In this document: piece by piece, positions 1 through 64,000 of the stretch | Layout of the letters: every line of letters begins with the position of its first letter | Position numbering within the stretch: the first letter of the stretch is position 1 | NCBI GenBank assembly: GCA_002167435.2 | Contig: NHBR02000122.1 | Span: forward strand, 1 to 64,000 | DNA length: 64,000 bases | Reading direction: 5' to 3' | From: Allomuricauda sp. TMED12 | GTDB taxonomy: Bacteria > Bacteroidota > Bacteroidia > Flavobacteriales > Flavobacteriaceae | Notes under the pieces: model-generated | Told to the model about the DNA's origin: nothing | Seen by the model: the letters and a program-made list of their open reading frames with translations, nothing else | Database searches by the model: none | Made by a program: the position numbers and the translations under genes

Positions 1-2
1 AT

Positions 3-1820
3 GGAGACCTTGATTTAGTGACAAACAATCTCAATCAACCTGCATCTTTGTACATTAATAAGACAAATGACAAGGGAAATTACCTAAAACTTAAGTTTAG
101 ATTCCTTAAAAAGAATACACTGGGAATTGGAACCAAAGTGTATTCCTATACCAATGGAGATCTTCAGTTCAAGGAGCTGTTCCCAACAAGAGGTTTTCAG
201 GCATCATCAGAACCATTGATACATTTTGGATACCGGAATGCGGAGCAAATCGATTCCATAAAAATTATATGGCCCAATAGGACCTATCAAGTTTTACAAA
301 ATGTTCCCGTAAACCAAACAATCACGGTAAAGCCGGAGAACACCAAACCTTTTGACTATAACACTCTTCGCAAAGCAAAAAAGCCACGCTTCACTTTGGT
401 GGAAAACAATCTGGGCTTGGATTTTGAGCACATAGAGGACAACTACACCGATTTTAACCGTGAGAAATTGATTCCTTATCAAATTTCCGATAGAGGACCA
501 GCCCTTGCCATTGGCGACCTTAATGGCGATGACAAAGAAGATATTTTTTTAGGAGGTTCCAAATACGAACCATCACAAATCTATATTCAGCAAGATTCAT
601 CCTTTGTAAATCAAAAATTCGATAGCATTCAAACAGATTCCATCCGCGAAAACATCTCGGCAACCATTGCCGACCTTAACAATGATGGAAAGAATGATTT
701 GATTGTGAGCTCTGGGGGTGGGGACTTCTATGGAAAATCCACTCCTTTATTGGACGCCTACTATGTTCAAAAAGATACTATTTTTAATAGTGCGGAGCTT
801 CCGGAATTCTATCAAAATTCTTCAGTTGTAAGGCCTTTTGATTTTGACAATGATGGTGATTTGGATATTTTTATTGGAGGACATACCATTACGGCAAAAT
901 TTGGAAAACCAGCTACTTCATTTTTATTGGAAAACGACGGTGGGACATTTAAAGTGTATAAAAAATTTGATGGCCTAGGCAATGGAATGGTCACCGATGC
1001 TATTTGGAGTGATTTTGATCAAGATAACACTACCGATTTGATTTTGGTGGGGGAATGGATGTCTCCCAAGTTCTTGAAATATCAAAATGGCGCTTTCACC
1101 GAAATAGAACAGGAAAAAATAGCTGGACTTTGGCAAACAATAGAAGCCTTCGATATTGATCATGATGGTGATACGGATTACCTTTTGGGCAATTGGGGAA
1201 CCAATTCCAAATTCAATGCCTCTAAGGAAAGTCCGATGAAATTATATTTCAACGATTTTGATAATAATGGCCAGACAGAAACAGTAACCGCCATGGAAAA
1301 AAATGGCAACTACTATCCTTTGGAAACTTTGGACGGATTGGCCTCACAAATGGTTTATCTGAAAAAGAAATACACTACATACAGATCGTTTGCCGGGAAT
1401 ACCATCGAAGAAATATTTGGTGAAGACGTATTGGAAGCCTCTACTAAGCTGGAAGTCAATACACTTAAATCGGGTTATCTAAGAAACGATAACGATAATT
1501 TTGTTTTTGTACCATTTAAAAACGAACTCCAAGTCGCCCCGATCATGTCATTTTTGGTAGACGATTTCGATGGTGATGGCAAAACCGAGGTATTGGTGGG
1601 TGGAAATTATTTTGGCGTAAAACCCTATCACGGAAGACTCGATTCATTTCCCGGGGCTCTGCTAAAAAGTGAGGGCAACATTGTTTTGGGCAACCAAATA
1701 GGATTGGATTTTACCAAAAAATCAATTCGCCATTTAAAAACAATCGAGCTTAACAATCAAAAATATTTGTTAGCCGTATTTAATAATGACAAAGCACAAG
1801 TCTATAAAATCAATAAGTAA
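3..1820 (+). CDS. CRTAC1-like FG-GAP/VCBS repeat protein, 5' partial
   Basis: The frame is already open at the window edge and reads GDLDLVTNN before any ATG, so the N-terminus lies outside. The first ~100 visible residues resemble an ASPIC/UnbV domain (HFGYRNAEQIDSIKIIWPN). The rest is a propeller-like series of calcium-binding repeats with DxDxDG cores: DLNGDDKED, DLNNDGKND, DFDNDGDLD, DIDHDGDTD, DFDGDGKTE. Proteins of this type are exported, but no enzyme activity can be assigned. The stop is 10 bases before the haloperoxidase-like gene, so the two are probably co-transcribed. Family call is firm, role unknown. Confidence 0.88.
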   Translation, partial: GDLDLVTNNLNQPASLYINKTNDKGNYLKLKFRFLKKNTLGIGTKVYSYTNGDLQFKELFPTRGFQASSEPLIHFGYRNAEQIDSIKIIWPNRTYQVLQNVPVNQTITVKPENTKPFDYNTLRKAKKPRFTLVENNLGLDFEHIEDNYTDFNREKLIPYQISDRGPALAIGDLNGDDKEDIFLGGSKYEPSQIYIQQDSSFVNQKFDSIQTDSIRENISATIADLNNDGKNDLIVSSGGGDFYGKSTPLLDAYYVQKDTIFNSAELPEFYQNSSVVRPFDFDNDGDLDIFIGGHTITAKFGKPATSFLLENDGGTFKVYKKFDGLGNGMVTDAIWSDFDQDNTTDLILVGEWMSPKFLKYQNGAFTEIEQEKIAGLWQTIEAFDIDHDGDTDYLLGNWGTNSKFNASKESPMKLYFNDFDNNGQTETVTAMEKNGNYYPLETLDGLASQMVYLKKKYTTYRSFAGNTIEEIFGEDVLEASTKLEVNTLKSGYLRNDNDNFVFVPFKNELQVAPIMSFLVDDFDGDGKTEVLVGGNYFGVKPYHGRLDSFPGALLKSEGNIVLGNQIGLDFTKKSIRHLKTIELNNQKYLLAVFNNDKAQVYKINK

Positions 1821-1830
1821 CAGCAAGGCC

Positions 1831-3162
1831 ATGAAAAAAAGAATAAGTTTAATCGCAGTACTATTATTGGTTCTGGCATCATGTCAAAAAAAACAGGAAC
1901 CTATTGAAATCACTTCCGAAGAATACCACGCTTCTGTGGACAAGGTAATCGAGATAATGATTCACGATATTTTCTCACCGCCAGTGGCAAGTAGGATATT
2001 TGCCTACCCAAATATTGCGGCTTATGAGATAATAGCCAAGAATAACGACACCTATAAATCATTGGCAGGACAGGTAACTGGTCTGGAAAGTATTCCTGAT
2101 CCGAAAAATGATGAAAATATCAATTACGAAATGGCCTCATTGATTGCCCAAATGGAACTTAGCAAAAGACTTATCTTTTCTGAAGAAAAAATGGAAAGCT
2201 TTCGGGATAGTCTTTATATGGTATGGACAAAAAAGAACGAGGCAACTTTTAATGCCTCCAAAGAATATGGTCTCGAGGTGGCCAACTTTATTGGCGAATG
2301 GATGGACAAGGATAACTACAAGGAAACACGTACCATGCCGAAATTCTCCGTGGACTCCGACGATCCATCCCGCTGGCAGCCCACTCCCCCAGCCTATATG
2401 AACGGTATTGAGCCGCACTGGGAAAAAATACGTCCTTTTGCCATTGATTCCGCCCAACAATTCAAGCCTATTCCTCCACCAGAATTTTCCATGGAAAAAG
2501 ATTCTGATTTTTACAAAGAAGTAATGGAAGTATATGAAGTGAGAAAAGATATGATCGGTAAAGGCGATAAATCGGACGAAATAGCCATTGCCCAGTTTTG
2601 GGATTGTAATCCTTATGTATCTGTTACCAGAGGACACTTAATGTTCGCCACCAAAAAAATTACACCCGGGGCGCATTGGATAGGCATTGCCAAAATAGCA
2701 TCAAGAAAAACAGATGCTGACTTTGCCAAAACTGTGTACGCCTATACCAAGACCTCAATAGCTATAGCTGATGCTTTTATAAGCTGTTGGGATGAAAAAT
2801 ACAGAAGTAACTTAATACGTCCAGAAACGGTTATCAACGAGTATATAGACGACAGTTGGGAGCCTGTGCTGCAAACGCCTCCATTCCCAGAATACACAAG
2901 TGGACACAGCGTGGTATCCGGTGCTGCGGCCATAGCGCTAACAGATATTTTCGGGGATAATTTTGCCTTTGATGATGATACCGAAGTAGCTTATGGCTTG
3001 CCTGTACGTTCCTATGCCTCTTTTAACCAGGCATCTGACGAAGCTGCATTAAGTCGAATGTATGGCGGTATCCATTATCGTGCGGCCATCGAAGTTGGAA
3101 TTAAACAAGGTAGGGACCTTGGGAAATTTGTAGTGGATAAATTGGACATGACAAAAGGCTAA
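1831..3162 (+). CDS. Vanadium-dependent haloperoxidase-type PAP2 lipoprotein
   Basis: 443 residues. The start at 1831 puts a lipoprotein signal directly at the N-terminus (LLVLASC). An upstream in-frame ATG would overlap the previous gene and bury the signal. The PAP2/haloperoxidase vanadate pocket is visible: K323-x6-R330-P331, SGH at 357-359 in PEYTSGHS, and S408-R409-x5-H415 in YGGIHYR. Known family members oxidise halide with peroxide or act as phosphatases. The sequence alone does not say which, or which halide. It is likely lipid-anchored in the cell envelope. It directly follows a CRTAC1-like gene. Confidence 0.88.
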   Translation: MKKRISLIAVLLLVLASCQKKQEPIEITSEEYHASVDKVIEIMIHDIFSPPVASRIFAYPNIAAYEIIAKNNDTYKSLAGQVTGLESIPDPKNDENINYEMASLIAQMELSKRLIFSEEKMESFRDSLYMVWTKKNEATFNASKEYGLEVANFIGEWMDKDNYKETRTMPKFSVDSDDPSRWQPTPPAYMNGIEPHWEKIRPFAIDSAQQFKPIPPPEFSMEKDSDFYKEVMEVYEVRKDMIGKGDKSDEIAIAQFWDCNPYVSVTRGHLMFATKKITPGAHWIGIAKIASRKTDADFAKTVYAYTKTSIAIADAFISCWDEKYRSNLIRPETVINEYIDDSWEPVLQTPPFPEYTSGHSVVSGAAAIALTDIFGDNFAFDDDTEVAYGLPVRSYASFNQASDEAALSRMYGGIHYRAAIEVGIKQGRDLGKFVVDKLDMTKG

Positions 3163-3184
3163 TCCGTATTTTTGCTCCAAAGTT

Positions 3185-4084
3185 ATGAGGAAGATTATTT
3201 CAATAATCCTGGCCCTTGTGGTGGGAGTGATTTTGTGGTACCTGTTTTTAAAGCCCCAAGATTATCAAGTGAATTTTAAGGCGAAGGCAATTCCCGGAAC
3301 CATATTCGAAACCGTAAAGGCTTGGAACAAGAGCTTCGACTCCATAGTACCTGTGAATTATATAAGCCCAAGCCATTTTAAGCAAACCATTTTCGTGAAC
3401 GATTCCGTTCATGTGTATGAATGGGAAATAAATCCGGTTCATGATTCTTTGAGCGAAGTTCAGGTCAATATCAAAGATCAAGATCATTCGCTTAACAACC
3501 GCTTGGCCGTTCCTTTTTCGGACACGGATTTTGAAAAAGGTTCTAGAAAACTGCTCCTGGACTTTAATGATTTTTTGAATGAACATATAAAAGGTTTCAA
3601 CGTTTCCATTGAAGGGGAAGAAGAAACTTTTTCCTCATTTTGCGCCTGCATTCAACTCAAAACATCACCAGAAGATAAGGCCAAGGGCATGATGGCCAAC
3701 TATAATTTTCTAAATGCCATTCTATTGGAGAAAAAAATTAATTTGAATGGCCCTCCTTTTGTGGAAGTTTTGGATTGGGATTTGGAAAACAACAGTCTTT
3801 CCTATAATTTCTGCAACCCGATTATTCGCTCCGAAAGACTTCCCGACCATCCCGATATTGAATACAAACGTATCTTTAGTAAAAATGCCATCAAGGCCAC
3901 CTACCACGGAAATTATATTACCTCGGACCGAGCATGGTATGCCATAATGGATTACGCTAAAAAGAAAAATATTCCCATAGAGAAAAAACCACTGGAAATT
4001 TTCTACAACAACCCCAATATGGGTGGAAATGAGTTGGAATGGACTACAGAGATATTTATGCCCATCAAAGAATCCAATGAATAA
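3185..4084 (+). CDS. Membrane-anchored SRPBCC/GyrI-like domain protein
   Basis: 299 residues. One N-terminal transmembrane segment (about residues 4-21, IISIILALVVGVILWYLFL) leads into an SRPBCC-like region starting near DYQVNFKAKAIPGTIFE. The C-terminal ~150 residues resemble the GyrI-like effector-binding fold, ending in the typical ELEWTTEIFMPIKE. No DNA-binding domain is present, so it is probably a small-molecule binding protein facing the periplasm and not a regulator. It begins 22 bases after the haloperoxidase gene and overlaps the next start, so it is probably in the same operon. Ligand unknown. Confidence 0.75.
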   Translation: MRKIISIILALVVGVILWYLFLKPQDYQVNFKAKAIPGTIFETVKAWNKSFDSIVPVNYISPSHFKQTIFVNDSVHVYEWEINPVHDSLSEVQVNIKDQDHSLNNRLAVPFSDTDFEKGSRKLLLDFNDFLNEHIKGFNVSIEGEEETFSSFCACIQLKTSPEDKAKGMMANYNFLNAILLEKKINLNGPPFVEVLDWDLENNSLSYNFCNPIIRSERLPDHPDIEYKRIFSKNAIKATYHGNYITSDRAWYAIMDYAKKKNIPIEKKPLEIFYNNPNMGGNELEWTTEIFMPIKESNE

Positions 4085-4934
4085 ATTTGCCTTAGCTTTT
4101 TTATTGATAACAGTGCAAGCCTGTGCCCAAAGAACCTATTTAGGCGAATTACACAAGTTGGGCAAATTTCCTCCCAAACTTGAGGAAGTATCAGGGATGG
4201 AAGTTGGCCCAAATGGAAACATATGGGTAATTGAAGACAGTGGTAACAAGGATCGGATATATAGGGTCAATAAAGATGGTGAAATCAATGAATCATTAAA
4301 AGTTGACCATGCCAAAAATAGGGATTGGGAAGATTTGACCTTGGATGTTGATGGCAACCTATATATTGGTGATTTTGGTAATAATGGTAATGAGCGTGAG
4401 GATTTGGTCATATACAAAGTGCCCAAAGATGAAATGGGCAAAAAACAGCCCAATGCCGACAAGATTGAGTTCAATTACCCGGAACAAAAAGATTTCCCAC
4501 CCAAAAAAGACAGTCTTTATTTTGATACAGAAGGGTTTTTTCACCTAAATGACCATCTATACATCTTCACTAAAAATCGGACAAGGCCATACTCCGGAAA
4601 CACTTTGATTTATCGTGTACCGGACAAGGAAGGGAAATACGAGGCAGAATTTTTGGGCTCGTTGTTCTTATGTGCCGACCAAGACCATTGCTCGGTGACT
4701 AGCGCCGATATTTCTCCGAATGGCAATACCATAGCCTTATTAAGCTATGGGTTCGTATTTTTACTAACGGATTTTAAGGTTCCGGACTTGACCAAAGCAT
4801 CAATAAAAATAATTGATTTAAAAACTGACACTCAGGTTGAATCGATTTGTTTTGCGAACAACAACACACTCTTGATCGCCGATGAAGAGAACAGATTCGG
4901 GGGCCGAAAACTTTATGAGTTGAAATTGGATTAA
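4077..4934 (+). CDS. Propeller-like exported lipoprotein
   Basis: 285 residues from ATG 4077, which overlaps the preceding stop by 8 bases. This start gives a clean lipoprotein signal, MNKFALAFLLITVQAC with Cys16. An earlier in-frame ATG at 4023 would put 18 unlikely residues before it. The body has repeated strand motifs such as NGNIWVIEDSGNKDRIY, DGNLYIGDFGNNGNE and IALLSYG, consistent with an NHL/SdiA-regulated-like beta-propeller. No catalytic residues are recognised. Its 3' end overlaps the convergent phosphoesterase gene by 4 bases. Function unknown. Confidence 0.72.
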   Translation: MNKFALAFLLITVQACAQRTYLGELHKLGKFPPKLEEVSGMEVGPNGNIWVIEDSGNKDRIYRVNKDGEINESLKVDHAKNRDWEDLTLDVDGNLYIGDFGNNGNEREDLVIYKVPKDEMGKKQPNADKIEFNYPEQKDFPPKKDSLYFDTEGFFHLNDHLYIFTKNRTRPYSGNTLIYRVPDKEGKYEAEFLGSLFLCADQDHCSVTSADISPNGNTIALLSYGFVFLLTDFKVPDLTKASIKIIDLKTDTQVESICFANNNTLLIADEENRFGGRKLYELKLD

Positions 4935-7900
4935 AATCCAAATCCAAGGCCAAAGGCAAAACGTAGGCCATCCGTACTATTAAATAATCCAAAATTAGCA
5001 GACAACACATCTGCACCGTTCAGGAAAAATCCACCTCCATAAGAATTGTGCCATTTGTCTGAATCTTCGCCAGGAAACCAAACACGACCATAATCGAACC
5101 CTCCATAAATACCTGGGGTTACAGGAAGAACACCTGTCTTTGTACGCCTAAAACTATATCGTAAATCCGTATTTTGAAAATAGGCCGTTTTACCTGAGAA
5201 CCGCTGGAAACGGAAGCCTCGAAGACCGTTGTCGCCACCAATGCTGGCAGCTTGATAAAATTCGTAGCCATTCCCAATAGTAAAATGCCCTTTGAACTTA
5301 GTGGCCAAGACGAATCGACCATCTGCAGTAATTTTATGGTCCAAGGAAAATGATGGAATTACATACCCAAACGACCGTGATGATTCATCTAGATTGGTCT
5401 TAAAACCACCTTCCAAAGCAAAAGCCATTCCCAACGTTGGAAATGCCTCGTTATCGGTGTTTGAATAGCTGTATTCAGCATCAACGCCAAAGAAACTCAA
5501 ATGATTCTCCTCTCCATTCTCCAAATAAAACTCATTGATGAACCTATCTTCAGTTTCTTCAATCTCAATACTCTCGTAAGCAACGCCCAAACGCACTTTG
5601 GAACCTAAAAATCCACGCCATACCAAGGAAGGTGCAAACTTAAGGTTTCGTATTCGGACCCTGTTGTAATCCAATCCCTGAGGTTCATCATCGTCATTAT
5701 TAACAGTTTCATTTCCGAAGCCGAAAAAATTTCTAGTAAAATTGGGACTGGTAAATAGGGCATGTAGCTCTAAGTTCACCTTATTAAATACGTGGGCAAA
5801 CTCTCCTTTATATCCTAGGTCAAAACCATTGGTCCCAAAATAATAGGCCGCGTTAAACGTATGCTGTTGTGTAAACGGATTTTTTCTGAACCCATTAAAT
5901 GTATAGGTATCGATCAACCCTATCCTAACCCCGTCATCTGGATTAAAACCAATTGTAGGCAGTACTTGGTTATTACTCGCTTTAATATTTAAAAACTCGT
6001 AAGTATTGGTATTGTAATCATTTATCAAATTGATTTCTCCCCCATAAGCACTATCCAAGGTATTTTTCTTGGACTTGAAATCATAGGCCAGCAGTTTTTT
6101 GGAGTTTTCGGAAATTTCATAAACATCATTGTTCTGTCCACCAACAATGCGCACTTTTATTTTTGATGTTTCTGTTTTTGCATTGAACACATCATCATCA
6201 TCCAAACCATAGATCCAAATCTCTTTGGTATAATCCGGGCTATATACTTTATTGAAGAACAAATCCGTATAGTTGCCCCCTTTAATTCTATAGGCGCTTA
6301 CTTCAATGTCCCCATTGGGAAGGGAAACAATATTAAAATAATCGTCTTTATCCGTTCCGGTGACAACACTATACTTATTCAAAACTGCATAGTAGTCCAT
6401 GGCTGTTTGGACCAGGTTTTTCTTTCTGGCCAGAAGTATATTTTTGATTTCGGCCAAAGTTTCATCCCTAACTTCTTCGGGGAAGGCCAAAAACGCATCA
6501 TCTATAATTTCTTCATTTACTTTTTGCTGAATAAACTTGGCCTGATCTATCCACATCTTCAAATCCGTTTCCGATAGCAGGGCCATATCCAGGGCAAACG
6601 TTCTTGGTGAGGACGTAAATCCTTTTACGCTCCTTATTTTCTCATGAAACCCTTCAAAAATACGAAGTGCTGGAACCGTTCTGGACCCAAATTTCATGAT
6701 AAGGCCATCACCCCATCGGGAAAACACCTGATCTCTGTCCCTGGCGATTGGTTTGTACACTTTGTTTCCATTTTCAGTCTCAAATTCCGCCCACCTCCAT
6801 TGATCTACATGCCTATCCCAATCTCCGACAAGAATGTCAAAAAGACGAGCTTTAACATATTCCTTTTGGTCTATGCTGTACTCCTCATCTTCCCGGAGTT
6901 TGTCCATAAGGTCGTAAGTGCTCTCGATTTTTTTGGTGTAACCAAAACTTTCCAAATTATCATGATCATCGGAAACGTGCTCTTCTATCATATACAGCTC
7001 ATCTCCAAACTTCTTATTAAAATCCCCCAAAACAGATTGCTTGGGAACGTAATACAACTTTGGGTTGGTATGGAACATTCCAAGAGCATCCGATAGTTTA
7101 CCCATAGTAAAAGGAGCGTAGGGATGTGCCCCCGTATAAAGGTCCAACAACAATTTTTCCGTGTAGGTATCCTCAAATTGACCAATAATGTATTGATCTT
7201 GGAAGGCAATGGCCTGCAAGTATCTTTCAGCACTTTTTCGCAAACCTCTCATCACATATTCCCTACCTTCCCGATCTGCCAGTCGCAAAGAGTTGGATTG
7301 GTTACCACCACCCTTGCGAACAACGGTCAAGCCACCGAAAAGGGTGTCTAAACGTACAGTAGGAGCTTTAACTTTGGTAGCATAATACTTTCTATATCGT
7401 TGACCCCACAACCATTTATGGAATCCACTTTTATCAATCTCTTCGGAAGAATAAACGGATGCCATTTTGTATGCAGGAAAATCATCAGGAAGTTCTACTT
7501 TTTTATTTGACCTATCGGGTGGAAGCACTTCCGTTTGATATAACAAGGCTGTTGAATGGGTGTTAGCACCATAAAACTCAACTTGGGATGAGCCATCTTT
7601 ATATACTTTTAATATGGCATAGCCATTTCTTCCAGTTGAAAATTTACTACCGTTCAACAGTCGGGTTGCTCCCGTTTTTGCTCCAGAACCACTTACGATC
7701 TGAGGTTTTCCATACTCCTCGATGTATTGGAGGGTATGTTCGTGCCCTGAGGCAAAAATTATCTTATCCGAGTATTGTGAAAGGGTGAGTATCCTATTTT
7801 TTAACTCATTGTACCTTTTATTGGATAAGTCCTCCGCTGTGGCACCAGAAGTTTTTCTCAATAGATTGACTGCGGACCCTAAAATGGGCAATGGCACCTT

Positions 7901-8644
7901 TCCTCCACTGGGATACATGCCTTGTTTAAAGGAAAATTGACCACCATGGGAACCATAGGAAAACATTGGATGGTGCATAGCAATGATTACCGTTTTATCC
8001 CTGTTCTTTTTAATCAAACTCTCCAGTTCTTCAAAAAAGCGACTCCTATCCTTTATTTCACACTCATCGTTCATGGTCGGGTGTTTGTCCCAATCAACCA
8101 GATACCATTCTGTATCTATGGCAATGACCATTGTATTTTCATTTATTTCAATGTCTTCGATAGGACAACCATTTTCTGGTTGAAATGCTTCATTATCATC
8201 CAATACATCCTCAACATATTCTTCCTCCCTTTTAAGACCTTTTAAGCCATTGCTGTACCAATCGTGATTACCTGGAATAAAAATGGTATTACCCTTGAAA
8301 TTTTCCAAGGTGGCCAACTGCGCATCCAAATAGTGTTTGGAACGTTCAGAACCATCACGGTCAGCATCCTTATCTACGAACCCTACCGGATATATGTTAT
8401 CTCCCAAGAAAATTGCAGTACTGTTGTTATCGGCAACATCAAGAACATTTTTAAACCTTTTTAAGGTAGGGTTCAAGTCACCCATTGGGGATTTACCCGC
8501 GTCACCAATCAAATAAAAAGTATGTTCCAACTCCCTTTCAACCAATCCAGTAGTTACAGAAAAAGGCTCGGCGTATTTAGTTTCATAGGTAGCACAACCA
8601 TGCACCAAAATAATCAATAAAAGTAGTAGGTAATGTTTCTTCAT
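4931..8644 (-). CDS. Metallophosphoesterase / kinase-like / Omp85-type barrel fusion lipoprotein
   Basis: 1237 residues from ATG 8644; this start exposes the lipobox LVHGC (Cys17). Residues ~42-340 form a calcineurin-like phosphoesterase with GDAG (47-50), GDN (81-83), GNHDW (125-129), MHHPMFS and ASGHEH. A middle region (~430-780) has GDWDRHVDQW (607-616) followed by PIARDRDQVF (632-641), which resembles the catalytic and metal loops of HipA/Fam20-like kinases; this part is inference. The last ~330 residues are strand-rich, contain GGDNGLRGFRFQRFSG and end in phenylalanine, as in Omp85/ShlB-type outer-membrane barrels. Substrate unknown. It is divergent from the HD/PycTM gene with a 54-base gap. 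Confidence 0.82.
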   Translation of the reverse strand: MKKHYLLLLLIILVHGCATYETKYAEPFSVTTGLVERELEHTFYLIGDAGKSPMGDLNPTLKRFKNVLDVADNNSTAIFLGDNIYPVGFVDKDADRDGSERSKHYLDAQLATLENFKGNTIFIPGNHDWYSNGLKGLKREEEYVEDVLDDNEAFQPENGCPIEDIEINENTMVIAIDTEWYLVDWDKHPTMNDECEIKDRSRFFEELESLIKKNRDKTVIIAMHHPMFSYGSHGGQFSFKQGMYPSGGKVPLPILGSAVNLLRKTSGATAEDLSNKRYNELKNRILTLSQYSDKIIFASGHEHTLQYIEEYGKPQIVSGSGAKTGATRLLNGSKFSTGRNGYAILKVYKDGSSQVEFYGANTHSTALLYQTEVLPPDRSNKKVELPDDFPAYKMASVYSSEEIDKSGFHKWLWGQRYRKYYATKVKAPTVRLDTLFGGLTVVRKGGGNQSNSLRLADREGREYVMRGLRKSAERYLQAIAFQDQYIIGQFEDTYTEKLLLDLYTGAHPYAPFTMGKLSDALGMFHTNPKLYYVPKQSVLGDFNKKFGDELYMIEEHVSDDHDNLESFGYTKKIESTYDLMDKLREDEEYSIDQKEYVKARLFDILVGDWDRHVDQWRWAEFETENGNKVYKPIARDRDQVFSRWGDGLIMKFGSRTVPALRIFEGFHEKIRSVKGFTSSPRTFALDMALLSETDLKMWIDQAKFIQQKVNEEIIDDAFLAFPEEVRDETLAEIKNILLARKKNLVQTAMDYYAVLNKYSVVTGTDKDDYFNIVSLPNGDIEVSAYRIKGGNYTDLFFNKVYSPDYTKEIWIYGLDDDDVFNAKTETSKIKVRIVGGQNNDVYEISENSKKLLAYDFKSKKNTLDSAYGGEINLINDYNTNTYEFLNIKASNNQVLPTIGFNPDDGVRIGLIDTYTFNGFRKNPFTQQHTFNAAYYFGTNGFDLGYKGEFAHVFNKVNLELHALFTSPNFTRNFFGFGNETVNNDDDEPQGLDYNRVRIRNLKFAPSLVWRGFLGSKVRLGVAYESIEIEETEDRFINEFYLENGEENHLSFFGVDAEYSYSNTDNEAFPTLGMAFALEGGFKTNLDESSRSFGYVIPSFSLDHKITADGRFVLATKFKGHFTIGNGYEFYQAASIGGDNGLRGFRFQRFSGKTAYFQNTDLRYSFRRTKTGVLPVTPGIYGGFDYGRVWFPGEDSDKWHNSYGGGFFLNGADVLSANFGLFNSTDGLRFAFGLGFGF

Positions 8645-8672
8645 ATCCGACAAGGTTGATTCCAAAATTTTG

Positions 8673-8696
8673 TAATTTGGATGTCCTAATTTGGAT
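8673..8696 (+). promoter_or_regulatory. Tandem 10-bp direct repeat before the HD/PycTM gene
   Basis: TAATTTGGAT occurs at 8673-8682 and again at 8687-8696, 14 bases apart, directly before ATG 8699. A perfect palindrome CAAAATTTTG (8663-8672) lies just upstream. Both sit in the 54-base gap shared with the divergent phosphoesterase fusion gene. They could be a regulator site or near-consensus -7 boxes. The repeats are seen; the role is inferred. Confidence 0.4.
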
Positions 8697-8698
8697 AT

Positions 8699-9892
8699 AT
8701 GTCGGAAATTGTTGAAAAAACTAAACACTTCGTTTCTAAACTGTTAACGGAAAAGCTTGATTCCAGGTTCTTGTACCACAACTTGCGACATACCCAACGA
8801 GTGGTTAAAAGTACTAAAGAATTGCTCAATTATTATAATCTTGAAGAGGTTGAAAACGAGAGATTATTGCTAGCCTCATGGTTCCACGATGTTGGCCATA
8901 TAAAAGGTTGGGAAGACCATGAAGAAAGTAGCTGTGCAATTGCCAGAGACTTTCTCGATAAAAATGGCTACGACCCTAAAGGTATCGAGCAAGTATGTTC
9001 GTTGATTATGGCAACAAAAATGTGCAAGGAGCCCTCCAATCTCTTGGAAGGAATCATCAGGGATGCGGATATATCCCATTTTGCCAAGAAAAGTTATTGG
9101 GAAACCACCGATTTTTTAAAAGAGGAACTCAAAGAATTAGGAGTTGCTGATTATTCCGCCAAAGAATGGCGGGACAAGAACATTAAAATGTTCCGAACAA
9201 AGCATAATTTTTTCACGGACTATGCTAAAGAGAATTGGGAAGAGGGAAAACAACAGAATCTAAAAAAACTGCTCAAAGAGAAAAAGGCCGAAAAAAAGAT
9301 TGCCAAAAAGGAAGCTTTAAAAGCAAAATACAAAAGTGAAAGCCCCGATAGAAGTGTACAGACCTTGTATCGAGTAACTTTGAGAAATCACTTAAAGCTT
9401 AGTGATATTGCAGACACAAAGGCAAATATATTGCTGTCCGTGAATGCCATTATTATTTCACTGGTATTGGCCAACTTACTTACCAAATTGGACAATCCAT
9501 CCAACACCTATATGATTTATCCCACATTCATATTAATCCTGTTCAGCGTTGTTTCTATGGTCCTATCCGTGTTGGCTACCCGGCCCAATATCACAAGCGG
9601 TAAATTCACCAAGGAAGATGTGGAAAAAAGAAGGGTGAACCTATTGTTCTTCGGGAACTTCCACCAAATGGGTCTTGAGGAATACCAGTCAGCGGTACAA
9701 GAACTGGTAAAGGATAAAGACTATGTGTACTCCTCACTTACAAAGGACCTCTACTATTTGGGTATTGTTTTAAATAGAAAATATAAGATACTGCGTTTAA
9801 CCTACAACATTTTTATGTTCGGTATCATTATATCTGTTATTGCCTTTGGTATTGCCTTTCGGTTTTTTGGCCCGGAGAGATTGATTTTCTAA
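8699..9892 (+). CDS. HD phosphohydrolase fused to Pycsar-type TM effector domain (PycTM/DUF5706)
   Basis: 397 residues. The N-terminal ~200 residues are an HD domain with an apparently complete metal set: H31 in RHTQRV, H63-D64 in WFHDVGH, H74 in HEESS and D122 in RDADISHFA. A lysine-rich linker (~185-220) follows. Residues ~225-397 match the Pycsar transmembrane effector family: the DIADTKANILL motif, two adjacent helices (ANILLSVNAIIISLVLANLL and YPTFILILFSVVSMVLSVLA), and a last helix near the C-terminus. Known PycTM effectors damage membranes when cyclic nucleotides are made during phage infection. No cyclase gene is nearby. HD enzymes often cleave nucleotides, so self-contained signal control is possible but unproven. 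Confidence 0.85.
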   Translation: MSEIVEKTKHFVSKLLTEKLDSRFLYHNLRHTQRVVKSTKELLNYYNLEEVENERLLLASWFHDVGHIKGWEDHEESSCAIARDFLDKNGYDPKGIEQVCSLIMATKMCKEPSNLLEGIIRDADISHFAKKSYWETTDFLKEELKELGVADYSAKEWRDKNIKMFRTKHNFFTDYAKENWEEGKQQNLKKLLKEKKAEKKIAKKEALKAKYKSESPDRSVQTLYRVTLRNHLKLSDIADTKANILLSVNAIIISLVLANLLTKLDNPSNTYMIYPTFILILFSVVSMVLSVLATRPNITSGKFTKEDVEKRRVNLLFFGNFHQMGLEEYQSAVQELVKDKDYVYSSLTKDLYYLGIVLNRKYKILRLTYNIFMFGIIISVIAFGIAFRFFGPERLIF

Positions 9893-9893
9893 C

Positions 9894-12269
9894 TCACGAA
9901 CTTAATTCCTCCATAAGGTCATCATAAGTATAGGAACGCTCTGATTTTTTGTCCTTTTGATATAAAATCTCGGCCCTTATCGCCTTTAATCCAGATATAC
10001 CTTGAACACCTTCCAATTCAACAATCTCAATGTTGTTGGTAAAGTATCCTTTGGCCTTTAAAAAACTAATATAACGCAGATATTCTTTCTCGTCCTTGCG
10101 TTGCGAGTACACAATGGCCAGTTTTCCTTTTTGTGTAAGGCGCTCGTTGGTCCCCTTAATAAAGGATTTATCTATTCGTTTTTTAATGACTTCATATCTG
10201 GCGTTGTAGGTGCCATCTACATCAAATCGTTTTTCATCCATTCTAAAACGAATGGCCAGAGAAGTGCTATATACCAATACCAAGGATGCCACATCCAATT
10301 TAACTGGAAGATGTGGTTTTAGGGCGTAGTACTTATTTTCCATTTCGCACATAACCTGAAGCTGCCATAACCTTAGATTACTCAAGAAAAGTTCGTTGAA
10401 TTCTTGGTCCTTTGCGATTGAGCTGCCTATGTACATATTATGCTCCACCCCATCGGTTTTATAGCGCTCAAAATAATGAGGGAACATCTCTTGGGCTTCC
10501 TCTTGTTTTTTGTCCAAAAGAGCAGCCAGTTTCATATTGGCTTCCATTACGCTATTATCGTAATTTCTGCGATGATCGTAATAGCTTTCGGTGGCCTTGT
10601 CTATTTTTTCGCCATATTTATCCAAAAGCACAGCAATTTCATCATCTTCTTTTTGAAGGTGATTGAACACGGGGTCCACTTCTTCTTTCACAAAATCAAA
10701 GACGGCTTGTTCCGTATGGGTAAACAATGCCTCCTTAACCTCATTCAAATAATTGTTTACTCTGAACATCAACTCTTCATAAATCGGAAGCTTGTATTTT
10801 TTGAAAGCGATTTCCAAAACATCGTTGATTTCAGAAAGCTGGATCATTAAATCTCTTTGGATGGCAAGATTACGTTCCTTTGCAGAATCCTTTATATCAA
10901 TTTGACCATATAATGGGTATACATCTTTGAAAACAATTTCTTCGAACATGGGTTCGTTGCCAGCCAACTCATCTGCCATAAACCGTTTGGCTTCTTCCTG
11001 GAACTTCCAATATACCGATGGATGCACGGAGGTACACTCATGCTGGATAACCGCATCAATTAAGTTCTCTTCTTCCTCGATGGTTCGCATTACGGCCGCG
11101 ATAATGTACGGCATTACATCGTCCAACTTGTTTGCGTTAACACTATTCAGCTCGTTCACTTTACCAGAAACTAGCTCAAGTACACCCAACAGCTCTCCAT
11201 TGACAGAAATTGGCGCCAAAATGGCACTTTTAATGCCTTGGTCCATTAAGTTTTTATAGGGCTGAACCTTACCCTCTGTTTTTTTATAATATTGCTCCAC
11301 GTTGGAGATAGCGAAATACTTATTCTCTTTGAACAGTTTTCCATGGGAGTAATTACAAAAAGTAGAATCACATATCTCTGTATCCTTACCATTAAGGATA
11401 TAACTGTCCATTCCCTTACCATATATCTTAAAAAAGTGATTGGCTCTTGAATCATATCCTGCGAACCCTACTTTAATGTCATTTAGTTTAAAAAACGACC
11501 TAAAGGTATCTTCGAAACTTTCCATAAAGGACTCTTTGCCCTTTTGGGTCTTACCTATCAAGGTTGACTTTATTTCCGAAACGGAATGCTCGGCAGTTAC
11601 ATCGAACATATTGGATATTACAAAGCCTTTGGCGGTAAAACTATTTGGTGGTATTTTTTCCTTCCACAAATCCAGATTGTAAAAGTTGTCCAACAACTCA
11701 TCCACATCATCTTGTGTAATCTCCTTGGCTTTGTCGGTTGGAATAATTTCCATAAAATCCGCATTGTACAAAATACGGTACCTACGCATCACTCCATTGG
11801 TATCCGGTATATCATAAAAGAAAGGACGCCTAAAATCTAAATTATAGCCGTAATAGAACTTTAAGATTACGGTACATCTCATAATGTATCCGAACTCGTA
11901 AGGTATATTGGTTATCTCCAAGTCAAAATCTTCCCCTGCATCTTTCAAGATTTGACGAAACCGCTCAGAAGAATTGAATACCAAATTTTCAAAAGGTGTG
12001 GATGCAGTCTTGATTTCATTCTTGGTTAAAATTGGAGAAAAAGAGTCCTCCAAAATCACTCGAATCACATCCTTGTGTTTTTCCAACAAAGACAAATCAG
12101 AAAAGCCTTCTCTCAATTCCGGGTACGGAGCTTGTGCATCCAATACATATTTTGCCTTTTGGGCAATATATGCGTTGGAACTATTGAGTTGTTCATCGTA
12201 ATGTTCCAATAATTTATTGAAACTCACCAATTGAACAAGGGGACTTTCCGAATTGTAGTCGTGCTTCAT
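9894..12269 (-). CDS. Large GAF-domain protein
   Basis: 791 residues, cytoplasmic: no signal peptide or membrane segment. A GAF-like sensor region lies at about 260-400, ending in SAILAPISVNGELLGVLEL. After it comes a long helical part with GQIDIKDSAKERN and many charged residues, probably coiled coil (about 440-600). No histidine kinase, GGDEF or effector domain is recognisable. It is convergent with the HD/PycTM gene with one base between the stops, and divergent from the next phosphoesterase. It may sense a small ligand, but neither ligand nor output is visible. Confidence 0.7.
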   Translation of the reverse strand: MKHDYNSESPLVQLVSFNKLLEHYDEQLNSSNAYIAQKAKYVLDAQAPYPELREGFSDLSLLEKHKDVIRVILEDSFSPILTKNEIKTASTPFENLVFNSSERFRQILKDAGEDFDLEITNIPYEFGYIMRCTVILKFYYGYNLDFRRPFFYDIPDTNGVMRRYRILYNADFMEIIPTDKAKEITQDDVDELLDNFYNLDLWKEKIPPNSFTAKGFVISNMFDVTAEHSVSEIKSTLIGKTQKGKESFMESFEDTFRSFFKLNDIKVGFAGYDSRANHFFKIYGKGMDSYILNGKDTEICDSTFCNYSHGKLFKENKYFAISNVEQYYKKTEGKVQPYKNLMDQGIKSAILAPISVNGELLGVLELVSGKVNELNSVNANKLDDVMPYIIAAVMRTIEEEENLIDAVIQHECTSVHPSVYWKFQEEAKRFMADELAGNEPMFEEIVFKDVYPLYGQIDIKDSAKERNLAIQRDLMIQLSEINDVLEIAFKKYKLPIYEELMFRVNNYLNEVKEALFTHTEQAVFDFVKEEVDPVFNHLQKEDDEIAVLLDKYGEKIDKATESYYDHRRNYDNSVMEANMKLAALLDKKQEEAQEMFPHYFERYKTDGVEHNMYIGSSIAKDQEFNELFLSNLRLWQLQVMCEMENKYYALKPHLPVKLDVASLVLVYSTSLAIRFRMDEKRFDVDGTYNARYEVIKKRIDKSFIKGTNERLTQKGKLAIVYSQRKDEKEYLRYISFLKAKGYFTNNIEIVELEGVQGISGLKAIRAEILYQKDKKSERSYTYDDLMEELSS

Positions 12270-12386
12270 TCCTTAGTTAGTCGCGGTTTAGCCGTCAAAG
12301 TTACAAAAAGTAGGAATGCATGCCCATTAATAGATATCTTTATGGGCAAATCACCATTTTTAAGGATAATTAGTAAAAACTTTTCC

Positions 12387-13283
12387 ATGTCCTCTTCAAC
12401 CCGATTAGAAAGAGCCTACAAAAACGCGATGACGATCCCATTCGATGAGGATTCCAAATTCATCTTTTTTAGTGATTGCCACCGCGGGGATAATAGTTTT
12501 GCTGATGACTTTGCCAACAACCGAAACATCTATTTCCATGCCCTCAATCATTATTATAGAGAGGGTTTTACCTATATTGAGCTTGGTGATGGAGATGAAC
12601 TTTGGGAAAATCTAAGTTTTGATTCTATTATTGAGGCGCATAAAAATGTGTATCAACTTTTACGACGATTCCATTTGGAAAAGCGGCTCCACATGCTCTG
12701 GGGCAATCACGATATGGTGTATAGAAACCCTGATTATGTGGACAAGCATCTTTCCCATTATTTTGAACCCATTGATGGCTCGGACAAAGAACTTTTCGAA
12801 GGCATCACCTATCATGAAGCACTCATTTTAAAACATACCGATACTGGTCAAGAAATTTTTTGTGTCCACGGCCATCAAGCGGATTGGTGGAATTATGTGT
12901 GTTGGCGTATCGGCCGATTTTTGGTTCGGATTTTATGGAAACCGCTCCAAGTGGTAGGCATCGCCGACCCAACAAGCCCTGCCAAAAATTATAAAGAGCT
13001 TATTCGCATTGAAAAGCGTATCAAACGTTGGATTTTAAAGAAAGGCTTGCTCATTACCCTTGCAGGACACACGCATAGACCTCGGTTCCCAGAACCTGGT
13101 CAAATTCCTTTTTTTAATGATGGGAGCTGTGTTCACCCAAGGAGCATCACGGGTATTGAGATTGAAGGTGGACAAATATCACTGATCAAATGGCACATAG
13201 ACACCAAACCGGATGGCACGCTTCAAATTGTGCGAGTATTGTTGGAAGGACCGGAAAAGCTCCAAGATTATATAGACCATTAA
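12387..13283 (+). CDS. Metallophosphoesterase
   Basis: 298 residues from ATG 12387 (MSSSTRLERAYK). An in-frame ATG at 12342 is possible, but the sequence between does not look like conserved protein. Calcineurin-like metal motifs are complete: SDCHRGDN, LGDGDELWEN, WGNHDMV, CVHGHQADWW and AGHTHRPRF. The layout resembles LpxH-type enzymes but lacks clear lipid-specific features, so the substrate is open. No signal peptide. It overlaps the convergent PLP-enzyme gene by 4 bases. Confidence 0.83.
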   Translation: MSSSTRLERAYKNAMTIPFDEDSKFIFFSDCHRGDNSFADDFANNRNIYFHALNHYYREGFTYIELGDGDELWENLSFDSIIEAHKNVYQLLRRFHLEKRLHMLWGNHDMVYRNPDYVDKHLSHYFEPIDGSDKELFEGITYHEALILKHTDTGQEIFCVHGHQADWWNYVCWRIGRFLVRILWKPLQVVGIADPTSPAKNYKELIRIEKRIKRWILKKGLLITLAGHTHRPRFPEPGQIPFFNDGSCVHPRSITGIEIEGGQISLIKWHIDTKPDGTLQIVRVLLEGPEKLQDYIDH

Positions 13284-14539
13284 GCTCGTTTCGCCATTGT
13301 TTTAATGGCATCTACAAATTGATCTAACTCTTCAGTAGTAGTAAAAACGTTTGGAGTAATCCTACATCCATGCACGTTTTCAAAATCTATCGCCACAGTC
13401 CACACATTAAACTCATCCAGCAAGGTTTTGGCCATTTCGCTTGGCTTCAGGTTCTTGAGACCCACGTTAGCAATTCCGCAACTCCGATGCGGTTCAATAG
13501 GAGTGTTTATCACCACATTTTCCACATCCCGTAATTGATCACTCCAATACCGTTGCAAATAGCGCATGCGGTTTTCCTTTCGCTCCATTCCTATCATTTC
13601 CAAATAATCCACAGCGTCGTTTATGGTTAAGTCCGTATGCACAGGATGTGTTCCCGTATGGTTGAGCCTACGTATTTTGGTCTTATCATTTTCGTGTTCT
13701 GCCAGTAAAGGCCAAATTGTCGGAATGTTCTTTTTTGCCACATACAGCATGCCCGCCCCTAAAGGGGCACATAACCATTTGTGCAAACTGCAACCGTAGT
13801 AATCGCAATCCAATTCGGCCAAATCAACCTTTATATGACCAACACAATGGGCACCATCAACCATTACCTCAACACCATGTGAATGTGCCATGTCACATAT
13901 TTTTCGAACTGGTAAAATTTGCCCCGTAACGTTAACCATATGGCAAATCATCAATAACTTGGTCTTTGGTGTTATTTGCGATTCATAGAGGGATATAATT
14001 TCTTCGTCAGACTCAGGGTGGTTGGGCAAGGACACTTTTTTACAAACAATTCCGTAGCGCTCTACCATCTGTTCAAAATGAACTTGCATTGCCCCATAAT
14101 CCTGAACCGCAAATATCACCTCATCACCCTTTTCCCATGGATACCCCCCAATAATCATATCCAAGGATTCCGTTGTGTTTCTTGTAATAATCAATTCCGT
14201 TTCCGAACAATTAACAAGCTCTGCTACTCGAGCTGCTGCCTTTTTCTTGTTATCCCATTGCACAGTACGCATGTAATAAGAGCCTTCATAATTCACATGT
14301 TGCACATGCTCCATGTATTTATTCAGTATTGGGGTTGGAACAATATTATAGTAGCCACTTTCGAGGTTAATGTATTCTGGCTTCAGTTTGTAATCTTTCC
14401 TAATTCGTTCCCAAAACTCCTCGCTATTTTTATCTGGATAAGGGGTTTCATCAATAGATCCGGTATCGAGCGTAATTGGAAAAAGTGGGGCAGCGATAGC
14501 AGCATTGCCTAGATGACGTAAGAATTGTCGCTTTTTCAT
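13280..14539 (-). CDS. Class V aminotransferase-fold PLP enzyme with N-terminal export-like signal
   Basis: 419 residues. The fold is that of cysteine desulfurase / isopenicillin N epimerase enzymes: TRNTTESLDMII, VDGAHCVGHIKVDLAELDCD, and the PLP lysine K254 in SLHKWLCAPLGAG. The N-terminus (MKKRQFLRHLGNAAIAAPLF) resembles a Tat signal with K-R in place of R-R, which suggests export of a folded cofactor enzyme. Reaction unknown; epimerase, lyase or transaminase are all possible. It overlaps the convergent phosphoesterase by 4 bases. Confidence 0.83.
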   Translation of the reverse strand: MKKRQFLRHLGNAAIAAPLFPITLDTGSIDETPYPDKNSEEFWERIRKDYKLKPEYINLESGYYNIVPTPILNKYMEHVQHVNYEGSYYMRTVQWDNKKKAAARVAELVNCSETELIITRNTTESLDMIIGGYPWEKGDEVIFAVQDYGAMQVHFEQMVERYGIVCKKVSLPNHPESDEEIISLYESQITPKTKLLMICHMVNVTGQILPVRKICDMAHSHGVEVMVDGAHCVGHIKVDLAELDCDYYGCSLHKWLCAPLGAGMLYVAKKNIPTIWPLLAEHENDKTKIRRLNHTGTHPVHTDLTINDAVDYLEMIGMERKENRMRYLQRYWSDQLRDVENVVINTPIEPHRSCGIANVGLKNLKPSEMAKTLLDEFNVWTVAIDFENVHGCRITPNVFTTTEELDQFVDAIKTMAKRA

Positions 14540-14618
14540 GTTGGCGAAGGTTTGATTAAAAAAAGAATAGTACTTTTCGATTTTACTTTGTCTTCAAGAT
14601 ACAACTTACACCCATAAA

Positions 14619-15782
14619 ATGGATGATGTAAAGATTATATTTGATCAAATTCCCATTCACTACGACCTTGCTTCGCATATTATGCTATTGGGCATTGTTC
14701 AAGGATTTTTCTTGGCTTTAGTTATTTTTTTGAGGGCCAAATGGAAATCGGCCATCAATTTGTTTGGCTGGTCGCTTTTGGTGCAATGCTTGGTTTTTTT
14801 GGATGTATATCTGTGCTATACGGGTCTCATGAAACATGTGATCCATTTAAATGATTCCACGGAATTTTTGGTGCTCCTGATTACTCCGACATTGTATTTT
14901 TTTCTATTCACTTTATTGGAACGGAAACCCATCACCCTAAAAAAACATTGGCCACATTTTGTATTGCCCATACTGTACGCTATTTCTCAAATCAACTACT
15001 ATTTAAGCCCCATTGAGGTAAAACTTAATGCCTATTTGGGTGCTTACCACCGAGACTTGGGTTTTGTGGAGGTCCCTGGAGATATGAATTATTCCTATCA
15101 TTTCATCAAAAATCAGTTTAGGTGGTTGGTCCTGTTCAGTTTCGCATTTTACTTAGTGCTTTCACTCCTATTGGTGATAAAAACAAGAAAAAAGGGTTGG
15201 GTCTCCCCAAAGAATATTAAAGTGGACAAGTATATTTTTTCGAGAAATACAGTTATTTTCTTTTTTGTACTGATGCTATCCTTATTCATTATTTACTTGA
15301 ATTATGATGATGATGGTGGAGATCATATTATTGGAATAATACAGACAGTAACAATTTTCCTTACCTCCTTTTTCATTCTTTCAGAATCTCGCTTTTTTGA
15401 AAAATCGTGGATTGCAGAAAAATATGAGACCTTGGCCAGCAATTCCATTGAATTCGAAAACATAGAAAACTTGATGATGGAATCACAATATTATTCCCAA
15501 CAAGATGTGACACTTAAAAAGGTAGCGGAAAAATTGGAAACCAATGGCAATGCCATTTCCAAACTGATCAATTCCAAAACAGGAGTAAACTTCAATGACT
15601 ACATCAACCAAAAAAGGATTGCACTGTCCCAACAAAGACTGTTGGATCCCGAATTCAAGCATCTTACCGTGGAGGCCATTGGCCAATCCGTTGGTTTCAA
15701 ATCCAAATCGGCCTTTTACAATGCATTTAAAAAACATTCCGGCCAATCGCCATCCGCATTTATGAAGCAAAAAAGAGTATAA
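14619..15782 (+). CDS. AraC-family regulator with membrane-spanning N-terminus
   Basis: 387 residues. About seven hydrophobic segments fill residues 15-255 (for example IMLLGIVQGFFLALVIFLRA and TVIFFFVLMLSLFIIYLNY). A C-terminal AraC-type double helix-turn-helix follows (~285-387) with VAEKLETNGNAISKLINSK and AIGQSVGFKSKSAFYNAFKK. This membrane-sensor plus AraC layout is common in Bacteroidetes. A near-consensus -7 box TTACTTTG lies at 14583-14590. The neighbouring acyltransferase may be a target; no ligand is known. Confidence 0.88.
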   Translation: MDDVKIIFDQIPIHYDLASHIMLLGIVQGFFLALVIFLRAKWKSAINLFGWSLLVQCLVFLDVYLCYTGLMKHVIHLNDSTEFLVLLITPTLYFFLFTLLERKPITLKKHWPHFVLPILYAISQINYYLSPIEVKLNAYLGAYHRDLGFVEVPGDMNYSYHFIKNQFRWLVLFSFAFYLVLSLLLVIKTRKKGWVSPKNIKVDKYIFSRNTVIFFFVLMLSLFIIYLNYDDDGGDHIIGIIQTVTIFLTSFFILSESRFFEKSWIAEKYETLASNSIEFENIENLMMESQYYSQQDVTLKKVAEKLETNGNAISKLINSKTGVNFNDYINQKRIALSQQRLLDPEFKHLTVEAIGQSVGFKSKSAFYNAFKKHSGQSPSAFMKQKRV

Positions 15783-15828
15783 TTTCTCCATTATTGCAAT
15801 TCAGGACGTTTACCAGTTCAAAAAAAAC

Positions 15829-15857
15829 TTGTATCTAAACGACACTTTTCATCTTTG
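15829..15857 (+). promoter_or_regulatory. Candidate Bacteroidetes promoter for the acyltransferase gene
   Basis: TTG at 15829-15831 and CATCTTTG at 15850-15857 are 18 bases apart, one mismatch from the Bacteroidetes -33/-7 pattern (TTG, then TAnnTTTG). The box lies 14 bases before ATG 15872. Confidence 0.45.
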
Positions 15858-15871
15858 GAAAAAATTTTAGG

Positions 15872-17014
15872 ATGAAAACTACTATCAGGCGTTACGATTT
15901 GGATTGGCTAAGGGTCATTGTATTCGGGCTACTTATTTTTTACCATGTTGGGATGTTCTTTGTTCCTTGGGGTTGGCATATCAAAAACAATGTGATTTAC
16001 GATTGGCTCCGCTGGCCCATGTTGTTCTTGAACCAATGGCGACTGCCTATTCTTTTTGTAATATCGGGCATGGGAACCTACTATGCTTTGGGCAAAAGAA
16101 GCATGGGCAAATTTGCATGGGAGCGTTTTCTTCGATTGGGCATCCCATTGGTAGTGGGAATGATTTTAATAGTACCTCCGCAAATATATTTTGAACGAGT
16201 GGTCGAGGGTGCATTCTCAGGTTCTTACTGGGAATATTTTACCACGGTTGCTTTTGATGGCATCTACCCCGAAGGAAACACGAGTTGGCACCACCTCTGG
16301 TTTTTGCCTTACCTTTTGGTTTTCTCGTGGATACTAGCACCACTTTTCGTCTACCTAAGAAAACACCAAACCCGATTTATTGATTGGGTAAAAAGGACGA
16401 TTCAAAAAACTTGGGGCATATATATATTTGTGATTCCGCTCTACTTTGCAGAATCATTGATCCAACCTTTCTTTCCTATCACCCACGCTTTGGTAGATGA
16501 TTGGTTCAATTTTACATTCAGTATTATCCTCTTCTTTTATGGTTTTGTATTGATAGCTACGGGAGATGTGTTTTGGCAAACAATTGCCAACATAAAGTAT
16601 AAAGCTTTGATTTTAGGAATCATTGGGTTCTCGGGCCAGACAATTATATGGCTATTTTTTGAAGACGGTTATGTAATTCATTTCACAGAAGCACTTCTGA
16701 AAGTGGTAAACATTTGGTCGTGGATATTAGCGCTCTTTGCCTTCGCCGCTAAATACCTCAACAAGCCTAGTTCTGGACTTGCCTACGCGAACAGGGCCGT
16801 TTATCCATTCTACATCTTGCACCAGACCATTACCGTTGGCATTGCCTACTATTTGATGAACCTTGATTGGGGGCTTTTTCCAAAAGCGATGATACTAATT
16901 GTGGGGACATTTGGAATAAGTTGGTTGATTTACGACTTGATTATTTTGCGTATTCCAATATTGCATCCACTATTTGGTTTGAAAGGGAAAGACAAAAAAA
17001 AGCCTGCAGATTAA
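15872..17014 (+). CDS. Acyltransferase 3 family membrane protein
   Basis: 380 residues with about ten transmembrane helices. The start RRYDLDWLRVIVFGLLIFYH with its Arg-His pair is typical of acyltransferase 3 / OpgC-type proteins, which move acyl groups onto sugars of surface glycans or membrane-derived glucans. ISGMGTYYALGKR and KFAWERFLRLGIP also fit. The acceptor cannot be deduced. It follows the AraC-type regulator by 89 bases with its own candidate promoter. Confidence 0.85.
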   Translation: MKTTIRRYDLDWLRVIVFGLLIFYHVGMFFVPWGWHIKNNVIYDWLRWPMLFLNQWRLPILFVISGMGTYYALGKRSMGKFAWERFLRLGIPLVVGMILIVPPQIYFERVVEGAFSGSYWEYFTTVAFDGIYPEGNTSWHHLWFLPYLLVFSWILAPLFVYLRKHQTRFIDWVKRTIQKTWGIYIFVIPLYFAESLIQPFFPITHALVDDWFNFTFSIILFFYGFVLIATGDVFWQTIANIKYKALILGIIGFSGQTIIWLFFEDGYVIHFTEALLKVVNIWSWILALFAFAAKYLNKPSSGLAYANRAVYPFYILHQTITVGIAYYLMNLDWGLFPKAMILIVGTFGISWLIYDLIILRIPILHPLFGLKGKDKKKPAD

Positions 17015-17090
17015 CGATTTAACTACAATTTATCATGTTGGTGGCAAGGTATTTGCTAATTTTATATGAAGACACTTGCTTACTCTTATT

Positions 17091-17756
17091 ATGAAAAGAC
17101 TGATTTTCACCTTAATGGGAATTACTTTTGGGTTGGTTTCGACATTCGCACAATCGTCGGACTTACCTACTACACGACCATTGAAAATTGGCAACAACAA
17201 TAAACTTGATGTAAAAGCAAGTAATCAAGGCACATTACTTCGCATGCCTTCGGTATTAGATGAAAATCTAACTTCCAAAAATGAAAAACCCGGAGTTAAA
17301 ATGTTGCCGGACCGAGAATTGCTTCAAGCTGGCCATGATATGGTCATCGACCCTAAAGTGATTGAAAAAAGAGAAAAAGGTGCCAACGAGCATTTTGGAG
17401 ACCAATATTTAGGTGATTTTAAAACCACGGCCAAATTTGTCGGTATTGTAGCCAGAGACCACGAATATGTGGATGGTGACCGAATCAAAATCTATGTAAA
17501 TGGCGAAGTGGCCGAGTATAATCTGTTGCTCGGTGGCTCTTTTAAAGGTATTAATCTCGACTTGGTAAAAGGTTTTAACCGCATAGAGTTCGAGGCGCTA
17601 AACCAAGGCTCTTCTGGGCCAAATACAGCGCAGGTCATTGTAACCGATGATAAAGGCGTAGTCATTCACAACAACCGCTGGAACCTTTCCACAGGTTCTA
17701 GAGCAAGTCTGATTATTGTTAAAGAAGAGGATAGCGGCATAGAAAAAAACAACTAA
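17091..17756 (+). CDS. Secreted protein of unknown function
   Basis: 221 residues from ATG 17091, giving the signal peptide MKRLIFTLMGITFGLVSTFA cut before QSS. An upstream in-frame start at 17076 is not favoured. The second half (about 120-215) is strand-rich, with GDRIKIYVNGEVAEYNLLL and GFNRIEFEALNQGSSGPNT, and looks like a small beta-sandwich. No catalytic motif is seen. It ends 9 bases from the convergent acylase gene. I do not recognise a named family. Confidence 0.68.
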   Translation: MKRLIFTLMGITFGLVSTFAQSSDLPTTRPLKIGNNNKLDVKASNQGTLLRMPSVLDENLTSKNEKPGVKMLPDRELLQAGHDMVIDPKVIEKREKGANEHFGDQYLGDFKTTAKFVGIVARDHEYVDGDRIKIYVNGEVAEYNLLLGGSFKGINLDLVKGFNRIEFEALNQGSSGPNTAQVIVTDDKGVVIHNNRWNLSTGSRASLIIVKEEDSGIEKNN

Positions 17757-17765
17757 ACAGTTTCC

Positions 17766-19934
17766 TCAATATTTTTCGCCCGGTGAATAGGTCACTTCGG
17801 CACGTTTTAAAACATCCTCCTTGTAAAAAGCAGCATCTTTAAATTCCTTATCGGCGTAGCGTTGTGCCTGATCATTAAAATGTGGTGAATCCGGATCACC
17901 GCTTTGACCTCCAGCTAACATGGTCTTCGCCTTCACTTTATCACCAAATTCCACAGCAGCTACAAAACTGTTGCCACGTGTGCCGTAAATCTTTTTGGTA
18001 TTATTATCGTAACGAGCGCCATAAGCAGCCAATGCACCCCATCGTCCACTGGCAAAACCGATTGGAATACTGGGTTTGGCATCATCAAAAGCTTGACGAA
18101 TGTCCCCATTTAAACGTTGGTAACGGTTAACCTCGCCCCAAGGTATTTTCCAAGTTCCAAAATCAGATTCCAACTTATCCAATGTTTCCTTTAGAAATTT
18201 TAATTTTTTCTGATTGTCCCAATCATCTCCCCAATATTCCACCCATTGCATCGAATACATCCCTTCGGGTCTTTCCGCCTTTGAATAGCAAAGGGTTCCA
18301 TAATAATGTGATAAAGTCATAGCGATGGATTCCTTGGATGTGGTAAAGTCCCAAATACGCAAAACTTCAATGGCCTCCTCTAATTCTGGGGTTGGATTAG
18401 CATCATACGCCTTTACCAATCCTGGAATCAATGCTTCAAAGGCAGGTAGATATGGATCATGCGCCATTTCAATGAGTCCATCCAAAGTATAGCCACTTCG
18501 ACCAGTCAGCAACTTAATGGCGTGGATGCCCCTAAAGTTTTCTTGGTCCCTGGACATATAATTTGGATAATCTTCACGCTTTGGGCTAAACTCCAGTGCT
18601 GAAGTATAGGGTGTGGAATTACAGTTTTGAATCCAACCATTTTCTGGATTCAGCACCAAAATATTTTCATCCACGGTATGTAATCCTTGCCAATCGGTTT
18701 TAGGGTTGCTGCCATCCACAGGATCCGTATAATCAAAAATGGTATCGCGTTTTGGCACAAAATTTCCATGAAAATAAGCAATGTTCCCTTCGGCATCGGC
18801 GTAAACCGTATTATTGGATGAATTGGTTCGGATATCCATCATTTTCCTGAAACCATCATAACCATCCTGTTTGGTTCGGATGTAGGATTGCTCCAAGGCC
18901 TTTACAGGTTCCCACATCATAGCCGAAGCGGTCCATTGATTACCCACTTGATGTGTAATCGGTCCGTGATGCGTTCGGTACATCGGGAAGGTTTTCTCTT
19001 TTAAGCTATCTCCGTCTTTATATTTCAAGGTTACTGTACTGGAATCCACAGGTCGCAATTCCTCTCCGTACTGGTAAAATAGCTTTCCATTGTTTTTTAT
19101 GATGGTTTCCTTGAACTCATCCATCACATCGGTATAGGTCGATGTATGCATCCAACCTGTTTTTTCATTGAATCCCTGATACACAAAAAACTGCCCCCAG
19201 GTCACGGCACCATAAGCATTCAAGCCCTCTTCGCTGACCACGTGCACTTCCCCCCTAAAATAAAATGAAGTGTGCGGGTTGATCAGCAGCATCGCATTCC
19301 CAGATTCCGTCAATTCTCCAGAAATAGCGATTCCATTGGAACCTTGTGGCTCGGCCATTTCTTTTTCTTCTTTGAGTTGAAGGGCCTCCATTTCGGGCAA
19401 TTCCATACCACTTTCATAAAAACTTTTGATTTTTCGAGTGGATATTCGCTCAATATCGCCTCCGATAGATCCTTCACTAAAATACATTGGCATCCAAGGC
19501 TCAAAATGGGTCAATAGTTTTGGCTCAACTTCAGGATGGGTGTGCAAGTAGTAATTGATTCCATCCGCAAAAGCATCACATAGTTCCTTCAACCATTCCG
19601 GACTCTTCTCATAATTGGCCTTTGCCTCTTCTTCGGTCATAAAAAGCTTGGCACGAAGGTCACTGTATAATGCATCCTCTCCTTCCACTTCGGCCAATCG
19701 CCCAGTGGCCCAAATATAATTCTGTTCCACACGATTAAAATCATCCTCGCACTGCGCATAGAGCAATCCAAATACTGCATCAGCATCAGTTTTCCCATAA
19801 ATATGTGGTACCCCAAAATCATCTCGGATAATGGTGATGTTTTCAGCCTGTGCTTCCCATTTTTCCTGCTCGGTCTGAGGTTGTACGGAACAGGAAATAA
19901 ACAAAAAGAGCGCTGCAAGGATCGTAATTCTCAT
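17766..19934 (-). CDS. Penicillin acylase family lipoprotein
   Basis: 722 residues from ATG 19934, where the lipoprotein signal MRITILAALFLFISC begins; a longer frame upstream lacks this layout. It is an N-terminal nucleophile hydrolase of the penicillin/AHL acylase type. The expected self-cleavage point is before S199 in PQGSNGIAISG, with DDFGVPHIYGKTDADAVFG in the alpha part and a conserved NPHTSFYFRGE region after the nucleophile. It probably cleaves an amide in the periplasm; candidate substrates are N-acyl amino acids, lactones or antibiotics, not resolved here. The next gene upstream on the same strand ends at 19986. Confidence 0.88.
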   Translation of the reverse strand: MRITILAALFLFISCSVQPQTEQEKWEAQAENITIIRDDFGVPHIYGKTDADAVFGLLYAQCEDDFNRVEQNYIWATGRLAEVEGEDALYSDLRAKLFMTEEEAKANYEKSPEWLKELCDAFADGINYYLHTHPEVEPKLLTHFEPWMPMYFSEGSIGGDIERISTRKIKSFYESGMELPEMEALQLKEEKEMAEPQGSNGIAISGELTESGNAMLLINPHTSFYFRGEVHVVSEEGLNAYGAVTWGQFFVYQGFNEKTGWMHTSTYTDVMDEFKETIIKNNGKLFYQYGEELRPVDSSTVTLKYKDGDSLKEKTFPMYRTHHGPITHQVGNQWTASAMMWEPVKALEQSYIRTKQDGYDGFRKMMDIRTNSSNNTVYADAEGNIAYFHGNFVPKRDTIFDYTDPVDGSNPKTDWQGLHTVDENILVLNPENGWIQNCNSTPYTSALEFSPKREDYPNYMSRDQENFRGIHAIKLLTGRSGYTLDGLIEMAHDPYLPAFEALIPGLVKAYDANPTPELEEAIEVLRIWDFTTSKESIAMTLSHYYGTLCYSKAERPEGMYSMQWVEYWGDDWDNQKKLKFLKETLDKLESDFGTWKIPWGEVNRYQRLNGDIRQAFDDAKPSIPIGFASGRWGALAAYGARYDNNTKKIYGTRGNSFVAAVEFGDKVKAKTMLAGGQSGDPDSPHFNDQAQRYADKEFKDAAFYKEDVLKRAEVTYSPGEKY

Positions 19935-19985
19935 TTCAGGAATCGGTTTAGTTAGTTTGGTGAAAATACGGGAATTCCGAAACAA

Positions 19986-21029
19986 TTACCAACTTCCACT
20001 GGCCCCTCCTCCACCAGAACTGCCACCACCCCCGGAAAAACTACTGGAAGACCCACTGCTGGAACCAGAACCAAAAGAATGTGTTCCGGTGGAAGAAAAA
20101 GTTTTGCTCATATAATCCTTATCGGACTTAAAAAATGAAAGTTTAAGCTCTTCATCACCTTTAGCCTTCAATTTTCTTATGACCAGTACTATGGTGAGCA
20201 CAATGAATGCCATAACAAAAAACAAGACCCAAGTAAAATCCTTGGCCAGTAGCGTCAATTCATCATCGAAACCGAGCAATAGCGCAATAAAAAACAAAGG
20301 CATCCCCATAAAAACCAATCCAAAAACCAAAGGGAGCATCATAAAAGCCGCCATGAAAACACCTCGAAACACTGCTAGTTTACCAATAAACATTCCTCGG
20401 AGTATTTCAATTAACGTGGAATACCCTTTGTAAAAGACAAACCCACCTGCGGCAACAAACATCATAAGGAACAAACCTATTACGCCTACCAGCCACCAAG
20501 GCATTTCACTTTCTGCCTCTATCTCAGCTTTAAATTCTTCCAAAGCTTCAGGATTGTTCAAGAATTCAATGATTTGGTCCGTTGCAGCGTCCAATCCACC
20601 AAAATATTCCTCCTCCTTAAATCTTGGAATCATGGTATTTCGGATAATCCGTGAAGCCACGGCGTCCGTAATATATGGTTCCAGACCATAACCTACTTCT
20701 ATACGGACCTCCCTATCCAGTTTTGAGAACAGGATCAAAATCCCATTGTCCTTCTCTTCTTGACCCAGTTTGTTTTGATTGAAAACTTGGAAAGCATATT
20801 GCTCAATGGTTTCGCCTTCCAGATCGTTTATGGTCAACACCACCAATTGATTGGTGGTCTCCGATTCGAATTGATATAGTTTACCACGCAGGGAATTTAG
20901 CTGTGACTCGCTAAATATTTGGGCATTGTCGGTAACAATCTCGGTCAGTTTAGGGTATTGTCCTTGTGCCACACACAAGGAGGACATCATAAACAAAAAA
21001 TTGAACCATTGTACTTTTAACATACCCAA
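19986..21029 (-). CDS. TPM domain protein (YgcG-like)
   Basis: 347 residues with signal peptide (MLKVQWFNFLFMMSSLCVAQ; start could be 21023). The TPM domain (about 25-165) has the typical LTEIVTDNAQIFSESQLNSL and VRIEVGYGLEPYITDA. Three to four hydrophobic helices follow at ~175-290, then a Gly/Ser-rich tail ending SGGGGASGSW. Such proteins are membrane-bound with a periplasmic TPM domain; some relatives have phosphatase or photosystem-repair roles, but none is proven here. It lies 51 bases upstream of the acylase start on the same strand, so an operon is likely. Confidence 0.87.
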   Translation of the reverse strand: MGMLKVQWFNFLFMMSSLCVAQGQYPKLTEIVTDNAQIFSESQLNSLRGKLYQFESETTNQLVVLTINDLEGETIEQYAFQVFNQNKLGQEEKDNGILILFSKLDREVRIEVGYGLEPYITDAVASRIIRNTMIPRFKEEEYFGGLDAATDQIIEFLNNPEALEEFKAEIEAESEMPWWLVGVIGLFLMMFVAAGGFVFYKGYSTLIEILRGMFIGKLAVFRGVFMAAFMMLPLVFGLVFMGMPLFFIALLLGFDDELTLLAKDFTWVLFFVMAFIVLTIVLVIRKLKAKGDEELKLSFFKSDKDYMSKTFSSTGTHSFGSGSSSGSSSSFSGGGGSSGGGGASGSW

Positions 21030-21143
21030 CTATATAATTCCAACACTTAAATATAGTGTTTGTAATCTTTTTTGAGATCAAAACCCATCGATTAGACATC
21101 CTTTTAAATTGATGTAACTTGCAGGCTCTTTCTATAAATTATT

Positions 21144-22880
21144 ATGCCCGATAAAAAAGTAAGCATCCTCACCGCCTTTAAAACTATTATTTGGCCCAAA
21201 CGAAAACTAGTGTTTCTAGGCCTCTTTTTAATTGCTATTAGCAAAGCAGCCAGTTTTGTTGCGCCGATTGCCTCCAAATATTTGATAGATGATGTTATCG
21301 TAAACAAGGATATCGACATGCTCAAATATCTGGTTGCCGGGGTGATGTTGGCAATACTGGTACAAGCCGTCACTTCCTTTTTATTGACTAAGATTTTAAG
21401 TGTTCAGGCGCAATACCTGATTTCTGAACTACGGGCTCAGGTACAGAAAAAAGTATTGGCACTGCCCGTTCGTTTTTTCGACAATGCGAAATCAGGCGCT
21501 TTGGTATCACGGATTATGTCGGATGTTGAAGGGGTCCGTAACCTCATCGGAACTGGTTTGGTACAATTGGTGGGTGGAATTATTACCGCAGTGGTCTCTT
21601 TGATATTGTTGATGGAAATAAGTGTTTTCATGACGCTCTTCACCTTTATCCCACTGACCATCTTTGCCATAATTGCCTTAAAGGCATTTAAAATAATTCG
21701 ACCTATTTTCAGGAATCGAGGTAAAATAAATGCCGAAGTAAAAGGTAGATTGACGGAAACTTTGGGGGGCATTCGCGTAATCAAAGGTTTTAATGCCGAA
21801 AAGCAAGAGGAAGAAGTTTTTGAGGTTGGCGTGGAACGACTATACCAAAATGTAAAAAAGAGTTTAACGACCACCGCTTTTATGACGAGCTCATCCACCT
21901 TTTTATTGGGTGTCGCGACAACTAGTGTTATGGGCTTTGGTGGTTACAAAATCATCCAAGACAGCCTTACTGTGGGTGAATTTGTGGAGTTCACGGTTTT
22001 ATTGGGACTTATGATTGCCCCTATTGTACAAATGAGCAGCGTGGGAAGTCAATTAACCGAAGCCTTGGCAGGTCTTGATCGTACCGAGGAACTGATGAAT
22101 CTGGAAGAAGAATCGGATGAGGAAAACCGCACCATTGAATTGGACAAAGTTGTGGGGCGTATGTCATTTTCCGATGTTAGTTTTTCTTATGAAGAAGATA
22201 AAGAAGTGCTGCACAACATTAGTTTTGATGTAGAACCAGGCCAAGTGATTGCCCTTGTAGGTAGTTCAGGTTCGGGAAAATCCACCATAGCAGGATTGGC
22301 CGCCAGTTTTTTAAATCCTGATTCAGGAACAATCATTATTGATGGGCACGATCTTTCCAAAGTAAATTTGAACAGTTTCCGTCAACACTTGGGCGTTGTG
22401 CTGCAAGATGACTTTTTGTTTGAGGGCACTATTCGGGAAAACATACTTTTCCCACGACCCGATGCCAGCGAAGAAAAATTATTGGAAGCCGTAAAAGCAG
22501 CTTACGTCGATGAATTCACCGACCGCTTTGATAAGGGTCTGGACACGCTAATTGGAGAACGTGGCGTAAAACTTTCAGGTGGTCAACGCCAGCGAATTGC
22601 CATTGCGCGGGCTATTTTGGCAGACCCTAAGATCTTGGTTTTGGACGAGGCCACCTCAAGCTTGGACACGGAATCCGAAGCGCTTATTCAAAAGAGTTTG
22701 GGAGAGCTTACCAAAGGAAGAACCACCTTTGTCATCGCACACCGTTTGAGCACCATTCGCAAAGCAGACCAAATTTTAGTTATTGAAAACGGTCATATTC
22801 TGGAACAGGGAACGCACGAAAAATTGATAGCTTCCGAAGGAAGATATTACAATCTATTTACCTACCAAGCGAGGATTTAA
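21144..22880 (+). CDS. ABC exporter, fused permease and ATPase (MsbA-like)
   Basis: 578 residues. Six membrane helices occupy about residues 20-310, followed by a nucleotide-binding domain with Walker A GSSGSGKST (~372), signature LSGGQRQR, Walker B ILVLDEATSS and H-loop IAHRLST. One half-transporter, expected to work as a homodimer. It may export lipid or drugs as MsbA and its relatives do; substrate not shown. The 3' end overlaps the convergent ferredoxin gene by 4 bases. Confidence 0.92.
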   Translation: MPDKKVSILTAFKTIIWPKRKLVFLGLFLIAISKAASFVAPIASKYLIDDVIVNKDIDMLKYLVAGVMLAILVQAVTSFLLTKILSVQAQYLISELRAQVQKKVLALPVRFFDNAKSGALVSRIMSDVEGVRNLIGTGLVQLVGGIITAVVSLILLMEISVFMTLFTFIPLTIFAIIALKAFKIIRPIFRNRGKINAEVKGRLTETLGGIRVIKGFNAEKQEEEVFEVGVERLYQNVKKSLTTTAFMTSSSTFLLGVATTSVMGFGGYKIIQDSLTVGEFVEFTVLLGLMIAPIVQMSSVGSQLTEALAGLDRTEELMNLEEESDEENRTIELDKVVGRMSFSDVSFSYEEDKEVLHNISFDVEPGQVIALVGSSGSGKSTIAGLAASFLNPDSGTIIIDGHDLSKVNLNSFRQHLGVVLQDDFLFEGTIRENILFPRPDASEEKLLEAVKAAYVDEFTDRFDKGLDTLIGERGVKLSGGQRQRIAIARAILADPKILVLDEATSSLDTESEALIQKSLGELTKGRTTFVIAHRLSTIRKADQILVIENGHILEQGTHEKLIASEGRYYNLFTYQARI

Positions 22881-23209
22881 GGTTCTTCCGGGGCCAATTC
22901 AACTTCCAGACCGTCCAAGTTCTCCGTAATGTGAATCTGGCAACCCAAACGACTATTGTCCTTCACAAAGAAGGCTTCGGCCAACATGGCCTCTTCATCA
23001 TCAGACTTTTCAGGAAGTTGATGGTCGGATTTTACGTAGCATTGGCAAGAAGCACACATAGCCATTCCTCCACAAATTCCAATAGTTCCTTCTGGGGCAA
23101 GTTCATAGGAACGTACCACTTCCATCAGGTTCATGTTCATATCGGTTGGGGCATCAACTTCGTGTAGTTCGCCTTCACGGTCTATAATCTTTAGCTTGAT
23201 ATCACTCAT
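22877..23209 (-). CDS. 2Fe-2S ferredoxin
   Basis: 110 residues. Four cysteines fit an adrenodoxin-type 2Fe-2S site: CGGMAMCASCQC plus a later LGCQI. Small soluble electron carrier. It follows the ferredoxin reductase gene on the same strand by 66 bases, so the reductase is the likely donor partner. The cluster continues with NifU-type and Mrp genes that make or move iron-sulfur clusters. Confidence 0.92.
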   Translation of the reverse strand: MSDIKLKIIDREGELHEVDAPTDMNMNLMEVVRSYELAPEGTIGICGGMAMCASCQCYVKSDHQLPEKSDDEEAMLAEAFFVKDNSRLGCQIHITENLDGLEVELAPEEP

Positions 23210-23275
23210 TATATTTCTAAGGAAATAGGAATTAGTATTTAGGGGATAGTTTTACATCAAGGCTCAATTGATTTT

Positions 23276-24334
23276 TTAATCAATGGCTTTTACCACAGCC
23301 TTAGGCGCCTCTTTTTTACTTCCATCAAATCCTGTAACGCCGCCAACGGTTGTGTATTTCATCACGTATTTTTTGTCCGGGAATATTTTTTGATAAGCAC
23401 TTTGGCACATCAAAGTCGCTTCGTGAAAACCACAAAGAATCAATTTTAGTTTACCTGGATACGTATTGACATCACCAATGGCATAGATTCCAGGAATGTT
23501 AGTCTGGTAATCGTATGTATTATCCACTTTAATGGCATTTTTTTCTATCTCCAATCCCCAATCGGAAATTGGCCCCAACTTGGGTGACAATCCGAACAAT
23601 GGGATAAAATTATCAACCTCTACATTCCTTTCTTCCGAAGTGGAAGTATTCTTAACAGTTACTCTCTCCAAGTGGTCTTCCCCTTTAAGCGCGACTACTT
23701 CAGCCGGAGTAATCAAATTGATTTTGCCCTCATTTTTGAGTTGCTGTACTTTTTCTACCGAATCCAAAGCACCCCTGAACTCATTTCTGCGGTGCACCAA
23801 AGTGACCTCATCGGCAACATCCGCTAAAAAGATGGACCAATCCAAAGCGGAATCACCTCCACCTGCGATCAATACTTTTTTTCCTCGATATATTTCGGGT
23901 TCTTTGATCATGTAGGCCACTCCGTTGTCCTCATATTTTTCCAAGTTTTCCAATAATGGTTTTCTTGGCTCAAAACTACCAAGACCTCCCGCTATGGCAA
24001 CAATGGGAGCATGGTGCTTTGTTCCTTTATTGGTTGTTACAATAAAAGTCCCGTCATCCAATTTTTCAATGGTCTCTGCGCGTTCACCCAAAGTAAAACC
24101 AGGTTGGAACGGTTTGATCTGTTCCATTAGGTTATCCACCAAATCCCCCGCCAACACTTCCGGGAATCCAGGAATATCGTAAATGGGTTTTTTGGGATAT
24201 ATCTCAGAACATTGACCGCCTGCTTGCGGCAATGCATCGATTAAATGACATTTGAGTTGTAAAAGACCTGCTTCAAAAACAGCAAAGAGACCCGTAGGTC
24301 CCGCTCCAATTATCAGAATATCGGTTTTGATCAT
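23276..24334 (-). CDS. Ferredoxin/flavodoxin-NADP reductase, thioredoxin reductase-like
   Basis: 352 residues. The FAD-binding motif IIGAGPTGLFAVFEAG is at the N-terminus and the NADPH motif IAGGGDSALDWS near 152. There is no CxxC redox pair, so it is the TrxR-like ferredoxin reductase type and not a thioredoxin reductase. The C-terminal GIYAIGDVNTYPGKLKLIL closes the FAD site. It would pass electrons from NADPH to the adjacent 2Fe-2S ferredoxin. Confidence 0.92.
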   Translation of the reverse strand: MIKTDILIIGAGPTGLFAVFEAGLLQLKCHLIDALPQAGGQCSEIYPKKPIYDIPGFPEVLAGDLVDNLMEQIKPFQPGFTLGERAETIEKLDDGTFIVTTNKGTKHHAPIVAIAGGLGSFEPRKPLLENLEKYEDNGVAYMIKEPEIYRGKKVLIAGGGDSALDWSIFLADVADEVTLVHRRNEFRGALDSVEKVQQLKNEGKINLITPAEVVALKGEDHLERVTVKNTSTSEERNVEVDNFIPLFGLSPKLGPISDWGLEIEKNAIKVDNTYDYQTNIPGIYAIGDVNTYPGKLKLILCGFHEATLMCQSAYQKIFPDKKYVMKYTTVGGVTGFDGSKKEAPKAVVKAID

Positions 24335-24397
24335 ATACTAGAAATTTTGGCACGCAACTTACCGCTTGCCCAAAAAAGGATTCATGATTTTTATCAG

Positions 24398-24649
24398 TTA
24401 GCTGATATTGACTACCTCTTCAATTTGGGGAGCGTATTTTTTAATCGTCATTTCCACGCCACTCTTCAATGTCATTTGATTGACACTGCACCCAATGCAA
24501 TTCCCTTCCAAACGAACCTTCACGGTATTGTCCTCAATGGAAATCAAAGTAATATCGCCTCCGTCACTCTGTAAAAATGGACGAATCTCTTCCAACGCCT
24601 TTTCCACATTGCTCCTTGTTTCTTCTGATGTCATTGTTGTCATGCTCAT
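24398..24649 (-). CDS. NifU C-terminal domain iron-sulfur scaffold
   Basis: 83 residues. The NifU/Nfu domain carries the cluster-binding pair C-x2-C in GNCIGCSVNQMTLKSGVE. Its ATG (24649) overlaps the Mrp stop as ATGA, showing translational coupling; a second ATG at 24643 is possible. Works in assembly or delivery of Fe-S clusters with the Mrp ATPase encoded just before it. Confidence 0.92.
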   Translation of the reverse strand: MSMTTMTSEETRSNVEKALEEIRPFLQSDGGDITLISIEDNTVKVRLEGNCIGCSVNQMTLKSGVEMTIKKYAPQIEEVVNIS

Positions 24650-25785
24650 TTCTTTTTAACAGCGGAACAACCTGCCATTGTTGTAATTTTAATTGCTTCG
24701 GTCGGGGGAAGGTCTGTATTTCTTCTCACCAACTCTTGAACCACATTTTTCGTAAGCTCTTCAAAGGCTTCCTCTGTTGGGGTAGCTGTTTGTAAAGCAG
24801 CCGGTCTTCCCACATCACCTGCCTCCCTGATGCTCTGCACCAATGGAATCTCTCCCAAAAATGGAACTTCTAAATCTTCCGATAGGTTTTTTGCGCCGTT
24901 TTCACCAAAAATATGGTACTTATTGTCTGGTAGTTCCGCTGGTGTAAAATACGCCATATTCTCCACGATTCCCAATACGGGCACATTAATCGCTTCTTGC
25001 TGGAACATTGCAACTCCCTTTCTAGCGTCTGCCAAAGCTATTTCCTGAGGGGTACTTACTACCACAGCACCAGTTACGGGCAAGGATTGCATAATACTTA
25101 AATGTATATCCCCGGTTCCTGGTGGCAAATCCAACAAAAGGAAGTCCAATTCACCCCAATGTGCATCAAAAATCATTTGGTTCAATGCTTTTGCGGCCAT
25201 GGGTCCCCTCCAAATTACGGCTTGGTTGGGTTGGGTGAAAAATCCGATGGAAAGCAGCTTTACTCCATAGTTTTCGATTGGCTTCATCTTGGCTTTCCCA
25301 TCTACATTGATGGACAATGGTTTTTCCGAAGCCACATCAAACATAATGGGCATGGATGGTCCGTAGATATCGGTATCCAACAACCCTACTTTAAAGCCCA
25401 TTTTGGCCAAAGTCACAGCTAAGTTAGCAGTCACGGTAGATTTACCAACACCTCCTTTACCGGATGCAACCGCTATAATATTTTGAATACCCGGAATCGG
25501 GTTCCCTTTTATCTGGTTCACCTTTTGTTTTGCAGGAGCATCAACTTTTAAGTTGACCTTTATTTTGGCCTTTTCATAGACGTCACTGTGGATAATCTTC
25601 AAAATTTCTACCTCTGTCTTCTTTTTGGCTTGTAGACTAGGGTTTTTAATGGTCACATCCACTTCAACCTCATCACCGAATACTTGAACATTGGTCACCG
25701 AACCGCTCTCGACCAAATTTTGGCCTTCACCGGGGGCGGATATTTTTTCCAATGCCTTTAGAATATCTGTTTTTTTCAACTTCAT
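24646..25785 (-). CDS. Mrp/NBP35-family iron-sulfur carrier ATPase
   Basis: 379 residues. An N-terminal MIP18/DUF59-like domain (1-90) precedes the deviant Walker A GKGGVGKST (~112) and DTDIYGPSMP. LLDLPPGTGDIHLS is the usual Mrp motif. The CxxC after VENM that many Mrp proteins use for the cluster is missing (VENMAYFTPAELPDNKY), as I recall for Bacteroidetes homologs. First gene of the Fe-S cluster, with a -7 box TATCTTTG on the minus strand at 25835-25828. Confidence 0.92.
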   Translation of the reverse strand: MKLKKTDILKALEKISAPGEGQNLVESGSVTNVQVFGDEVEVDVTIKNPSLQAKKKTEVEILKIIHSDVYEKAKIKVNLKVDAPAKQKVNQIKGNPIPGIQNIIAVASGKGGVGKSTVTANLAVTLAKMGFKVGLLDTDIYGPSMPIMFDVASEKPLSINVDGKAKMKPIENYGVKLLSIGFFTQPNQAVIWRGPMAAKALNQMIFDAHWGELDFLLLDLPPGTGDIHLSIMQSLPVTGAVVVSTPQEIALADARKGVAMFQQEAINVPVLGIVENMAYFTPAELPDNKYHIFGENGAKNLSEDLEVPFLGEIPLVQSIREAGDVGRPAALQTATPTEEAFEELTKNVVQELVRRNTDLPPTEAIKITTMAGCSAVKKK

Positions 25786-25827
25786 GAATCCAAATTTTAA
25801 CCAGCAGTTTGAACTGATTCTAAACTA

Positions 25828-25835
25828 CAAAGATA
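25828..25835 (-). promoter_or_regulatory. Candidate -7 box for the mrp-nifU-reductase cluster
   Basis: The minus strand reads TATCTTTG, an exact match to the Bacteroidetes TAnnTTTG box, 42 bases before the ATG at 25785. No well-spaced TTG is evident upstream, so this is a partial match. Confidence 0.4.
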
Positions 25836-26006
25836 CGGTGTTGGTGTTAGATTAAGAAGTTGCAATGCTGAATTTCAAAAAAATCACATGTTGAGTTACG
25901 GGGATCGGAATAAATAGCCTTGACAGACACAAAACAGATGGATTATTATGTTCGTTTTTTTGAAAAACTGTAGCTTAGAAGCTGCTATTCAAAATTATCA
26001 ACCAAC

Positions 26007-27674
26007 ATGCTACCAAAAACCAGAATTCCCCACTTTATTTTATTGTTTATCTCGTTGACATGGCTCTCATGTTCCACCAATAAAAATACCTTTAGCAAAA
26101 GAGATGTAAAAAAGTCAGAAAAACTGATCGGGCTACAGTTTTCCAACAAAGATATCGATACCCTTTATCCCTATTTAAAACGTAACCGAAGTGGGTTCGA
26201 TTCTTTAAGAAAATATCCTTTGGGAAATGATGTATTCCCTGCAATCCGTTTTGACCCCACTCCTTTTGGCTTTACCATACCAGAACAACAAAGTGGAACC
26301 GAATGGAACATACCCGATAATGTGGAAATCCCAGAGCCTTATGATTTGTTGGCTTTTTACACCATTCCGCAATTGGCTTCATTAATTAAAAATCAAAAAA
26401 TAACCGCTACGGAGCTGACAAAATTTTTCTTGGCCCGATTGAAAAAGCACCAACCTGCATTGCAATGTAGTATCAGCATTACAGATAGCTTGGCATTGGA
26501 ACAGGCCAAACGTGCCGATAACGAAATCAAAAATGGAAAATATCGTGGGATTTTACATGGAATCCCTTACGGAACCAAAGATCTTATGGCCGTTCCGGGT
26601 TATCCAACAACATGGGGTGCTGCTCCATATAAAGACCAAATGATCAACCAAACTGCAACGGTTGTTAAAAAACTGGAGGATGCTGGTGCAATTTTAGTGG
26701 CCAAATTGGTTTCTGGAGCATTGGCCCGGGGCGATGTTTGGTTTAATGGGAAAACAAAAAATCCCTGGGATACCACCCAGGGAGCTAGCGGTTCTTCAGC
26801 TGGTTCAGGTTCAGCAACATCGGCAGGACTTGTACCTTTTGCTTTGGGAACTGAAACTTTGGGTTCCATTACGTCTCCAAGTACACGAAACGGAGTTACA
26901 GGTCTACGCCCAACTTACGGTAGGGTAAGCCGCCATGGGGTGATGAGCTTAAGCTGGTCTATGGACAAAGTGGGTCCATTGGGCAGAAATGCTGAGGATT
27001 GTGCCATTGTATTTGAAGCAATTCAAGGAAAAGATAAAAATGATTTGACGACAATTGACCTTCCTTTTGGGGTGGATTGGAAAAAAGACATCAAAAATCT
27101 ACGGGTAGCCTATCTAAAAAATGATATTGAAAAAGATACTACGGAAAGCGGTGAAAATCTTAGAAATGCACTCAAATCAATCAAAGGATTGGGCATTGAG
27201 CCCACTGCTGTGGAAATGCCCAAAGATGTGCCTTACCGGGGCTTTGATATTATTCTTAGAGCTGAGGCAGGAACTTTTTTTGATGAACTTGTACGTTCGG
27301 GAGGAGTTGATGTTATGGTGGAGCAAGACCAGCGTTCCAGAGCTAATTCGTTAAGACAGAGTAGATTTATTCCTGCTGTGGAATACCTTCAGGCGAATAG
27401 ACAGCGCCAGGTACTAATTCAAAAAATGCAGGATTTGATGAAAGATTACGATGTGCTTATTTCTCCCACCTTTGGAAATGACCAACTTTTAGCAACCAAC
27501 CTTACTGGACATCCCGTAATTGCAGTTCCAACTGGTCTTGATAAGAAAAATCACCCCACGAGCATGACATTTGTGGGCAATTTGTATGATGAAGCAAGCA
27601 TTTTATTGCTGGCAAAAGCATTTCAGGATGACACATCGTTTGACGAATTGCATCCTCCGGGATATATTGATTAA
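26007..27674 (+). CDS. Amidase signature family lipoprotein
   Basis: 555 residues. The lipoprotein signal ends LTWLSCSTNK (Cys22). Residues ~120-540 form an amidase signature enzyme: the catalytic lysine in GIPYGTKDLMAVPG and the serine-rich loop GASGSSAGSGSATSAG containing the cis-Ser and nucleophile. It probably hydrolyses an amide outside the cytoplasm; the substrate is not GatA's tRNA, since there are no Gat partners and the protein is lipid-anchored. The 3' end overlaps the convergent alkyltransferase-like gene by 4 bases. Confidence 0.9.
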   Translation: MLPKTRIPHFILLFISLTWLSCSTNKNTFSKRDVKKSEKLIGLQFSNKDIDTLYPYLKRNRSGFDSLRKYPLGNDVFPAIRFDPTPFGFTIPEQQSGTEWNIPDNVEIPEPYDLLAFYTIPQLASLIKNQKITATELTKFFLARLKKHQPALQCSISITDSLALEQAKRADNEIKNGKYRGILHGIPYGTKDLMAVPGYPTTWGAAPYKDQMINQTATVVKKLEDAGAILVAKLVSGALARGDVWFNGKTKNPWDTTQGASGSSAGSGSATSAGLVPFALGTETLGSITSPSTRNGVTGLRPTYGRVSRHGVMSLSWSMDKVGPLGRNAEDCAIVFEAIQGKDKNDLTTIDLPFGVDWKKDIKNLRVAYLKNDIEKDTTESGENLRNALKSIKGLGIEPTAVEMPKDVPYRGFDIILRAEAGTFFDELVRSGGVDVMVEQDQRSRANSLRQSRFIPAVEYLQANRQRQVLIQKMQDLMKDYDVLISPTFGNDQLLATNLTGHPVIAVPTGLDKKNHPTSMTFVGNLYDEASILLLAKAFQDDTSFDELHPPGYID

Positions 27675-27994
27675 AGCTCCGAAGCCGGGTCCCAAAAATA
27701 CTTTTGAAAGTCTACGATTTGATTTTCTTTTACCGGTATTCCCTCATTTTCGAGGAGTTGTTGCATAATATTGCTTCCATCAAAATGGTGTTTGCCCGTT
27801 AACACACCAACTCGATTAACAACACGGTGTGCGGGAACATCTTTTGCCAATGAATTGTTCATGGCCCAACCAACCATACGTGCACTTCGGGCGGCTCCTA
27901 AATATTTTGCAATGGCTCCGTAAGAGGTTACTCTTCCATAGGGGATTTGTTTGGCCACTTCGTACACTTTGTCAAAGAAATTTTTTTGCTCCAT
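27671..27994 (-). CDS. MGMT-family alkyltransferase-like protein without the active cysteine
   Basis: 107 residues, only the DNA-binding domain of O6-alkylguanine transferases. The usual PCHRV is PAHRVVNR here, with Ala55 where the alkyl-accepting cysteine sits, so it cannot repair by itself. In related alkyltransferase-like (ATL) proteins the residue is often Trp and the protein flags O6-alkylguanine for nucleotide excision repair. Cytoplasmic. Adjacent on the same strand to a LysE-type exporter (1 base between). Confidence 0.9.
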   Translation of the reverse strand: MEQKNFFDKVYEVAKQIPYGRVTSYGAIAKYLGAARSARMVGWAMNNSLAKDVPAHRVVNRVGVLTGKHHFDGSNIMQQLLENEGIPVKENQIVDFQKYFWDPASEL

Positions 27995-27995
27995 G

Positions 27996-28631
27996 CTAGC
28001 GGTACATAATTCGAATAAGGGTAATGATAAGCAACAACAACATCAAGGCACTCAAAATATAATTGGAATTCTTTGAAAATCGGTTGGTTTTGGTCTCCAT
28101 TTTATCAAAATAAAAAGTGTAGAGGTACAATACAGAAAATGTACCTGCCCCCGCTGCAACCACAAAAGTTGTAATGTCCTTGGCCTCAAACTTTATCCAC
28201 CCCGCTTCGTTCCACATGGCATTTAACCCACTGTAATAAGGAATGGTCAATAAATTGAGGGCGGCCAATAAAACCCCTTTAAAAAAACTATTCTTTTTAC
28301 TGAGGTTGACCTCTTTTATCGTTTGGGTCTGCATTTTGTTTCGCTTTGCCATAATGAAGAAGTAAATGGCGAAAAAGGCGAAAACAGCTATCGCTATTTT
28401 GAACAAAATATCTATTACCTCAGGGTTTTTGTATAAAAATTTAGAGATATAAACAGCAATATAGGCTTGCACCATAATGGTACTTGAAACTCCCAGGCTA
28501 AAAATAACACCATTCAATTTTCCTTTTTCCACGCTAACTTTGGCCGCATTCATATTGAGCAGGCCCGGTGGCACAGTGGCCATAAAGGCTGCCGAAAATG
28601 TGGCGAAAAAGAGAATGAGTACGTGGGTCAT
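27996..28631 (-). CDS. LysE-family exporter
   Basis: 211 residues, six hydrophobic helices. PPGLLNMNAAKVSVEKGK near the N-terminus matches the LysE/RhtB translocator pattern. These proteins export amino acids or related small molecules across the inner membrane; substrate unknown. It lies between trmB and the ATL gene on the same strand with gaps of 3 and 1 bases, so they form one operon. Confidence 0.85.
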   Translation of the reverse strand: MTHVLILFFATFSAAFMATVPPGLLNMNAAKVSVEKGKLNGVIFSLGVSSTIMVQAYIAVYISKFLYKNPEVIDILFKIAIAVFAFFAIYFFIMAKRNKMQTQTIKEVNLSKKNSFFKGVLLAALNLLTIPYYSGLNAMWNEAGWIKFEAKDITTFVVAAGAGTFSVLYLYTFYFDKMETKTNRFSKNSNYILSALMLLLLIITLIRIMYR

Positions 28632-28634
28632 TGG

Positions 28635-29303
28635 TTAGTTGATCCTAAATTGGATATAGGTAATTGGTTTTCCGTTTTCAAGATACTGATTTTCATAGAA
28701 AGTCTGAATCTCAAGAACTTCGGAAGGACTTCCCTCGTTTTTATAGACGTCGTGATTGGCATATAAAATTTCGTGCCCCAAACCTTGTAAAAGCCCTAGT
28801 GTATAGCCGTGCATGTACTCGCTATCGGTCTTTAGGTTTATAATGCCGTTGGGTTTCAGAATTTTTTTATACCGTTCCAAAAACACAGGATTTGTCATCC
28901 TATGCTTGGTACGTTTGTACTTTATTTGTGGATCGGGGAAGGTTATCCAGATTTCGCTCACTTCTCCTTCTCCAAAAAGATGGTCCACCAGTTCAATTTG
29001 GGTGCGTAAAAATGCAACGTTGTCCAATTCTTGCTCCACAGCAGTCTTTGCACCTCGCCAAAATCGTGCTCCTTTTATATCTATTCCAATATAGTTTCTG
29101 TTCGGGTTCATTTGGGCTAGCCCTACCGTGTATTCGCCCTTGCCGCAACCTAATTCCAATACAATTGGATTGTAGTTGCCAAAAAAGGATGCCCAATTAC
29201 CCTTATACTTGAAACCAGCCATAACATCTTCGCGTTCGGGCTGCACCACATTCGCAAATGTTTCGTTCTCTTTGAACCTTTTCAGTTTGTTCTTACTTCC
29301 CAC
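28635..29303 (-). CDS. trmB: tRNA (guanine-N7)-methyltransferase
   Basis: 222 residues. The SAM-binding motif VLELGCGKGEYTVGLA, NYIGIDIKGARFWRGA, and the TrmB signature ITFPDPQIKYKRTKHRMTN are present. Methylates G46 in the variable loop of tRNAs. Normal family length. First gene of a minus-strand operon with the LysE exporter and ATL protein, and divergent from a glycosyltransferase. Confidence 0.95.
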   Translation of the reverse strand: MGSKNKLKRFKENETFANVVQPEREDVMAGFKYKGNWASFFGNYNPIVLELGCGKGEYTVGLAQMNPNRNYIGIDIKGARFWRGAKTAVEQELDNVAFLRTQIELVDHLFGEGEVSEIWITFPDPQIKYKRTKHRMTNPVFLERYKKILKPNGIINLKTDSEYMHGYTLGLLQGLGHEILYANHDVYKNEGSPSEVLEIQTFYENQYLENGKPITYIQFRIN

Positions 29304-29388
29304 TTTCGTATCTAATTGAGCAAAAAATTAATGATTTGGCAAAACTAAGGAAATCTAAAAGCAATTCGCATTTTGTTTTTTTGCTGTC

Positions 29389-30519
29389 ATGAATTCTTCC
29401 AAACGTATTCTGGTTGCTCCATTAAATTGGGGGCTTGGGCATGCCACTAGGTGCATACCGATTATTCGTGAATTATTGCATCAAGGGCATCGGCCGTTTA
29501 TTGCTTCAGATGGGGTGGCCCTAACTCTGCTCAAAAAAGAATTTCCCGATTTGCCGGCTTTTGAACTGCCCTCCTACAAAATATCATATGCGGAAAAGGG
29601 CAAGAATTTTAAAATCAAAATGATTTGGGATTCACCCAAGGTACTCAAAGCCATTGCCAAGGAAAAGAAAGCAGTGAAGCGTCTGGTAAAAGAGCATGAT
29701 TTAGAGGGGATTATTTCGGATAACCGATTGGGTGCTTATTACAAAAAAGTCCCTTGTGTATTCATCACCCACCAACTCAATGTGCTCTCTGGAAATACAA
29801 CTTGGATGAGCTCCAAAGCCCATCAAAAGATCATAAAAAAGTTTGATGCTTGCTGGGTTCCGGATGTAAAGGAAAAACCGAATTTAACGGGAAAGTTGGG
29901 CCATCTAAAAAAATCCAAGTTGTACATTGCGTATTTGGGACCTTTGAGCCGATTTGAGAAAAAAGAGGCTCCAATAATCAATGATTTGATGGTGTTGCTC
30001 TCCGGTCCTGAACCGCAACGGACAATGCTGGAAGAAAAACTGCTGGAAGAACTTCATGAGTTCGAAGGCAACATCCTTTTTGTTAAGGGGAAGATTGAAG
30101 AAGACCAGGTACGGGAAGAAATCGAAATACCCCATGGTAAAATTCTACACTATAATTTCATGAAATCCGATGAACTAGAGCAAGCTTTGAACCAAAGTGA
30201 CAAAGTACTCTGCAGGTCGGGGTACACCACCGTAATGGATCTCGCGAAGTTAGAAAAGAAGGCATTTTTCATACCTACTCCCGGTCAGTACGAACAAGAA
30301 TATTTAGCCAAACGGATGCAAAAGCAAGGTCTTGTTCCATATAGCAATCAGGAAGACTTCAAATTAAACTATTTATCCAGAATAGATGAGTTTGACGGCT
30401 TAACTCAATTTGAATCGGTTGTGGATTTTTCTTCGTTATTCGAAGTTTTCTCCGTGGCAGAAGCTTTTTCTAAAGTAAAGGAGAACTCGGAACCTACATC
30501 CACTTCACTCTCTACGTAG
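29389..30519 (+). CDS. Glycosyltransferase of the MurG/GT28-like fold
   Basis: 376 residues. The N-terminus ILVAPLNWGLGHATRCIPII has the glycine-rich donor-side loop of GT-B enzymes. DKVLCRSGYTTVMDLAKLEKKAFFIPTPGQYEQEYLA is the C-terminal nucleotide-sugar site, described here by its Gly-Thr and PTPGQ-EQ residues. Probably adds a sugar to a lipid or glycan in the cytoplasm. Its last 115 bases overlap the convergent histidine kinase gene, which is unusual. Confidence 0.82.
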   Translation: MNSSKRILVAPLNWGLGHATRCIPIIRELLHQGHRPFIASDGVALTLLKKEFPDLPAFELPSYKISYAEKGKNFKIKMIWDSPKVLKAIAKEKKAVKRLVKEHDLEGIISDNRLGAYYKKVPCVFITHQLNVLSGNTTWMSSKAHQKIIKKFDACWVPDVKEKPNLTGKLGHLKKSKLYIAYLGPLSRFEKKEAPIINDLMVLLSGPEPQRTMLEEKLLEELHEFEGNILFVKGKIEEDQVREEIEIPHGKILHYNFMKSDELEQALNQSDKVLCRSGYTTVMDLAKLEKKAFFIPTPGQYEQEYLAKRMQKQGLVPYSNQEDFKLNYLSRIDEFDGLTQFESVVDFSSLFEVFSVAEAFSKVKENSEPTSTSLST

Positions 30520-31499
30520 ATTTTTTCGCCATGTGCCTCCACAATGTGCTTCACAATGGAGAGCCCAAGACCTGAACCGCCTTCCGTTCGGCTACCACTT
30601 TGGTCTACACGGTAAAACCGTTCAAAAAGCCTCGGGATGTGCTGCTTTGGGATTCCGCCACCATTGTCAGTAACCCGCACAATCACTTTGTTTTTGATAA
30701 GATTCTCTACACTTACTTCGGTAGTTCCTTTAGGTAGGCCATACTTGATGGAATTGACCAATAAATTACTGATCACCTGTTGTATTTTATCCTTATCCGC
30801 ATTCACATAAATAGGTTCGGGATACTCCATATCAAAAGTGAGCGAAATTTCCTTTTTAGCAGCTTTCATCTCCAAAAGGTCAAATGTATTTTGAATCAAC
30901 TCAATGATATCAAAATCCTCTCGTTCCAACTTTAATTCACCAGCTTCAAGTTTGGTGATCAGGTCAAGGTCTTTTACAATATAAATTAAACGTTCCACCC
31001 CTTTGCTGGCACGTTGGAGGTATTTTTTTCGAAGCTTTTTATCCTTCATGGCCCCATCCAACAAAGTCAGAATATAACCCTGCACTGTAAAGAGTGGTGT
31101 TTTTAGTTCATGGGAAACATTGCCCAAAAAATCCTTTCTGTACTCTTCCCGAATTTTAAGGGTATCAATTTCTATTTTCTTTCCTTCGGCAAACTTTTCT
31201 ATTTCTTCTACCAAAGTCCTCATATCGGTGGTTACGGGTTTGGAAGAAAAGGATGATGATTCCAAAAGGGACACATCATCATAAATTCTTTTGATACGTC
31301 GGTAGATAAACCGTTCCACTCGTATTTGGATGATGACAAAACAAATGGCAAAACAAATGAGTGCAAAAAGTATGGTATGTGGCCAGTCTATATGTTCAAG
31401 GTCCATATGGAACCCCACGAACACGGCTGTGACCAAAAGCGTAATAACTAACGAAGACCTTAAGGCAAACTTGTATGATTTCCTTAACTTAATGGCCAT
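30405..31499 (-). CDS. PhoR-like sensor histidine kinase
   Basis: 364 residues. Two membrane helices (about 14-30 and 43-60) enclose only a very short outside loop, as in PhoR-type sensors that read a transporter state. The H box is SHELKTPL with H130; N box NLLVNSIKYG; G boxes DNGGGIP and GSGLGLSIVKH. The ATG overlaps the response-regulator stop by one base (TAATG). The C-terminal tail and last strand overlap the glycosyltransferase gene. Symbol withheld; PhoR assignment rests on layout and neighbours. Confidence 0.88.
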   Translation of the reverse strand: MAIKLRKSYKFALRSSLVITLLVTAVFVGFHMDLEHIDWPHTILFALICFAICFVIIQIRVERFIYRRIKRIYDDVSLLESSSFSSKPVTTDMRTLVEEIEKFAEGKKIEIDTLKIREEYRKDFLGNVSHELKTPLFTVQGYILTLLDGAMKDKKLRKKYLQRASKGVERLIYIVKDLDLITKLEAGELKLEREDFDIIELIQNTFDLLEMKAAKKEISLTFDMEYPEPIYVNADKDKIQQVISNLLVNSIKYGLPKGTTEVSVENLIKNKVIVRVTDNGGGIPKQHIPRLFERFYRVDQSGSRTEGGSGLGLSIVKHIVEAHGEKIYVESEVDVGSEFSFTLEKASATEKTSNNEEKSTTDSN

Positions 31500-32185
31500 T
31501 AGAGTACAAACTTATACCCCACGCCTTTTACGGTTTTAAAGTGGTGATCACCTATTTTCTCGCGCAATTTTCTAATATGAACATCTATGGTCCGGCCTCC
31601 AACAACTACTTCGTTGCCCCAAACTTTGTCCAAAATTACTTCGCGTTTAAACACTTTGTTGGGTTTTGAGGTCAATAGGGACAGTAATTCAAATTCTTTT
31701 CTGGGAAGTACCATTTCCTGCCCATCATTCACAATTTTGTATTCCTCCCTGTTAATGACTATCTCACCCACCTTAACTATATCTTCCACCTCTTTCTTGT
31801 CATCCTTCAACCTTCGCAACAAGGCTTTTACCTTGCTCACCAATACTTTGGGCTTTATAGGCTTGGTAATATAATCGTCCGCACCGGCATCAAATCCGGC
31901 CACTTGGGAATAATCTTCCCCACGGGCAGTTAAAAATGCAATAATGGTATTATCCAATCCAGGTGTATTCCGGATAACTTCGCATGCTTCAATACCATCC
32001 ATTTCCGGCATCATAACATCCATAATAATCAGGTGCGGGCTCTTCTTTTTGGCCTTGGCCACACCTTCCACACCGTTTTTGGCGGTAAAGACTTCATAAC
32101 CCTCAGAGGAAAGATTATAGCTTATAATTTCCAGAATATCAGGTTCATCGTCAACCAGTAGAATCTTAATGTCCTTGTTTTTCAT
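31499..32185 (-). CDS. OmpR/PhoB-family response regulator
   Basis: 228 residues. Receiver domain 1-120 with acidic pair D12-D13, phospho-acceptor D56 in IIMDVMMPE, and K108 in TKPIKP. The C-terminal winged helix (~130-228) has EFELLSLL and GGRTIDVHIRKLREKIG, as in PhoB. It is co-transcribed with the PhoR-like kinase. Tandem 11-base-spaced repeats in the adjacent divergent region match what a PhoB dimer would bind. Confidence 0.92.
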   Translation of the reverse strand: MKNKDIKILLVDDEPDILEIISYNLSSEGYEVFTAKNGVEGVAKAKKKSPHLIIMDVMMPEMDGIEACEVIRNTPGLDNTIIAFLTARGEDYSQVAGFDAGADDYITKPIKPKVLVSKVKALLRRLKDDKKEVEDIVKVGEIVINREEYKIVNDGQEMVLPRKEFELLSLLTSKPNKVFKREVILDKVWGNEVVVGGRTIDVHIRKLREKIGDHHFKTVKGVGYKFVL

Positions 32186-32238
32186 GGGATGGTATTTCTA
32201 TGTTAATCACCCAAATGTAAAGATAATACACTTACGGG

Positions 32239-32343
32239 ATAAACACTTAACGTTCATTTAATCTAGTAACATTATTGTAACAGAACTGAAATAAACACTT
32301 AACATATAACTAACACCGCTTTTACACCTCCCCCGTTTCTTTG
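32239..32343 (+). promoter_or_regulatory. Candidate PHO-box region with 11-bp spaced direct repeats
   Basis: Three repeat pairs, each spaced exactly 11 bases: CTTAAC 32246 / TTTAAT 32257, AGTAAC 32265 / TGTAAC 32276, and CTTAAC 32298 / ACTAAC 32309. A 13-base string ATAAACACTTAAC is exactly duplicated at 32239 and 32291. A -7-like TTTCTTTG lies at 32336-32343, so the last pair covers the -33 region, where PhoB activates in other bacteria. Repeats are seen; binding by the adjacent PhoB-like regulator is inferred. Confidence 0.55.
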
Positions 32344-32371
32344 CCCCAAAATTAATCCTACAGAGCAACGT

Positions 32372-35197
32372 ATGAAAACATATTTAATATTGGCCTTTTC
32401 TTTTTTCACTTTAATGCTATCGGCACAGCAGAATGGTAGCGTTGTTGGAAAACTTACAGATAAGGAACTTAATGACGATCCGCTACCTTTTGCCAATGTC
32501 TTGATAAAAGGAACCACTATGGGTACTACTTCGGATTTTGATGGCCTTTTCCAGATTGCAGATGTTGAACCAGGAACCTACACTTTAGTATTTAGTTTCT
32601 TGGGATATGAAACTTTGGAAATCCCAAATGTTGTGGTCGAGGCCGGAAAAGTTACCGAAATAAATGCTGGTCTTGGGGCCAGTAGCGTGGGACTGGATGA
32701 AGTTGTAGTGACCACTACGGCAAGTAAAGACTCTGAGATTGCCTTATTGCTACAGCAAAAAAATGCTTTGGTAATGCAGGAGGCCATTAGTGCCGAGGCC
32801 CTTACCTTAAAAGGTATAGACGATGCCGCTGCTGCCGTAGCTCAAATTTCAGGTATTTCCAAACAACAAGGTTCCAGTAACGTTTATGTAAGAGGTTTGG
32901 GCGACCGTTACCAAAACACTACCATGAACGGATTGTCCCTACCATCCAACGATGTAAACAAAAAGAACATCAACCTAGATCTTTTTGGTTCCAGTATTAT
33001 TGAAAATGTAGCCGTTAGCAAAGCATATAGTCCAACTTTTTATGGGGATTTTGCCGCAGGTAACGTAAATGTGGATTCCAAGGAATACACGGGAGATGGA
33101 TACCTTGAAGTAGCTCTTGGCGGAGGAATCAACACCAACGCCGCTGGTGAAGAATTCTTGAAGAGCGAGGGAACCAGTGACTTTGGTTTTTACAACAGAT
33201 ATGATAACGACCCGTTTGCAGTTGTGCTATCCCACGGTGTAGATCCAGAATCCACTTGGGAGCCTATAAATGTTTCCGGTGCCATTGAGGGTGGGTATTC
33301 TTTCAATTTTAACGATGACAAATCAAGATTAAGCTTTTTTGGAGCGGCAAGTTTCTCCAATGGATTCGAAATCTGGGAAGGTCCTGCACGTGATTTCACC
33401 AATGTTTTGAAGATTGATTTTCCAAATGTTCGTGAGTACGCTTACAAAACAACTACAACCGCATTAGCAAATGTATCGTACAGAATCAACAGCGAAAACA
33501 AGATCAAGTTCAACTCCCTTTTTGTAAATAGTGCCGCCGACCGTGTTGGATACTACGGTGTAAATGGACAAGGCACCAATAGGGATGCCATATTGAATAC
33601 GGATGAAGGTTTCTATGTGATGAACGTTCAGTTCAATCAGGATATGATTTTTGTAAACCAGTTGACAGGTCAGCACATTTTTGATGAAAAATTGACTTTT
33701 GATTGGGGCGTAGGTTTCAACAAAGTCTTCTCTGATGAACCGGACAGAAAGCGTATCACTTTGGAGAACTACCAGTTCGCTCTGGATAACGACAATACAA
33801 CAAATCCAGTTTTCTACACAAACATTCCATTTGACAACCAAAGGTTTTTCCAAAGCATAGAAGACGATGAATTGAACAGCTTTATGAACCTTGGCTATCA
33901 AGCTTCGGAAAAAGTGAAATTCAACTTTGGATACAACGGAAGAAGAAAAGAACGTAGGTTCAACAGTATAAGGTATGGTTATGATATCCAAGACAGAGAT
34001 AACACACCTATTACAGATGTCAACAACTTTAATTCTATTTTCCATTATACCAACATCAACATTCCTGATGGGGAAGGATTGTGGAACACTTTGGTTTTGA
34101 ATCCAATTAGCAACGAAATCGGAAATACCAACAGACCTGGACTTCCTGAAAATACCTATAAAGGGAACTTGGATATCCATGCACTTTATGCAACTGCCGA
34201 ATTAGGTCTTACCGATAAATTGAGCATTGTTCCTGGTTTGCGCGTCGAATCATATAGTCAAAAAGTAGTTTATGACGTAATCAACATCAGTGCTACCGAT
34301 CCAGGGTTTAGGGAAGTTTATGAAAACATCTTCTTACCTAGTTTAAATGCCAAGTATTCCCTTACCGAAAACTCCAACCTTAGGGCGAGTTTCAGTAAAA
34401 CAGCATCTTTCCCTGAGTTCAAGGAAGCCGCCCCATTTGTTTACGAGTCCGTAACACAAAGAGTTGGTGGTAACCCAGACCTTTTGGGAGGTCTTGACGG
34501 AAATGGACCAACATATTCGGATATCTACAACTACGACCTTAAATATGAATGGTTCTTGGAAAGAGGTGAAATTATCTCTTTGGCCGCTTTTGCCAAAACC
34601 ATCAAAGACCCGGTTAACCGAGTGGTTGCAGCCGATGCAACGGGTACACAACGTTATTTTAGAACTGGGGAACAAGCCGATGTGTATGGAGTTGAGCTGG
34701 AATTGCGTAAAAATCTGCTTATGGATGCCGACGAAAATGCAATTCTATCTGCTGGACTTAATGCAGCCTATACCCATACAGAACAAGACTTAAGAGATAT
34801 TCCTGCAGGATCCGAAAACACCTTCGGAACTTCTTTCGATAGGGATTCAGATGAACTGGAAGGCGCATCACCATTTATTGTAAACGCCGACTTGAACTAT
34901 AGCCCGGTATTCGGAAACTATAGACCAAAAGCTACGGTAGCTTTCTCTTATTTCTCTGACCGAATCTTCTCCTTGGGAGCAGGTAGTTTGGGAAATATTG
35001 TAGAAAGGGCCGTACCTACATTAAATTTTGTGTGGCAGAATGCTATCGGAGAACACTTCGAAGCCAACCTTTCTGCAAAAAACATTTTAGATCCGGACAT
35101 CTCCTTGGTTAGGGAAGGAACCGGAATCGGAGATGTTATCATACGTGAGTATAACCTTGGGGTTAACGTTGGGCTAACCCTTAAATATAAATTTTAA
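32372..35197 (+). CDS. TonB-dependent outer-membrane receptor
   Basis: 941 residues. Signal peptide (MKTYLILAFSFFTLMLSAQQ), then a carboxypeptidase-regulatory-like domain (~24-105; FANVLIKGTTMGTTSDFDG), plug domain (~130-235; VYVRGLGDRYQNTTMNGLSLP) and a 22-strand-type barrel ending in LKYKF. Imports a ligand across the outer membrane using TonB energy. It is divergent from the PhoB/PhoR-like pair, with candidate PhoB sites in front, and 21 bases upstream of a surface lipoprotein gene. A phosphate-containing ligand is a reasonable guess, not shown. Confidence 0.93.
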   Translation: MKTYLILAFSFFTLMLSAQQNGSVVGKLTDKELNDDPLPFANVLIKGTTMGTTSDFDGLFQIADVEPGTYTLVFSFLGYETLEIPNVVVEAGKVTEINAGLGASSVGLDEVVVTTTASKDSEIALLLQQKNALVMQEAISAEALTLKGIDDAAAAVAQISGISKQQGSSNVYVRGLGDRYQNTTMNGLSLPSNDVNKKNINLDLFGSSIIENVAVSKAYSPTFYGDFAAGNVNVDSKEYTGDGYLEVALGGGINTNAAGEEFLKSEGTSDFGFYNRYDNDPFAVVLSHGVDPESTWEPINVSGAIEGGYSFNFNDDKSRLSFFGAASFSNGFEIWEGPARDFTNVLKIDFPNVREYAYKTTTTALANVSYRINSENKIKFNSLFVNSAADRVGYYGVNGQGTNRDAILNTDEGFYVMNVQFNQDMIFVNQLTGQHIFDEKLTFDWGVGFNKVFSDEPDRKRITLENYQFALDNDNTTNPVFYTNIPFDNQRFFQSIEDDELNSFMNLGYQASEKVKFNFGYNGRRKERRFNSIRYGYDIQDRDNTPITDVNNFNSIFHYTNINIPDGEGLWNTLVLNPISNEIGNTNRPGLPENTYKGNLDIHALYATAELGLTDKLSIVPGLRVESYSQKVVYDVINISATDPGFREVYENIFLPSLNAKYSLTENSNLRASFSKTASFPEFKEAAPFVYESVTQRVGGNPDLLGGLDGNGPTYSDIYNYDLKYEWFLERGEIISLAAFAKTIKDPVNRVVAADATGTQRYFRTGEQADVYGVELELRKNLLMDADENAILSAGLNAAYTHTEQDLRDIPAGSENTFGTSFDRDSDELEGASPFIVNADLNYSPVFGNYRPKATVAFSYFSDRIFSLGAGSLGNIVERAVPTLNFVWQNAIGEHFEANLSAKNILDPDISLVREGTGIGDVIIREYNLGVNVGLTLKYKF

Positions 35198-35218
35198 TTC
35201 TTTCTAAATTTCTGACAA

Positions 35219-36418
35219 ATGAAAAACAAGTTTTTATTTTTAGGTATAGCCGCTGCACTATTCATTGCATGTGAAGCTGACGATACCTCTGATATTGTTA
35301 TCAACGATAGCAGTGTTACAAACAATACCACCAACAATACGACCGGAGGTGGCTCAGAGACCACTACTGTAAACCTTAGTGGTGTTTATACCACAGATTT
35401 GACTTTGAATCCGGACATTGAATACATTGTTACTGGTCCCGTTCTTATTGCAAGTGGAGCAACTTTTACGGTTCCTGCTGGTATGACTATTAAAGCTGAG
35501 CCCGTTGGTGTAAATGCTTACATTGCTATTCAACAAGGTGCGAAAATCGAAGCTAACGGTACTGCAGCCAATCCAATTGTATTTACTTCGAATGCTGCTG
35601 CTCCTAGTTCTGGTAACTGGGGAGGTATTGTTCTTTGTGGTAGGGCTCCTATCAACTCCACTGCAGATGGTTCTACCGATACTGCAACTACTGAGGTTGG
35701 TGGTCTTTCTTATGGTGGAAATGTTTCTGATGATGATTCTGGAAGCATTCAATATGTTCGTATCGAGTATGCAGGTGGTGCCATTGATGGTAACGCTGAG
35801 CTGAACAGCCTTTCCGTATACGCTGTAGGTACTGGTACCGTTATTGATTACGTTGAGGCCTATGAAGGCTCTGATGATGGCTTCGAATTCTTTGGTGGTA
35901 CTGTTGAAGCAAGCCACTTGGTTGTGGTAAACTCTGAAGATGATTCCATCGACTGGACTGAAGGCTTTATTGGTTCCATTACTGATGCTTATGTTCAGCA
36001 CGGTACTAGCCATGACAAAGCTTTCGAATGTGACGGTTACAACACAGACTTTAGCAACGTAGGTGGTTACTTCTCTGCACCTACCGTAACTAATGTTACT
36101 ATTGTTGGTGCAAACGATGGAACTAGCGAAGCTATAAGACTTAGAGCTGGTACTCAAGGTACTTTCAACAATATTGTTTTCAACGATTTCGACGAAGCAT
36201 TTGATTTGGATGGTGATGCAGGTGACAACCCAACGGGTCAAGGTGTATTGGACGACCTATTGAATGCTGTTGATGCAACCTTCAACAACGTTACCACTAA
36301 CATGAAAAACGATACTGGTTTTGTATTCGACGAAGCTGATTTCATTACAGGTGAAGGTAACGGTACAGGTACCGATATAGCTACTTGGGGAGCTGGTTGG
36401 ACCGTTGGTATAAACTAG
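35219..36418 (+). CDS. Repeat-rich surface lipoprotein, partner of the TonB receptor
   Basis: 399 residues. Lipoprotein signal with Cys18 (AALFIAC), then a Thr/Asn-rich linker, then a repetitive strand-rich body, probably a right-handed beta-helix (ATFTVPAGMTIKAEPVG, GNWGGIVLCGRAPIN, GFEFFGGTVEASHLVVVN, AFDLDGDAGDNPTG). No SusD helical fold. It directly follows the receptor gene and ends with a strong terminator, so the two form one unit. Likely an outer-leaflet binding partner or cap. I recall related proteins sitting beside TonB receptors in other Flavobacteria. Confidence 0.78.
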   Translation: MKNKFLFLGIAAALFIACEADDTSDIVINDSSVTNNTTNNTTGGGSETTTVNLSGVYTTDLTLNPDIEYIVTGPVLIASGATFTVPAGMTIKAEPVGVNAYIAIQQGAKIEANGTAANPIVFTSNAAAPSSGNWGGIVLCGRAPINSTADGSTDTATTEVGGLSYGGNVSDDDSGSIQYVRIEYAGGAIDGNAELNSLSVYAVGTGTVIDYVEAYEGSDDGFEFFGGTVEASHLVVVNSEDDSIDWTEGFIGSITDAYVQHGTSHDKAFECDGYNTDFSNVGGYFSAPTVTNVTIVGANDGTSEAIRLRAGTQGTFNNIVFNDFDEAFDLDGDAGDNPTGQGVLDDLLNAVDATFNNVTTNMKNDTGFVFDEADFITGEGNGTGTDIATWGAGWTVGIN

Positions 36419-36443
36419 TAGAATATTCCATAAAATATAAAGG

Positions 36444-36472
36444 GCCCTCGACTTATCGAGGGCTTTTTTTTT
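36444..36472 (+). terminator. Intrinsic terminator after the receptor/lipoprotein unit
   Basis: Perfect 7-base stem GCCCTCG / CGAGGGC around a 6-base loop, followed by a run of nine T. Confidence 0.9.
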
Positions 36473-36535
36473 GCATTTCATCGAAAAGTAACCCCCTATT
36501 CGTCAAACGGTTCCGTTTTCGCAATGCAATTTTTA

Positions 36536-36543
36536 TATATTTG
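36536..36543 (+). promoter_or_regulatory. Candidate -7 box for the first T9SS mini-protein
   Basis: TATATTTG is an exact TAnnTTTG match, 27 bases before ATG 36571 and after the upstream terminator, so the small gene has its own promoter. Confidence 0.5.
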
Positions 36544-36570
36544 TGGCATACCGTTTGTATCCATTAACGT

Positions 36571-36882
36571 ATGAAGCACTTTTACCTAGTCATTCTCTTA
36601 TTTGTTTGTTCTCTAGGATTTTCTCAGGAAAATGCCAAGAGCACATCAGATATTGACGGGTTTAAGCTGTATCCCAACCCAGTTACTCAAGGAAAAGTAT
36701 ATATCGAGACCACGCTAAATTCTCCCAAAAAAATTCTGGTTTTTGATGTTTTGGGCACAAAAGTACTTGAGACTACTATTTTAGGAAAGGAACTCAACCT
36801 TTCGGAATTGGACAAAGGCGTCTACATTCTAAGGGTTTTTGAGCAAAACAAAGTAGCTACTAGAAAGCTCATTGTGAAGTAG
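36571..36882 (+). CDS. T9SS sorting-domain mini-protein 1
   Basis: 103 residues only. Signal peptide MKHFYLVILLFVCSLGFSQ, a 10-residue spacer, then a complete type A T9SS C-terminal sorting domain: GFKLYPNPVTQGKVYI, ILVFDVLGTKVLET, LDKGVYILRVFEQNK, TRKLIVK. Normally this domain is a tail on large secreted enzymes; here there is no cargo. It is a close paralog of the next gene. Complete gene with own promoter, so not an obvious fragment. Role unknown. Confidence 0.85.
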   Translation: MKHFYLVILLFVCSLGFSQENAKSTSDIDGFKLYPNPVTQGKVYIETTLNSPKKILVFDVLGTKVLETTILGKELNLSELDKGVYILRVFEQNKVATRKLIVK

Positions 36883-37028
36883 TTCACTACTTTTTATTCC
36901 CCTCCCACAATCCTAAACAACAATTTTCAACGCTTTACCACCTGTTTTAGTGCTTTCACAACATAATATGGTCAACATTATACTGTTTACCTACTTTTAT
37001 ATTGCACATATACCCCAAATCTGCTTTT

Positions 37029-37352
37029 ATGAAGAAAATCTACTTTGTTTTACTTATGGCTTTACCATTACTTTCTTTCGGTCAAGACCTGGTCACAGTG
37101 AACAATGAGCCCGTTCAAGAGCTCAAGGGTTTTAAAATGTACCCTAACCCAGCTTATGGGAATGAAGTATATATTACTACAGAATCCAACGGAACCAAAG
37201 AAATTAAAGTTTATGATGTTTTTGGTGAAGTTGTACTGACCAAAAGAATTACAACCAATACTTTGGACATATCCAGATTGGTTCCAGGCGTTTATGTACT
37301 CCAAGTAACAGAACTTAAAAAAACCATGACCCGAAAGCTGGTCGTCAAATAA
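37029..37352 (+). CDS. T9SS sorting-domain mini-protein 2
   Basis: 107 residues from ATG 37029, which gives the signal peptide MKKIYFVLLMALPLLSFGQ. An earlier in-frame ATG at 37002 adds nine residues that do not fit a signal. The rest is again just a T9SS type A domain: GFKMYPNPAYGNEVYITT, IKVYDVFGEVVL, LVPGVYVLQVTE, TRKLVVK. Paralog of the gene at 36571 with 146 bases between. A terminator follows. Role unknown; perhaps a surface peptide or a secretion-machine component. Confidence 0.85.
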   Translation: MKKIYFVLLMALPLLSFGQDLVTVNNEPVQELKGFKMYPNPAYGNEVYITTESNGTKEIKVYDVFGEVVLTKRITTNTLDISRLVPGVYVLQVTELKKTMTRKLVVK

Positions 37353-37370
37353 AAGCATTCAACATTTTTA

Positions 37371-37396
37371 AAGCCCTTTTCGCGAAGGGCTTTTTT
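37371..37396 (+). terminator. Intrinsic terminator after mini-protein 2
   Basis: Stem AGCCCTT / AAGGGCT around TTCGCG, followed by T-rich sequence. Confidence 0.85.
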
Positions 37397-37405
37397 ATTT
37401 TTAGG

Positions 37406-37413
37406 TACTTTTG
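37406..37413 (+). promoter_or_regulatory. Candidate -7 box very close to the LuxE-like start
   Basis: TACTTTTG is an exact TAnnTTTG match only 8 bases before ATG 37421, so the message would be almost leaderless. No well-placed TTG is seen. Confidence 0.4.
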
Positions 37414-37420
37414 GAACTGA

Positions 37421-38407
37421 ATGAAACAATTTGATACCCATCGGATTTTCAATATCAGCAATGCGGATGAATTTGATACTTTGGCATTGGACGTTTTCCG
37501 GTTTCAATATGAAAACAACAAGGTTTACCAACAATTTTGCGACCATCTAAAAAAGACTCCCCAAAATGTTTCCGATCATCTGCAAATCCCTTTTTTACCC
37601 ATTTCATTTTTTAAATCCTACAAGGTACTGTCAACCCAAAAGGAAGCAAGAACTATTTTCACCAGCAGTGGCACTACACAAAGCATTACCAGTAAACACT
37701 TTGTTCCAGACATAAAAATTTACGAAGAAAGTTTTTTGAAAGCCTTTAAAACTTTCTATGGTTCGCCAGAAGAGTTGTGCATTCTGGCCCTCTTACCATC
37801 TTATCTGGAAAGAGAAGGTTCATCGTTGATTTATATGGTGAATAATCTAATTGATAAATCTAAACACGCAAATAGCGGGTTTTATCTCCACAATCTTGAA
37901 GAACTTCATCAAAAACTTCAGGAACTCGATAGAAATCGCACAAAAACACTTTTGATAGGTGTGTCCTTTGCCCTACTGGATTTGGCCGAGCAATTTCCCA
38001 TGCATTTAAAAAATACCATTGTTATGGAAACTGGCGGTATGAAGGGCCGTCGTAAAGAGCTTATTCGAGAAGAGCTGCACCAAATCTTAAAAAAGGGATT
38101 GGGAGTGAATAAAATACATTCAGAATATGGAATGACGGAACTTTTGTCCCAAGGATATTCGAAAGGCGACGGGATTTTTAAAACTCCATCTTGGATGAAA
38201 ATAATCACACGTGATACCGAAGACCCTCTGACCATACAATCCAACGGAAAAACTGGGGGAATCAACGTTATTGATCTGGCCAACATCTATTCCTGCTCCT
38301 TTATCGCTACACAAGATTTAGGAAAAACCTATCCCAACGGAACTTTTGAAGTACTGGGTAGGTTTGATGATTCCGACATCAGAGGATGCAATTTAATGGT
38401 TCTTTAA
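37421..38407 (+). CDS. LuxE/PaaK-family acyl-protein synthetase-like enzyme
   Basis: 328 residues. The adenylate-forming motif FTSSGTTQS (~87) and HSEYGMTELLSQGYS (~228) match the ANL superfamily, in the short LuxE-like form that activates an acyl chain. No luciferase or fatty acid reductase genes are nearby, so it is not bioluminescence. It lies alone between two terminators/repeats. I recall this protein being common in Flavobacteria as 'acyl transferase'. Substrate unknown. Confidence 0.83.
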   Translation: MKQFDTHRIFNISNADEFDTLALDVFRFQYENNKVYQQFCDHLKKTPQNVSDHLQIPFLPISFFKSYKVLSTQKEARTIFTSSGTTQSITSKHFVPDIKIYEESFLKAFKTFYGSPEELCILALLPSYLEREGSSLIYMVNNLIDKSKHANSGFYLHNLEELHQKLQELDRNRTKTLLIGVSFALLDLAEQFPMHLKNTIVMETGGMKGRRKELIREELHQILKKGLGVNKIHSEYGMTELLSQGYSKGDGIFKTPSWMKIITRDTEDPLTIQSNGKTGGINVIDLANIYSCSFIATQDLGKTYPNGTFEVLGRFDDSDIRGCNLMVL

Positions 38408-38523
38408 AGGCGAAAGAGAGGGTTTTATCCCATTTACACAAAAAAAGATACCTTTTATATATTTACAAGCATCATGTTATCAGTGTTATACGTAATTTAT
38501 TTACGAAACCAAACAAACATAAG

Positions 38524-39069
38524 ATGAATAGAAATGTATTTTTAAAAAGAAGTGCCCTATCTGCTGCTGCACTTGCTTCGCTGCCGGCATTTGCACATTT
38601 TTCTTCAAAAGAAGGGAAAGGCGACAAACCTCTTGAGCCAAAAATTGTAAGGAGCGGCGAAGGGAAACAAGTAAATGTAATCGGTGACAAACAAACCTTT
38701 AAATTGACCAGTGAGGACACCAACGGCCTTTTTACCTTAATTGAAGAGGTGAATCCGCCAGGTACCATGATTCCCCCACATGTGCACACCAACGAAGACG
38801 AAATATTCAAAGTTTTGGAAGGGGAGCTGGAAGTTACCGTAGGTGACGAAACCACAATTTTAAAAGCAGGAGACTTGGCTTTTGCCCCAAAAAATGTTCC
38901 TCATACTTGGAAAGTTGTCGGGGATCAAGATTGCAAAACCATACTGAGCGTTTTTCCTGCAGGCCTGGAATTAATGTTCGAAGAATTGGGAAACCTGCCC
39001 CCTGGGCCACCGGATTTCGCCAAAGTGAGCGAAATTTGTGGTAGATACGGCATCTCATTTTTAGCGTAA
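38524..39069 (+). CDS. Exported cupin-domain protein
   Basis: 181 residues from ATG 38524. The N-terminus MNRNVFLKRSALSAAALASL resembles a Tat-type signal with split arginines. One cupin domain follows: PPHVHTNEDEIFKVLEGELE gives the metal ligands (two His and a Glu) and FAPKNVPHTW the last His. The cupin could be a dioxygenase, isomerase or a sugar-binding protein; nothing decides this. Upstream in-frame codons from 38386 overlap the previous gene and are not used. Confidence 0.82.
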   Translation: MNRNVFLKRSALSAAALASLPAFAHFSSKEGKGDKPLEPKIVRSGEGKQVNVIGDKQTFKLTSEDTNGLFTLIEEVNPPGTMIPPHVHTNEDEIFKVLEGELEVTVGDETTILKAGDLAFAPKNVPHTWKVVGDQDCKTILSVFPAGLELMFEELGNLPPGPPDFAKVSEICGRYGISFLA

Positions 39070-39091
39070 AAAACAAAGGGCGGTCTTAAGA

Positions 39092-39183
39092 GTGTCATTC
39101 TGAATGAATTGAAGAATCTTTTAAAAGTGCAATGCTCCGGCGTTAAATTTATTGAGATTTTTCGCCTTCGCTCAAAATGACAC
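39092..39183. repeat. Dispersed intergenic repeat, copy 1
   Basis: 92 bases with near-perfect inverted ends: GTGTCATTCTGA on the left and TCAAAATGACAC on the right (11 of 12 pair). Lies between the convergent cupin and tyrS genes. Its ends match those of three other copies in the window, suggesting a REP- or MITE-like family. Confidence 0.65.
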
Positions 39184-39210
39184 CTAAGCCCTTTTTCACA
39201 CAGTCGACTT

Positions 39211-40506
39211 CTATTCCACTACAAGAACAAAATAATTCTTCTTACCCCGTTGGAGCAGCACAAATTTATCGTTGATCAAATCTGATGCCGTTATCAAGTA
39301 ATCCTCCTTTACCTTTTCCTTGTTTACGGAAATGGAGTTTTGTTTCAATTCCCTTCTTGCTTCACCGTTAGAGCCTAAAAACCCTGTTTTGGCCGCCAAA
39401 GCTCCGATCATATCCAAACCTGCGTCAAGCTCGTCCTTTGCAATAGTGGCTTGGGGAACCCCATCAAAAACATCCAAAAATGTTTTCTCGTTCAGTTGTT
39501 TCAAGTCTTCAGAAGTCGATTTCCCGAAAAGAATATTACTGGCCTTTATCGCATTGTCCAAGTCCTCTTGGGAATGTACCATTACAGTGACCTCTTCTGC
39601 CAGCCTCTTTTGAAGCGCCCTCATGTGTGGAGCATCTTTATGTTCTGCCACCAAGTTTTCGATTTCCTCTTTAGTTAAAAACGTAAATATCTTGATGTAT
39701 TTCTCAGCATCTTCGTCTGATGTATTCAACCAGTATTGGTAGAATTTATATGGGGAGGTTCTTTCTGCATCCAACCAGATATTACCCCCTTCTGTTTTCC
39801 CAAATTTGGTTCCATCAGCTTTGGTGATCAATGGACATGTAAGCGCGTAGCCTTTTCCTCCGCCGATCCTTCTGATAAGTTCGGTTCCCGTGGTAATATT
39901 CCCCCATTGATCACTACCTCCCATTTGAAGACTGCAATTATGGTTTTGGTAGAGGTATAAAAAATCATACCCCTGCACCAACTGATAGGTAAACTCGGTA
40001 AAGGACATGCCTTCCTTGGCATCTGAAGAAAGACGCTTTTTCACGGAGTCCTTGGCCATCATGTAGTTTACCGTGATATGCTTTCCAACATCGCGGATGA
40101 ATTCCAAGAACGAAAAGTTTTTCATCCAATCGTAATTGTTCACCAAAACCGCTGCGTTGGCCTCACCACTTTCAAAATCCAAAAAACGGCTCAATTGTTC
40201 TTTAAGGGCATCCTCGTTATGTCGAAGTGTTTTTTCGTCCAAAAGGTTTCGCTCCGCGGATTTACCGGATGGGTCTCCAATCATTCCCGTGGCACCTCCG
40301 ACCAATGCATAAGGCTTATGCCCGGCCAATTGAAAATGTTTGAGCATCATTACACCCACCAAATGGCCTATATGCAAAGAGTCCGCTGTTGGGTCTATTC
40401 CCACGTATGCAGCCCGCATTTCTTCCATAAGGTGTTCCTCGGCTCCAGGCATCACATCGTGTACCATTCCCCTCCATTGCAGTTCTTGAACAAAGTTCTT
40501 CGTCAT
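39211..40506 (-). CDS. tyrS: Tyrosyl-tRNA synthetase
   Basis: 431 residues from ATG 40506 ([17 protein letters not shown]); an upstream in-frame ATG at 40572 would run past the promoter. Class I motifs: HIGH-type [11 protein letters not shown] and KMSKS-type [13 protein letters not shown]. The C-terminal S4 RNA-binding domain (~365-431) is present. Joins tyrosine to its tRNA. The -7 box TATATTTG is on the minus strand at 40536-40529. Confidence 0.97.
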
Positions 40507-40528
40507 GATCAGTTTTTTGGAATAGCTG

Positions 40529-40536
40529 CAAATATA
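40529..40536 (-). promoter_or_regulatory. Candidate -7 box for tyrS
   Basis: Minus strand reads TATATTTG, an exact TAnnTTTG match, 22 bases before the tyrS ATG. It supports the start at 40506 over 40572. Confidence 0.5.
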
Positions 40537-40591
40537 AAATGAAGTTGGCATTTCGCTGAATATTTCCACCACAAATAGGTACTTTTACTGT

Positions 40592-41596
40592 ATGATTTTG
40601 GTTACGGGAGGCACTGGACTGATCGGTTCCCACTTGCTATACCATTTAATTAGCAATGGAAACAGGGTCAGGAGCAATTTTAGGACAAAAGAGTCCATAG
40701 AGAAAGTCCATAAAATTTTTGGGTATTACACGGAGGACCCATCCCTTTTGATTGAAAAAATTGACTGGGTACAAGCAGATATTACCGACATAGCTGGTTT
40801 GGAATGCCTTTTTGATGGTATTGAACAAGTGTACCATTGTGCCGCTTTAATTTCCTTTGACCCAAAAGATTTTAAATCCTTGGAACAGACCAATGTTGAA
40901 GGTACCGCCAATATTGTGAACCTTTCCCTAAAATATGGTGTCAAAAAACTATGTTATGTAAGTTCCATTGCCGCTATAGGCCCTAGTCTAAAAGGAAAAG
41001 AGTCCACTGAGGAAAACGAATGGAACGAAGCCAAAGCTTCTGTTTACGGGATTACCAAATATGAAGCAGAACTCGAGGTTTGGCGTGGTTCGCAGGAAGG
41101 GCTTTCCATCGTGATAGTTAATCCGGGAGTGGTCATTGGCCCAGGGTTTTGGAAATCGGGAAGCGGAACCTTTTTTAGCTATGCCTCAAAAGGTAAAACG
41201 TATTTTATACCTGGTGGAACTGGGTTTGTATCCGTAAACGATGTTATAAATGCGATGACGAAGTTGATGGATTCCAACATCCAAACCGAACGTTTTATTT
41301 TGGTCAGTCAAAATATGACCTACGAACAGCTGTTCCAAAAAATAGCACCAAAACTGGGTGTAGCACCACCAACAAAAAAAGTCTCGAAATTTATGTTGGA
41401 ATGTTTTTGGCGTTGGGATTGGGTACGTAGCAATATTTTAGGCAAAAGAAGAAAGCTGTCCAGGGCCATGGCGAAAGGATTGTATCATCAAGAAAACTAC
41501 AGCAATAACAAAATAAAATCAAGCTTGGATTTTACATTTGAAGACTTGGACAAATCCATAGTATTTTGCTGTGATAAATTTATGGAGAAGGTGTAG
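40592..41596 (+). CDS. NAD-dependent epimerase/dehydratase
   Basis: 334 residues. Extended short-chain dehydrogenase: nucleotide motif VTGGTGLIGSHLLYHL at the N-terminus, YVSSIAAIG, and the catalytic YGITK (Y-x3-K). The middle (GLSIVIVNPGVVIGPG) is typical of the dihydroflavonol reductase-like branch. It would oxidise or reduce a sugar-nucleotide, flavonoid-like or aldehyde substrate; not resolved. The 3' end overlaps the convergent DUF4296 gene by 17 bases. Confidence 0.88.
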   Translation: MILVTGGTGLIGSHLLYHLISNGNRVRSNFRTKESIEKVHKIFGYYTEDPSLLIEKIDWVQADITDIAGLECLFDGIEQVYHCAALISFDPKDFKSLEQTNVEGTANIVNLSLKYGVKKLCYVSSIAAIGPSLKGKESTEENEWNEAKASVYGITKYEAELEVWRGSQEGLSIVIVNPGVVIGPGFWKSGSGTFFSYASKGKTYFIPGGTGFVSVNDVINAMTKLMDSNIQTERFILVSQNMTYEQLFQKIAPKLGVAPPTKKVSKFMLECFWRWDWVRSNILGKRRKLSRAMAKGLYHQENYSNNKIKSSLDFTFEDLDKSIVFCCDKFMEKV

Positions 41597-42020
41597 ACTC
41601 GTTCTCCTTTGCTTCCTTAATTGCCTTTAAAGAATCGCTTCGTATTTTGTTGGCTTCCCTAATGCTATCGTTTCTTCGCTTACCAATAGCCTCCATCGTA
41701 TCTTTTTGCACTTGTATCCGTCTTTCAAGATGCTCGTAAATAGACTGATATTCTAAAGGAATCGATGCATAATATAGATCACTTTGGGCAAACTGTGTGC
41801 TATCTATGTCATATTTTTCATAAAGAAACTCCATAACCTCTATACCAGAATCTTTAAACTTATTACCTGTCAAGGATTTTGAAGCGTTCAAAATGGCCAA
41901 ATCATGAAGAATCTTTGTCATTTTTTCTTTAGGAATCAGGTTGTCAGGTTCCTCCACCAACTTTTCAGCACATGAAATCAACAAAATCATACCAAAAAAT
42001 AATGTAATGATATATTTCAT
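41580..42020 (-). CDS. DUF4296 lipoprotein
   Basis: 146 residues. Lipoprotein signal ILLISCAEK (Cys17), then a DUF4296-like helical region (LIPKEKMTKILHDLAILNAS) and a charged coiled-coil tail. The family is of unknown function in Bacteroidetes. It sits 3 bases after pyrC on the same strand and overlaps the convergent epimerase by 17 bases. Confidence 0.85.
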   Translation of the reverse strand: MKYIITLFFGMILLISCAEKLVEEPDNLIPKEKMTKILHDLAILNASKSLTGNKFKDSGIEVMEFLYEKYDIDSTQFAQSDLYYASIPLEYQSIYEHLERRIQVQKDTMEAIGKRRNDSIREANKIRSDSLKAIKEAKENESTPSP

Positions 42021-42023
42021 CCT

Positions 42024-43358
42024 CTAACGATTAAACGTGAGTCTTTTTGAATTCTTTTCATCACTAAATGTTCCATTTTCATAGGCCAACAGACCATTTA
42101 CAAAGGTTCGTTTCACCTCAGAATCAAAAGTAACACCTTCAAAGGGTGACCATCCACATTTATAGAAAATATTGGCTTTTTTAACCTCATTTTTAGAATT
42201 CCGGCTCACCTGTACCAAATCCGCATAATAGCCTTCACGAATAAACCCTCTTCGGTCAATATCAAAAAGCTTAGCAGGGTTGTGGCACATTTTTTCGACC
42301 ATCTTTTCCAAACTTATAACTCCCTCTTTTTCTTTTTGGAGCATTGCCAATAGGGCATGTTGCACCAACGGCCCTCCTGATGGTGCCTTAGTATATGGGT
42401 TGTCTTTTTCTTCGAGGGTATGGGGTGCATGGTCCGTGGCAACTACATCGAATCGGTCATCCAAAAGTGCTTCCCAAAGTTTTTCCCTATCGTTTTTGGT
42501 CTTAACAGCAGGGTTCCATTTGATCAGTGTACCTTTTCTTGCATAATCCTCGTCAGAAAACCATAAATGGTGAATACATACCTCAGCAGTAATCTTTTTT
42601 TCTTCTAAAGGAATTTTATTCGTGAAGAGTTCTGTTTCAATTCCTGTTGACACATGAAATACATGTAATCTTGCTCCTGTTTTTTTGGCCAGATCAATGG
42701 CTTTTGAGGAGGAAAGGTAACAGGCCTCCGCACTACGGATTATAGGATGCATCTCCATAGGAATATTGTCCCCGTACATTTCTTTGTACTTGGCCAAATT
42801 GGCCCTAATGGTACCTTCGTCCTCACAATGGGCAGATATGACCATTTCAGTATTCCTAAAAATCTGTTCCAAGACTTTCTCATCGTCCACCAACATATTT
42901 CCAGTGGAAGAACCCAAGAACAATTTAACCCCGGAACAGGCATTTTTGTCCAATCGTTTCAGTTCTTCCAAATTATCGTTTGTTCCTCCAAAAAGAAAAG
43001 AATAGTTCGCGAAAGAATCCTTTGCCGCAATTGCAAATTTATCTTCCAACTTCTGAATAGTGGTTGTCTGCGGATTTGTATTGGGCTGCTCCATGTAAGT
43101 AGTGATGCCCCCTGCAATCGCCGCCCTGCTTTCGGTTGCAATGGTACCTTTATGGGTGAGGCCCGGTTCCCTAAAATGTACTTGGTCATCAATGATTCCT
43201 GGCAACAAAAGATCCCCTTCCAAGTCAATCACCTTTGCATTGGGATCGGAAATATCTGTGTCTATTCGGGCAATAAAATCGCCTTCCAGCAGCACATCAG
43301 ATTCAAAAATGCTGTTCTCATTTACAATTTTCGCGTTCTTCAACAGAATTTTTGACAT
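42024..43358 (-). CDS. pyrC: Dihydroorotase
   Basis: 444 residues. Cyclic amidohydrolase of pyrimidine synthesis: DDQVHFREPGLTHKG (57-71), HVFHVST, and ATDHAPHTLEEK are the metal and substrate motifs. Residue Q59 takes the place of the first His of the usual HxH pair; H61 and R63 remain. I recall this in Bacteroidetes enzymes, so it is likely still active. Encoded between the DPM1-like synthase and DUF4296 genes on one strand with 2-3 base gaps. Confidence 0.93.
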   Translation of the reverse strand: MSKILLKNAKIVNENSIFESDVLLEGDFIARIDTDISDPNAKVIDLEGDLLLPGIIDDQVHFREPGLTHKGTIATESRAAIAGGITTYMEQPNTNPQTTTIQKLEDKFAIAAKDSFANYSFLFGGTNDNLEELKRLDKNACSGVKLFLGSSTGNMLVDDEKVLEQIFRNTEMVISAHCEDEGTIRANLAKYKEMYGDNIPMEMHPIIRSAEACYLSSSKAIDLAKKTGARLHVFHVSTGIETELFTNKIPLEEKKITAEVCIHHLWFSDEDYARKGTLIKWNPAVKTKNDREKLWEALLDDRFDVVATDHAPHTLEEKDNPYTKAPSGGPLVQHALLAMLQKEKEGVISLEKMVEKMCHNPAKLFDIDRRGFIREGYYADLVQVSRNSKNEVKKANIFYKCGWSPFEGVTFDSEVKRTFVNGLLAYENGTFSDEKNSKRLTFNR

Positions 43359-43360
43359 AA

Positions 43361-44095
43361 CTAAAAGTTCTTTTTAAAAAATATACTCCTAAACTTCATG
43401 GCTATAACTCCAAAAATTGCTTCCCTTATAATCGCAGAGTTCATTTTTGATTTTCCATGCACCCTATCAGTAAATATAATTGAGACTTCTTCAATCTTGA
43501 ATTTTTTGAGATAGGCCCTGTACTTCATTTCGATTTGAAAGGCATATCCAATAAAACGAACATTATCCAAATTGATGGTTTCCAAAACCTTTCTTTTATA
43601 GCAGACAAAACCCGCAGTGGGATCGTGCACCTTCATTCCCGTTATCAATTTTACATAAAACGACGCCCCATAGGAAAGTAAAATCCTAGCTAATGGCCAG
43701 TTGACCACATTGACTCCTTTTTTGTATCGTGAACCAACGGCAACATCGGCCCCGTTAAGGCATGCTCTATGCAAACGGGAAAGGTCGGCTGGCCGATGTG
43801 AAAAATCTGCATCCATCTCAAAAATGTAATCATAACCGTTTTTCAACGCCCATTTAAAACCATGGATGTAAGCTGTCCCCAAACCCGATTTTTCCTTTCG
43901 GACCTCCAGAAAGAGTCTTTCTGTAAATTCTTTTTGTAGGTTTCTTACGCAATCTGCTGTGCCATCGGGAGAATTGTCATCTACTACTAGAACATGGAAA
44001 TCCTTTTTAAGGTCGAAAACCGTTTTAACTATGGCCTCGATATTTTCGATTTCATTGAATGTGGGTATAATGACCAAGCCGTCTGCCATTCTCAC
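43361..44095 (-). CDS. Polyprenol phosphate mannose synthase-like GT2
   Basis: 244 residues. Family 2 glycosyltransferase of the dolichol-phosphate mannose synthase type: IIPTFNEIENIEAIV, VVDDNSPDGTAD and FEMDADFSH give the nucleotide and metal sites. No C-terminal membrane helices, so a short soluble form. The probable product is polyprenyl-phosphate mannose, a donor for GT39 enzymes; such a gene (44208) is divergent from it. First gene of the pyrC operon. Start could be 44089. Confidence 0.9.
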   Translation of the reverse strand: MRMADGLVIIPTFNEIENIEAIVKTVFDLKKDFHVLVVDDNSPDGTADCVRNLQKEFTERLFLEVRKEKSGLGTAYIHGFKWALKNGYDYIFEMDADFSHRPADLSRLHRACLNGADVAVGSRYKKGVNVVNWPLARILLSYGASFYVKLITGMKVHDPTAGFVCYKRKVLETINLDNVRFIGYAFQIEMKYRAYLKKFKIEEVSIIFTDRVHGKSKMNSAIIREAIFGVIAMKFRSIFFKKNF

Positions 44096-44160
44096 TAGAT
44101 TAGAATGTCAAAAATACGGTTTTCTAACTTGCCTGCACAAGTTACTATTAACAAGTCGAA

Positions 44161-44189
44161 TTGGCACTAACCCAATATTTGTAACTTTG
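44161..44189 (+). promoter_or_regulatory. Promoter for the GT39-DUF4271-hemD operon
   Basis: TTG (44161) and TAACTTTG (44182-44189) with 18 bases between give a complete Bacteroidetes -33/-7 promoter, 18 bases before ATG 44208. Confidence 0.6.
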
Positions 44190-44207
44190 CCCTTTTAAAA
44201 TCTCATT

Positions 44208-45866
44208 TTGATGTCTCAAAAGTTTCCCAGACTTTTTTTTATTCTCTTGGCGGTTCTTTTTGCCCTTAATCTTTTTCAAGCATCGTTTACCGAGCTAATC
44301 TATGATGAGGCGTACTATTGGTACTATGCTCAAAACATGGCTTGGGGATATTTTGATCATCCCTCTATGGTTGCTTTCTTAATAAAAGTCAGCAGTTTCT
44401 TTTTTGATGGCGAACTCGGGGTCAGATTTATGAGCACTGTGCTTTCGGCCGGGACTTACATTTTACTTTGGTTATTGGTCGACAATCCAAAGAAAAAGGA
44501 TTATGTGGTCCATTTTTTCTTGTTGGTGTTCTCTTTTACCTTGATGAACGCCTATGGGTTTTTAACCCTACCGGACACCTCTCTTTTGTTTTTTACCGCT
44601 CTGTTCCTATGGCTTTATAAACGTTTCTTGAAAAACGAAGGTATCATGACCGCTGTTTATCTTGGATTGGTAATGGCAGCGCTAATGTACAGTAAGTACC
44701 ATGCCGTGCTGGTGATTTTATTTGTTTTTCTATCAAACTACAAGCTCATTTTCAATAAAAAAGCATGGGTGGCAGTAATTTTGGCACTCATTTGTTATAC
44801 CCCACATTTTGTTTGGTTATATCAAAACGATTTTGTTTCCATTACCTTCCATTTATATGAACGTCCCAACCAGGCCTATTCTTTTGATGAGTTTACCTTG
44901 GGGTATTTCTTGAACATCATTGTAATCATAGGTCTTTTGTTCTATTGGATCTACAGTTCATTTTTCAAGTTTAAAGCCACGGACAAGTTTTCAAAAGCAT
45001 TGGTCTATTTGGTTTACGGGGTATTGATTTTCTTTTTTATCTCCAGTTTTAACCGAAGGGTGCAAGCACAATGGGCTATCGTTATTTCAATTCCTTTGGC
45101 CATAATCGCTTTTAATCATCTTTTACAAAATACCAAAAGCAGGAAATGGATGTATAGAATCGGTATTGTAAGTGTAATTCTGTTGATGTATGCAAGAGCG
45201 TGGCTGATATATTATCCGCTATTTCCCATGCTCTATGAAACTCATGGCAATAAGGAATGGGTAAAAGAACTTAAATCAAAGTCGGGCGATGTGCCCGTTA
45301 TTTTTGAAAACTCTTACCGGCGGGCCCCAATGTATGAGTTTTACTCAGGGATGCCTGCCATATCCTTGAATAACTATATATACCGGAAAAACCAATATTC
45401 GATTAATGGTTCGGAGGAACGGGTGCGAGGCAAAAAGGTTTTGTATGTCTCAAAATACAGAAAAAGCGGTGATGTTACCTATATGCATTTAGATAGCACT
45501 GTTTTTCATGGAATGTACATAGAAAACTTTCAATCCTATAGAAAATTGCAATGCATCGTGGACAAACCGCAAACAGGTATTAAGTACTCGCTAAAAGTAT
45601 ACAATCCATATCCGTTTGACATCCCCTTGGAACAATTAAAATATACAATTTCCTATTCCAATAAGCACAAGCAGGTCAAACAAATGCGTTCTCTGAAGGT
45701 TGAAAACACAAGTCCGCAGCAAACTTTGTTAAAGTCAAGGGATACCATAAGCTATACTTTTCAACTACCGCTATCCTCTATGGAAAATCCGTCATACTTT
45801 AGAATAGGTATTTCCGAAAATAATTTACCTCCGGGACTTAACGGCAAACCTATTAAAATTCAGTAA
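44208..45866 (+). CDS. GT39/PMT_2-family glycosyltransferase
   Basis: 552 residues. About ten membrane helices in residues 10-345, with the first-loop motif LIYDEAYYWYYAQNMAWGY and then HPSMVAF, holding the acidic residues typical of GT39/ArnT-like enzymes. A soluble C-terminal part (~365-552) faces outside. It would use a polyprenyl-phosphate sugar to modify a lipid or protein; the divergent DPM1-like gene could supply the donor. The stop overlaps the next ATG by one base (TAATG). Confidence 0.88.
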   Translation: MMSQKFPRLFFILLAVLFALNLFQASFTELIYDEAYYWYYAQNMAWGYFDHPSMVAFLIKVSSFFFDGELGVRFMSTVLSAGTYILLWLLVDNPKKKDYVVHFFLLVFSFTLMNAYGFLTLPDTSLLFFTALFLWLYKRFLKNEGIMTAVYLGLVMAALMYSKYHAVLVILFVFLSNYKLIFNKKAWVAVILALICYTPHFVWLYQNDFVSITFHLYERPNQAYSFDEFTLGYFLNIIVIIGLLFYWIYSSFFKFKATDKFSKALVYLVYGVLIFFFISSFNRRVQAQWAIVISIPLAIIAFNHLLQNTKSRKWMYRIGIVSVILLMYARAWLIYYPLFPMLYETHGNKEWVKELKSKSGDVPVIFENSYRRAPMYEFYSGMPAISLNNYIYRKNQYSINGSEERVRGKKVLYVSKYRKSGDVTYMHLDSTVFHGMYIENFQSYRKLQCIVDKPQTGIKYSLKVYNPYPFDIPLEQLKYTISYSNKHKQVKQMRSLKVENTSPQQTLLKSRDTISYTFQLPLSSMENPSYFRIGISENNLPPGLNGKPIKIQ

Positions 45867-46522
45867 TGGACCCCATTAAAAAAACATTTATTTCCCTGGA
45901 TTGGATGACAATTACGTTGTTCATAGGAATGGTTGTTTTGGCATTGGGCAAATATCTATACCACAAGAAGTTTTTAAATTTCATCATTCTTCCTTTCAAT
46001 GATAAATACATCCTTCTCCACAATAAAAAAGGGCAATTTGCACATTGGTTCCATCTACTTTTAACATTGTTTCAACTGCTCAATATTTCCTTGTTTGTGT
46101 TTCTAATAATGAATTCTTTTGCCCTATTACCAAAAGAAGGGTCGCTCATCACATATTTTTTAATATTAGGGTTTATAGCATTGTTTGAACTAGCAAAATT
46201 CCTGCTTCAAATGTTTACAGGGTTTGTTTTTAACAACTTGGAGCTTGTGAGCGGGCTTATTTTCAGTAAAATATCGTATCTCAACTACAGTAGCCTAATA
46301 ACTTGCGTTGCCAACATATTATTGATATACATTACAACGAACTCAAAAACAACAATATATGTGGCTTTTGCACTAATTCTCCTTATAAATGCCATTGGTA
46401 TTGCCAAGCTGCTGAAGAACTATCAAAAAGCACTGTTCCCCTATTTTATGTATTTTATTTTGTACCTTTGCACACTCGAAATTGCGCCCTTGGTGTTAAT
46501 TGGAAGCTATTTAAAAGGTTGA
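45866..46522 (+). CDS. DUF4271 membrane protein
   Basis: 218 residues, about six membrane helices (for example ITLFIGMVVLALGKYLYH, LLTLFQLLNISLFVFLIM, MYFILYLCTLEIAPLVLIG). DUF4271 is Bacteroidetes-specific and often encoded directly before uroporphyrinogen-III synthase, as here (6 bases between). Function unknown. Confidence 0.87.
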   Translation: MDPIKKTFISLDWMTITLFIGMVVLALGKYLYHKKFLNFIILPFNDKYILLHNKKGQFAHWFHLLLTLFQLLNISLFVFLIMNSFALLPKEGSLITYFLILGFIALFELAKFLLQMFTGFVFNNLELVSGLIFSKISYLNYSSLITCVANILLIYITTNSKTTIYVAFALILLINAIGIAKLLKNYQKALFPYFMYFILYLCTLEIAPLVLIGSYLKG

Positions 46523-46528
46523 AAGCTT

Positions 46529-47272
46529 ATGAAAGTAAAAACAATTTTGGTTTCCCAGCCGGAACCCAAAGTCGAAAACTCACCTTACTCAAGATTAATT
46601 GAAAAAGAGAAAGTTAAGGTCGATTTTATTCCTTTCATCCACGTTGAAGGTGTAGAAGCCAAAAATGTGAGACAACAGAAAATCGACTTGAATAACTTTA
46701 CGGCAATTATCCTGACCAGCAGAAATTCGGTAGATCACTTTTTTAGGATTGCCGACGAAATGCGCTTCAAAGTTCCGGATTCCATGAAATATTTTTGTCA
46801 GTCAGAGGCAGTAGCCTACTACTTGCAGAAATATGTGGTGTACAGAAAAAGAAAGATTTATGTTGGGAAAAGAACTTTTAACGAGTTAATTCCTTTGATT
46901 AAGAAATACAAGGATGAAAAATTCTTATTGCCGTCTTCGGATTCTTTAAAACCCAGTGTTCCAGAATTGTTGGACGAAATCAGCGTGAACTGGACACGCG
47001 GAATCTTTTACAAAACGGTAATTAGTGATCTTTCAGACCTTAGAAATGTGGTTTATGACATTTTGGTATTCTTCAGCCCTTCAGGCATCGAATCCCTAAT
47101 GAAGAACTTCCCGGATTTTGAACAAAATGATACTAGAATAGCCGTTTTCGGCAACAGTACCGTCAAAGCTGCAACAAGTGCAGGACTTAGGATAGACATT
47201 CAGGCTCCAACGCCCGAAACTCCATCCATGACCATGGCATTACAGAAATACATTACCAGCGTGAATAAATAA
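46529..47272 (+). CDS. hemD: Uroporphyrinogen-III synthase
   Basis: 247 residues. HemD-like two-domain layout: ILVSQPEPKVENSPYSRL at the N-terminus, AIILTSRNSVDHFF, and DILVFFSPSGIESLM followed by IAVFGNSTVKAA. Closes the ring of hydroxymethylbilane in heme synthesis. Sequence is divergent, as usual for HemD, so the call uses motif order and the DUF4271 neighbour. A bidirectional terminator follows. Confidence 0.88.
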   Translation: MKVKTILVSQPEPKVENSPYSRLIEKEKVKVDFIPFIHVEGVEAKNVRQQKIDLNNFTAIILTSRNSVDHFFRIADEMRFKVPDSMKYFCQSEAVAYYLQKYVVYRKRKIYVGKRTFNELIPLIKKYKDEKFLLPSSDSLKPSVPELLDEISVNWTRGIFYKTVISDLSDLRNVVYDILVFFSPSGIESLMKNFPDFEQNDTRIAVFGNSTVKAATSAGLRIDIQAPTPETPSMTMALQKYITSVNK

Positions 47273-47292
47273 AAACACACCGGTTTAAAAAT

Positions 47293-47322
47293 AAAAAAGC
47301 CCCGTGAATCGGGGCTTTTTTA
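47293..47322. terminator. Bidirectional terminator between hemD and pckA
   Basis: Stem AAAAAAGCCCCG / CGGGGCTTTTTT with loop TGAAT, with A/T runs on both sides, so it can stop both converging transcripts. Confidence 0.9.
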
Positions 47323-47325
47323 TTT

Positions 47326-48942
47326 TTAGAAAGCATACCGTTGTGGTCCTCCTCTTCGAATTTCCTCACTGGCATACGATTCAAACTTTTTAAAGTTTTC
47401 CCTAAAAGCATTGGTCAATTTAAAGGCAGTTTTATAATAGGCCTCGTCGTTGTTCCATGTTGCCCTTGGGCTGAGCACCTTTGTTGGAACACCTGGACAC
47501 TCCCTTGGCTGTGCCACTCCAAAGACAGAGTGGATATGGTACTTCTCATAATTATAAAGCCCAAGTTCACCACTCAGAGCAGCACTGATCATCGCACGAG
47601 TGTATTTCAGTTTCATTCTTGTCCCCACTCCGTAGGGTCCTCCGGTCCATCCCGTATTCACCAACCAAACGTCCACACCGGATTCCTTCATTTTTCTACT
47701 CAATACCTCCGCATATTTAGTTGGATGCAAAGGCATAAAAGGTGCTCCAAAACAGGCTGAGAATGATGGTTGTGGCTCCACAACACCAGCTTCCGTTCCT
47801 GCAACTTTGGCGGTATATCCTGAAATGAAATGATACGCTGCTTGGGCAGGTGTCAATTTAGAGATAGGAGGCAAAACACCGAATGCATCGGCAGTTAGAA
47901 AAAAGATGTTCTTCACATTTTCCCCGATGGATGGTTGTTGTATGTTTTCTATATGATGGATGGGATAACTGACCCTAGTATTTTGGGTAATGGAAGTGTC
48001 TGAAAAATCAACTACGCCATTTTCATCCATAACCACATTTTCCAGTATGGCACCCTTTTTTATGGCCCCATAAATTTCCGGTTCCTTTTCTTGGGACAAG
48101 TCTATTACTTTTGCGTAGCAACCTCCTTCAAAATTAAACACGGTATTATTGGGTGTCCAGCCATGCTCATCATCTCCGATCAATTTTCTGTTGGGGTCTG
48201 TGGATAAGGTAGTCTTTCCGGTGCCAGACAATCCAAAGAAAATAGCAGTGTCGTCAGATTCTCCAACATTGGCGGAGCAATGCATGGGCAACGTATTTTT
48301 ATAAACGGGAAGGATAAAGTTAAGCGCAGAGAATATTCCTTTTTTTATCTCCCCAGTATAGCCCGTTCCGCCGATAAGGGCAATTTTTCTACCAAAGTTG
48401 AGAATGGCAAAGTTGTGTTGGCGAGTTCCATCCACATTTGAATCTGCCATGAAACCAGGTGCATTGACAACTGTCCATTCTGGATCGAAGTCCTCGAGTT
48501 CTTCTTCTGAAGGGCGAAGGAACATATTATACGCAAACATATTGGACCAAGGATATTCATTGATCACCCTTATGTTCAATTTATAATCTGGATCGGCGCA
48601 TGCATAAGAATCTCTTACGAACAATTCCTTTTCATTGAGATATGCAATCACCTTGTCGTAAAGCTTATCAAATTTTTCACTATCAAAAGGAATGTTGATA
48701 TCTCCCCACCAAACTTTATCAGAAGTGATATCGTCTTTAACAATAAAGCGGTCCATCGGCGAGCGCCCTGTAAACTCGCCTGTATTGACAGCCAAAGCTC
48801 CCGAGGAGGCTTCTTTACCCATTCCTAACTCAATGGTGATGTCATGAAGTTCGTCCGGTGAAAGTTGATAATTCACATTATCATGGTTTATCCCATACGA
48901 TTTTAACGAAATCGATTTCGTAACTGAAGCAGAATCCTTCAT
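47326..48942 (-). CDS. pckA: Phosphoenolpyruvate carboxykinase (ATP)
   Basis: 538 residues, full length for the ATP-dependent family. The kinase-1a loop is GLSGTGKTTLS, with the metal-binding IGDDEHGW and the RPSEEEL region. FTGRSPMDRFIVKD and NTGWTGGPYG are typical. Converts oxaloacetate to PEP for gluconeogenesis. An exact -7 box TAGTTTTG is on the minus strand at 48972-48965, 22 bases before the ATG. Confidence 0.97.
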   Translation of the reverse strand: MKDSASVTKSISLKSYGINHDNVNYQLSPDELHDITIELGMGKEASSGALAVNTGEFTGRSPMDRFIVKDDITSDKVWWGDINIPFDSEKFDKLYDKVIAYLNEKELFVRDSYACADPDYKLNIRVINEYPWSNMFAYNMFLRPSEEELEDFDPEWTVVNAPGFMADSNVDGTRQHNFAILNFGRKIALIGGTGYTGEIKKGIFSALNFILPVYKNTLPMHCSANVGESDDTAIFFGLSGTGKTTLSTDPNRKLIGDDEHGWTPNNTVFNFEGGCYAKVIDLSQEKEPEIYGAIKKGAILENVVMDENGVVDFSDTSITQNTRVSYPIHHIENIQQPSIGENVKNIFFLTADAFGVLPPISKLTPAQAAYHFISGYTAKVAGTEAGVVEPQPSFSACFGAPFMPLHPTKYAEVLSRKMKESGVDVWLVNTGWTGGPYGVGTRMKLKYTRAMISAALSGELGLYNYEKYHIHSVFGVAQPRECPGVPTKVLSPRATWNNDEAYYKTAFKLTNAFRENFKKFESYASEEIRRGGPQRYAF

Positions 48943-48964
48943 AGTTTTGTTTTAATTGTTGGTG

Positions 48965-48972
48965 CAAAACTA
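48965..48972 (-). promoter_or_regulatory. Candidate -7 box for pckA
   Basis: Minus strand reads TAGTTTTG, an exact TAnnTTTG match, 22 bases before the pckA ATG. A clear -33 TTG was not found. Confidence 0.45.
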
Positions 48973-49006
48973 GAAAATATTAGCTTTTTGTCCTTTTAAA
49001 ACCTGC

Positions 49007-49399
49007 TTAATTGATTGCTTTTTGGGTTAAAATGTGATATCCCAAATAAATCCACCCCATGATCATCAAAACACCTCCAATAGGTGTTAAAAACCCAATG
49101 ATTTTAAAATCAAAAGAGGTTAAGCTGTTCAAAGCCAGTAAATAAATAGAAAAGGAGAACAGAACAACACCCAAAAGTATTAGGGTGAAAACAATTTTTT
49201 TTGGCTTTGAGGGCAAGCCATCCCATATTCCCAAAAACAAAAGAAACAGGGCATGGTACATCTGATACTTTACCCCAGTTTCAAAAGTATCGATTGCCTG
49301 AGCATCCACTAATTTTTCCAGTCCATGAGCTGCGAAAGCACCTAAAACAATCGCCAGCATTCCCATTGCTGTTCCAACCAATAAAATTGTTCTGTTCAT
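49007..49399 (-). CDS. DUF423 membrane protein
   Basis: 130 residues with four hydrophobic helices. AIVLGAFAAHGLEK near the N-terminus and TFETGVKYQMYHALFLL are the DUF423 hallmarks. Small inner-membrane protein of unknown function. It lies upstream of pckA on the same strand and divergent from the saccharopine dehydrogenase gene. Confidence 0.9.
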   Translation of the reverse strand: MNRTILLVGTAMGMLAIVLGAFAAHGLEKLVDAQAIDTFETGVKYQMYHALFLLFLGIWDGLPSKPKKIVFTLILLGVVLFSFSIYLLALNSLTSFDFKIIGFLTPIGGVLMIMGWIYLGYHILTQKAIN

Positions 49400-49478
49400 A
49401 ACTTTTATCTGCTATTTTTTTAAAAATATAACATTTTAATACCTTAGTGACCGTTCAATTCAAAAGTAAACAAAACAC

Positions 49479-50852
49479 ATGGTCCGTACTATTTTAGTTG
49501 TTGGAGCAGGTAAATCAACCTCATACCTTCTAGATTATCTCCTTAAAAAATCAAACGAAGAAAATATTCATCTCAAGATTGGTGATATCCATCCTGAGAA
49601 TATCCCAGATGAATTTGCCGAACACCCAAATTGTACCGTCTTCTCCTTAGATATCTTTAATGAAGAGGATAGGAAAAAGGCTGTTTCGGAAGCCTCTATC
49701 GTGGTTTCCATGCTCCCGGCCCGTTTACACATTAATGTAGCCCATGATTGTATTGAATTTGAAAAACATTTTATTACAGCTTCTTATGTGAGCGACGAGT
49801 TAAAGGCCTTGGACGAAGAAGTAAAGAAGAAAGGTCTTGTTTTTATGAACGAAATAGGTCTAGACCCAGGTATTGACCATATGAGCGCAATGGAGGTTAT
49901 CGATAGAATTCGAGATGCAGGTGGGAAAATGCTGTTGTTCGAATCCTTTACGGGAGGATTAGTGGCTCCCGAGAGCGATACCAACCTTTGGCATTACAAG
50001 TTTACATGGAATCCCAGAAATGTAGTTCTGGCAGGTCAAGGGGGTGCTGCCAAATTCATTCAGGAAGGAACCTACAAGTACATCCCATATCAAAAGCTGT
50101 TTAGAAGAACCGAGTTTATGGATATTGAGGGTTACGGCACCTTTGAAGCTTACGCCAATCGTGATTCTTTAAAATACCGTGAGGCTTATGGTCTGGAGGA
50201 TGCCCTGACTTTGTTTCGAGGAACCATGCGCAGGGTTGGTTTTTCCAAGGCATGGCAAATGTTCGTGATTCTTGGAATGACAGACGATAGTTATAGCATC
50301 GAAAATTCCGAAGGAATGTCATATCGAGAATTTGTCAATCTGTTTCTCCCCTATTCCCCTACCGATTCTGTAGAACTAAAAATGAGACATTACCTTAAAA
50401 TAGATCAAGATGACATTATGTGGGGAAAATTACTGGAGCTAAACCTTTTTGACGATTCAAAGAAAATACCGCTGAAAAATGCATCCCCAGCACAAATGCT
50501 CCAATATATCCTTGAAGATAGTTGGACGTTACAAGAGAACGAAAAGGACATGATCGTGATGTACCACAAGTTTGGTTACGAATTAAATGGGGAAAAAAAG
50601 CAGATTGATGCCAATATGGTAGTAACTGGTGAAAATCGAAGATATACCGCTATGTCTAAAACTGTTGGTCTTCCCGTGGCAATCGCTACGCTCAAAATAT
50701 TGAATGGTGAGATTAAAACTCCAGGTGTTCAAATCCCAATTAACAAAGAAGTATATGAACCCATTTTATCGGAGCTTCATACCAATGGTATCGAGTTTAA
50801 AGAATATGAGGCGCCCTATTTAGGGTATAACCCCGATTCTGTGGCCAGCTAG
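49479..50852 (+). CDS. Saccharopine dehydrogenase family enzyme
   Basis: 457 residues. Rossmann nucleotide motif ILVVGAGKSTSYLLDYLL at the N-terminus, then IVVSMLPARLH and EIGLDPGIDHMSAMEVID, which match the lysine-pathway saccharopine dehydrogenase (LYS9-like) fold. It probably acts in lysine breakdown or a related amino acid oxidation. An Lrp/AsnC regulator gene follows 48 bases downstream on the same strand, and such regulators usually control amino acid genes next to them. Confidence 0.9.
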   Translation: MVRTILVVGAGKSTSYLLDYLLKKSNEENIHLKIGDIHPENIPDEFAEHPNCTVFSLDIFNEEDRKKAVSEASIVVSMLPARLHINVAHDCIEFEKHFITASYVSDELKALDEEVKKKGLVFMNEIGLDPGIDHMSAMEVIDRIRDAGGKMLLFESFTGGLVAPESDTNLWHYKFTWNPRNVVLAGQGGAAKFIQEGTYKYIPYQKLFRRTEFMDIEGYGTFEAYANRDSLKYREAYGLEDALTLFRGTMRRVGFSKAWQMFVILGMTDDSYSIENSEGMSYREFVNLFLPYSPTDSVELKMRHYLKIDQDDIMWGKLLELNLFDDSKKIPLKNASPAQMLQYILEDSWTLQENEKDMIVMYHKFGYELNGEKKQIDANMVVTGENRRYTAMSKTVGLPVAIATLKILNGEIKTPGVQIPINKEVYEPILSELHTNGIEFKEYEAPYLGYNPDSVAS

Positions 50853-50900
50853 CACCTTTTTTATTTTCAATATCTTTAGCTTCAAATTAAAATCGAAGTT

Positions 50901-51371
50901 GTGAAAAACAATAACAATTCAGTGAAGATTGATGGTATTGACAAGAAAATCCTAAGGTACCTCATGGAGGATGCTCGTAAACCCATCCTTGAAATCGCTA
51001 GAAATATTGGGATTTCCGGGGCGGCCATTCACCAGAGACTTCGCAAACTGGAAAGCTCAGGACTAATTGCTGGCTCTAAATTCGTTATCAACCCGAAGGT
51101 TTTGGGCTATTCCACAATGGCCTACATTGGCATTTATTTGGACAAGGCCATGACCAATCCAAGAGCAGTAAAACAATTGGAAGAAATTCCAGAAGTATTG
51201 GAATGCCATTATACTACAGGAAACTGGTCCATACTCATAAAGGTGCTCTGCAGGGACAACGAACACCTAATGCAAGTGCTCAACAAAAAAATACAACAGA
51301 TTGAAGGAGTATCCAGAACGGAAACTTTTATATCCTTAGACCAACAAATTGACCGTCAAATACAGATTTGA
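50901..51371 (+). CDS. Lrp/AsnC-family transcription regulator
   Basis: 156 residues, GTG start. The N-terminal helix-turn-helix (IDKKILRYLMEDARKPILEI, then GAAIHQRLRKLESSGLI) is followed by an Lrp ligand-binding (RAM) domain (~70-150). Likely binds an amino acid and controls the adjacent dehydrogenase. An 11-base inverted repeat 20 bases downstream of its stop could be one of its sites, but other proteins could bind it. Confidence 0.92.
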   Translation: MKNNNNSVKIDGIDKKILRYLMEDARKPILEIARNIGISGAAIHQRLRKLESSGLIAGSKFVINPKVLGYSTMAYIGIYLDKAMTNPRAVKQLEEIPEVLECHYTTGNWSILIKVLCRDNEHLMQVLNKKIQQIEGVSRTETFISLDQQIDRQIQI

Positions 51372-51374
51372 TAT

Positions 51375-51405
51375 TTGTATTCAATCTAAATAAATATTAC
51401 ATTTG
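51375..51405 (+). promoter_or_regulatory. Promoter with overlapping 11-bp inverted repeat
   Basis: TTG (51375) and TACATTTG (51398-51405) with 20 bases between form a -33/-7 promoter, 5 bases before ATG 51411, so the message is nearly leaderless. A perfect inverted repeat AAATATTACAT (51392-51402) / ATGTAATATTT (51415-51425) overlaps the -7 box and the start codon. Confidence 0.55.
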
Positions 51406-51410
51406 ACCCC

Positions 51411-51731
51411 ATGAATGTAATATTTCAGTCTACATATTACACCCTTTATCAGGCGACAAACGAGCGTTGTTTTTATATTGATTTCGGTCAGAAAAAAATT
51501 CGCATGCCTTTTTGCCAACTACTTTCACTACGCCATAAAGTGATGAGCATTGACATTGCAGACCATTTTGATAGTGATTTGAACACACATGGGCTTGAAG
51601 TTCTCACGCTTTGCAATAAAGAGCATCTCTTTATTCTAAATACTTTAGAGATTTTAGATTTAAAAAACCTTGTAGAGCATGGTTTTTTGGCCATTGGTCT
51701 CTCTGCTCAAAAAGAGCTTCAAACTTACTAG
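51411..51731 (+). CDS. Small conserved-looking protein of unknown function
   Basis: 106 residues, soluble, no signal peptide. Contains RCFYIDFGQKKIRMPFCQLL and LNTLEILDLKNLVEHGFLAI; one cysteine in each half. I do not recognise the family. It has its own near-leaderless promoter with an inverted repeat across the start, so its expression is probably controlled. It lies between the Lrp regulator and ferritin, all on one strand; an iron or redox role is possible but only by position. Confidence 0.7.
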   Translation: MNVIFQSTYYTLYQATNERCFYIDFGQKKIRMPFCQLLSLRHKVMSIDIADHFDSDLNTHGLEVLTLCNKEHLFILNTLEILDLKNLVEHGFLAIGLSAQKELQTY

Positions 51732-51839
51732 AACACTTATTTTAATCCAGTCTTAGTTGCTTTTTAAATAAAGTGTTGATTTATAATAAACAGATAAAAT
51801 TCTGTAATTTTATATACAATCACCTTAGAGATTATTATT

Positions 51840-52358
51840 ATGAAAGATATTGCAAGACAAAGTATGAGCATTAAAGTGGAGTCCATGGACATGCTCAACG
51901 CACAAATAAAAATGGAAGCCCACGCTTCAGCACTCTATTTGGCCATGGCCTCTTGGTGTGAGCAAAATGGCTTTTTTACAAGTGCCAAGTTTTTCTTTAA
52001 ACAAACCGAAGAGGAACGCGAGCACATGATGAAGATTTTCAACTTTTTGATTGACACCGGCGGCAACCCAATTTCCCCAGAGGTTACCAATATTAATTAT
52101 GACTATTCTTCCATAGTGGATGTTTTTGAATCTACCTTGGAACATGAAATCAAGGTGACGAAATCCATTCACAACATTGTAAAAAAAGCACGAGAATTGG
52201 GAGATATTACTACCGAACGTTTCTTGGATTGGTTTGTCATGGAACAAGTTGAAGAAGAAAATACGATTAGGGATATCTTGGATATGATCGAAGTGACCGG
52301 AACCGAAGGCGTAGGTCTCCAAATGATCGATAATCAGGTTGCCAATTGGATTGAGTAA
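51840..52358 (+). CDS. Ferritin
   Basis: 172 residues. Bacterial non-heme ferritin four-helix bundle, with ferroxidase residues in MEAHASALYLAMASWCEQNG, EEEREHMMKIFNFL and DWFVMEQVEEENTI (Glu/His/Gln ligands). Stores iron as a 24-subunit shell and limits oxidative damage. The N-terminal 17 residues extend slightly beyond the usual start, and a later ATG at about residue 9 is possible. A strong bidirectional terminator lies downstream. Confidence 0.95.
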   Translation: MKDIARQSMSIKVESMDMLNAQIKMEAHASALYLAMASWCEQNGFFTSAKFFFKQTEEEREHMMKIFNFLIDTGGNPISPEVTNINYDYSSIVDVFESTLEHEIKVTKSIHNIVKKARELGDITTERFLDWFVMEQVEEENTIRDILDMIEVTGTEGVGLQMIDNQVANWIE

Positions 52359-52408
52359 ATAGATTCAATTACAATAACTAAAAAGAGATTATTACAAATA
52401 TGAATTTT

Positions 52409-52489
52409 CGTCAACCTGAACTTGTTTCAGGTTCTCATGTTGAATTCTTTAAGATTTTGATGAGATTCTGAAATGAATTCAGAATGACG
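52409..52489. repeat. Dispersed intergenic repeat, copy 2
   Basis: 81 bases: two hairpins, CCTGAACTTGTTTCAGG and ATTCTGAAATGAATTCAGAAT, between ends CGTCAACCTGAA and TTCAGAATGACG that pair over 10 of 12. The first 27 bases after the left end are identical to copy 3. Confidence 0.7.
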
Positions 52490-52509
52490 ACTTTTCAACA
52501 CATACAAGT

Positions 52510-52539
52510 AAAAAAGGGAGCCGATCGGCTCCCTTTTTT
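52510..52539. terminator. Bidirectional terminator between ferritin and zinc peptidase
   Basis: Perfect palindrome AAAAAGGGAGCCGAT / ATCGGCTCCCTTTTT, with A and T runs on each side, suited to both converging genes. Confidence 0.9.
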
Positions 52540-52560
52540 GTTTCACAATTTTATAATTTC

Positions 52561-53262
52561 TTAATCTCTTCCTCCAAAAATCTGTAGCGCCCAGTAAAGC
52601 AGGGATGCCAAAGCACCCAATGCTGCCACCAAATAGGTCCTTGCGGCCCATTTAAGTGCATCTTCTGCACCTGAGTATTCTTCTTGGGATACCATGTTCT
52701 TTTGCTTTAACCATACTAAAGCCCTTTTACTGGCATCATATTCCACTGGTAGGGTAATAAAGCTGAACAAAGTAGCAAACCCCATCATAATCAATCCCGC
52801 TACCGCGATATAAAAACCAATACCACCGGCTACACCTGTGGCCGCCATCAACATAATACCACCAAATACCACCCAAGTGGACATTCCGGAGGTTACACTA
52901 ACAACGGGAACCAATTTAGAGCGCATCGTCAACCATTCATACGCTTGGGCATGTTGTACGGCGTGTCCACACTCGTGAGCGGCTACCGCTGCCGCCGAAG
53001 CATTGCGTTGGTTGTACACTCCTTCACTCAAGTTTACCGTTTTGTTTTTTGGATTATAGTGGTCTGTTAACATTCCAGGGGTGGAAATTACCTTAACATC
53101 TCGAATCCCATGGTCATCGAGCATTTTCTGTGCTATCTCCGCACCGCTCATCCCATTACGTAAATGAACCTTGGAATATTTTTTGAACTTACTCTTCAAT
53201 TGATTGCTCACCAACCAACTGATCAGGGCAATTCCACCAATCAATATATAATATGTCATCAT
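52561..53262 (-). CDS. YugP-type membrane zinc metallopeptidase
   Basis: 233 residues. Zinc motif AAHECGHAVQHAQ (HExxH) and a downstream acidic ligand; three to four membrane helices (YYILIGGIALISWLVS and two to three near 125-175). The YugP family is a Bacteroidetes- and Firmicutes-wide membrane protease of unknown target. Convergent with ferritin, with a bidirectional terminator between. Confidence 0.9.
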   Translation of the reverse strand: MMTYYILIGGIALISWLVSNQLKSKFKKYSKVHLRNGMSGAEIAQKMLDDHGIRDVKVISTPGMLTDHYNPKNKTVNLSEGVYNQRNASAAAVAAHECGHAVQHAQAYEWLTMRSKLVPVVSVTSGMSTWVVFGGIMLMAATGVAGGIGFYIAVAGLIMMGFATLFSFITLPVEYDASKRALVWLKQKNMVSQEEYSGAEDALKWAARTYLVAALGALASLLYWALQIFGGRD

Positions 53263-53301
53263 AGCCTTATCTCTTTAATTGAATATAAATATACCATATA
53301 A

Positions 53302-53333
53302 AAGCAAAAACCCCGCCAAATAATGGCAGGGCT
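53302..53333 (-). terminator. Terminator for ald
   Basis: On the minus strand, stem GCCCTGCCA / TGGCGGGG with loop TTATT is followed by TTTTTGC. One pair is G-U only in the minus-strand RNA, which favours that direction. Confidence 0.75.
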
Positions 53334-53358
53334 CATTTACTGTCAAAATGTTAGTTTG

Positions 53359-54459
53359 TTACACCAAAACGGGCTCTAAGTGAAAAGTCTCTGCTATTTC
53401 TTTGTAAACTATTTCACCTTCAACAACATTTAATCCTTTTTCCAAGGATCTATCCAATTTGCAGGCACTTCGCCAACCCAAGTTGGCCAATTTTAGCACA
53501 TAGGGCAGTGTTACATTCGTCAAGGCAACTGTAGAAGTATAAGGCACTGCCCCTGGCATATTGGCTACACAGTAATGGACCACATCATCTATAATATAAA
53601 TGGGATCCTCATGGGTTGTTGGTTTGGTGGTTTCTACACACCCTCCTTGGTCAACCGCCACATCAACAATAACGGTTCCCGGATGCATTTCCTTGAGCAT
53701 GTCCCTAGTAATCAAGTTAGGGGCTTTTGCTCCTTTTAAAAGGACACCACCGATAATCAAATCGTTTGTTTTTATATGTTTTCTGATATTGAACTCATTC
53801 GAAAAACCGGTCACTACATGACTGGGCATAATATCGTTCACATATCTGAGTCGTTTCATGTTTACGTCCAAAATAGTTACCTGGGCGCCCAAACCTGCTG
53901 CCATTTTAGCAGCTTGAATACCCACGGTGCCCGCTCCTAGAACCAAAACACGGCCTGGGGACACTCCTGGAACCCCGCCCAAAAGCACTCCCTTGCCTTT
54001 TACGGGTTTCTCCAAATATTTCGCTCCTTGTTGAATCGCCATTCTACCGGCAACTTCGGACATTGGCGTCAGCAATGGTAATGTACCATCCTCATCTTCC
54101 ACCGTTTCATAAGCTATACAGATGGCTTTACTTCTTATCATGGCCTTGGTCAAAGCTTCGCTAGAGGCAAAGTGAAAATAAGTGAACACAATCTGACCTT
54201 CTTGGATTAGGTTGTATTCTTCAGCGATAGGCTCCTTTACCTTAACAATCATATCGCTCATTGCGTACACCTGACCAATAGTGTCCAAAATAGTGGCACC
54301 TACCTGTTGGTAATCCTGATTAAAAAAACCACTACCTTCTCCCGCTCCAGATTGCACATATACGGTGTGGTTGTTCTTTACCAATTCAAATACCCCGGCT
54401 GGCGTCATGCCTACCCGGCTCTCGTTGTTCTTGATTTCTTTAGGTATCCCAACAGTCAT
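53359..54459 (-). CDS. ald: Alanine dehydrogenase
   Basis: 366 residues from ATG 54459 (MTVGIPKEIKNNESRVGM), which matches the family's N-terminus; an in-frame ATG at 54570 adds a hydrophobic stretch not seen in the family. NAD-binding VLVLGAGTVGIQAAKMAAGLG (~165) and catalytic-site residues GAVPYTSTVALTNV near 297. Interconverts alanine and pyruvate with NAD. A cluster of ACCCCTATT repeats lies upstream. Confidence 0.95.
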   Translation of the reverse strand: MTVGIPKEIKNNESRVGMTPAGVFELVKNNHTVYVQSGAGEGSGFFNQDYQQVGATILDTIGQVYAMSDMIVKVKEPIAEEYNLIQEGQIVFTYFHFASSEALTKAMIRSKAICIAYETVEDEDGTLPLLTPMSEVAGRMAIQQGAKYLEKPVKGKGVLLGGVPGVSPGRVLVLGAGTVGIQAAKMAAGLGAQVTILDVNMKRLRYVNDIMPSHVVTGFSNEFNIRKHIKTNDLIIGGVLLKGAKAPNLITRDMLKEMHPGTVIVDVAVDQGGCVETTKPTTHEDPIYIIDDVVHYCVANMPGAVPYTSTVALTNVTLPYVLKLANLGWRSACKLDRSLEKGLNVVEGEIVYKEIAETFHLEPVLV

Positions 54460-54529
54460 AATGTTGTTTTTAATGGTTGATGGGTCAAAGTTGAGCAAAA
54501 AAATTAGATTAAAACACAAAAATTCGATA

Positions 54530-54636
54530 AAAAATAGGGGTGAAAGGTCGTAATAGACATTTTTTAACATTTATACCCTAGTTTTAATAGGGGTTATTAT
54601 TTTTTTAATGCTTTTTTAATTTTATACCCCCTATTT
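54530..54636. promoter_or_regulatory. Repeated ACCCCTATT boxes upstream of ald
   Basis: AATAGGGGT at 54534-54542 and 54586-54594, and the inverted ACCCCCTATT at 54625-54634, with T/A-rich runs. These lie in the 54460-54827 gap, the only gene-free stretch over 300 bases, which otherwise holds the 54664 hairpin and repeat copy 3. May be an operator for ald. Confidence 0.4.
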
Positions 54637-54663
54637 TTTATGGGTTAAAACCATATAAAATAT

Positions 54664-54689
54664 AAAAGCATGCCGATTGGCATGCTTTT
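54664..54689 (-). terminator. Hairpin after leuS, likely terminator
   Basis: Stem AAAAGCATGCC / GGCATGCTTTT with loop GATT, about 140 bases downstream of the leuS stop on the minus strand. The flanking A/T tract fits an intrinsic terminator. Confidence 0.7.
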
Positions 54690-54741
54690 ATGTGTTATTC
54701 CTATAATATTCTTATTGATTTTATCGTAAAACAAGGATTTT

Positions 54742-54812
54742 GCCAACCTGAACTTGTTTCAGGTTCTCATAAAAATGAGATAGGATTCCGAAACTAGTTC
54801 GGAATGACGGCA
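54742..54812. repeat. Dispersed intergenic repeat, copy 3
   Basis: About 71 bases. The left hairpin CCTGAACTTGTTTCAGG is identical to copy 2, and the right hairpin is TTCCGAAACTAGTTCGGAA, ending in GAATGACGG. It lies between the leuS stop and its terminator. Confidence 0.7.
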
Positions 54813-54827
54813 AACTATATATTGCGG

Positions 54828-57752
54828 TTACCCTACGATGTTCACAATCTTTCCAGGCACTACGATTACCTTTTTAGGATCACGACCCTGTAATTGCTCT
54901 TTTGTTTTTTCGTGGGCCAAAACAGCGGCTTCAATATCATCCTTGCTCATATCCAACGGTAATTCCAACTTGAAGCGCATTTTTCCATTAAAGGAAATAG
55001 GGTATTCTTTGCTACTTTCCACCAAAAATTTCTCTTCAAATTTTGGGAATGGCGCTTCGGCAATAGAACCTATGTTACCCAAACGCTCCCAAAGTTCCTC
55101 GGCTATATGAGGAGCATAAGGCGACACCAAGATCGCCAAGGGTTCCAAAACAGCTTTGCTGGTACATTTTTGGGATGTCAATTCGTTGACACAGATCATA
55201 AAGGTGGAAACCGAAGTATTGAACGAGAAGTTCTCGATATCTTCTTCTACTTTTTTAATGGTTTTGTGCAGGGTTTTCAAGTTTTCGGCGGTGGGTTCCG
55301 CTTCGACTCCGCTCAGCGACCCGTTTGTATACAACTTCCAAAGTTTCTTAAGAAAAGAGTGCACACCGGTAATACCTGCAGTGTTCCAAGGCTTGGATTG
55401 CTCCAGTGGCCCCAAGAACATTTCGTACAAACGCAATGAATCTGCTCCGTACTCCTCACAAATGGCATCGGGGTTAACGACATTGTATTTGGATTTGGAC
55501 ATTTTTTCGATTTCGCGAAAAACTTTAACCAGCCCATCCTCTTCAATAAACTTGGCATGTTTAAATTCTGGTTGCCAGTTTCTAAATTTAATTACATCTA
55601 ATTCATCTGATGAATTCACAAAATCAACATCCACTCTAATTGCGTCAAACGAAAGATTTGCCACAGAGACTCCAGTAAATGCTTGAATTCTCTTGAAGGT
55701 CTCTAAATCCTCATGTTTATCAAAAACATCTTTTGAAACAAATACATCTGGTCTTTGTGCAACCCTATAAACAAAAGCACTCGTCCCGGTAATCATTCCT
55801 TGGTTGATCAACTTTTGGGCAAATTCGTCCTTGGGCACATAACCCATATCGAACATAAACTTCTGCCAAAAGCGCGAGTACAACAAGTGGCCCGTAGCGT
55901 GTTCGCTACCTCCGATATATAGATCTACATCTTGCCAATAGTTGATGGCCTCGGGAGAGAAAATAGCATCATCGTTCCGCGGGTCCATATACCTATTAAA
56001 GTATTGGGAACTTCCAGCCCAACCCGGCATGGTGTTCAACTCCAATGGAAAAACGGTCTTATGGTCAATCAAATCATTGGAAACGACTTCATTTTTATCG
56101 GTGTCCCAGGCCCATTCCGTAGCATTACCCAATGGTGGTTCGCCTGTTTCAGTAGGGAGGTATTTTTCAACTTCGGGCAATTGCAAGGGCAAATGTTCCA
56201 AATCGATCATTTGCGGCATACCATCCACATAATATACAGGAAATGGCTCTCCCCAGTACCGCTGACGGCTAAATACGGCATCGCGCAAGCGGTAATTCAC
56301 TTTTCCTTCGCCATGTCCGATCTTTTCCAACTCTACAATGATTTTCTTCATGGCATCCTTATAAGAAAGACCATTTAGAAAATCAGAATTGGCTATAACC
56401 GTGGTTTCCTTATCGGCAAATGCTTCTTGGGAAATGTCTACCCCTTCAAAAATGTTGGGGATAGCTATATTGTAATGCTTTGCGAAATCGTAATCACGCT
56501 GGTCCCCACAGGGTACGGCCATTACCGCTCCTGTTCCGTAACTGGCCAGCACGTAGTCGCCAATCCAAATGGGAATGGGCTCCTTGGTGAACGGATGCTC
56601 TGCATAGGCTCCCGTAAATACCCCGGAAATGGTTTTTACATCGGCCATACGGTCACGTTCGGAACGTTTTGCCGTGGCTTCCACGTAAGCTTCTACTTCT
56701 GCTTTTTGCTCTGGAGTTGTGATTTTTGCCACCAATTCGTGCTCCGGTGCCAAGGTCATAAAACTTACTCCAAAAATGGTATCGGGGCGGGTGGTGAAAA
56801 CCTCAATTTGATCTAGGTGATTGAGCGAAGTCGAAATCACATCTTCATCGCTTCGATTACGCTCAGCGTCCAATACATTAAAAGTAACGGAGGCTCCCAC
56901 GGAACGTCCAATCCAGTTGGTCTGGGAATCTTTTAGTGGCTGAGGCCAATCAATTTTGTCCAATCCGTCCAATAAACGCTGAGCATAAGCAGTAATGCGC
57001 ATGCTCCATTGCGTCATTTTTTTGCGAACAACGGGATGACCTCCACGTTCGGAAACACCGTTCACGATTTCATCATTGGCCAAAACGGTTCCAAGGGCAG
57101 GACACCAGTTCACTTCGGTATCCGCCAAATAGGTCAATCTATATTTTAAAAGGATTTCTTGCTTTTCCTTTTCAGAAAATGCATTCCAATCGGCTGCACT
57201 AAAACTTGGTGTATCATCATCACAAGTAGCCTCAACATTCGCATTTCCTTCTTTTTCAAAAATGGAAATCAAACTGGAAATGTTTTCCGCTTTATCCGAT
57301 TTCTTGTTGTACCACGCATTGAACAATTGGATAAAGATCCATTGCGTCCATTTATAATATTGCGGGTTGGATGTCCGCACTTCGCGGCTCCAATCAAAAG
57401 AAAAACCAAGCTGATCTAGCTGCTCACGGTACCTATTAATATTCTTCTCTGTTGTTATTGCTGGATGCTGCCCTGTTTGGATGGCATACTGCTCAGCAGG
57501 TAACCCGAAGGAATCATAACCCATCGGATGCAACACATTGAATCCCTTATGTCTTTTGTAACGCGAATAGATATCCGTGGCAATATAACCCAGCGGGTGC
57601 CCTACGTGCAACCCTGCCCCTGATGGGTAAGGGAACATCGACAAAGCATAAAATTTAGGTTTATCGGAATCGTTGGATGCCTTAAAAGTTTCATTTTCTG
57701 CCCAATACTTCTGCCATTTGGCTTCAATCTTTTGGAAGTCGTAATTCATCAT
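54828..57752 (-). CDS. leuS: Leucyl-tRNA synthetase, with repeat-like insertions
   Basis: 974 residues. HIGH motif in SGAGLHVGHPLGY, editing domain with VFTTRPDTIFG, KMSKS in EKMSKSKYNVVNPD. Joins leucine to its tRNA. Two segments look like repeat-derived insertions: LDAERNRSDEDVISTSLNH (56820-56874), just before VFTTRPD, and GSLSGVEAEP (55301-55323), where the DNA CTTCGACTCCGCTCAGCGAC shares 13 bases with repeat copy 4. Both keep the frame. First of two ATGs at 57752; the next is 57749. Confidence 0.95.
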   Translation of the reverse strand: MMNYDFQKIEAKWQKYWAENETFKASNDSDKPKFYALSMFPYPSGAGLHVGHPLGYIATDIYSRYKRHKGFNVLHPMGYDSFGLPAEQYAIQTGQHPAITTEKNINRYREQLDQLGFSFDWSREVRTSNPQYYKWTQWIFIQLFNAWYNKKSDKAENISSLISIFEKEGNANVEATCDDDTPSFSAADWNAFSEKEKQEILLKYRLTYLADTEVNWCPALGTVLANDEIVNGVSERGGHPVVRKKMTQWSMRITAYAQRLLDGLDKIDWPQPLKDSQTNWIGRSVGASVTFNVLDAERNRSDEDVISTSLNHLDQIEVFTTRPDTIFGVSFMTLAPEHELVAKITTPEQKAEVEAYVEATAKRSERDRMADVKTISGVFTGAYAEHPFTKEPIPIWIGDYVLASYGTGAVMAVPCGDQRDYDFAKHYNIAIPNIFEGVDISQEAFADKETTVIANSDFLNGLSYKDAMKKIIVELEKIGHGEGKVNYRLRDAVFSRQRYWGEPFPVYYVDGMPQMIDLEHLPLQLPEVEKYLPTETGEPPLGNATEWAWDTDKNEVVSNDLIDHKTVFPLELNTMPGWAGSSQYFNRYMDPRNDDAIFSPEAINYWQDVDLYIGGSEHATGHLLYSRFWQKFMFDMGYVPKDEFAQKLINQGMITGTSAFVYRVAQRPDVFVSKDVFDKHEDLETFKRIQAFTGVSVANLSFDAIRVDVDFVNSSDELDVIKFRNWQPEFKHAKFIEEDGLVKVFREIEKMSKSKYNVVNPDAICEEYGADSLRLYEMFLGPLEQSKPWNTAGITGVHSFLKKLWKLYTNGSLSGVEAEPTAENLKTLHKTIKKVEEDIENFSFNTSVSTFMICVNELTSQKCTSKAVLEPLAILVSPYAPHIAEELWERLGNIGSIAEAPFPKFEEKFLVESSKEYPISFNGKMRFKLELPLDMSKDDIEAAVLAHEKTKEQLQGRDPKKVIVVPGKIVNIVG
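56823..56869. repeat. Repeat-like inverted sequence inside leuS
   Basis: GAGCGAAGTCGAA (56823-56835) and TTCGATTACGCTC (56852-56864) pair over 11 of 13 bases, forming a hairpin in the coding DNA. They resemble the dispersed repeats outside genes. The reading frame is kept. Confidence 0.45.
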
Positions 57753-57773
57753 TCGTATTTCATGGTCAATTTA

Positions 57774-57875
57774 TGTCACATCGAGCCCTTCGACTCCGCT
57801 GAGGGTAAACTCTGGTCGAGATGTCTCCAAGAAAAAAGAGAGTTCTCGCCCTTCACCAAAGGACTCGAAATGACA
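57774..57875. repeat. Dispersed intergenic repeat, copy 4
   Basis: 102 bases with inverted ends TGTCACATCGAG / CTCGAAATGACA (10 of 12 pair) and an inner near-palindrome CCCTTCGACTCCGCTGAGGG. Lies between divergent leuS and ftsX, so it may be in a promoter region. Confidence 0.65.
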
Positions 57876-57963
57876 AAATTTTGAATCTATTTTCGTGTGC
57901 AAAAATAGGTTTAATCCCCTAAATACAATTTACTTTTCTATTTTTACGTACTGATTCTACTAT

Positions 57964-58842
57964 ATGAGCCAATATATTGAACGATATCAGCGACGAAAAC
58001 TGATTTCCTCTTACTTTTCCGTGGCTTTGAGCATTGCCCTGGTTCTATTTCTTTTAGGCGTTTTGGGCCTTTTGGTGCTGAATACCAAAAAATTGGCGGA
58101 CCATTTTAAGGAGCAAATCACCATTTCGGTGTTTTTGAAGGACAATGCAAAACCTGTGGAAATAGATCAACTGCAAAAAAGTTTAACGCTAGCAGAGTAC
58201 ACCAAATCGGCAGTATATATTTCGAAAGAGGATGCTGCCGAACAATACAGCGAGGATATTGGTGAAAATTTTGAAGAGTTTTTGGGCTACAACCCATTAA
58301 AAAACTCCATTGATGTAAACCTTAAAGCTGATTTTGTATCCTCCCAACAGATTGATGAGATTGCGGAGGAACTCGCGGCCAAAGCTTATGTGGATGAAGT
58401 GAGTTACGATAAACCGCTGATTTCCCTCCTCAATAATAATGCTCGAAAAATTAGCCTTTGGATTCTAGTGGCCAGCGCCATTTTTACGGTAATCGCCGTT
58501 TTGCTGATCAATAGTTCCATCCGACTGTCCATTTATTCCAAACGTTTTATCATCAAAACCATGCAGATGGTGGGTGCCACCAAAACTTTTATCCGAAGAC
58601 CTTTTATTTGGACGAACATTAAACTGGGAATGGCAGGAGCCTTTGTCGCCCTGATCGGACTTGGGGTTTTGGTGTACTATATTGATAAGAATTTCCCTGA
58701 GCTTAATCTTTTGCAAGATTATATTGTACTTATCATTTTGTTCGTTAGTGTATTTGGTTTGGGCGTAATTATTTCATGGGCCAGCACCCATTTTGCCACC
58801 CAACGCTTTTTGAATTTGAGAACGGACGATCTTTATTATTAA
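57964..58842 (+). CDS. ftsX: Cell division protein FtsX
   Basis: 292 residues. One N-terminal helix (VALSIALVLFLLGVLGLLVL), an outside domain (~50-155) with KDNAKPVEIDQL and the LGYNPLKNSIDV core, then three helices in the FtsX permease part (~165-280). With FtsE it controls cell wall hydrolases at division. No ftsE is in the window. Starts the ftsX-DUF3098-uppP-truB operon. Confidence 0.93.
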   Translation: MSQYIERYQRRKLISSYFSVALSIALVLFLLGVLGLLVLNTKKLADHFKEQITISVFLKDNAKPVEIDQLQKSLTLAEYTKSAVYISKEDAAEQYSEDIGENFEEFLGYNPLKNSIDVNLKADFVSSQQIDEIAEELAAKAYVDEVSYDKPLISLLNNNARKISLWILVASAIFTVIAVLLINSSIRLSIYSKRFIIKTMQMVGATKTFIRRPFIWTNIKLGMAGAFVALIGLGVLVYYIDKNFPELNLLQDYIVLIILFVSVFGLGVIISWASTHFATQRFLNLRTDDLYY

Positions 58843-58851
58843 CTTTGCGAC

Positions 58852-59118
58852 ATGAGCAAGAAAAACAACAACGGTCAAAAACCTGTCAAGGAGTTTGTCT
58901 TCCAAAAGAAGAACTACCTCTTCCTTTTTATAGGTATTGCCTTTATAGCCCTCGGGTTTATTTTGATGAGCGGTGGTGGAAGTGACGACCCCGAAGTATT
59001 CAATCCCGAGATATACAACTTTAGAAGAATTCGCCTCGCGCCTACCTTGATTCTTATTGGCCTTGGTATTCAAGTGTATGCCATTTTGTTAAACCCCAAC
59101 AAGAAAAACAAGGAGTAA
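58852..59118 (+). CDS. DUF3098 membrane protein
   Basis: 88 residues with two hydrophobic helices (LFLFIGIAFIALGFILMSGG and APTLILIGLGIQVYAILL). DUF3098 is Bacteroidetes-specific, encoded between ftsX and uppP as here. Function unknown. Its last codons contain AAGGAG directly before the uppP TTG start. Confidence 0.88.
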   Translation: MSKKNNNGQKPVKEFVFQKKNYLFLFIGIAFIALGFILMSGGGSDDPEVFNPEIYNFRRIRLAPTLILIGLGIQVYAILLNPNKKNKE

Positions 59119-59119
59119 T

Positions 59120-59914
59120 TTGGAATTAATTGATGCTATAATCCTTGGTATTATTCAAGGGTTGACCGAATTTTTACCTGTTTCCTCCAGCGGTCATTTA
59201 GAATTGGGAAAAGCCATTTTAGGAGCGCAAGCCGTTCCTGAAGAGAGTCTACTGTTCACCGTAGTGCTACACTTTGCAACCGCATTAAGTACCTTGGTAG
59301 TGTTCCGAAAAGATGTTTTTGAAATTTTAAAAGGCCTATTTCAATTTAAGTGGAACGAGGAAACCCAATTTTCATTGAAAATCATCATCTCCATGATTCC
59401 TGCCGCTTTGGTAGGGCTGTTTTTAAATGACTTTATCGAGGTGTTTTTTGATGGCGCCATCGTCATTGTAGGCATCATGCTCGTAATCACGGCTTTTTTG
59501 TTGTATTTGGCAGATTTGGCCAAGACCACCGATAAAAATGTATCGTTCCGAAGTTCTTTTGCTATAGGCATGGCACAGGCCGTTGCCATTCTTCCGGGTA
59601 TTTCAAGAAGTGGGGCTACCATATCCGCTGCCGTACTTTTAGGAGTAGACAAGACAAAATCGGCTCGTTTTTCCTTTTTGATGGTGGTTCCGCTGATCTT
59701 GGGTAAAGTGGCCAAAGATGTGATGGGCGGTGATATCACTTTCCAGGGGGATCAGGCTGTGGCCATGGGAGCAGGGTTTGCCGCTGCCTTTATCGCTGGA
59801 CTTGCTGCCTGTACGTGGATGATTAAATTGGTACGACAAAGCAAACTCACTTATTTTGCCATTTACTGTTTAATCGTAGGGTTGATTGCCCTTGCTTGGA
59901 GCGTTTGGGGATAG
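59120..59914 (+). CDS. uppP: Undecaprenyl-diphosphate phosphatase
   Basis: 264 residues. Starts with TTG at 59120, as no ATG fits the conserved N-terminus (ELIDAIILGIIQGLTEFLPV); AAGGAG ends 4 bases before it. Motifs SSSGHLELG and PGISRSGATISAAVLLG are the UppP signatures, with about eight membrane helices. Recycles the lipid carrier for peptidoglycan and surface glycans and gives bacitracin resistance. Separated from the DUF3098 stop by one base. Confidence 0.95.
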   Translation: MELIDAIILGIIQGLTEFLPVSSSGHLELGKAILGAQAVPEESLLFTVVLHFATALSTLVVFRKDVFEILKGLFQFKWNEETQFSLKIIISMIPAALVGLFLNDFIEVFFDGAIVIVGIMLVITAFLLYLADLAKTTDKNVSFRSSFAIGMAQAVAILPGISRSGATISAAVLLGVDKTKSARFSFLMVVPLILGKVAKDVMGGDITFQGDQAVAMGAGFAAAFIAGLAACTWMIKLVRQSKLTYFAIYCLIVGLIALAWSVWG

Positions 59915-59945
59915 ATCAGTATATTTGCTCCAAAACCCCAAGTTT

Positions 59946-60644
59946 TTGAACACCAAAGAAGATTTTTTAAACGGTCAGATTTTATTGATCGATAAACCAC
60001 TGGAATGGACTTCTTTCCAAGCGGTGAATGCGCTAAAATGGGCCATTCGAAAAAAATTCAGCCTTAAAAAGATAAAAATCGGTCATGCAGGTACCTTGGA
60101 CCCTTTGGCCACTGGCTTGTTGATCATCTGCACAGGGAAATTCACTAAAAAGATCCCTGAGCTTCAAGGACAGCTAAAAGAATACACCGGAACCTTTACC
60201 TTGGGTGCCACTACACCATCTTATGATTTGGAGACCGAAGTGAATGAGACCTTTCCAACAGACCATATCACGGACACCTCCATCAAAGAGGCTGCCAAAC
60301 AGTTCTTGGGCGAGATTGACCAAGTACCACCCATCTTTTCAGCATTAAAAAAAGATGGCAAGCGATTGTACGAGCTTGCCCGCGAAGGCAAACAAGTAGA
60401 AATAAAATCCCGTAAAATAGAAATTCTTGGGTTTGAGATTACCCGAATTTCGCTCCCCGAAGTGGACTTTCGGGTGGTGTGTAGCAAAGGAACCTATATC
60501 CGTTCCTTAGCACATGATTTTGGGAAGGCTTTGGACTCCGGAGCCCATTTATCCAAGCTAAGAAGAACCAAAATAGGGGATTTCAACGTAGATAATGCTA
60601 CAAGCCCCAATGTTTTCAAGGAAAATCTTGAAGTAAACGCCTAA
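59946..60644 (+). CDS. truB: tRNA pseudouridine-55 synthase
   Basis: 232 residues from TTG 59946 (LNTKEDFLNGQILLIDKP). No ATG exists in the suitable region; an in-frame TTG at 59886 would overlap uppP. The catalytic aspartate lies in GHAGTLDPLATGLL, with KPLEWTSFQAV and CSKGTYIRSLAHD. Makes pseudouridine at position 55 in tRNA. 31 bases after the uppP stop. Confidence 0.95.
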   Translation: MNTKEDFLNGQILLIDKPLEWTSFQAVNALKWAIRKKFSLKKIKIGHAGTLDPLATGLLIICTGKFTKKIPELQGQLKEYTGTFTLGATTPSYDLETEVNETFPTDHITDTSIKEAAKQFLGEIDQVPPIFSALKKDGKRLYELAREGKQVEIKSRKIEILGFEITRISLPEVDFRVVCSKGTYIRSLAHDFGKALDSGAHLSKLRRTKIGDFNVDNATSPNVFKENLEVNA

Positions 60645-60697
60645 ACCTAAAGGGTTGGGACAAAATAATTTTGCAAAAAAGAGGTTATAGTTAAACC

Positions 60698-61417
60698 ATG
60701 AACTTAAACAAGAGCCAGTTATCACTTTTGATCACTTTCTTTTCTATGTCCATAGTGGTTTTATTGTTGTTCAATATCCACTTAGGGAGCATACAAGAGG
60801 ATGAATATGTGATTGAAATGAGCTTGGCCGATGAAGACATTGAGAAACTTCTCGAGGAAGAAGAGGAACGATTGGAAGAAATGCAGGCCAATAGTGATCC
60901 CATTAAAAGTCATATGGCCCTTAATGAAACTGCAAAACCAAGCATTGGAAACCCAGAACCCTTAAAAACATTGGAGGAGCTCATGGAAGAAAGAGCCTTG
61001 AGCAGCGAAACTGGCGAATACGCCGATAACTCTGGTTTTGAGGAGCAGCTAAAACAATTGAAGGCGCAACGCGATGAGAAAAAAGAGAAATTGGGCGAAC
61101 GCGATGCCCAAAAAGAAGAATACACCAATTACTTAAAGGACAGACGCACTTCCATCTCTTACTCTTTGGTCGAACGAAATGCCTATTATCTCCCACCACC
61201 AATTTATACTTGTATTGAAGGAGGAAAAGTCGTTGTAAATATTACAGTAGATGATAAAGGCTATGTTACCGAAGCTAGTTTTAACGACAAAAGTTCTGGA
61301 ACCAGTAACGGCTGTTTGGTAGACAACGCCATTGCATATGCCCTTAAGGCACGTTTTAGCCCAGATTCCAAAGATTCTCAGATAGGCACGATCACTTATC
61401 TATTCCAAAGCAAGTAA
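60698..61417 (+). CDS. TonB-like C-terminal domain protein with coiled coil
   Basis: 239 residues. N-terminal membrane helix (LLITFFSMSIVVLLLFNIHL), a long charged coiled coil (~45-155), then a TonB-type C-terminal domain (~165-239) with PPIYTCIEGGKVVVNITVDD and ALKARFSP. The proline-rich spacer of classical TonB is missing. It may span the periplasm like TonB or TolA. Overlaps the convergent thioredoxin-like gene by 18 bases. A -7-like TAATTTTG is at 60666-60673. Confidence 0.78.
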   Translation: MNLNKSQLSLLITFFSMSIVVLLLFNIHLGSIQEDEYVIEMSLADEDIEKLLEEEEERLEEMQANSDPIKSHMALNETAKPSIGNPEPLKTLEELMEERALSSETGEYADNSGFEEQLKQLKAQRDEKKEKLGERDAQKEEYTNYLKDRRTSISYSLVERNAYYLPPPIYTCIEGGKVVVNITVDDKGYVTEASFNDKSSGTSNGCLVDNAIAYALKARFSPDSKDSQIGTITYLFQSK

Positions 61418-62020
61418 CTCCAAGATATCTTCCAGAATATTTTGACCTTTGTTTTTGTTGTACCACACCTGAAGGTCTTGCTTGAACTCAGCGGTCAATT
61501 TTCCATGCTCTCTTTTGAAGTCAGCTACCATTTGAGTAGCAATGCTTGGTCTGGGACCCCACTCTCCCATTATTTCATTATTGGATTTATCCAAAATAAT
61601 TACTTTGGGAATGGAACGGGCACCATTGGTAAGGAACGTATCCATTAAATCGAGACTTTCATCTCTCAAAACAACTTTTAAGGTGATGTTTGGATTCGCT
61701 TCGGCTATTTTATTGATTATTGGCAAACTCGCTGCGGCATCTCCACACCAGCTTTCGGTCAATGCCAAGAACACTAGTTCTCTATCTAAGGATTCCAATT
61801 TTTGTTGAATTGCTTCAGGAATCTTAAAGGTTTTCTCCCAACGAACCATTCTGCGATCGCCCAGTTTGGTATAGTTGACCATAGCCTCGGATTGTTCATT
61901 CCCTGTAGTTTTCCCATTTTTCGCCAATTGGCTTACCAACTCGAGATATCTTGCATAATCCATTCCATTTGAAATGTACTCCTGAACAATTTCCAATCTA
62001 TTTTTTTCCAAAACTTCCAT
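61400..62020 (-). CDS. Thioredoxin-fold protein with a single active-site cysteine
   Basis: 206 residues from ATG 62020 (MEVLEKNRLEIV); an earlier in-frame ATG at 62062 is less likely. The Trx-like part has SWCGDAAASLPIINKIAE, where the second Cys of CxxC is Ala, as in the Thioredoxin_9 family. RSIPKVIILDKSN holds the cis-proline. No signal peptide, so cytoplasmic. It may form mixed disulfides with one partner or do something else. Overlaps the TonB-like gene by 18 bases. Confidence 0.85.
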   Translation of the reverse strand: MEVLEKNRLEIVQEYISNGMDYARYLELVSQLAKNGKTTGNEQSEAMVNYTKLGDRRMVRWEKTFKIPEAIQQKLESLDRELVFLALTESWCGDAAASLPIINKIAEANPNITLKVVLRDESLDLMDTFLTNGARSIPKVIILDKSNNEIMGEWGPRPSIATQMVADFKREHGKLTAEFKQDLQVWYNKNKGQNILEDILELLALE

Positions 62021-62214
62021 AAAAATAATTTTTTTCAAAAGTACATAGGGCAGTTGGCCCATTTGTTGACTTTTGTCATTGGTTGTTTCTACACCCTAAT
62101 CCTTACATGCCTGCTTTGCATTTTAAAGGCTTCATATACCAAAAACCGTCAAACCGAGTGAAATTCCAAAGGAATTTTGTAACCAGAACTTCAATAATAA
62201 TGCGCAACGGGTTC

Positions 62215-63630
62215 TTACAATGTTTTGGGGTTTATGGCCAAACTCTTGAACAACATGGCCTTGGTATAGAAAAACTTGTTCTGCATTTCGTTCTGCTTTA
62301 AGTAAGCATCAATGAGTTTACTCTCTCTGGAATTGATCAAGAAAAGGGAACTCTCCCCAAAACTGAATTTTCGCTCTTCAGCATTTAACAAGGTTGAGTA
62401 GTCGTTCACAATATCCTCGATTAGCTGATTCTGCTCCGTAAAAGAATCCAGTTCATTGTAAATAGCAATTACCTTGTTCTGTATTTCCACTTGGGCATTG
62501 TCCCTTTCGTATTCTGCATCTCTAAGCTTAAACTTGGCCAGTTTTAAGTCTCCGCGCTCTTTACGCAGGAAAATCGGCATTTGAAAACTTAATCCAGCTT
62601 TGTAGTTCTCGGTAATGAAAGAATTCATCAATTCGGGCGTTTCGGTGACGAAGTTATACTCCGCCTTTAGCTTGGGGAGTAACTTATTTGCCTTTAAACG
62701 CTTATCCACTGTCAATCCTTCAATTTTATACTCCAAGGACATTAGTTTCGGATGCGTCTGCAAATTGAAACTATCCAATGGCACCCCTTCTATTTCCAAG
62801 GTTGTATTGATATCCATTTCGGGTTCCAAATTCGGTTGTATTCCTGATTGAAGTTCCACGGGTACATCTTCAATCCACAAAAAGTTACTGAGCTCCAATG
62901 ATTTTTTCATCAATCTGACTTTCGCCTGCTGATAACCCAAATCCCTATTACGAACAGCGATTTTGGCCTCTACGGTATCGATCATGGCAATATCACCTGC
63001 CAAGGCCCTCTCTTTTATCCCTTGAAAACGTATTTCGGCATTCTCCAAAAAATCATTGTATACCTCGGCATCCCTATAAGCTTTCAACCAATCAAAATAG
63101 GCAAGTGAAGCATTGTACAACACTTGGTTGACCTGCAAGTCCTGATCAGCTTTTGTCTGCTCCCTAAAAAATTTGGCCTTCCTCAAAGTGGCCATACGCT
63201 CATTGATCCAGAATCCTTGTAAAACGGACATGGACACTCCTGCGCTGTACAAACCATCCTCGGGGAGGGTTTCATCGGGATTTATATAGGCGCCTTCATT
63301 CTGCTGAAAATTTCCTTTAAGCTCAATACCAAACCATGTTGGGATTTTAAATGTTGCGTTAAGACGGTCCCAGTATTCGGTTCCTTTAAACTCCTTTGTA
63401 GAGTAATCAACTTCCACCTTAGGGTCAAAGCCACCACGGGCTTTCATAAGATTGGCTTGCCCCATGGCTATATTCAACTGGGCCTGCTTGGCAATGGGGT
63501 GATATTTTTTTACATAGCCCAAATACTCTTTAAACCCAAGTACCAAGGAATCTTGTTGAGCATAAAAAGAACTTACGTAAAAGAAAAAGAGGGTACAGAA
63601 TAAAAGTAATCTTCTATTTCTTTGTGGCAT
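62215..63630 (-). CDS. TolC-family outer-membrane efflux protein
   Basis: 471 residues. Signal peptide (LLLFCTLFFFYVSSFYAQQ), then two repeats of long helices and strands in the TolC/OEP pattern (AKQAQLNIAMGQANLMKARG, and RESKLIDAYLKQNEMQNKF). Forms the outer-membrane channel of a type I secretion or efflux pump. It overlaps the end of the HlyD-like gene by 17 bases, so they are partners. No ABC gene is within the window. Confidence 0.9.
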   Translation of the reverse strand: MPQRNRRLLLFCTLFFFYVSSFYAQQDSLVLGFKEYLGYVKKYHPIAKQAQLNIAMGQANLMKARGGFDPKVEVDYSTKEFKGTEYWDRLNATFKIPTWFGIELKGNFQQNEGAYINPDETLPEDGLYSAGVSMSVLQGFWINERMATLRKAKFFREQTKADQDLQVNQVLYNASLAYFDWLKAYRDAEVYNDFLENAEIRFQGIKERALAGDIAMIDTVEAKIAVRNRDLGYQQAKVRLMKKSLELSNFLWIEDVPVELQSGIQPNLEPEMDINTTLEIEGVPLDSFNLQTHPKLMSLEYKIEGLTVDKRLKANKLLPKLKAEYNFVTETPELMNSFITENYKAGLSFQMPIFLRKERGDLKLAKFKLRDAEYERDNAQVEIQNKVIAIYNELDSFTEQNQLIEDIVNDYSTLLNAEERKFSFGESSLFLINSRESKLIDAYLKQNEMQNKFFYTKAMLFKSLAINPKTL

Positions 63631-64000
63631 CTGCGCTGGTGTTTTGAGGTTGATAATAATTCGGTGGGAAACCGTTCAGCTGTCTCCACAATTCAAACCA
63701 AATAGGAACATCTTCCAATAGGGCCATGGTACTTGCGCCGGAGCCTACACGAATATCCTTGGGCCATGGGGCCTCTTCCCCATCTGGGGCCAATAGTATA
63801 CGATACTTTCCATTTGGACTGATGAAATTCTCAATGGCAACCACTTTACCCCCAAAGGTTCCATAGGAAACATTGGGCCAACCGCTAAATACGATAGCTG
63901 GCCAGCCATCAAACTGGATACGCACCTTTTCATCCAAATGAATCAATGGTAGGTCGATAGGGTCTACATAAGTTTCAACGGCTATGTCATAATCTGAAGG
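63614..64000 (-). CDS. HlyD/membrane-fusion-like protein, partial at window edge
   Basis: At least 128 residues, and the frame continues past the window edge; the visible part begins PSDYDIAVETYVDPIDLP. It resembles the C-terminal beta-barrel of a secretion membrane-fusion protein (VRIQFDGWPAIVFSGWPN, FGGKVVAIENFISPNGKYRI). It would bridge an inner-membrane exporter to the TolC protein encoded next, overlapping it by 17 bases. The N-terminus and any ABC partner are outside. Confidence 0.78.
   Translation of the reverse strand, partial: PSDYDIAVETYVDPIDLPLIHLDEKVRIQFDGWPAIVFSGWPNVSYGTFGGKVVAIENFISPNGKYRILLAPDGEEAPWPKDIRVGSGASTMALLEDVPIWFELWRQLNGFPPNYYQPQNTSADATKK

Follow-up and report, generated by a model that had tools for sequence, protein, structure and literature searches.

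P1 and P2, two short open reading frames on the 64,000-nucleotide stretch of Allomuricauda sp. TMED12 DNA analyzed here (the whole of which is referred to as the window), belong to a long-established family of proteins that consist of a stand-alone T9SS type A sorting domain (CTD), and this family resides in the phoBR locus of the Flavobacteriaceae (as judged from the named relatives). As this is an old and well-kept family located beside a phosphate regulator, and not a collection of fragments, the tail domain probably has a job of its own. We consider it reasonably likely that the folded CTD is itself the functional product of a dedicated gene of the PHO locus. The CTD is usually treated as a disposable address label, and a widespread, conserved protein that consists of the label only suggests that the domain can be a product. 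These proteins (hereafter minis, defined as open reading frames of ≤180 amino acids counted from the first possible start) also constitute a natural cargo-free probe of CTD recognition by the T9SS, and their fixed place beside phoB and phoR points to a possible coupling of surface export to phosphate starvation.

Both genes are located on the forward strand. P1 (36571–36882; 103 amino acids, m1 type) and P2 (37029–37352; 107 amino acids, m2 type, with the start taken as the ATG and an in-frame TTG present at 37002) share 43% identity over their full length, and by sequence they are paralogues. Each contains a signal peptide, a spacer of approximately 11–16 residues, and a single complete T9SS type A sorting domain, which occupies 36667–36879 in P1 (from YPNP to RKLIVK) and 37137–37349 in P2 (matched stretch, 37137–37346). 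The PF18962 profile is covered from position 1 to 75 of 75 in both proteins (E = 1.2e-12 for P1 and 7.3e-14 for P2), as is TIGR04183 from position 1 to 72 of 72 (E = 4.7e-15 and 9.7e-15, respectively), and all of these matches are above cut-off. No domain besides PF18962 was found in a Pfam scan of the two proteins, the remaining NCBIfam matches are to the CTD ends of larger models or to another CTD type and all fall below their cut-offs, and neither scan detected a cargo domain between the signal peptide and the CTD. The initial annotation described two mini-proteins made only of a signal peptide and a T9SS sorting domain, with no cargo, and the coordinates, lengths, and full-length profile matches agree with that description. 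The signal peptide of P1 comprises residues 1–18 (36571–36624) and is followed by Gln, with the cleavage site assigned by eye using the Q-rule. All 25 of the m1 (P1-type) minis that were aligned have Gln immediately after the likely cleavage site, as expected under the Bacteroidetes Q-rule described in PMC5837995. The AF2 model of P1 (mean pLDDT of 86, with 94–97 in the CTD blocks) contains a signal-peptide helix at residues 3–14 and a seven-stranded sandwich in the CTD. The top structural match of this model is 8glk_D (E = 4.5e-5; TM-score by target of 0.84), in which the CTD of the substrate NucA is seen bound to the translocon of F. johnsoniae.

Within the genus, P1 and P2 are present at full length and in tandem in 35 of 36 genomes (the window's own genome counted), which excludes chance open reading frames. 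The locus of the one exception (G005) is probably just unassembled, since the neighboring LuxE-like gene is cut at the contig end. Across 30 genus loci, pN/pS values are 0.13 (P1) and 0.12 (P2) for the CTD, 0.19 and 0.24 for the signal peptide, and 0.40 and 0.19 for the spacer, which is the least conserved part of P1 and differs in length between genera. The constraint on the CTD was compared with that on the CTD of a single cargo protein, S8-protease-like by our reading of its sequence, that is present in 35 of 36 genus genomes. Eight of 30 cargo loci were dropped because the script found no YPNP frame, and removal of these and of unshared genomes left 20 genomes, in which CTD pN/pS is 0.130 and 0.114 for the minis versus 0.187 for the cargo, and mean CTD identity is 87–88% versus 76%. 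The mini tails are therefore more constrained than the tail of this one cargo.

These values also bear on whether the minis are ordinary T9SS cargo, wherein the passenger would be a short, pyroglutamate-started peptide that is released or displayed once the CTD has been cut off. The complete CTD with its conserved Lys, the invariant Gln that follows the signal peptide, and the fairly constrained spacer of P2 are all consistent with a peptide product. Against it stand the P1 spacer, poorly constrained and variable in length, and a CTD that is held more tightly than that of the one cargo tested. Furthermore, Fjoh_0547, a 112-amino acid CTD protein taken by its place and length to be the F. johnsoniae counterpart, is reported in culture supernatants in the absence of SprA or PorV (PMC7712824), a result with which leakage, vesicles, and secretion are all compatible. 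On balance, a peptide product appears improbable. The low conservation of the P1 spacer also weakens the earlier proposal of surface peptides, although less so for P2; the broader suggestion that such cargo-less genes could act as surface or regulatory proteins stands, and they may, as also proposed, compete with or regulate the T9SS.

The gene order around P1 and P2 places both in the phoBR (PHO/PUSIV) locus. Upstream in the window are a glycosyltransferase gene (29389–30519, forward strand; PF04101), which is the counterpart of Fjoh_0541 based on domain match and gene order, and, on the reverse strand, genes for a PhoR-like histidine kinase (30405–31499) and a PhoB-like response regulator (31499–32185; TIGR02154, E = 5.9e-63, 212.2 bits with a cut-off of 296.2), both of which fall below the equivalog cut-offs. 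These are followed on the forward strand by a TonB-dependent receptor (32372–35197), the counterpart of Fjoh_0545 by domain match and gene order, and a lipoprotein (35219–36418) that has no Pfam or NCBIfam match and is the counterpart of Fjoh_0546 (FII) by gene order. Downstream of P2 is a LuxE-like acyl-protein synthetase gene (37421–38407, forward strand; PF04443, E = 1.7e-13), which served as a synteny anchor; across genomes, this gene usually adjoins TyrRS. The same order is seen in 40 loci from other genera, where a glycosyltransferase gene is followed by the kinase and regulator on the opposite strand, an optional receptor and lipoprotein, one or more minis, and the LuxE-like gene, usually with TyrRS, epimerase, and dihydroorotase genes further downstream. 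The LuxE-like gene directly follows a CTD gene in 39 of these 40 loci (the exception being L101), and some genes of the 40 loci fall beyond the stretch read. These loci, along with 10 further ones, were picked from listed short-frame matches, and they therefore show gene order and not frequency.

Frequencies were obtained from a set anchored on the LuxE-like gene. Of 140 family genomes drawn evenly, 137 carry this gene. Three loci without a LuxE-like open reading frame were dropped (L219, L220, and L114, in which the stretch is cut), and the upstream stretch was read at 133 loci; 22 of these are shared with the 40 picks but are part of the evenly drawn 140. At 21 of the 133 loci no phoB, receptor, or CTD gene is in view, and these were not counted as absences (four were followed up). 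The 112 anchored syntenic loci hold one mini (26), two minis (19), a mini and a long CTD protein (14), one long CTD protein (30), two long ones (5), or no CTD gene (18), and 12 of the 18 loci lacking a CTD gene belong to genomes of 1.3–2.2 Mb. A mini is thus found in 59 of the 112 loci, 45 of which hold minis only, and in all 14 loci with both a mini and a long protein the mini is on the phoB side. The presence of minis could not be contrasted with that of the T9SS itself, as all but two of the 140 family genomes, including the small ones, have SprA_N (138 of 140).

Searches with the A1 profile across 148 genomes of the order (E up to 1e-12) identified intact short frames in the window's own family, with E-values down to 3e-42. 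In other families, a single 110-amino acid frame was found (G337, E = 2.4e-13; no phoBR genes within its 7.3 kb stretch), and the remaining matches are at least 225 amino acids long. Among the best-scoring 80 of at least 468 confirmed named loci, which are mostly from Flavobacterium, the mini is located beside phoBR or the receptor/lipoprotein pair in 79 (67 in which it follows the pair and 12 in which it adjoins phoBR), and one contig contains the mini and LuxE-like gene alone; the matched stretch is 112 codons in 55 of these 80. A contig titled 'MAG: Klebsiella pneumoniae' also bears a Flavobacteriaceae-type mini gene, and that bin is therefore mislabelled or contaminated.

It is phoBR, and not the LuxE-like gene, that the mini accompanies. 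Five loci in which the LuxE-like gene is elsewhere or missing were selected because they contain a short frame, and all five keep the mini in the phoBR locus; it adjoins phoB in four of them and is located behind the lipoprotein and receptor in the fifth (L334). Furthermore, m1 distances track PhoB distances (Mantel r = 0.72, 50 loci) more closely than they track those of the LuxE-like protein (r = 0.56, 59 loci), and the correlation between long slot CTD and PhoB distances is 0.35 (31 loci). In the 19 two-mini loci, the comparison with LuxE-like distances is not significant for either m2 (r = 0.29) or m1 (r = 0.11), and this test consequently does not support vertical descent of P2.

The position of the minis also suggests a possible partner. 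The mini could bind the low-phosphate TonB receptor and the FII lipoprotein at the outer membrane and, as a small additional subunit, assist these two in the capture of organic phosphate. The mini follows these two genes in the window and in the 67 named loci noted above, and low phosphate strongly induces the receptor and FII in F. johnsoniae (PMC8115612). However, 40 of the 59 mini-bearing anchored loci keep the mini with no receptor or lipoprotein gene between phoB and the LuxE-like gene (the pair possibly being elsewhere), and in the window a terminator lies between the lipoprotein gene and P1. A role as a receptor subunit is a minority possibility in our estimation. The receptor and lipoprotein genes occur in either order among the loci read (five were noted), with reversed direction in L095, while the mini stays put.

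Phylogenetic analysis of the CTDs largely separates the minis from the long proteins that occupy the same slot. Trees were built with FastTree from approximately 75 columns and rooted at the midpoint, and their deep order is weak. In a tree of 141 CTDs, separate groups were recovered for 55 of 60 m1, 20 of 20 m2, and 46 of 54 long slot CTDs (SH-like support of 0.87, 0.90, and 0.78, respectively), and two long CTDs of a single locus (L210) fall beside the m2 minis. For a second tree, 30 generic CTD loci were taken from two Flavobacterium genomes, of which four had no frame and two were slot minis, so that 24 CTDs were added. In this tree, 74 of 80 minis and one generic CTD form one group (SH-like support of 0.94), and the long slot CTDs are not a single clade, the largest group having 31 members. 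The minis also carry a set of charged residues that is rare in the long slot CTDs: K53 is present in 79 of 80 minis versus 10 of 54 long slot CTDs, E91 in 69 of 80 versus 3 of 54 (and 2 of 31 generic CTDs), and R98 in 76 of 80 versus 2 of 54. K99, found in 77 of 80 minis, 52 of 54 long CTDs, and 26 of 31 generic CTDs, is taken from its place to be the Lys near the C-terminus that is almost invariant in type A CTDs (PMC10994853). Type A CTDs are described as having conserved motifs that specify the fold and a translocon-contacting surface that is poorly conserved (PMC10994853). Because conservation in these domains thus reflects the fold while the translocon surface varies, the mini-specific set K53, E91, and R98 hints at a candidate dedicated contact.

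The long proteins found in the slot in many genera (for example at L090, L091, L097, L098, and L105) differ in make-up and have related tails. Among seven that were scanned, three contain a lamin-tail domain (one below cut-off), one contains DUF5689, and three have the CTD alone. From these sequences, the slot is a site of cargo exchange behind one class of CTD, and it can serve as an example of how cargo is gained and lost while the sorting domains stay related. The long proteins make it necessary to ask whether the minis are what is left of larger cargo genes or the recent beginnings of new ones. Long CTD proteins (249–795 amino acids) are the sole occupants of 35 of 94 occupied slots and share a further 14 with a mini, they are found in many genera, and the CTDs in the slot are related. 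Additionally, the reading frame of a single m1 copy from another genus is broken (L070:6589–6840, genome G090), with the start of the signal peptide located upstream in another frame, reflecting either decay or a sequencing error. As a general case, however, the remnant reading does not hold: both minis are of near-constant length and under purifying selection in the genus, their tails group together, and their signature is rare in long CTDs. The concern that the minis might prove to be the ends of larger genes in relatives is not borne out, as the minis stay minis, their tails cluster, and m1 tracks PhoB. A main role as seeds of new secreted proteins, as was initially suggested, is likewise unlikely because the minis have stayed mini across many genera. 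Taken as a whole, a remnant or seed origin is very improbable.

The regulatory sequences around P1 and P2 were also analyzed. A terminator scan of the window identified a strong intrinsic terminator in the interval between the lipoprotein gene and P1 (36439–36468, forward strand), a second one after P2 (37370–37393, forward strand), and none between P1 and P2. P1 is preceded by TATATTTG (36536–36543, forward strand), read as a Bacteroidetes-type -7 element on the basis of the pattern TAnnTTTG, which we take to be the Bacteroidetes promoter consensus. This pattern occurs 10–60 nucleotides before the start of 25 of 60 P1-type genes (shuffled expectation of 4.0) and before 3 of 20 P2-type genes (expectation of 0.7). 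A sigma-70 promoter scan was uninformative (one match versus 3.5 in shuffles). The early claim that the two genes have their own promoter signals and terminators therefore holds for the flanking terminators and for the putative P1 promoter, but not for the interval between the genes. The m2 genes have upstream motifs of a different kind, as TTCACAACA (36955–36963 in the window, forward strand) is conserved in 19 of 20 m2 upstream regions (shuffled expectation of 0.07) and CCCAAATC (37014–37021, forward strand), which begins 9–19 nucleotides (mostly 15) before the m2 starts, is present in 16 of 20 (expectation of 0.06). Together these motifs, at 36955–37021 in the window and in the 19 other regions, make up a candidate operator or leader element. 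In 9 of 20 m2 upstream regions, CCCAAATC forms part of the palindrome TTGATCCCAAATCAA, and ACCTACAA is present in 15 of 20, with a shuffled expectation of ≤0.12 in each case.

PhoB-family regulators use direct repeats with an 11-bp period. Two such repeats of the form TAAC-N7-TAAC are located in the interval between the phoB-like and TonB receptor genes of the window (32267–32281 and 32300–32314, forward strand) and are candidate PhoB-type sites; the repeat is absent before P1 or P2 in the window. Across the loci, it lies upstream of 28 of 40 phoB-adjacent minis (dinucleotide-shuffled expectation of 0.7), of the first gene in the receptor/lipoprotein pair in 14 of 23 cases (0.4), and of long genes adjacent to phoB in 15 of 33 cases (0.3). 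It was found before none of 19 minis located behind a receptor, 19 P2-type genes, 19 long genes in second place, and 58 glycosyltransferase genes, and before 1 of 133 LuxE-like genes. Repeats with periods of 9, 10, and 12 occur at most once per set, and a period of 13 is seen in 5 of 40 phoB-adjacent minis. As a genome-wide Pho box the pattern was rejected, since a close pattern gave 8 matches in the own genome versus 22 for the reversed control; by eye, the phoB/TonB receptor site is the only match there in a clear phosphate setting. Based on this distribution among the gene sets and the lack of genome-wide enrichment, the repeat is a site of the phoB intergenic region and is no proof that the minis are induced; it is perhaps PhoB's own candidate site. 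A further pattern, TTTAACA-N3-5-TTTGG, is located upstream of 21 of 40 phoB-adjacent minis and in none of seven other gene sets.

The favored reading, in which the folded CTD is the product, suggests the following mechanism. First, the minis would be exported by Sec, and the signal peptide would be cut before the Gln. The CTD would then fold in the periplasm as the finished product and not as a disposable tag. K53, E91, and R98 may make a dedicated contact with an envelope partner, through which the mini would serve the PHO program in the envelope. The first-choice partner would be the T9SS carrier or translocon (PorV/SprA), occupied or primed by the cargo-less CTD, although this assignment is tentative, and the report of Fjoh_0547 outside cells without SprA or PorV argues against it. 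A more specific version is less likely: starved cells would make cargo-less CTDs whose charged patch occupies the carrier or translocon and thereby tunes export or release. If true, a phosphate locus would encode, in the minis, the cell's own means of competing with or priming a secretion system. We rank the receptor and lipoprotein second among potential partners and PorA-like signaling third.

The third of these would have the exposed CTD report the state of the envelope or T9SS to PhoR/PhoB, and not to PorY/PorX, by analogy to P. gingivalis. PorA (PGN_0123) of that organism, a CTD protein of small size, acts on PorXY-SigP and is reported to arrive at the cell surface independently of the translocation machinery; its authors liken it to Fjoh_0547 (PMC7712824). 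In addition, the mini gene adjoins phoB in 40 of the 59 mini-bearing anchored loci. The PhoR-like kinase, however, has two likely membrane spans with approximately 11 residues between them (assigned by eye) and thus no obvious periplasmic sensor domain. The minis also lack the FimH-like domain, and PMC7712824 reports PorA homologues in Porphyromonas only. Signaling of this type appears unlikely, if somewhat less so than a peptide product.

Some elements of this system have been described before: the locus is known, and so are individual stand-alone CTD proteins, with Fjoh_0547 as one example and PorA as a partial one. The phoBR operon/PUSIV of F. johnsoniae comprises Fjoh_0541 (glycosyltransferase), Fjoh_0543 (PhoR), Fjoh_0544 (PhoB), Fjoh_0545 (TonB receptor), and Fjoh_0546 (FII), and among the tags listed low phosphate induces Fjoh_0541, 0544, 0545, 0546, and 0549, while induction of Fjoh_0542 and 0543 was not significant (PMC8115612). 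Fjoh_0547 is absent from the low-phosphate genes in Table 1 of that paper. Among the open-access papers covered by a locus-tag search, Fjoh_0547 is named in the main text of PMC7712824 only, in one sentence on its presence in supernatants. Neither the mini family, nor its phoBR link, nor a function for Fjoh_0547 was described in any paper that turned up in these open-access searches, which used the locus tags of the gene and its neighbors and also targeted CTD-only proteins. The stand-alone CTD family and its link to phoBR thus appear to be new.

By locus number, the gene order of the PUSIV/phoBR cluster is that of the window, with Fjoh_0542 (OprP) numbered between the glycosyltransferase and PhoR. 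Fjoh_0547 is numbered next after Fjoh_0546 and has the length of the minis. Each of five genomes near F. johnsoniae has one frame of ≤140 amino acids, the slot mini, among the TIGR04183 matches listed (to approximately E = 5e-9; complete to 1e-8 in two of the five). Where F. johnsoniae has Fjoh_0547, a pair of CTD genes or long CTD genes are present in the window and in other genera. PorA is similar to the minis in being a small CTD protein, and differs from them in its length of 246 amino acids, its regulation of T9SS genes, and its FimH-like N-terminal domain, for which a Pfam scan of the minis (PF18962 alone) found no counterpart and for which they have no room. Similar to type A cargo proteins (TIGR04183/PF18962) such as NucA and RemZ, the minis possess a signal peptide, the CTD sequence and fold, and the C-terminal Lys. 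Unlike those proteins, they carry no cargo domain, they share the K53/E91/R98 set, and their CTD is under constraint above that of one control cargo.
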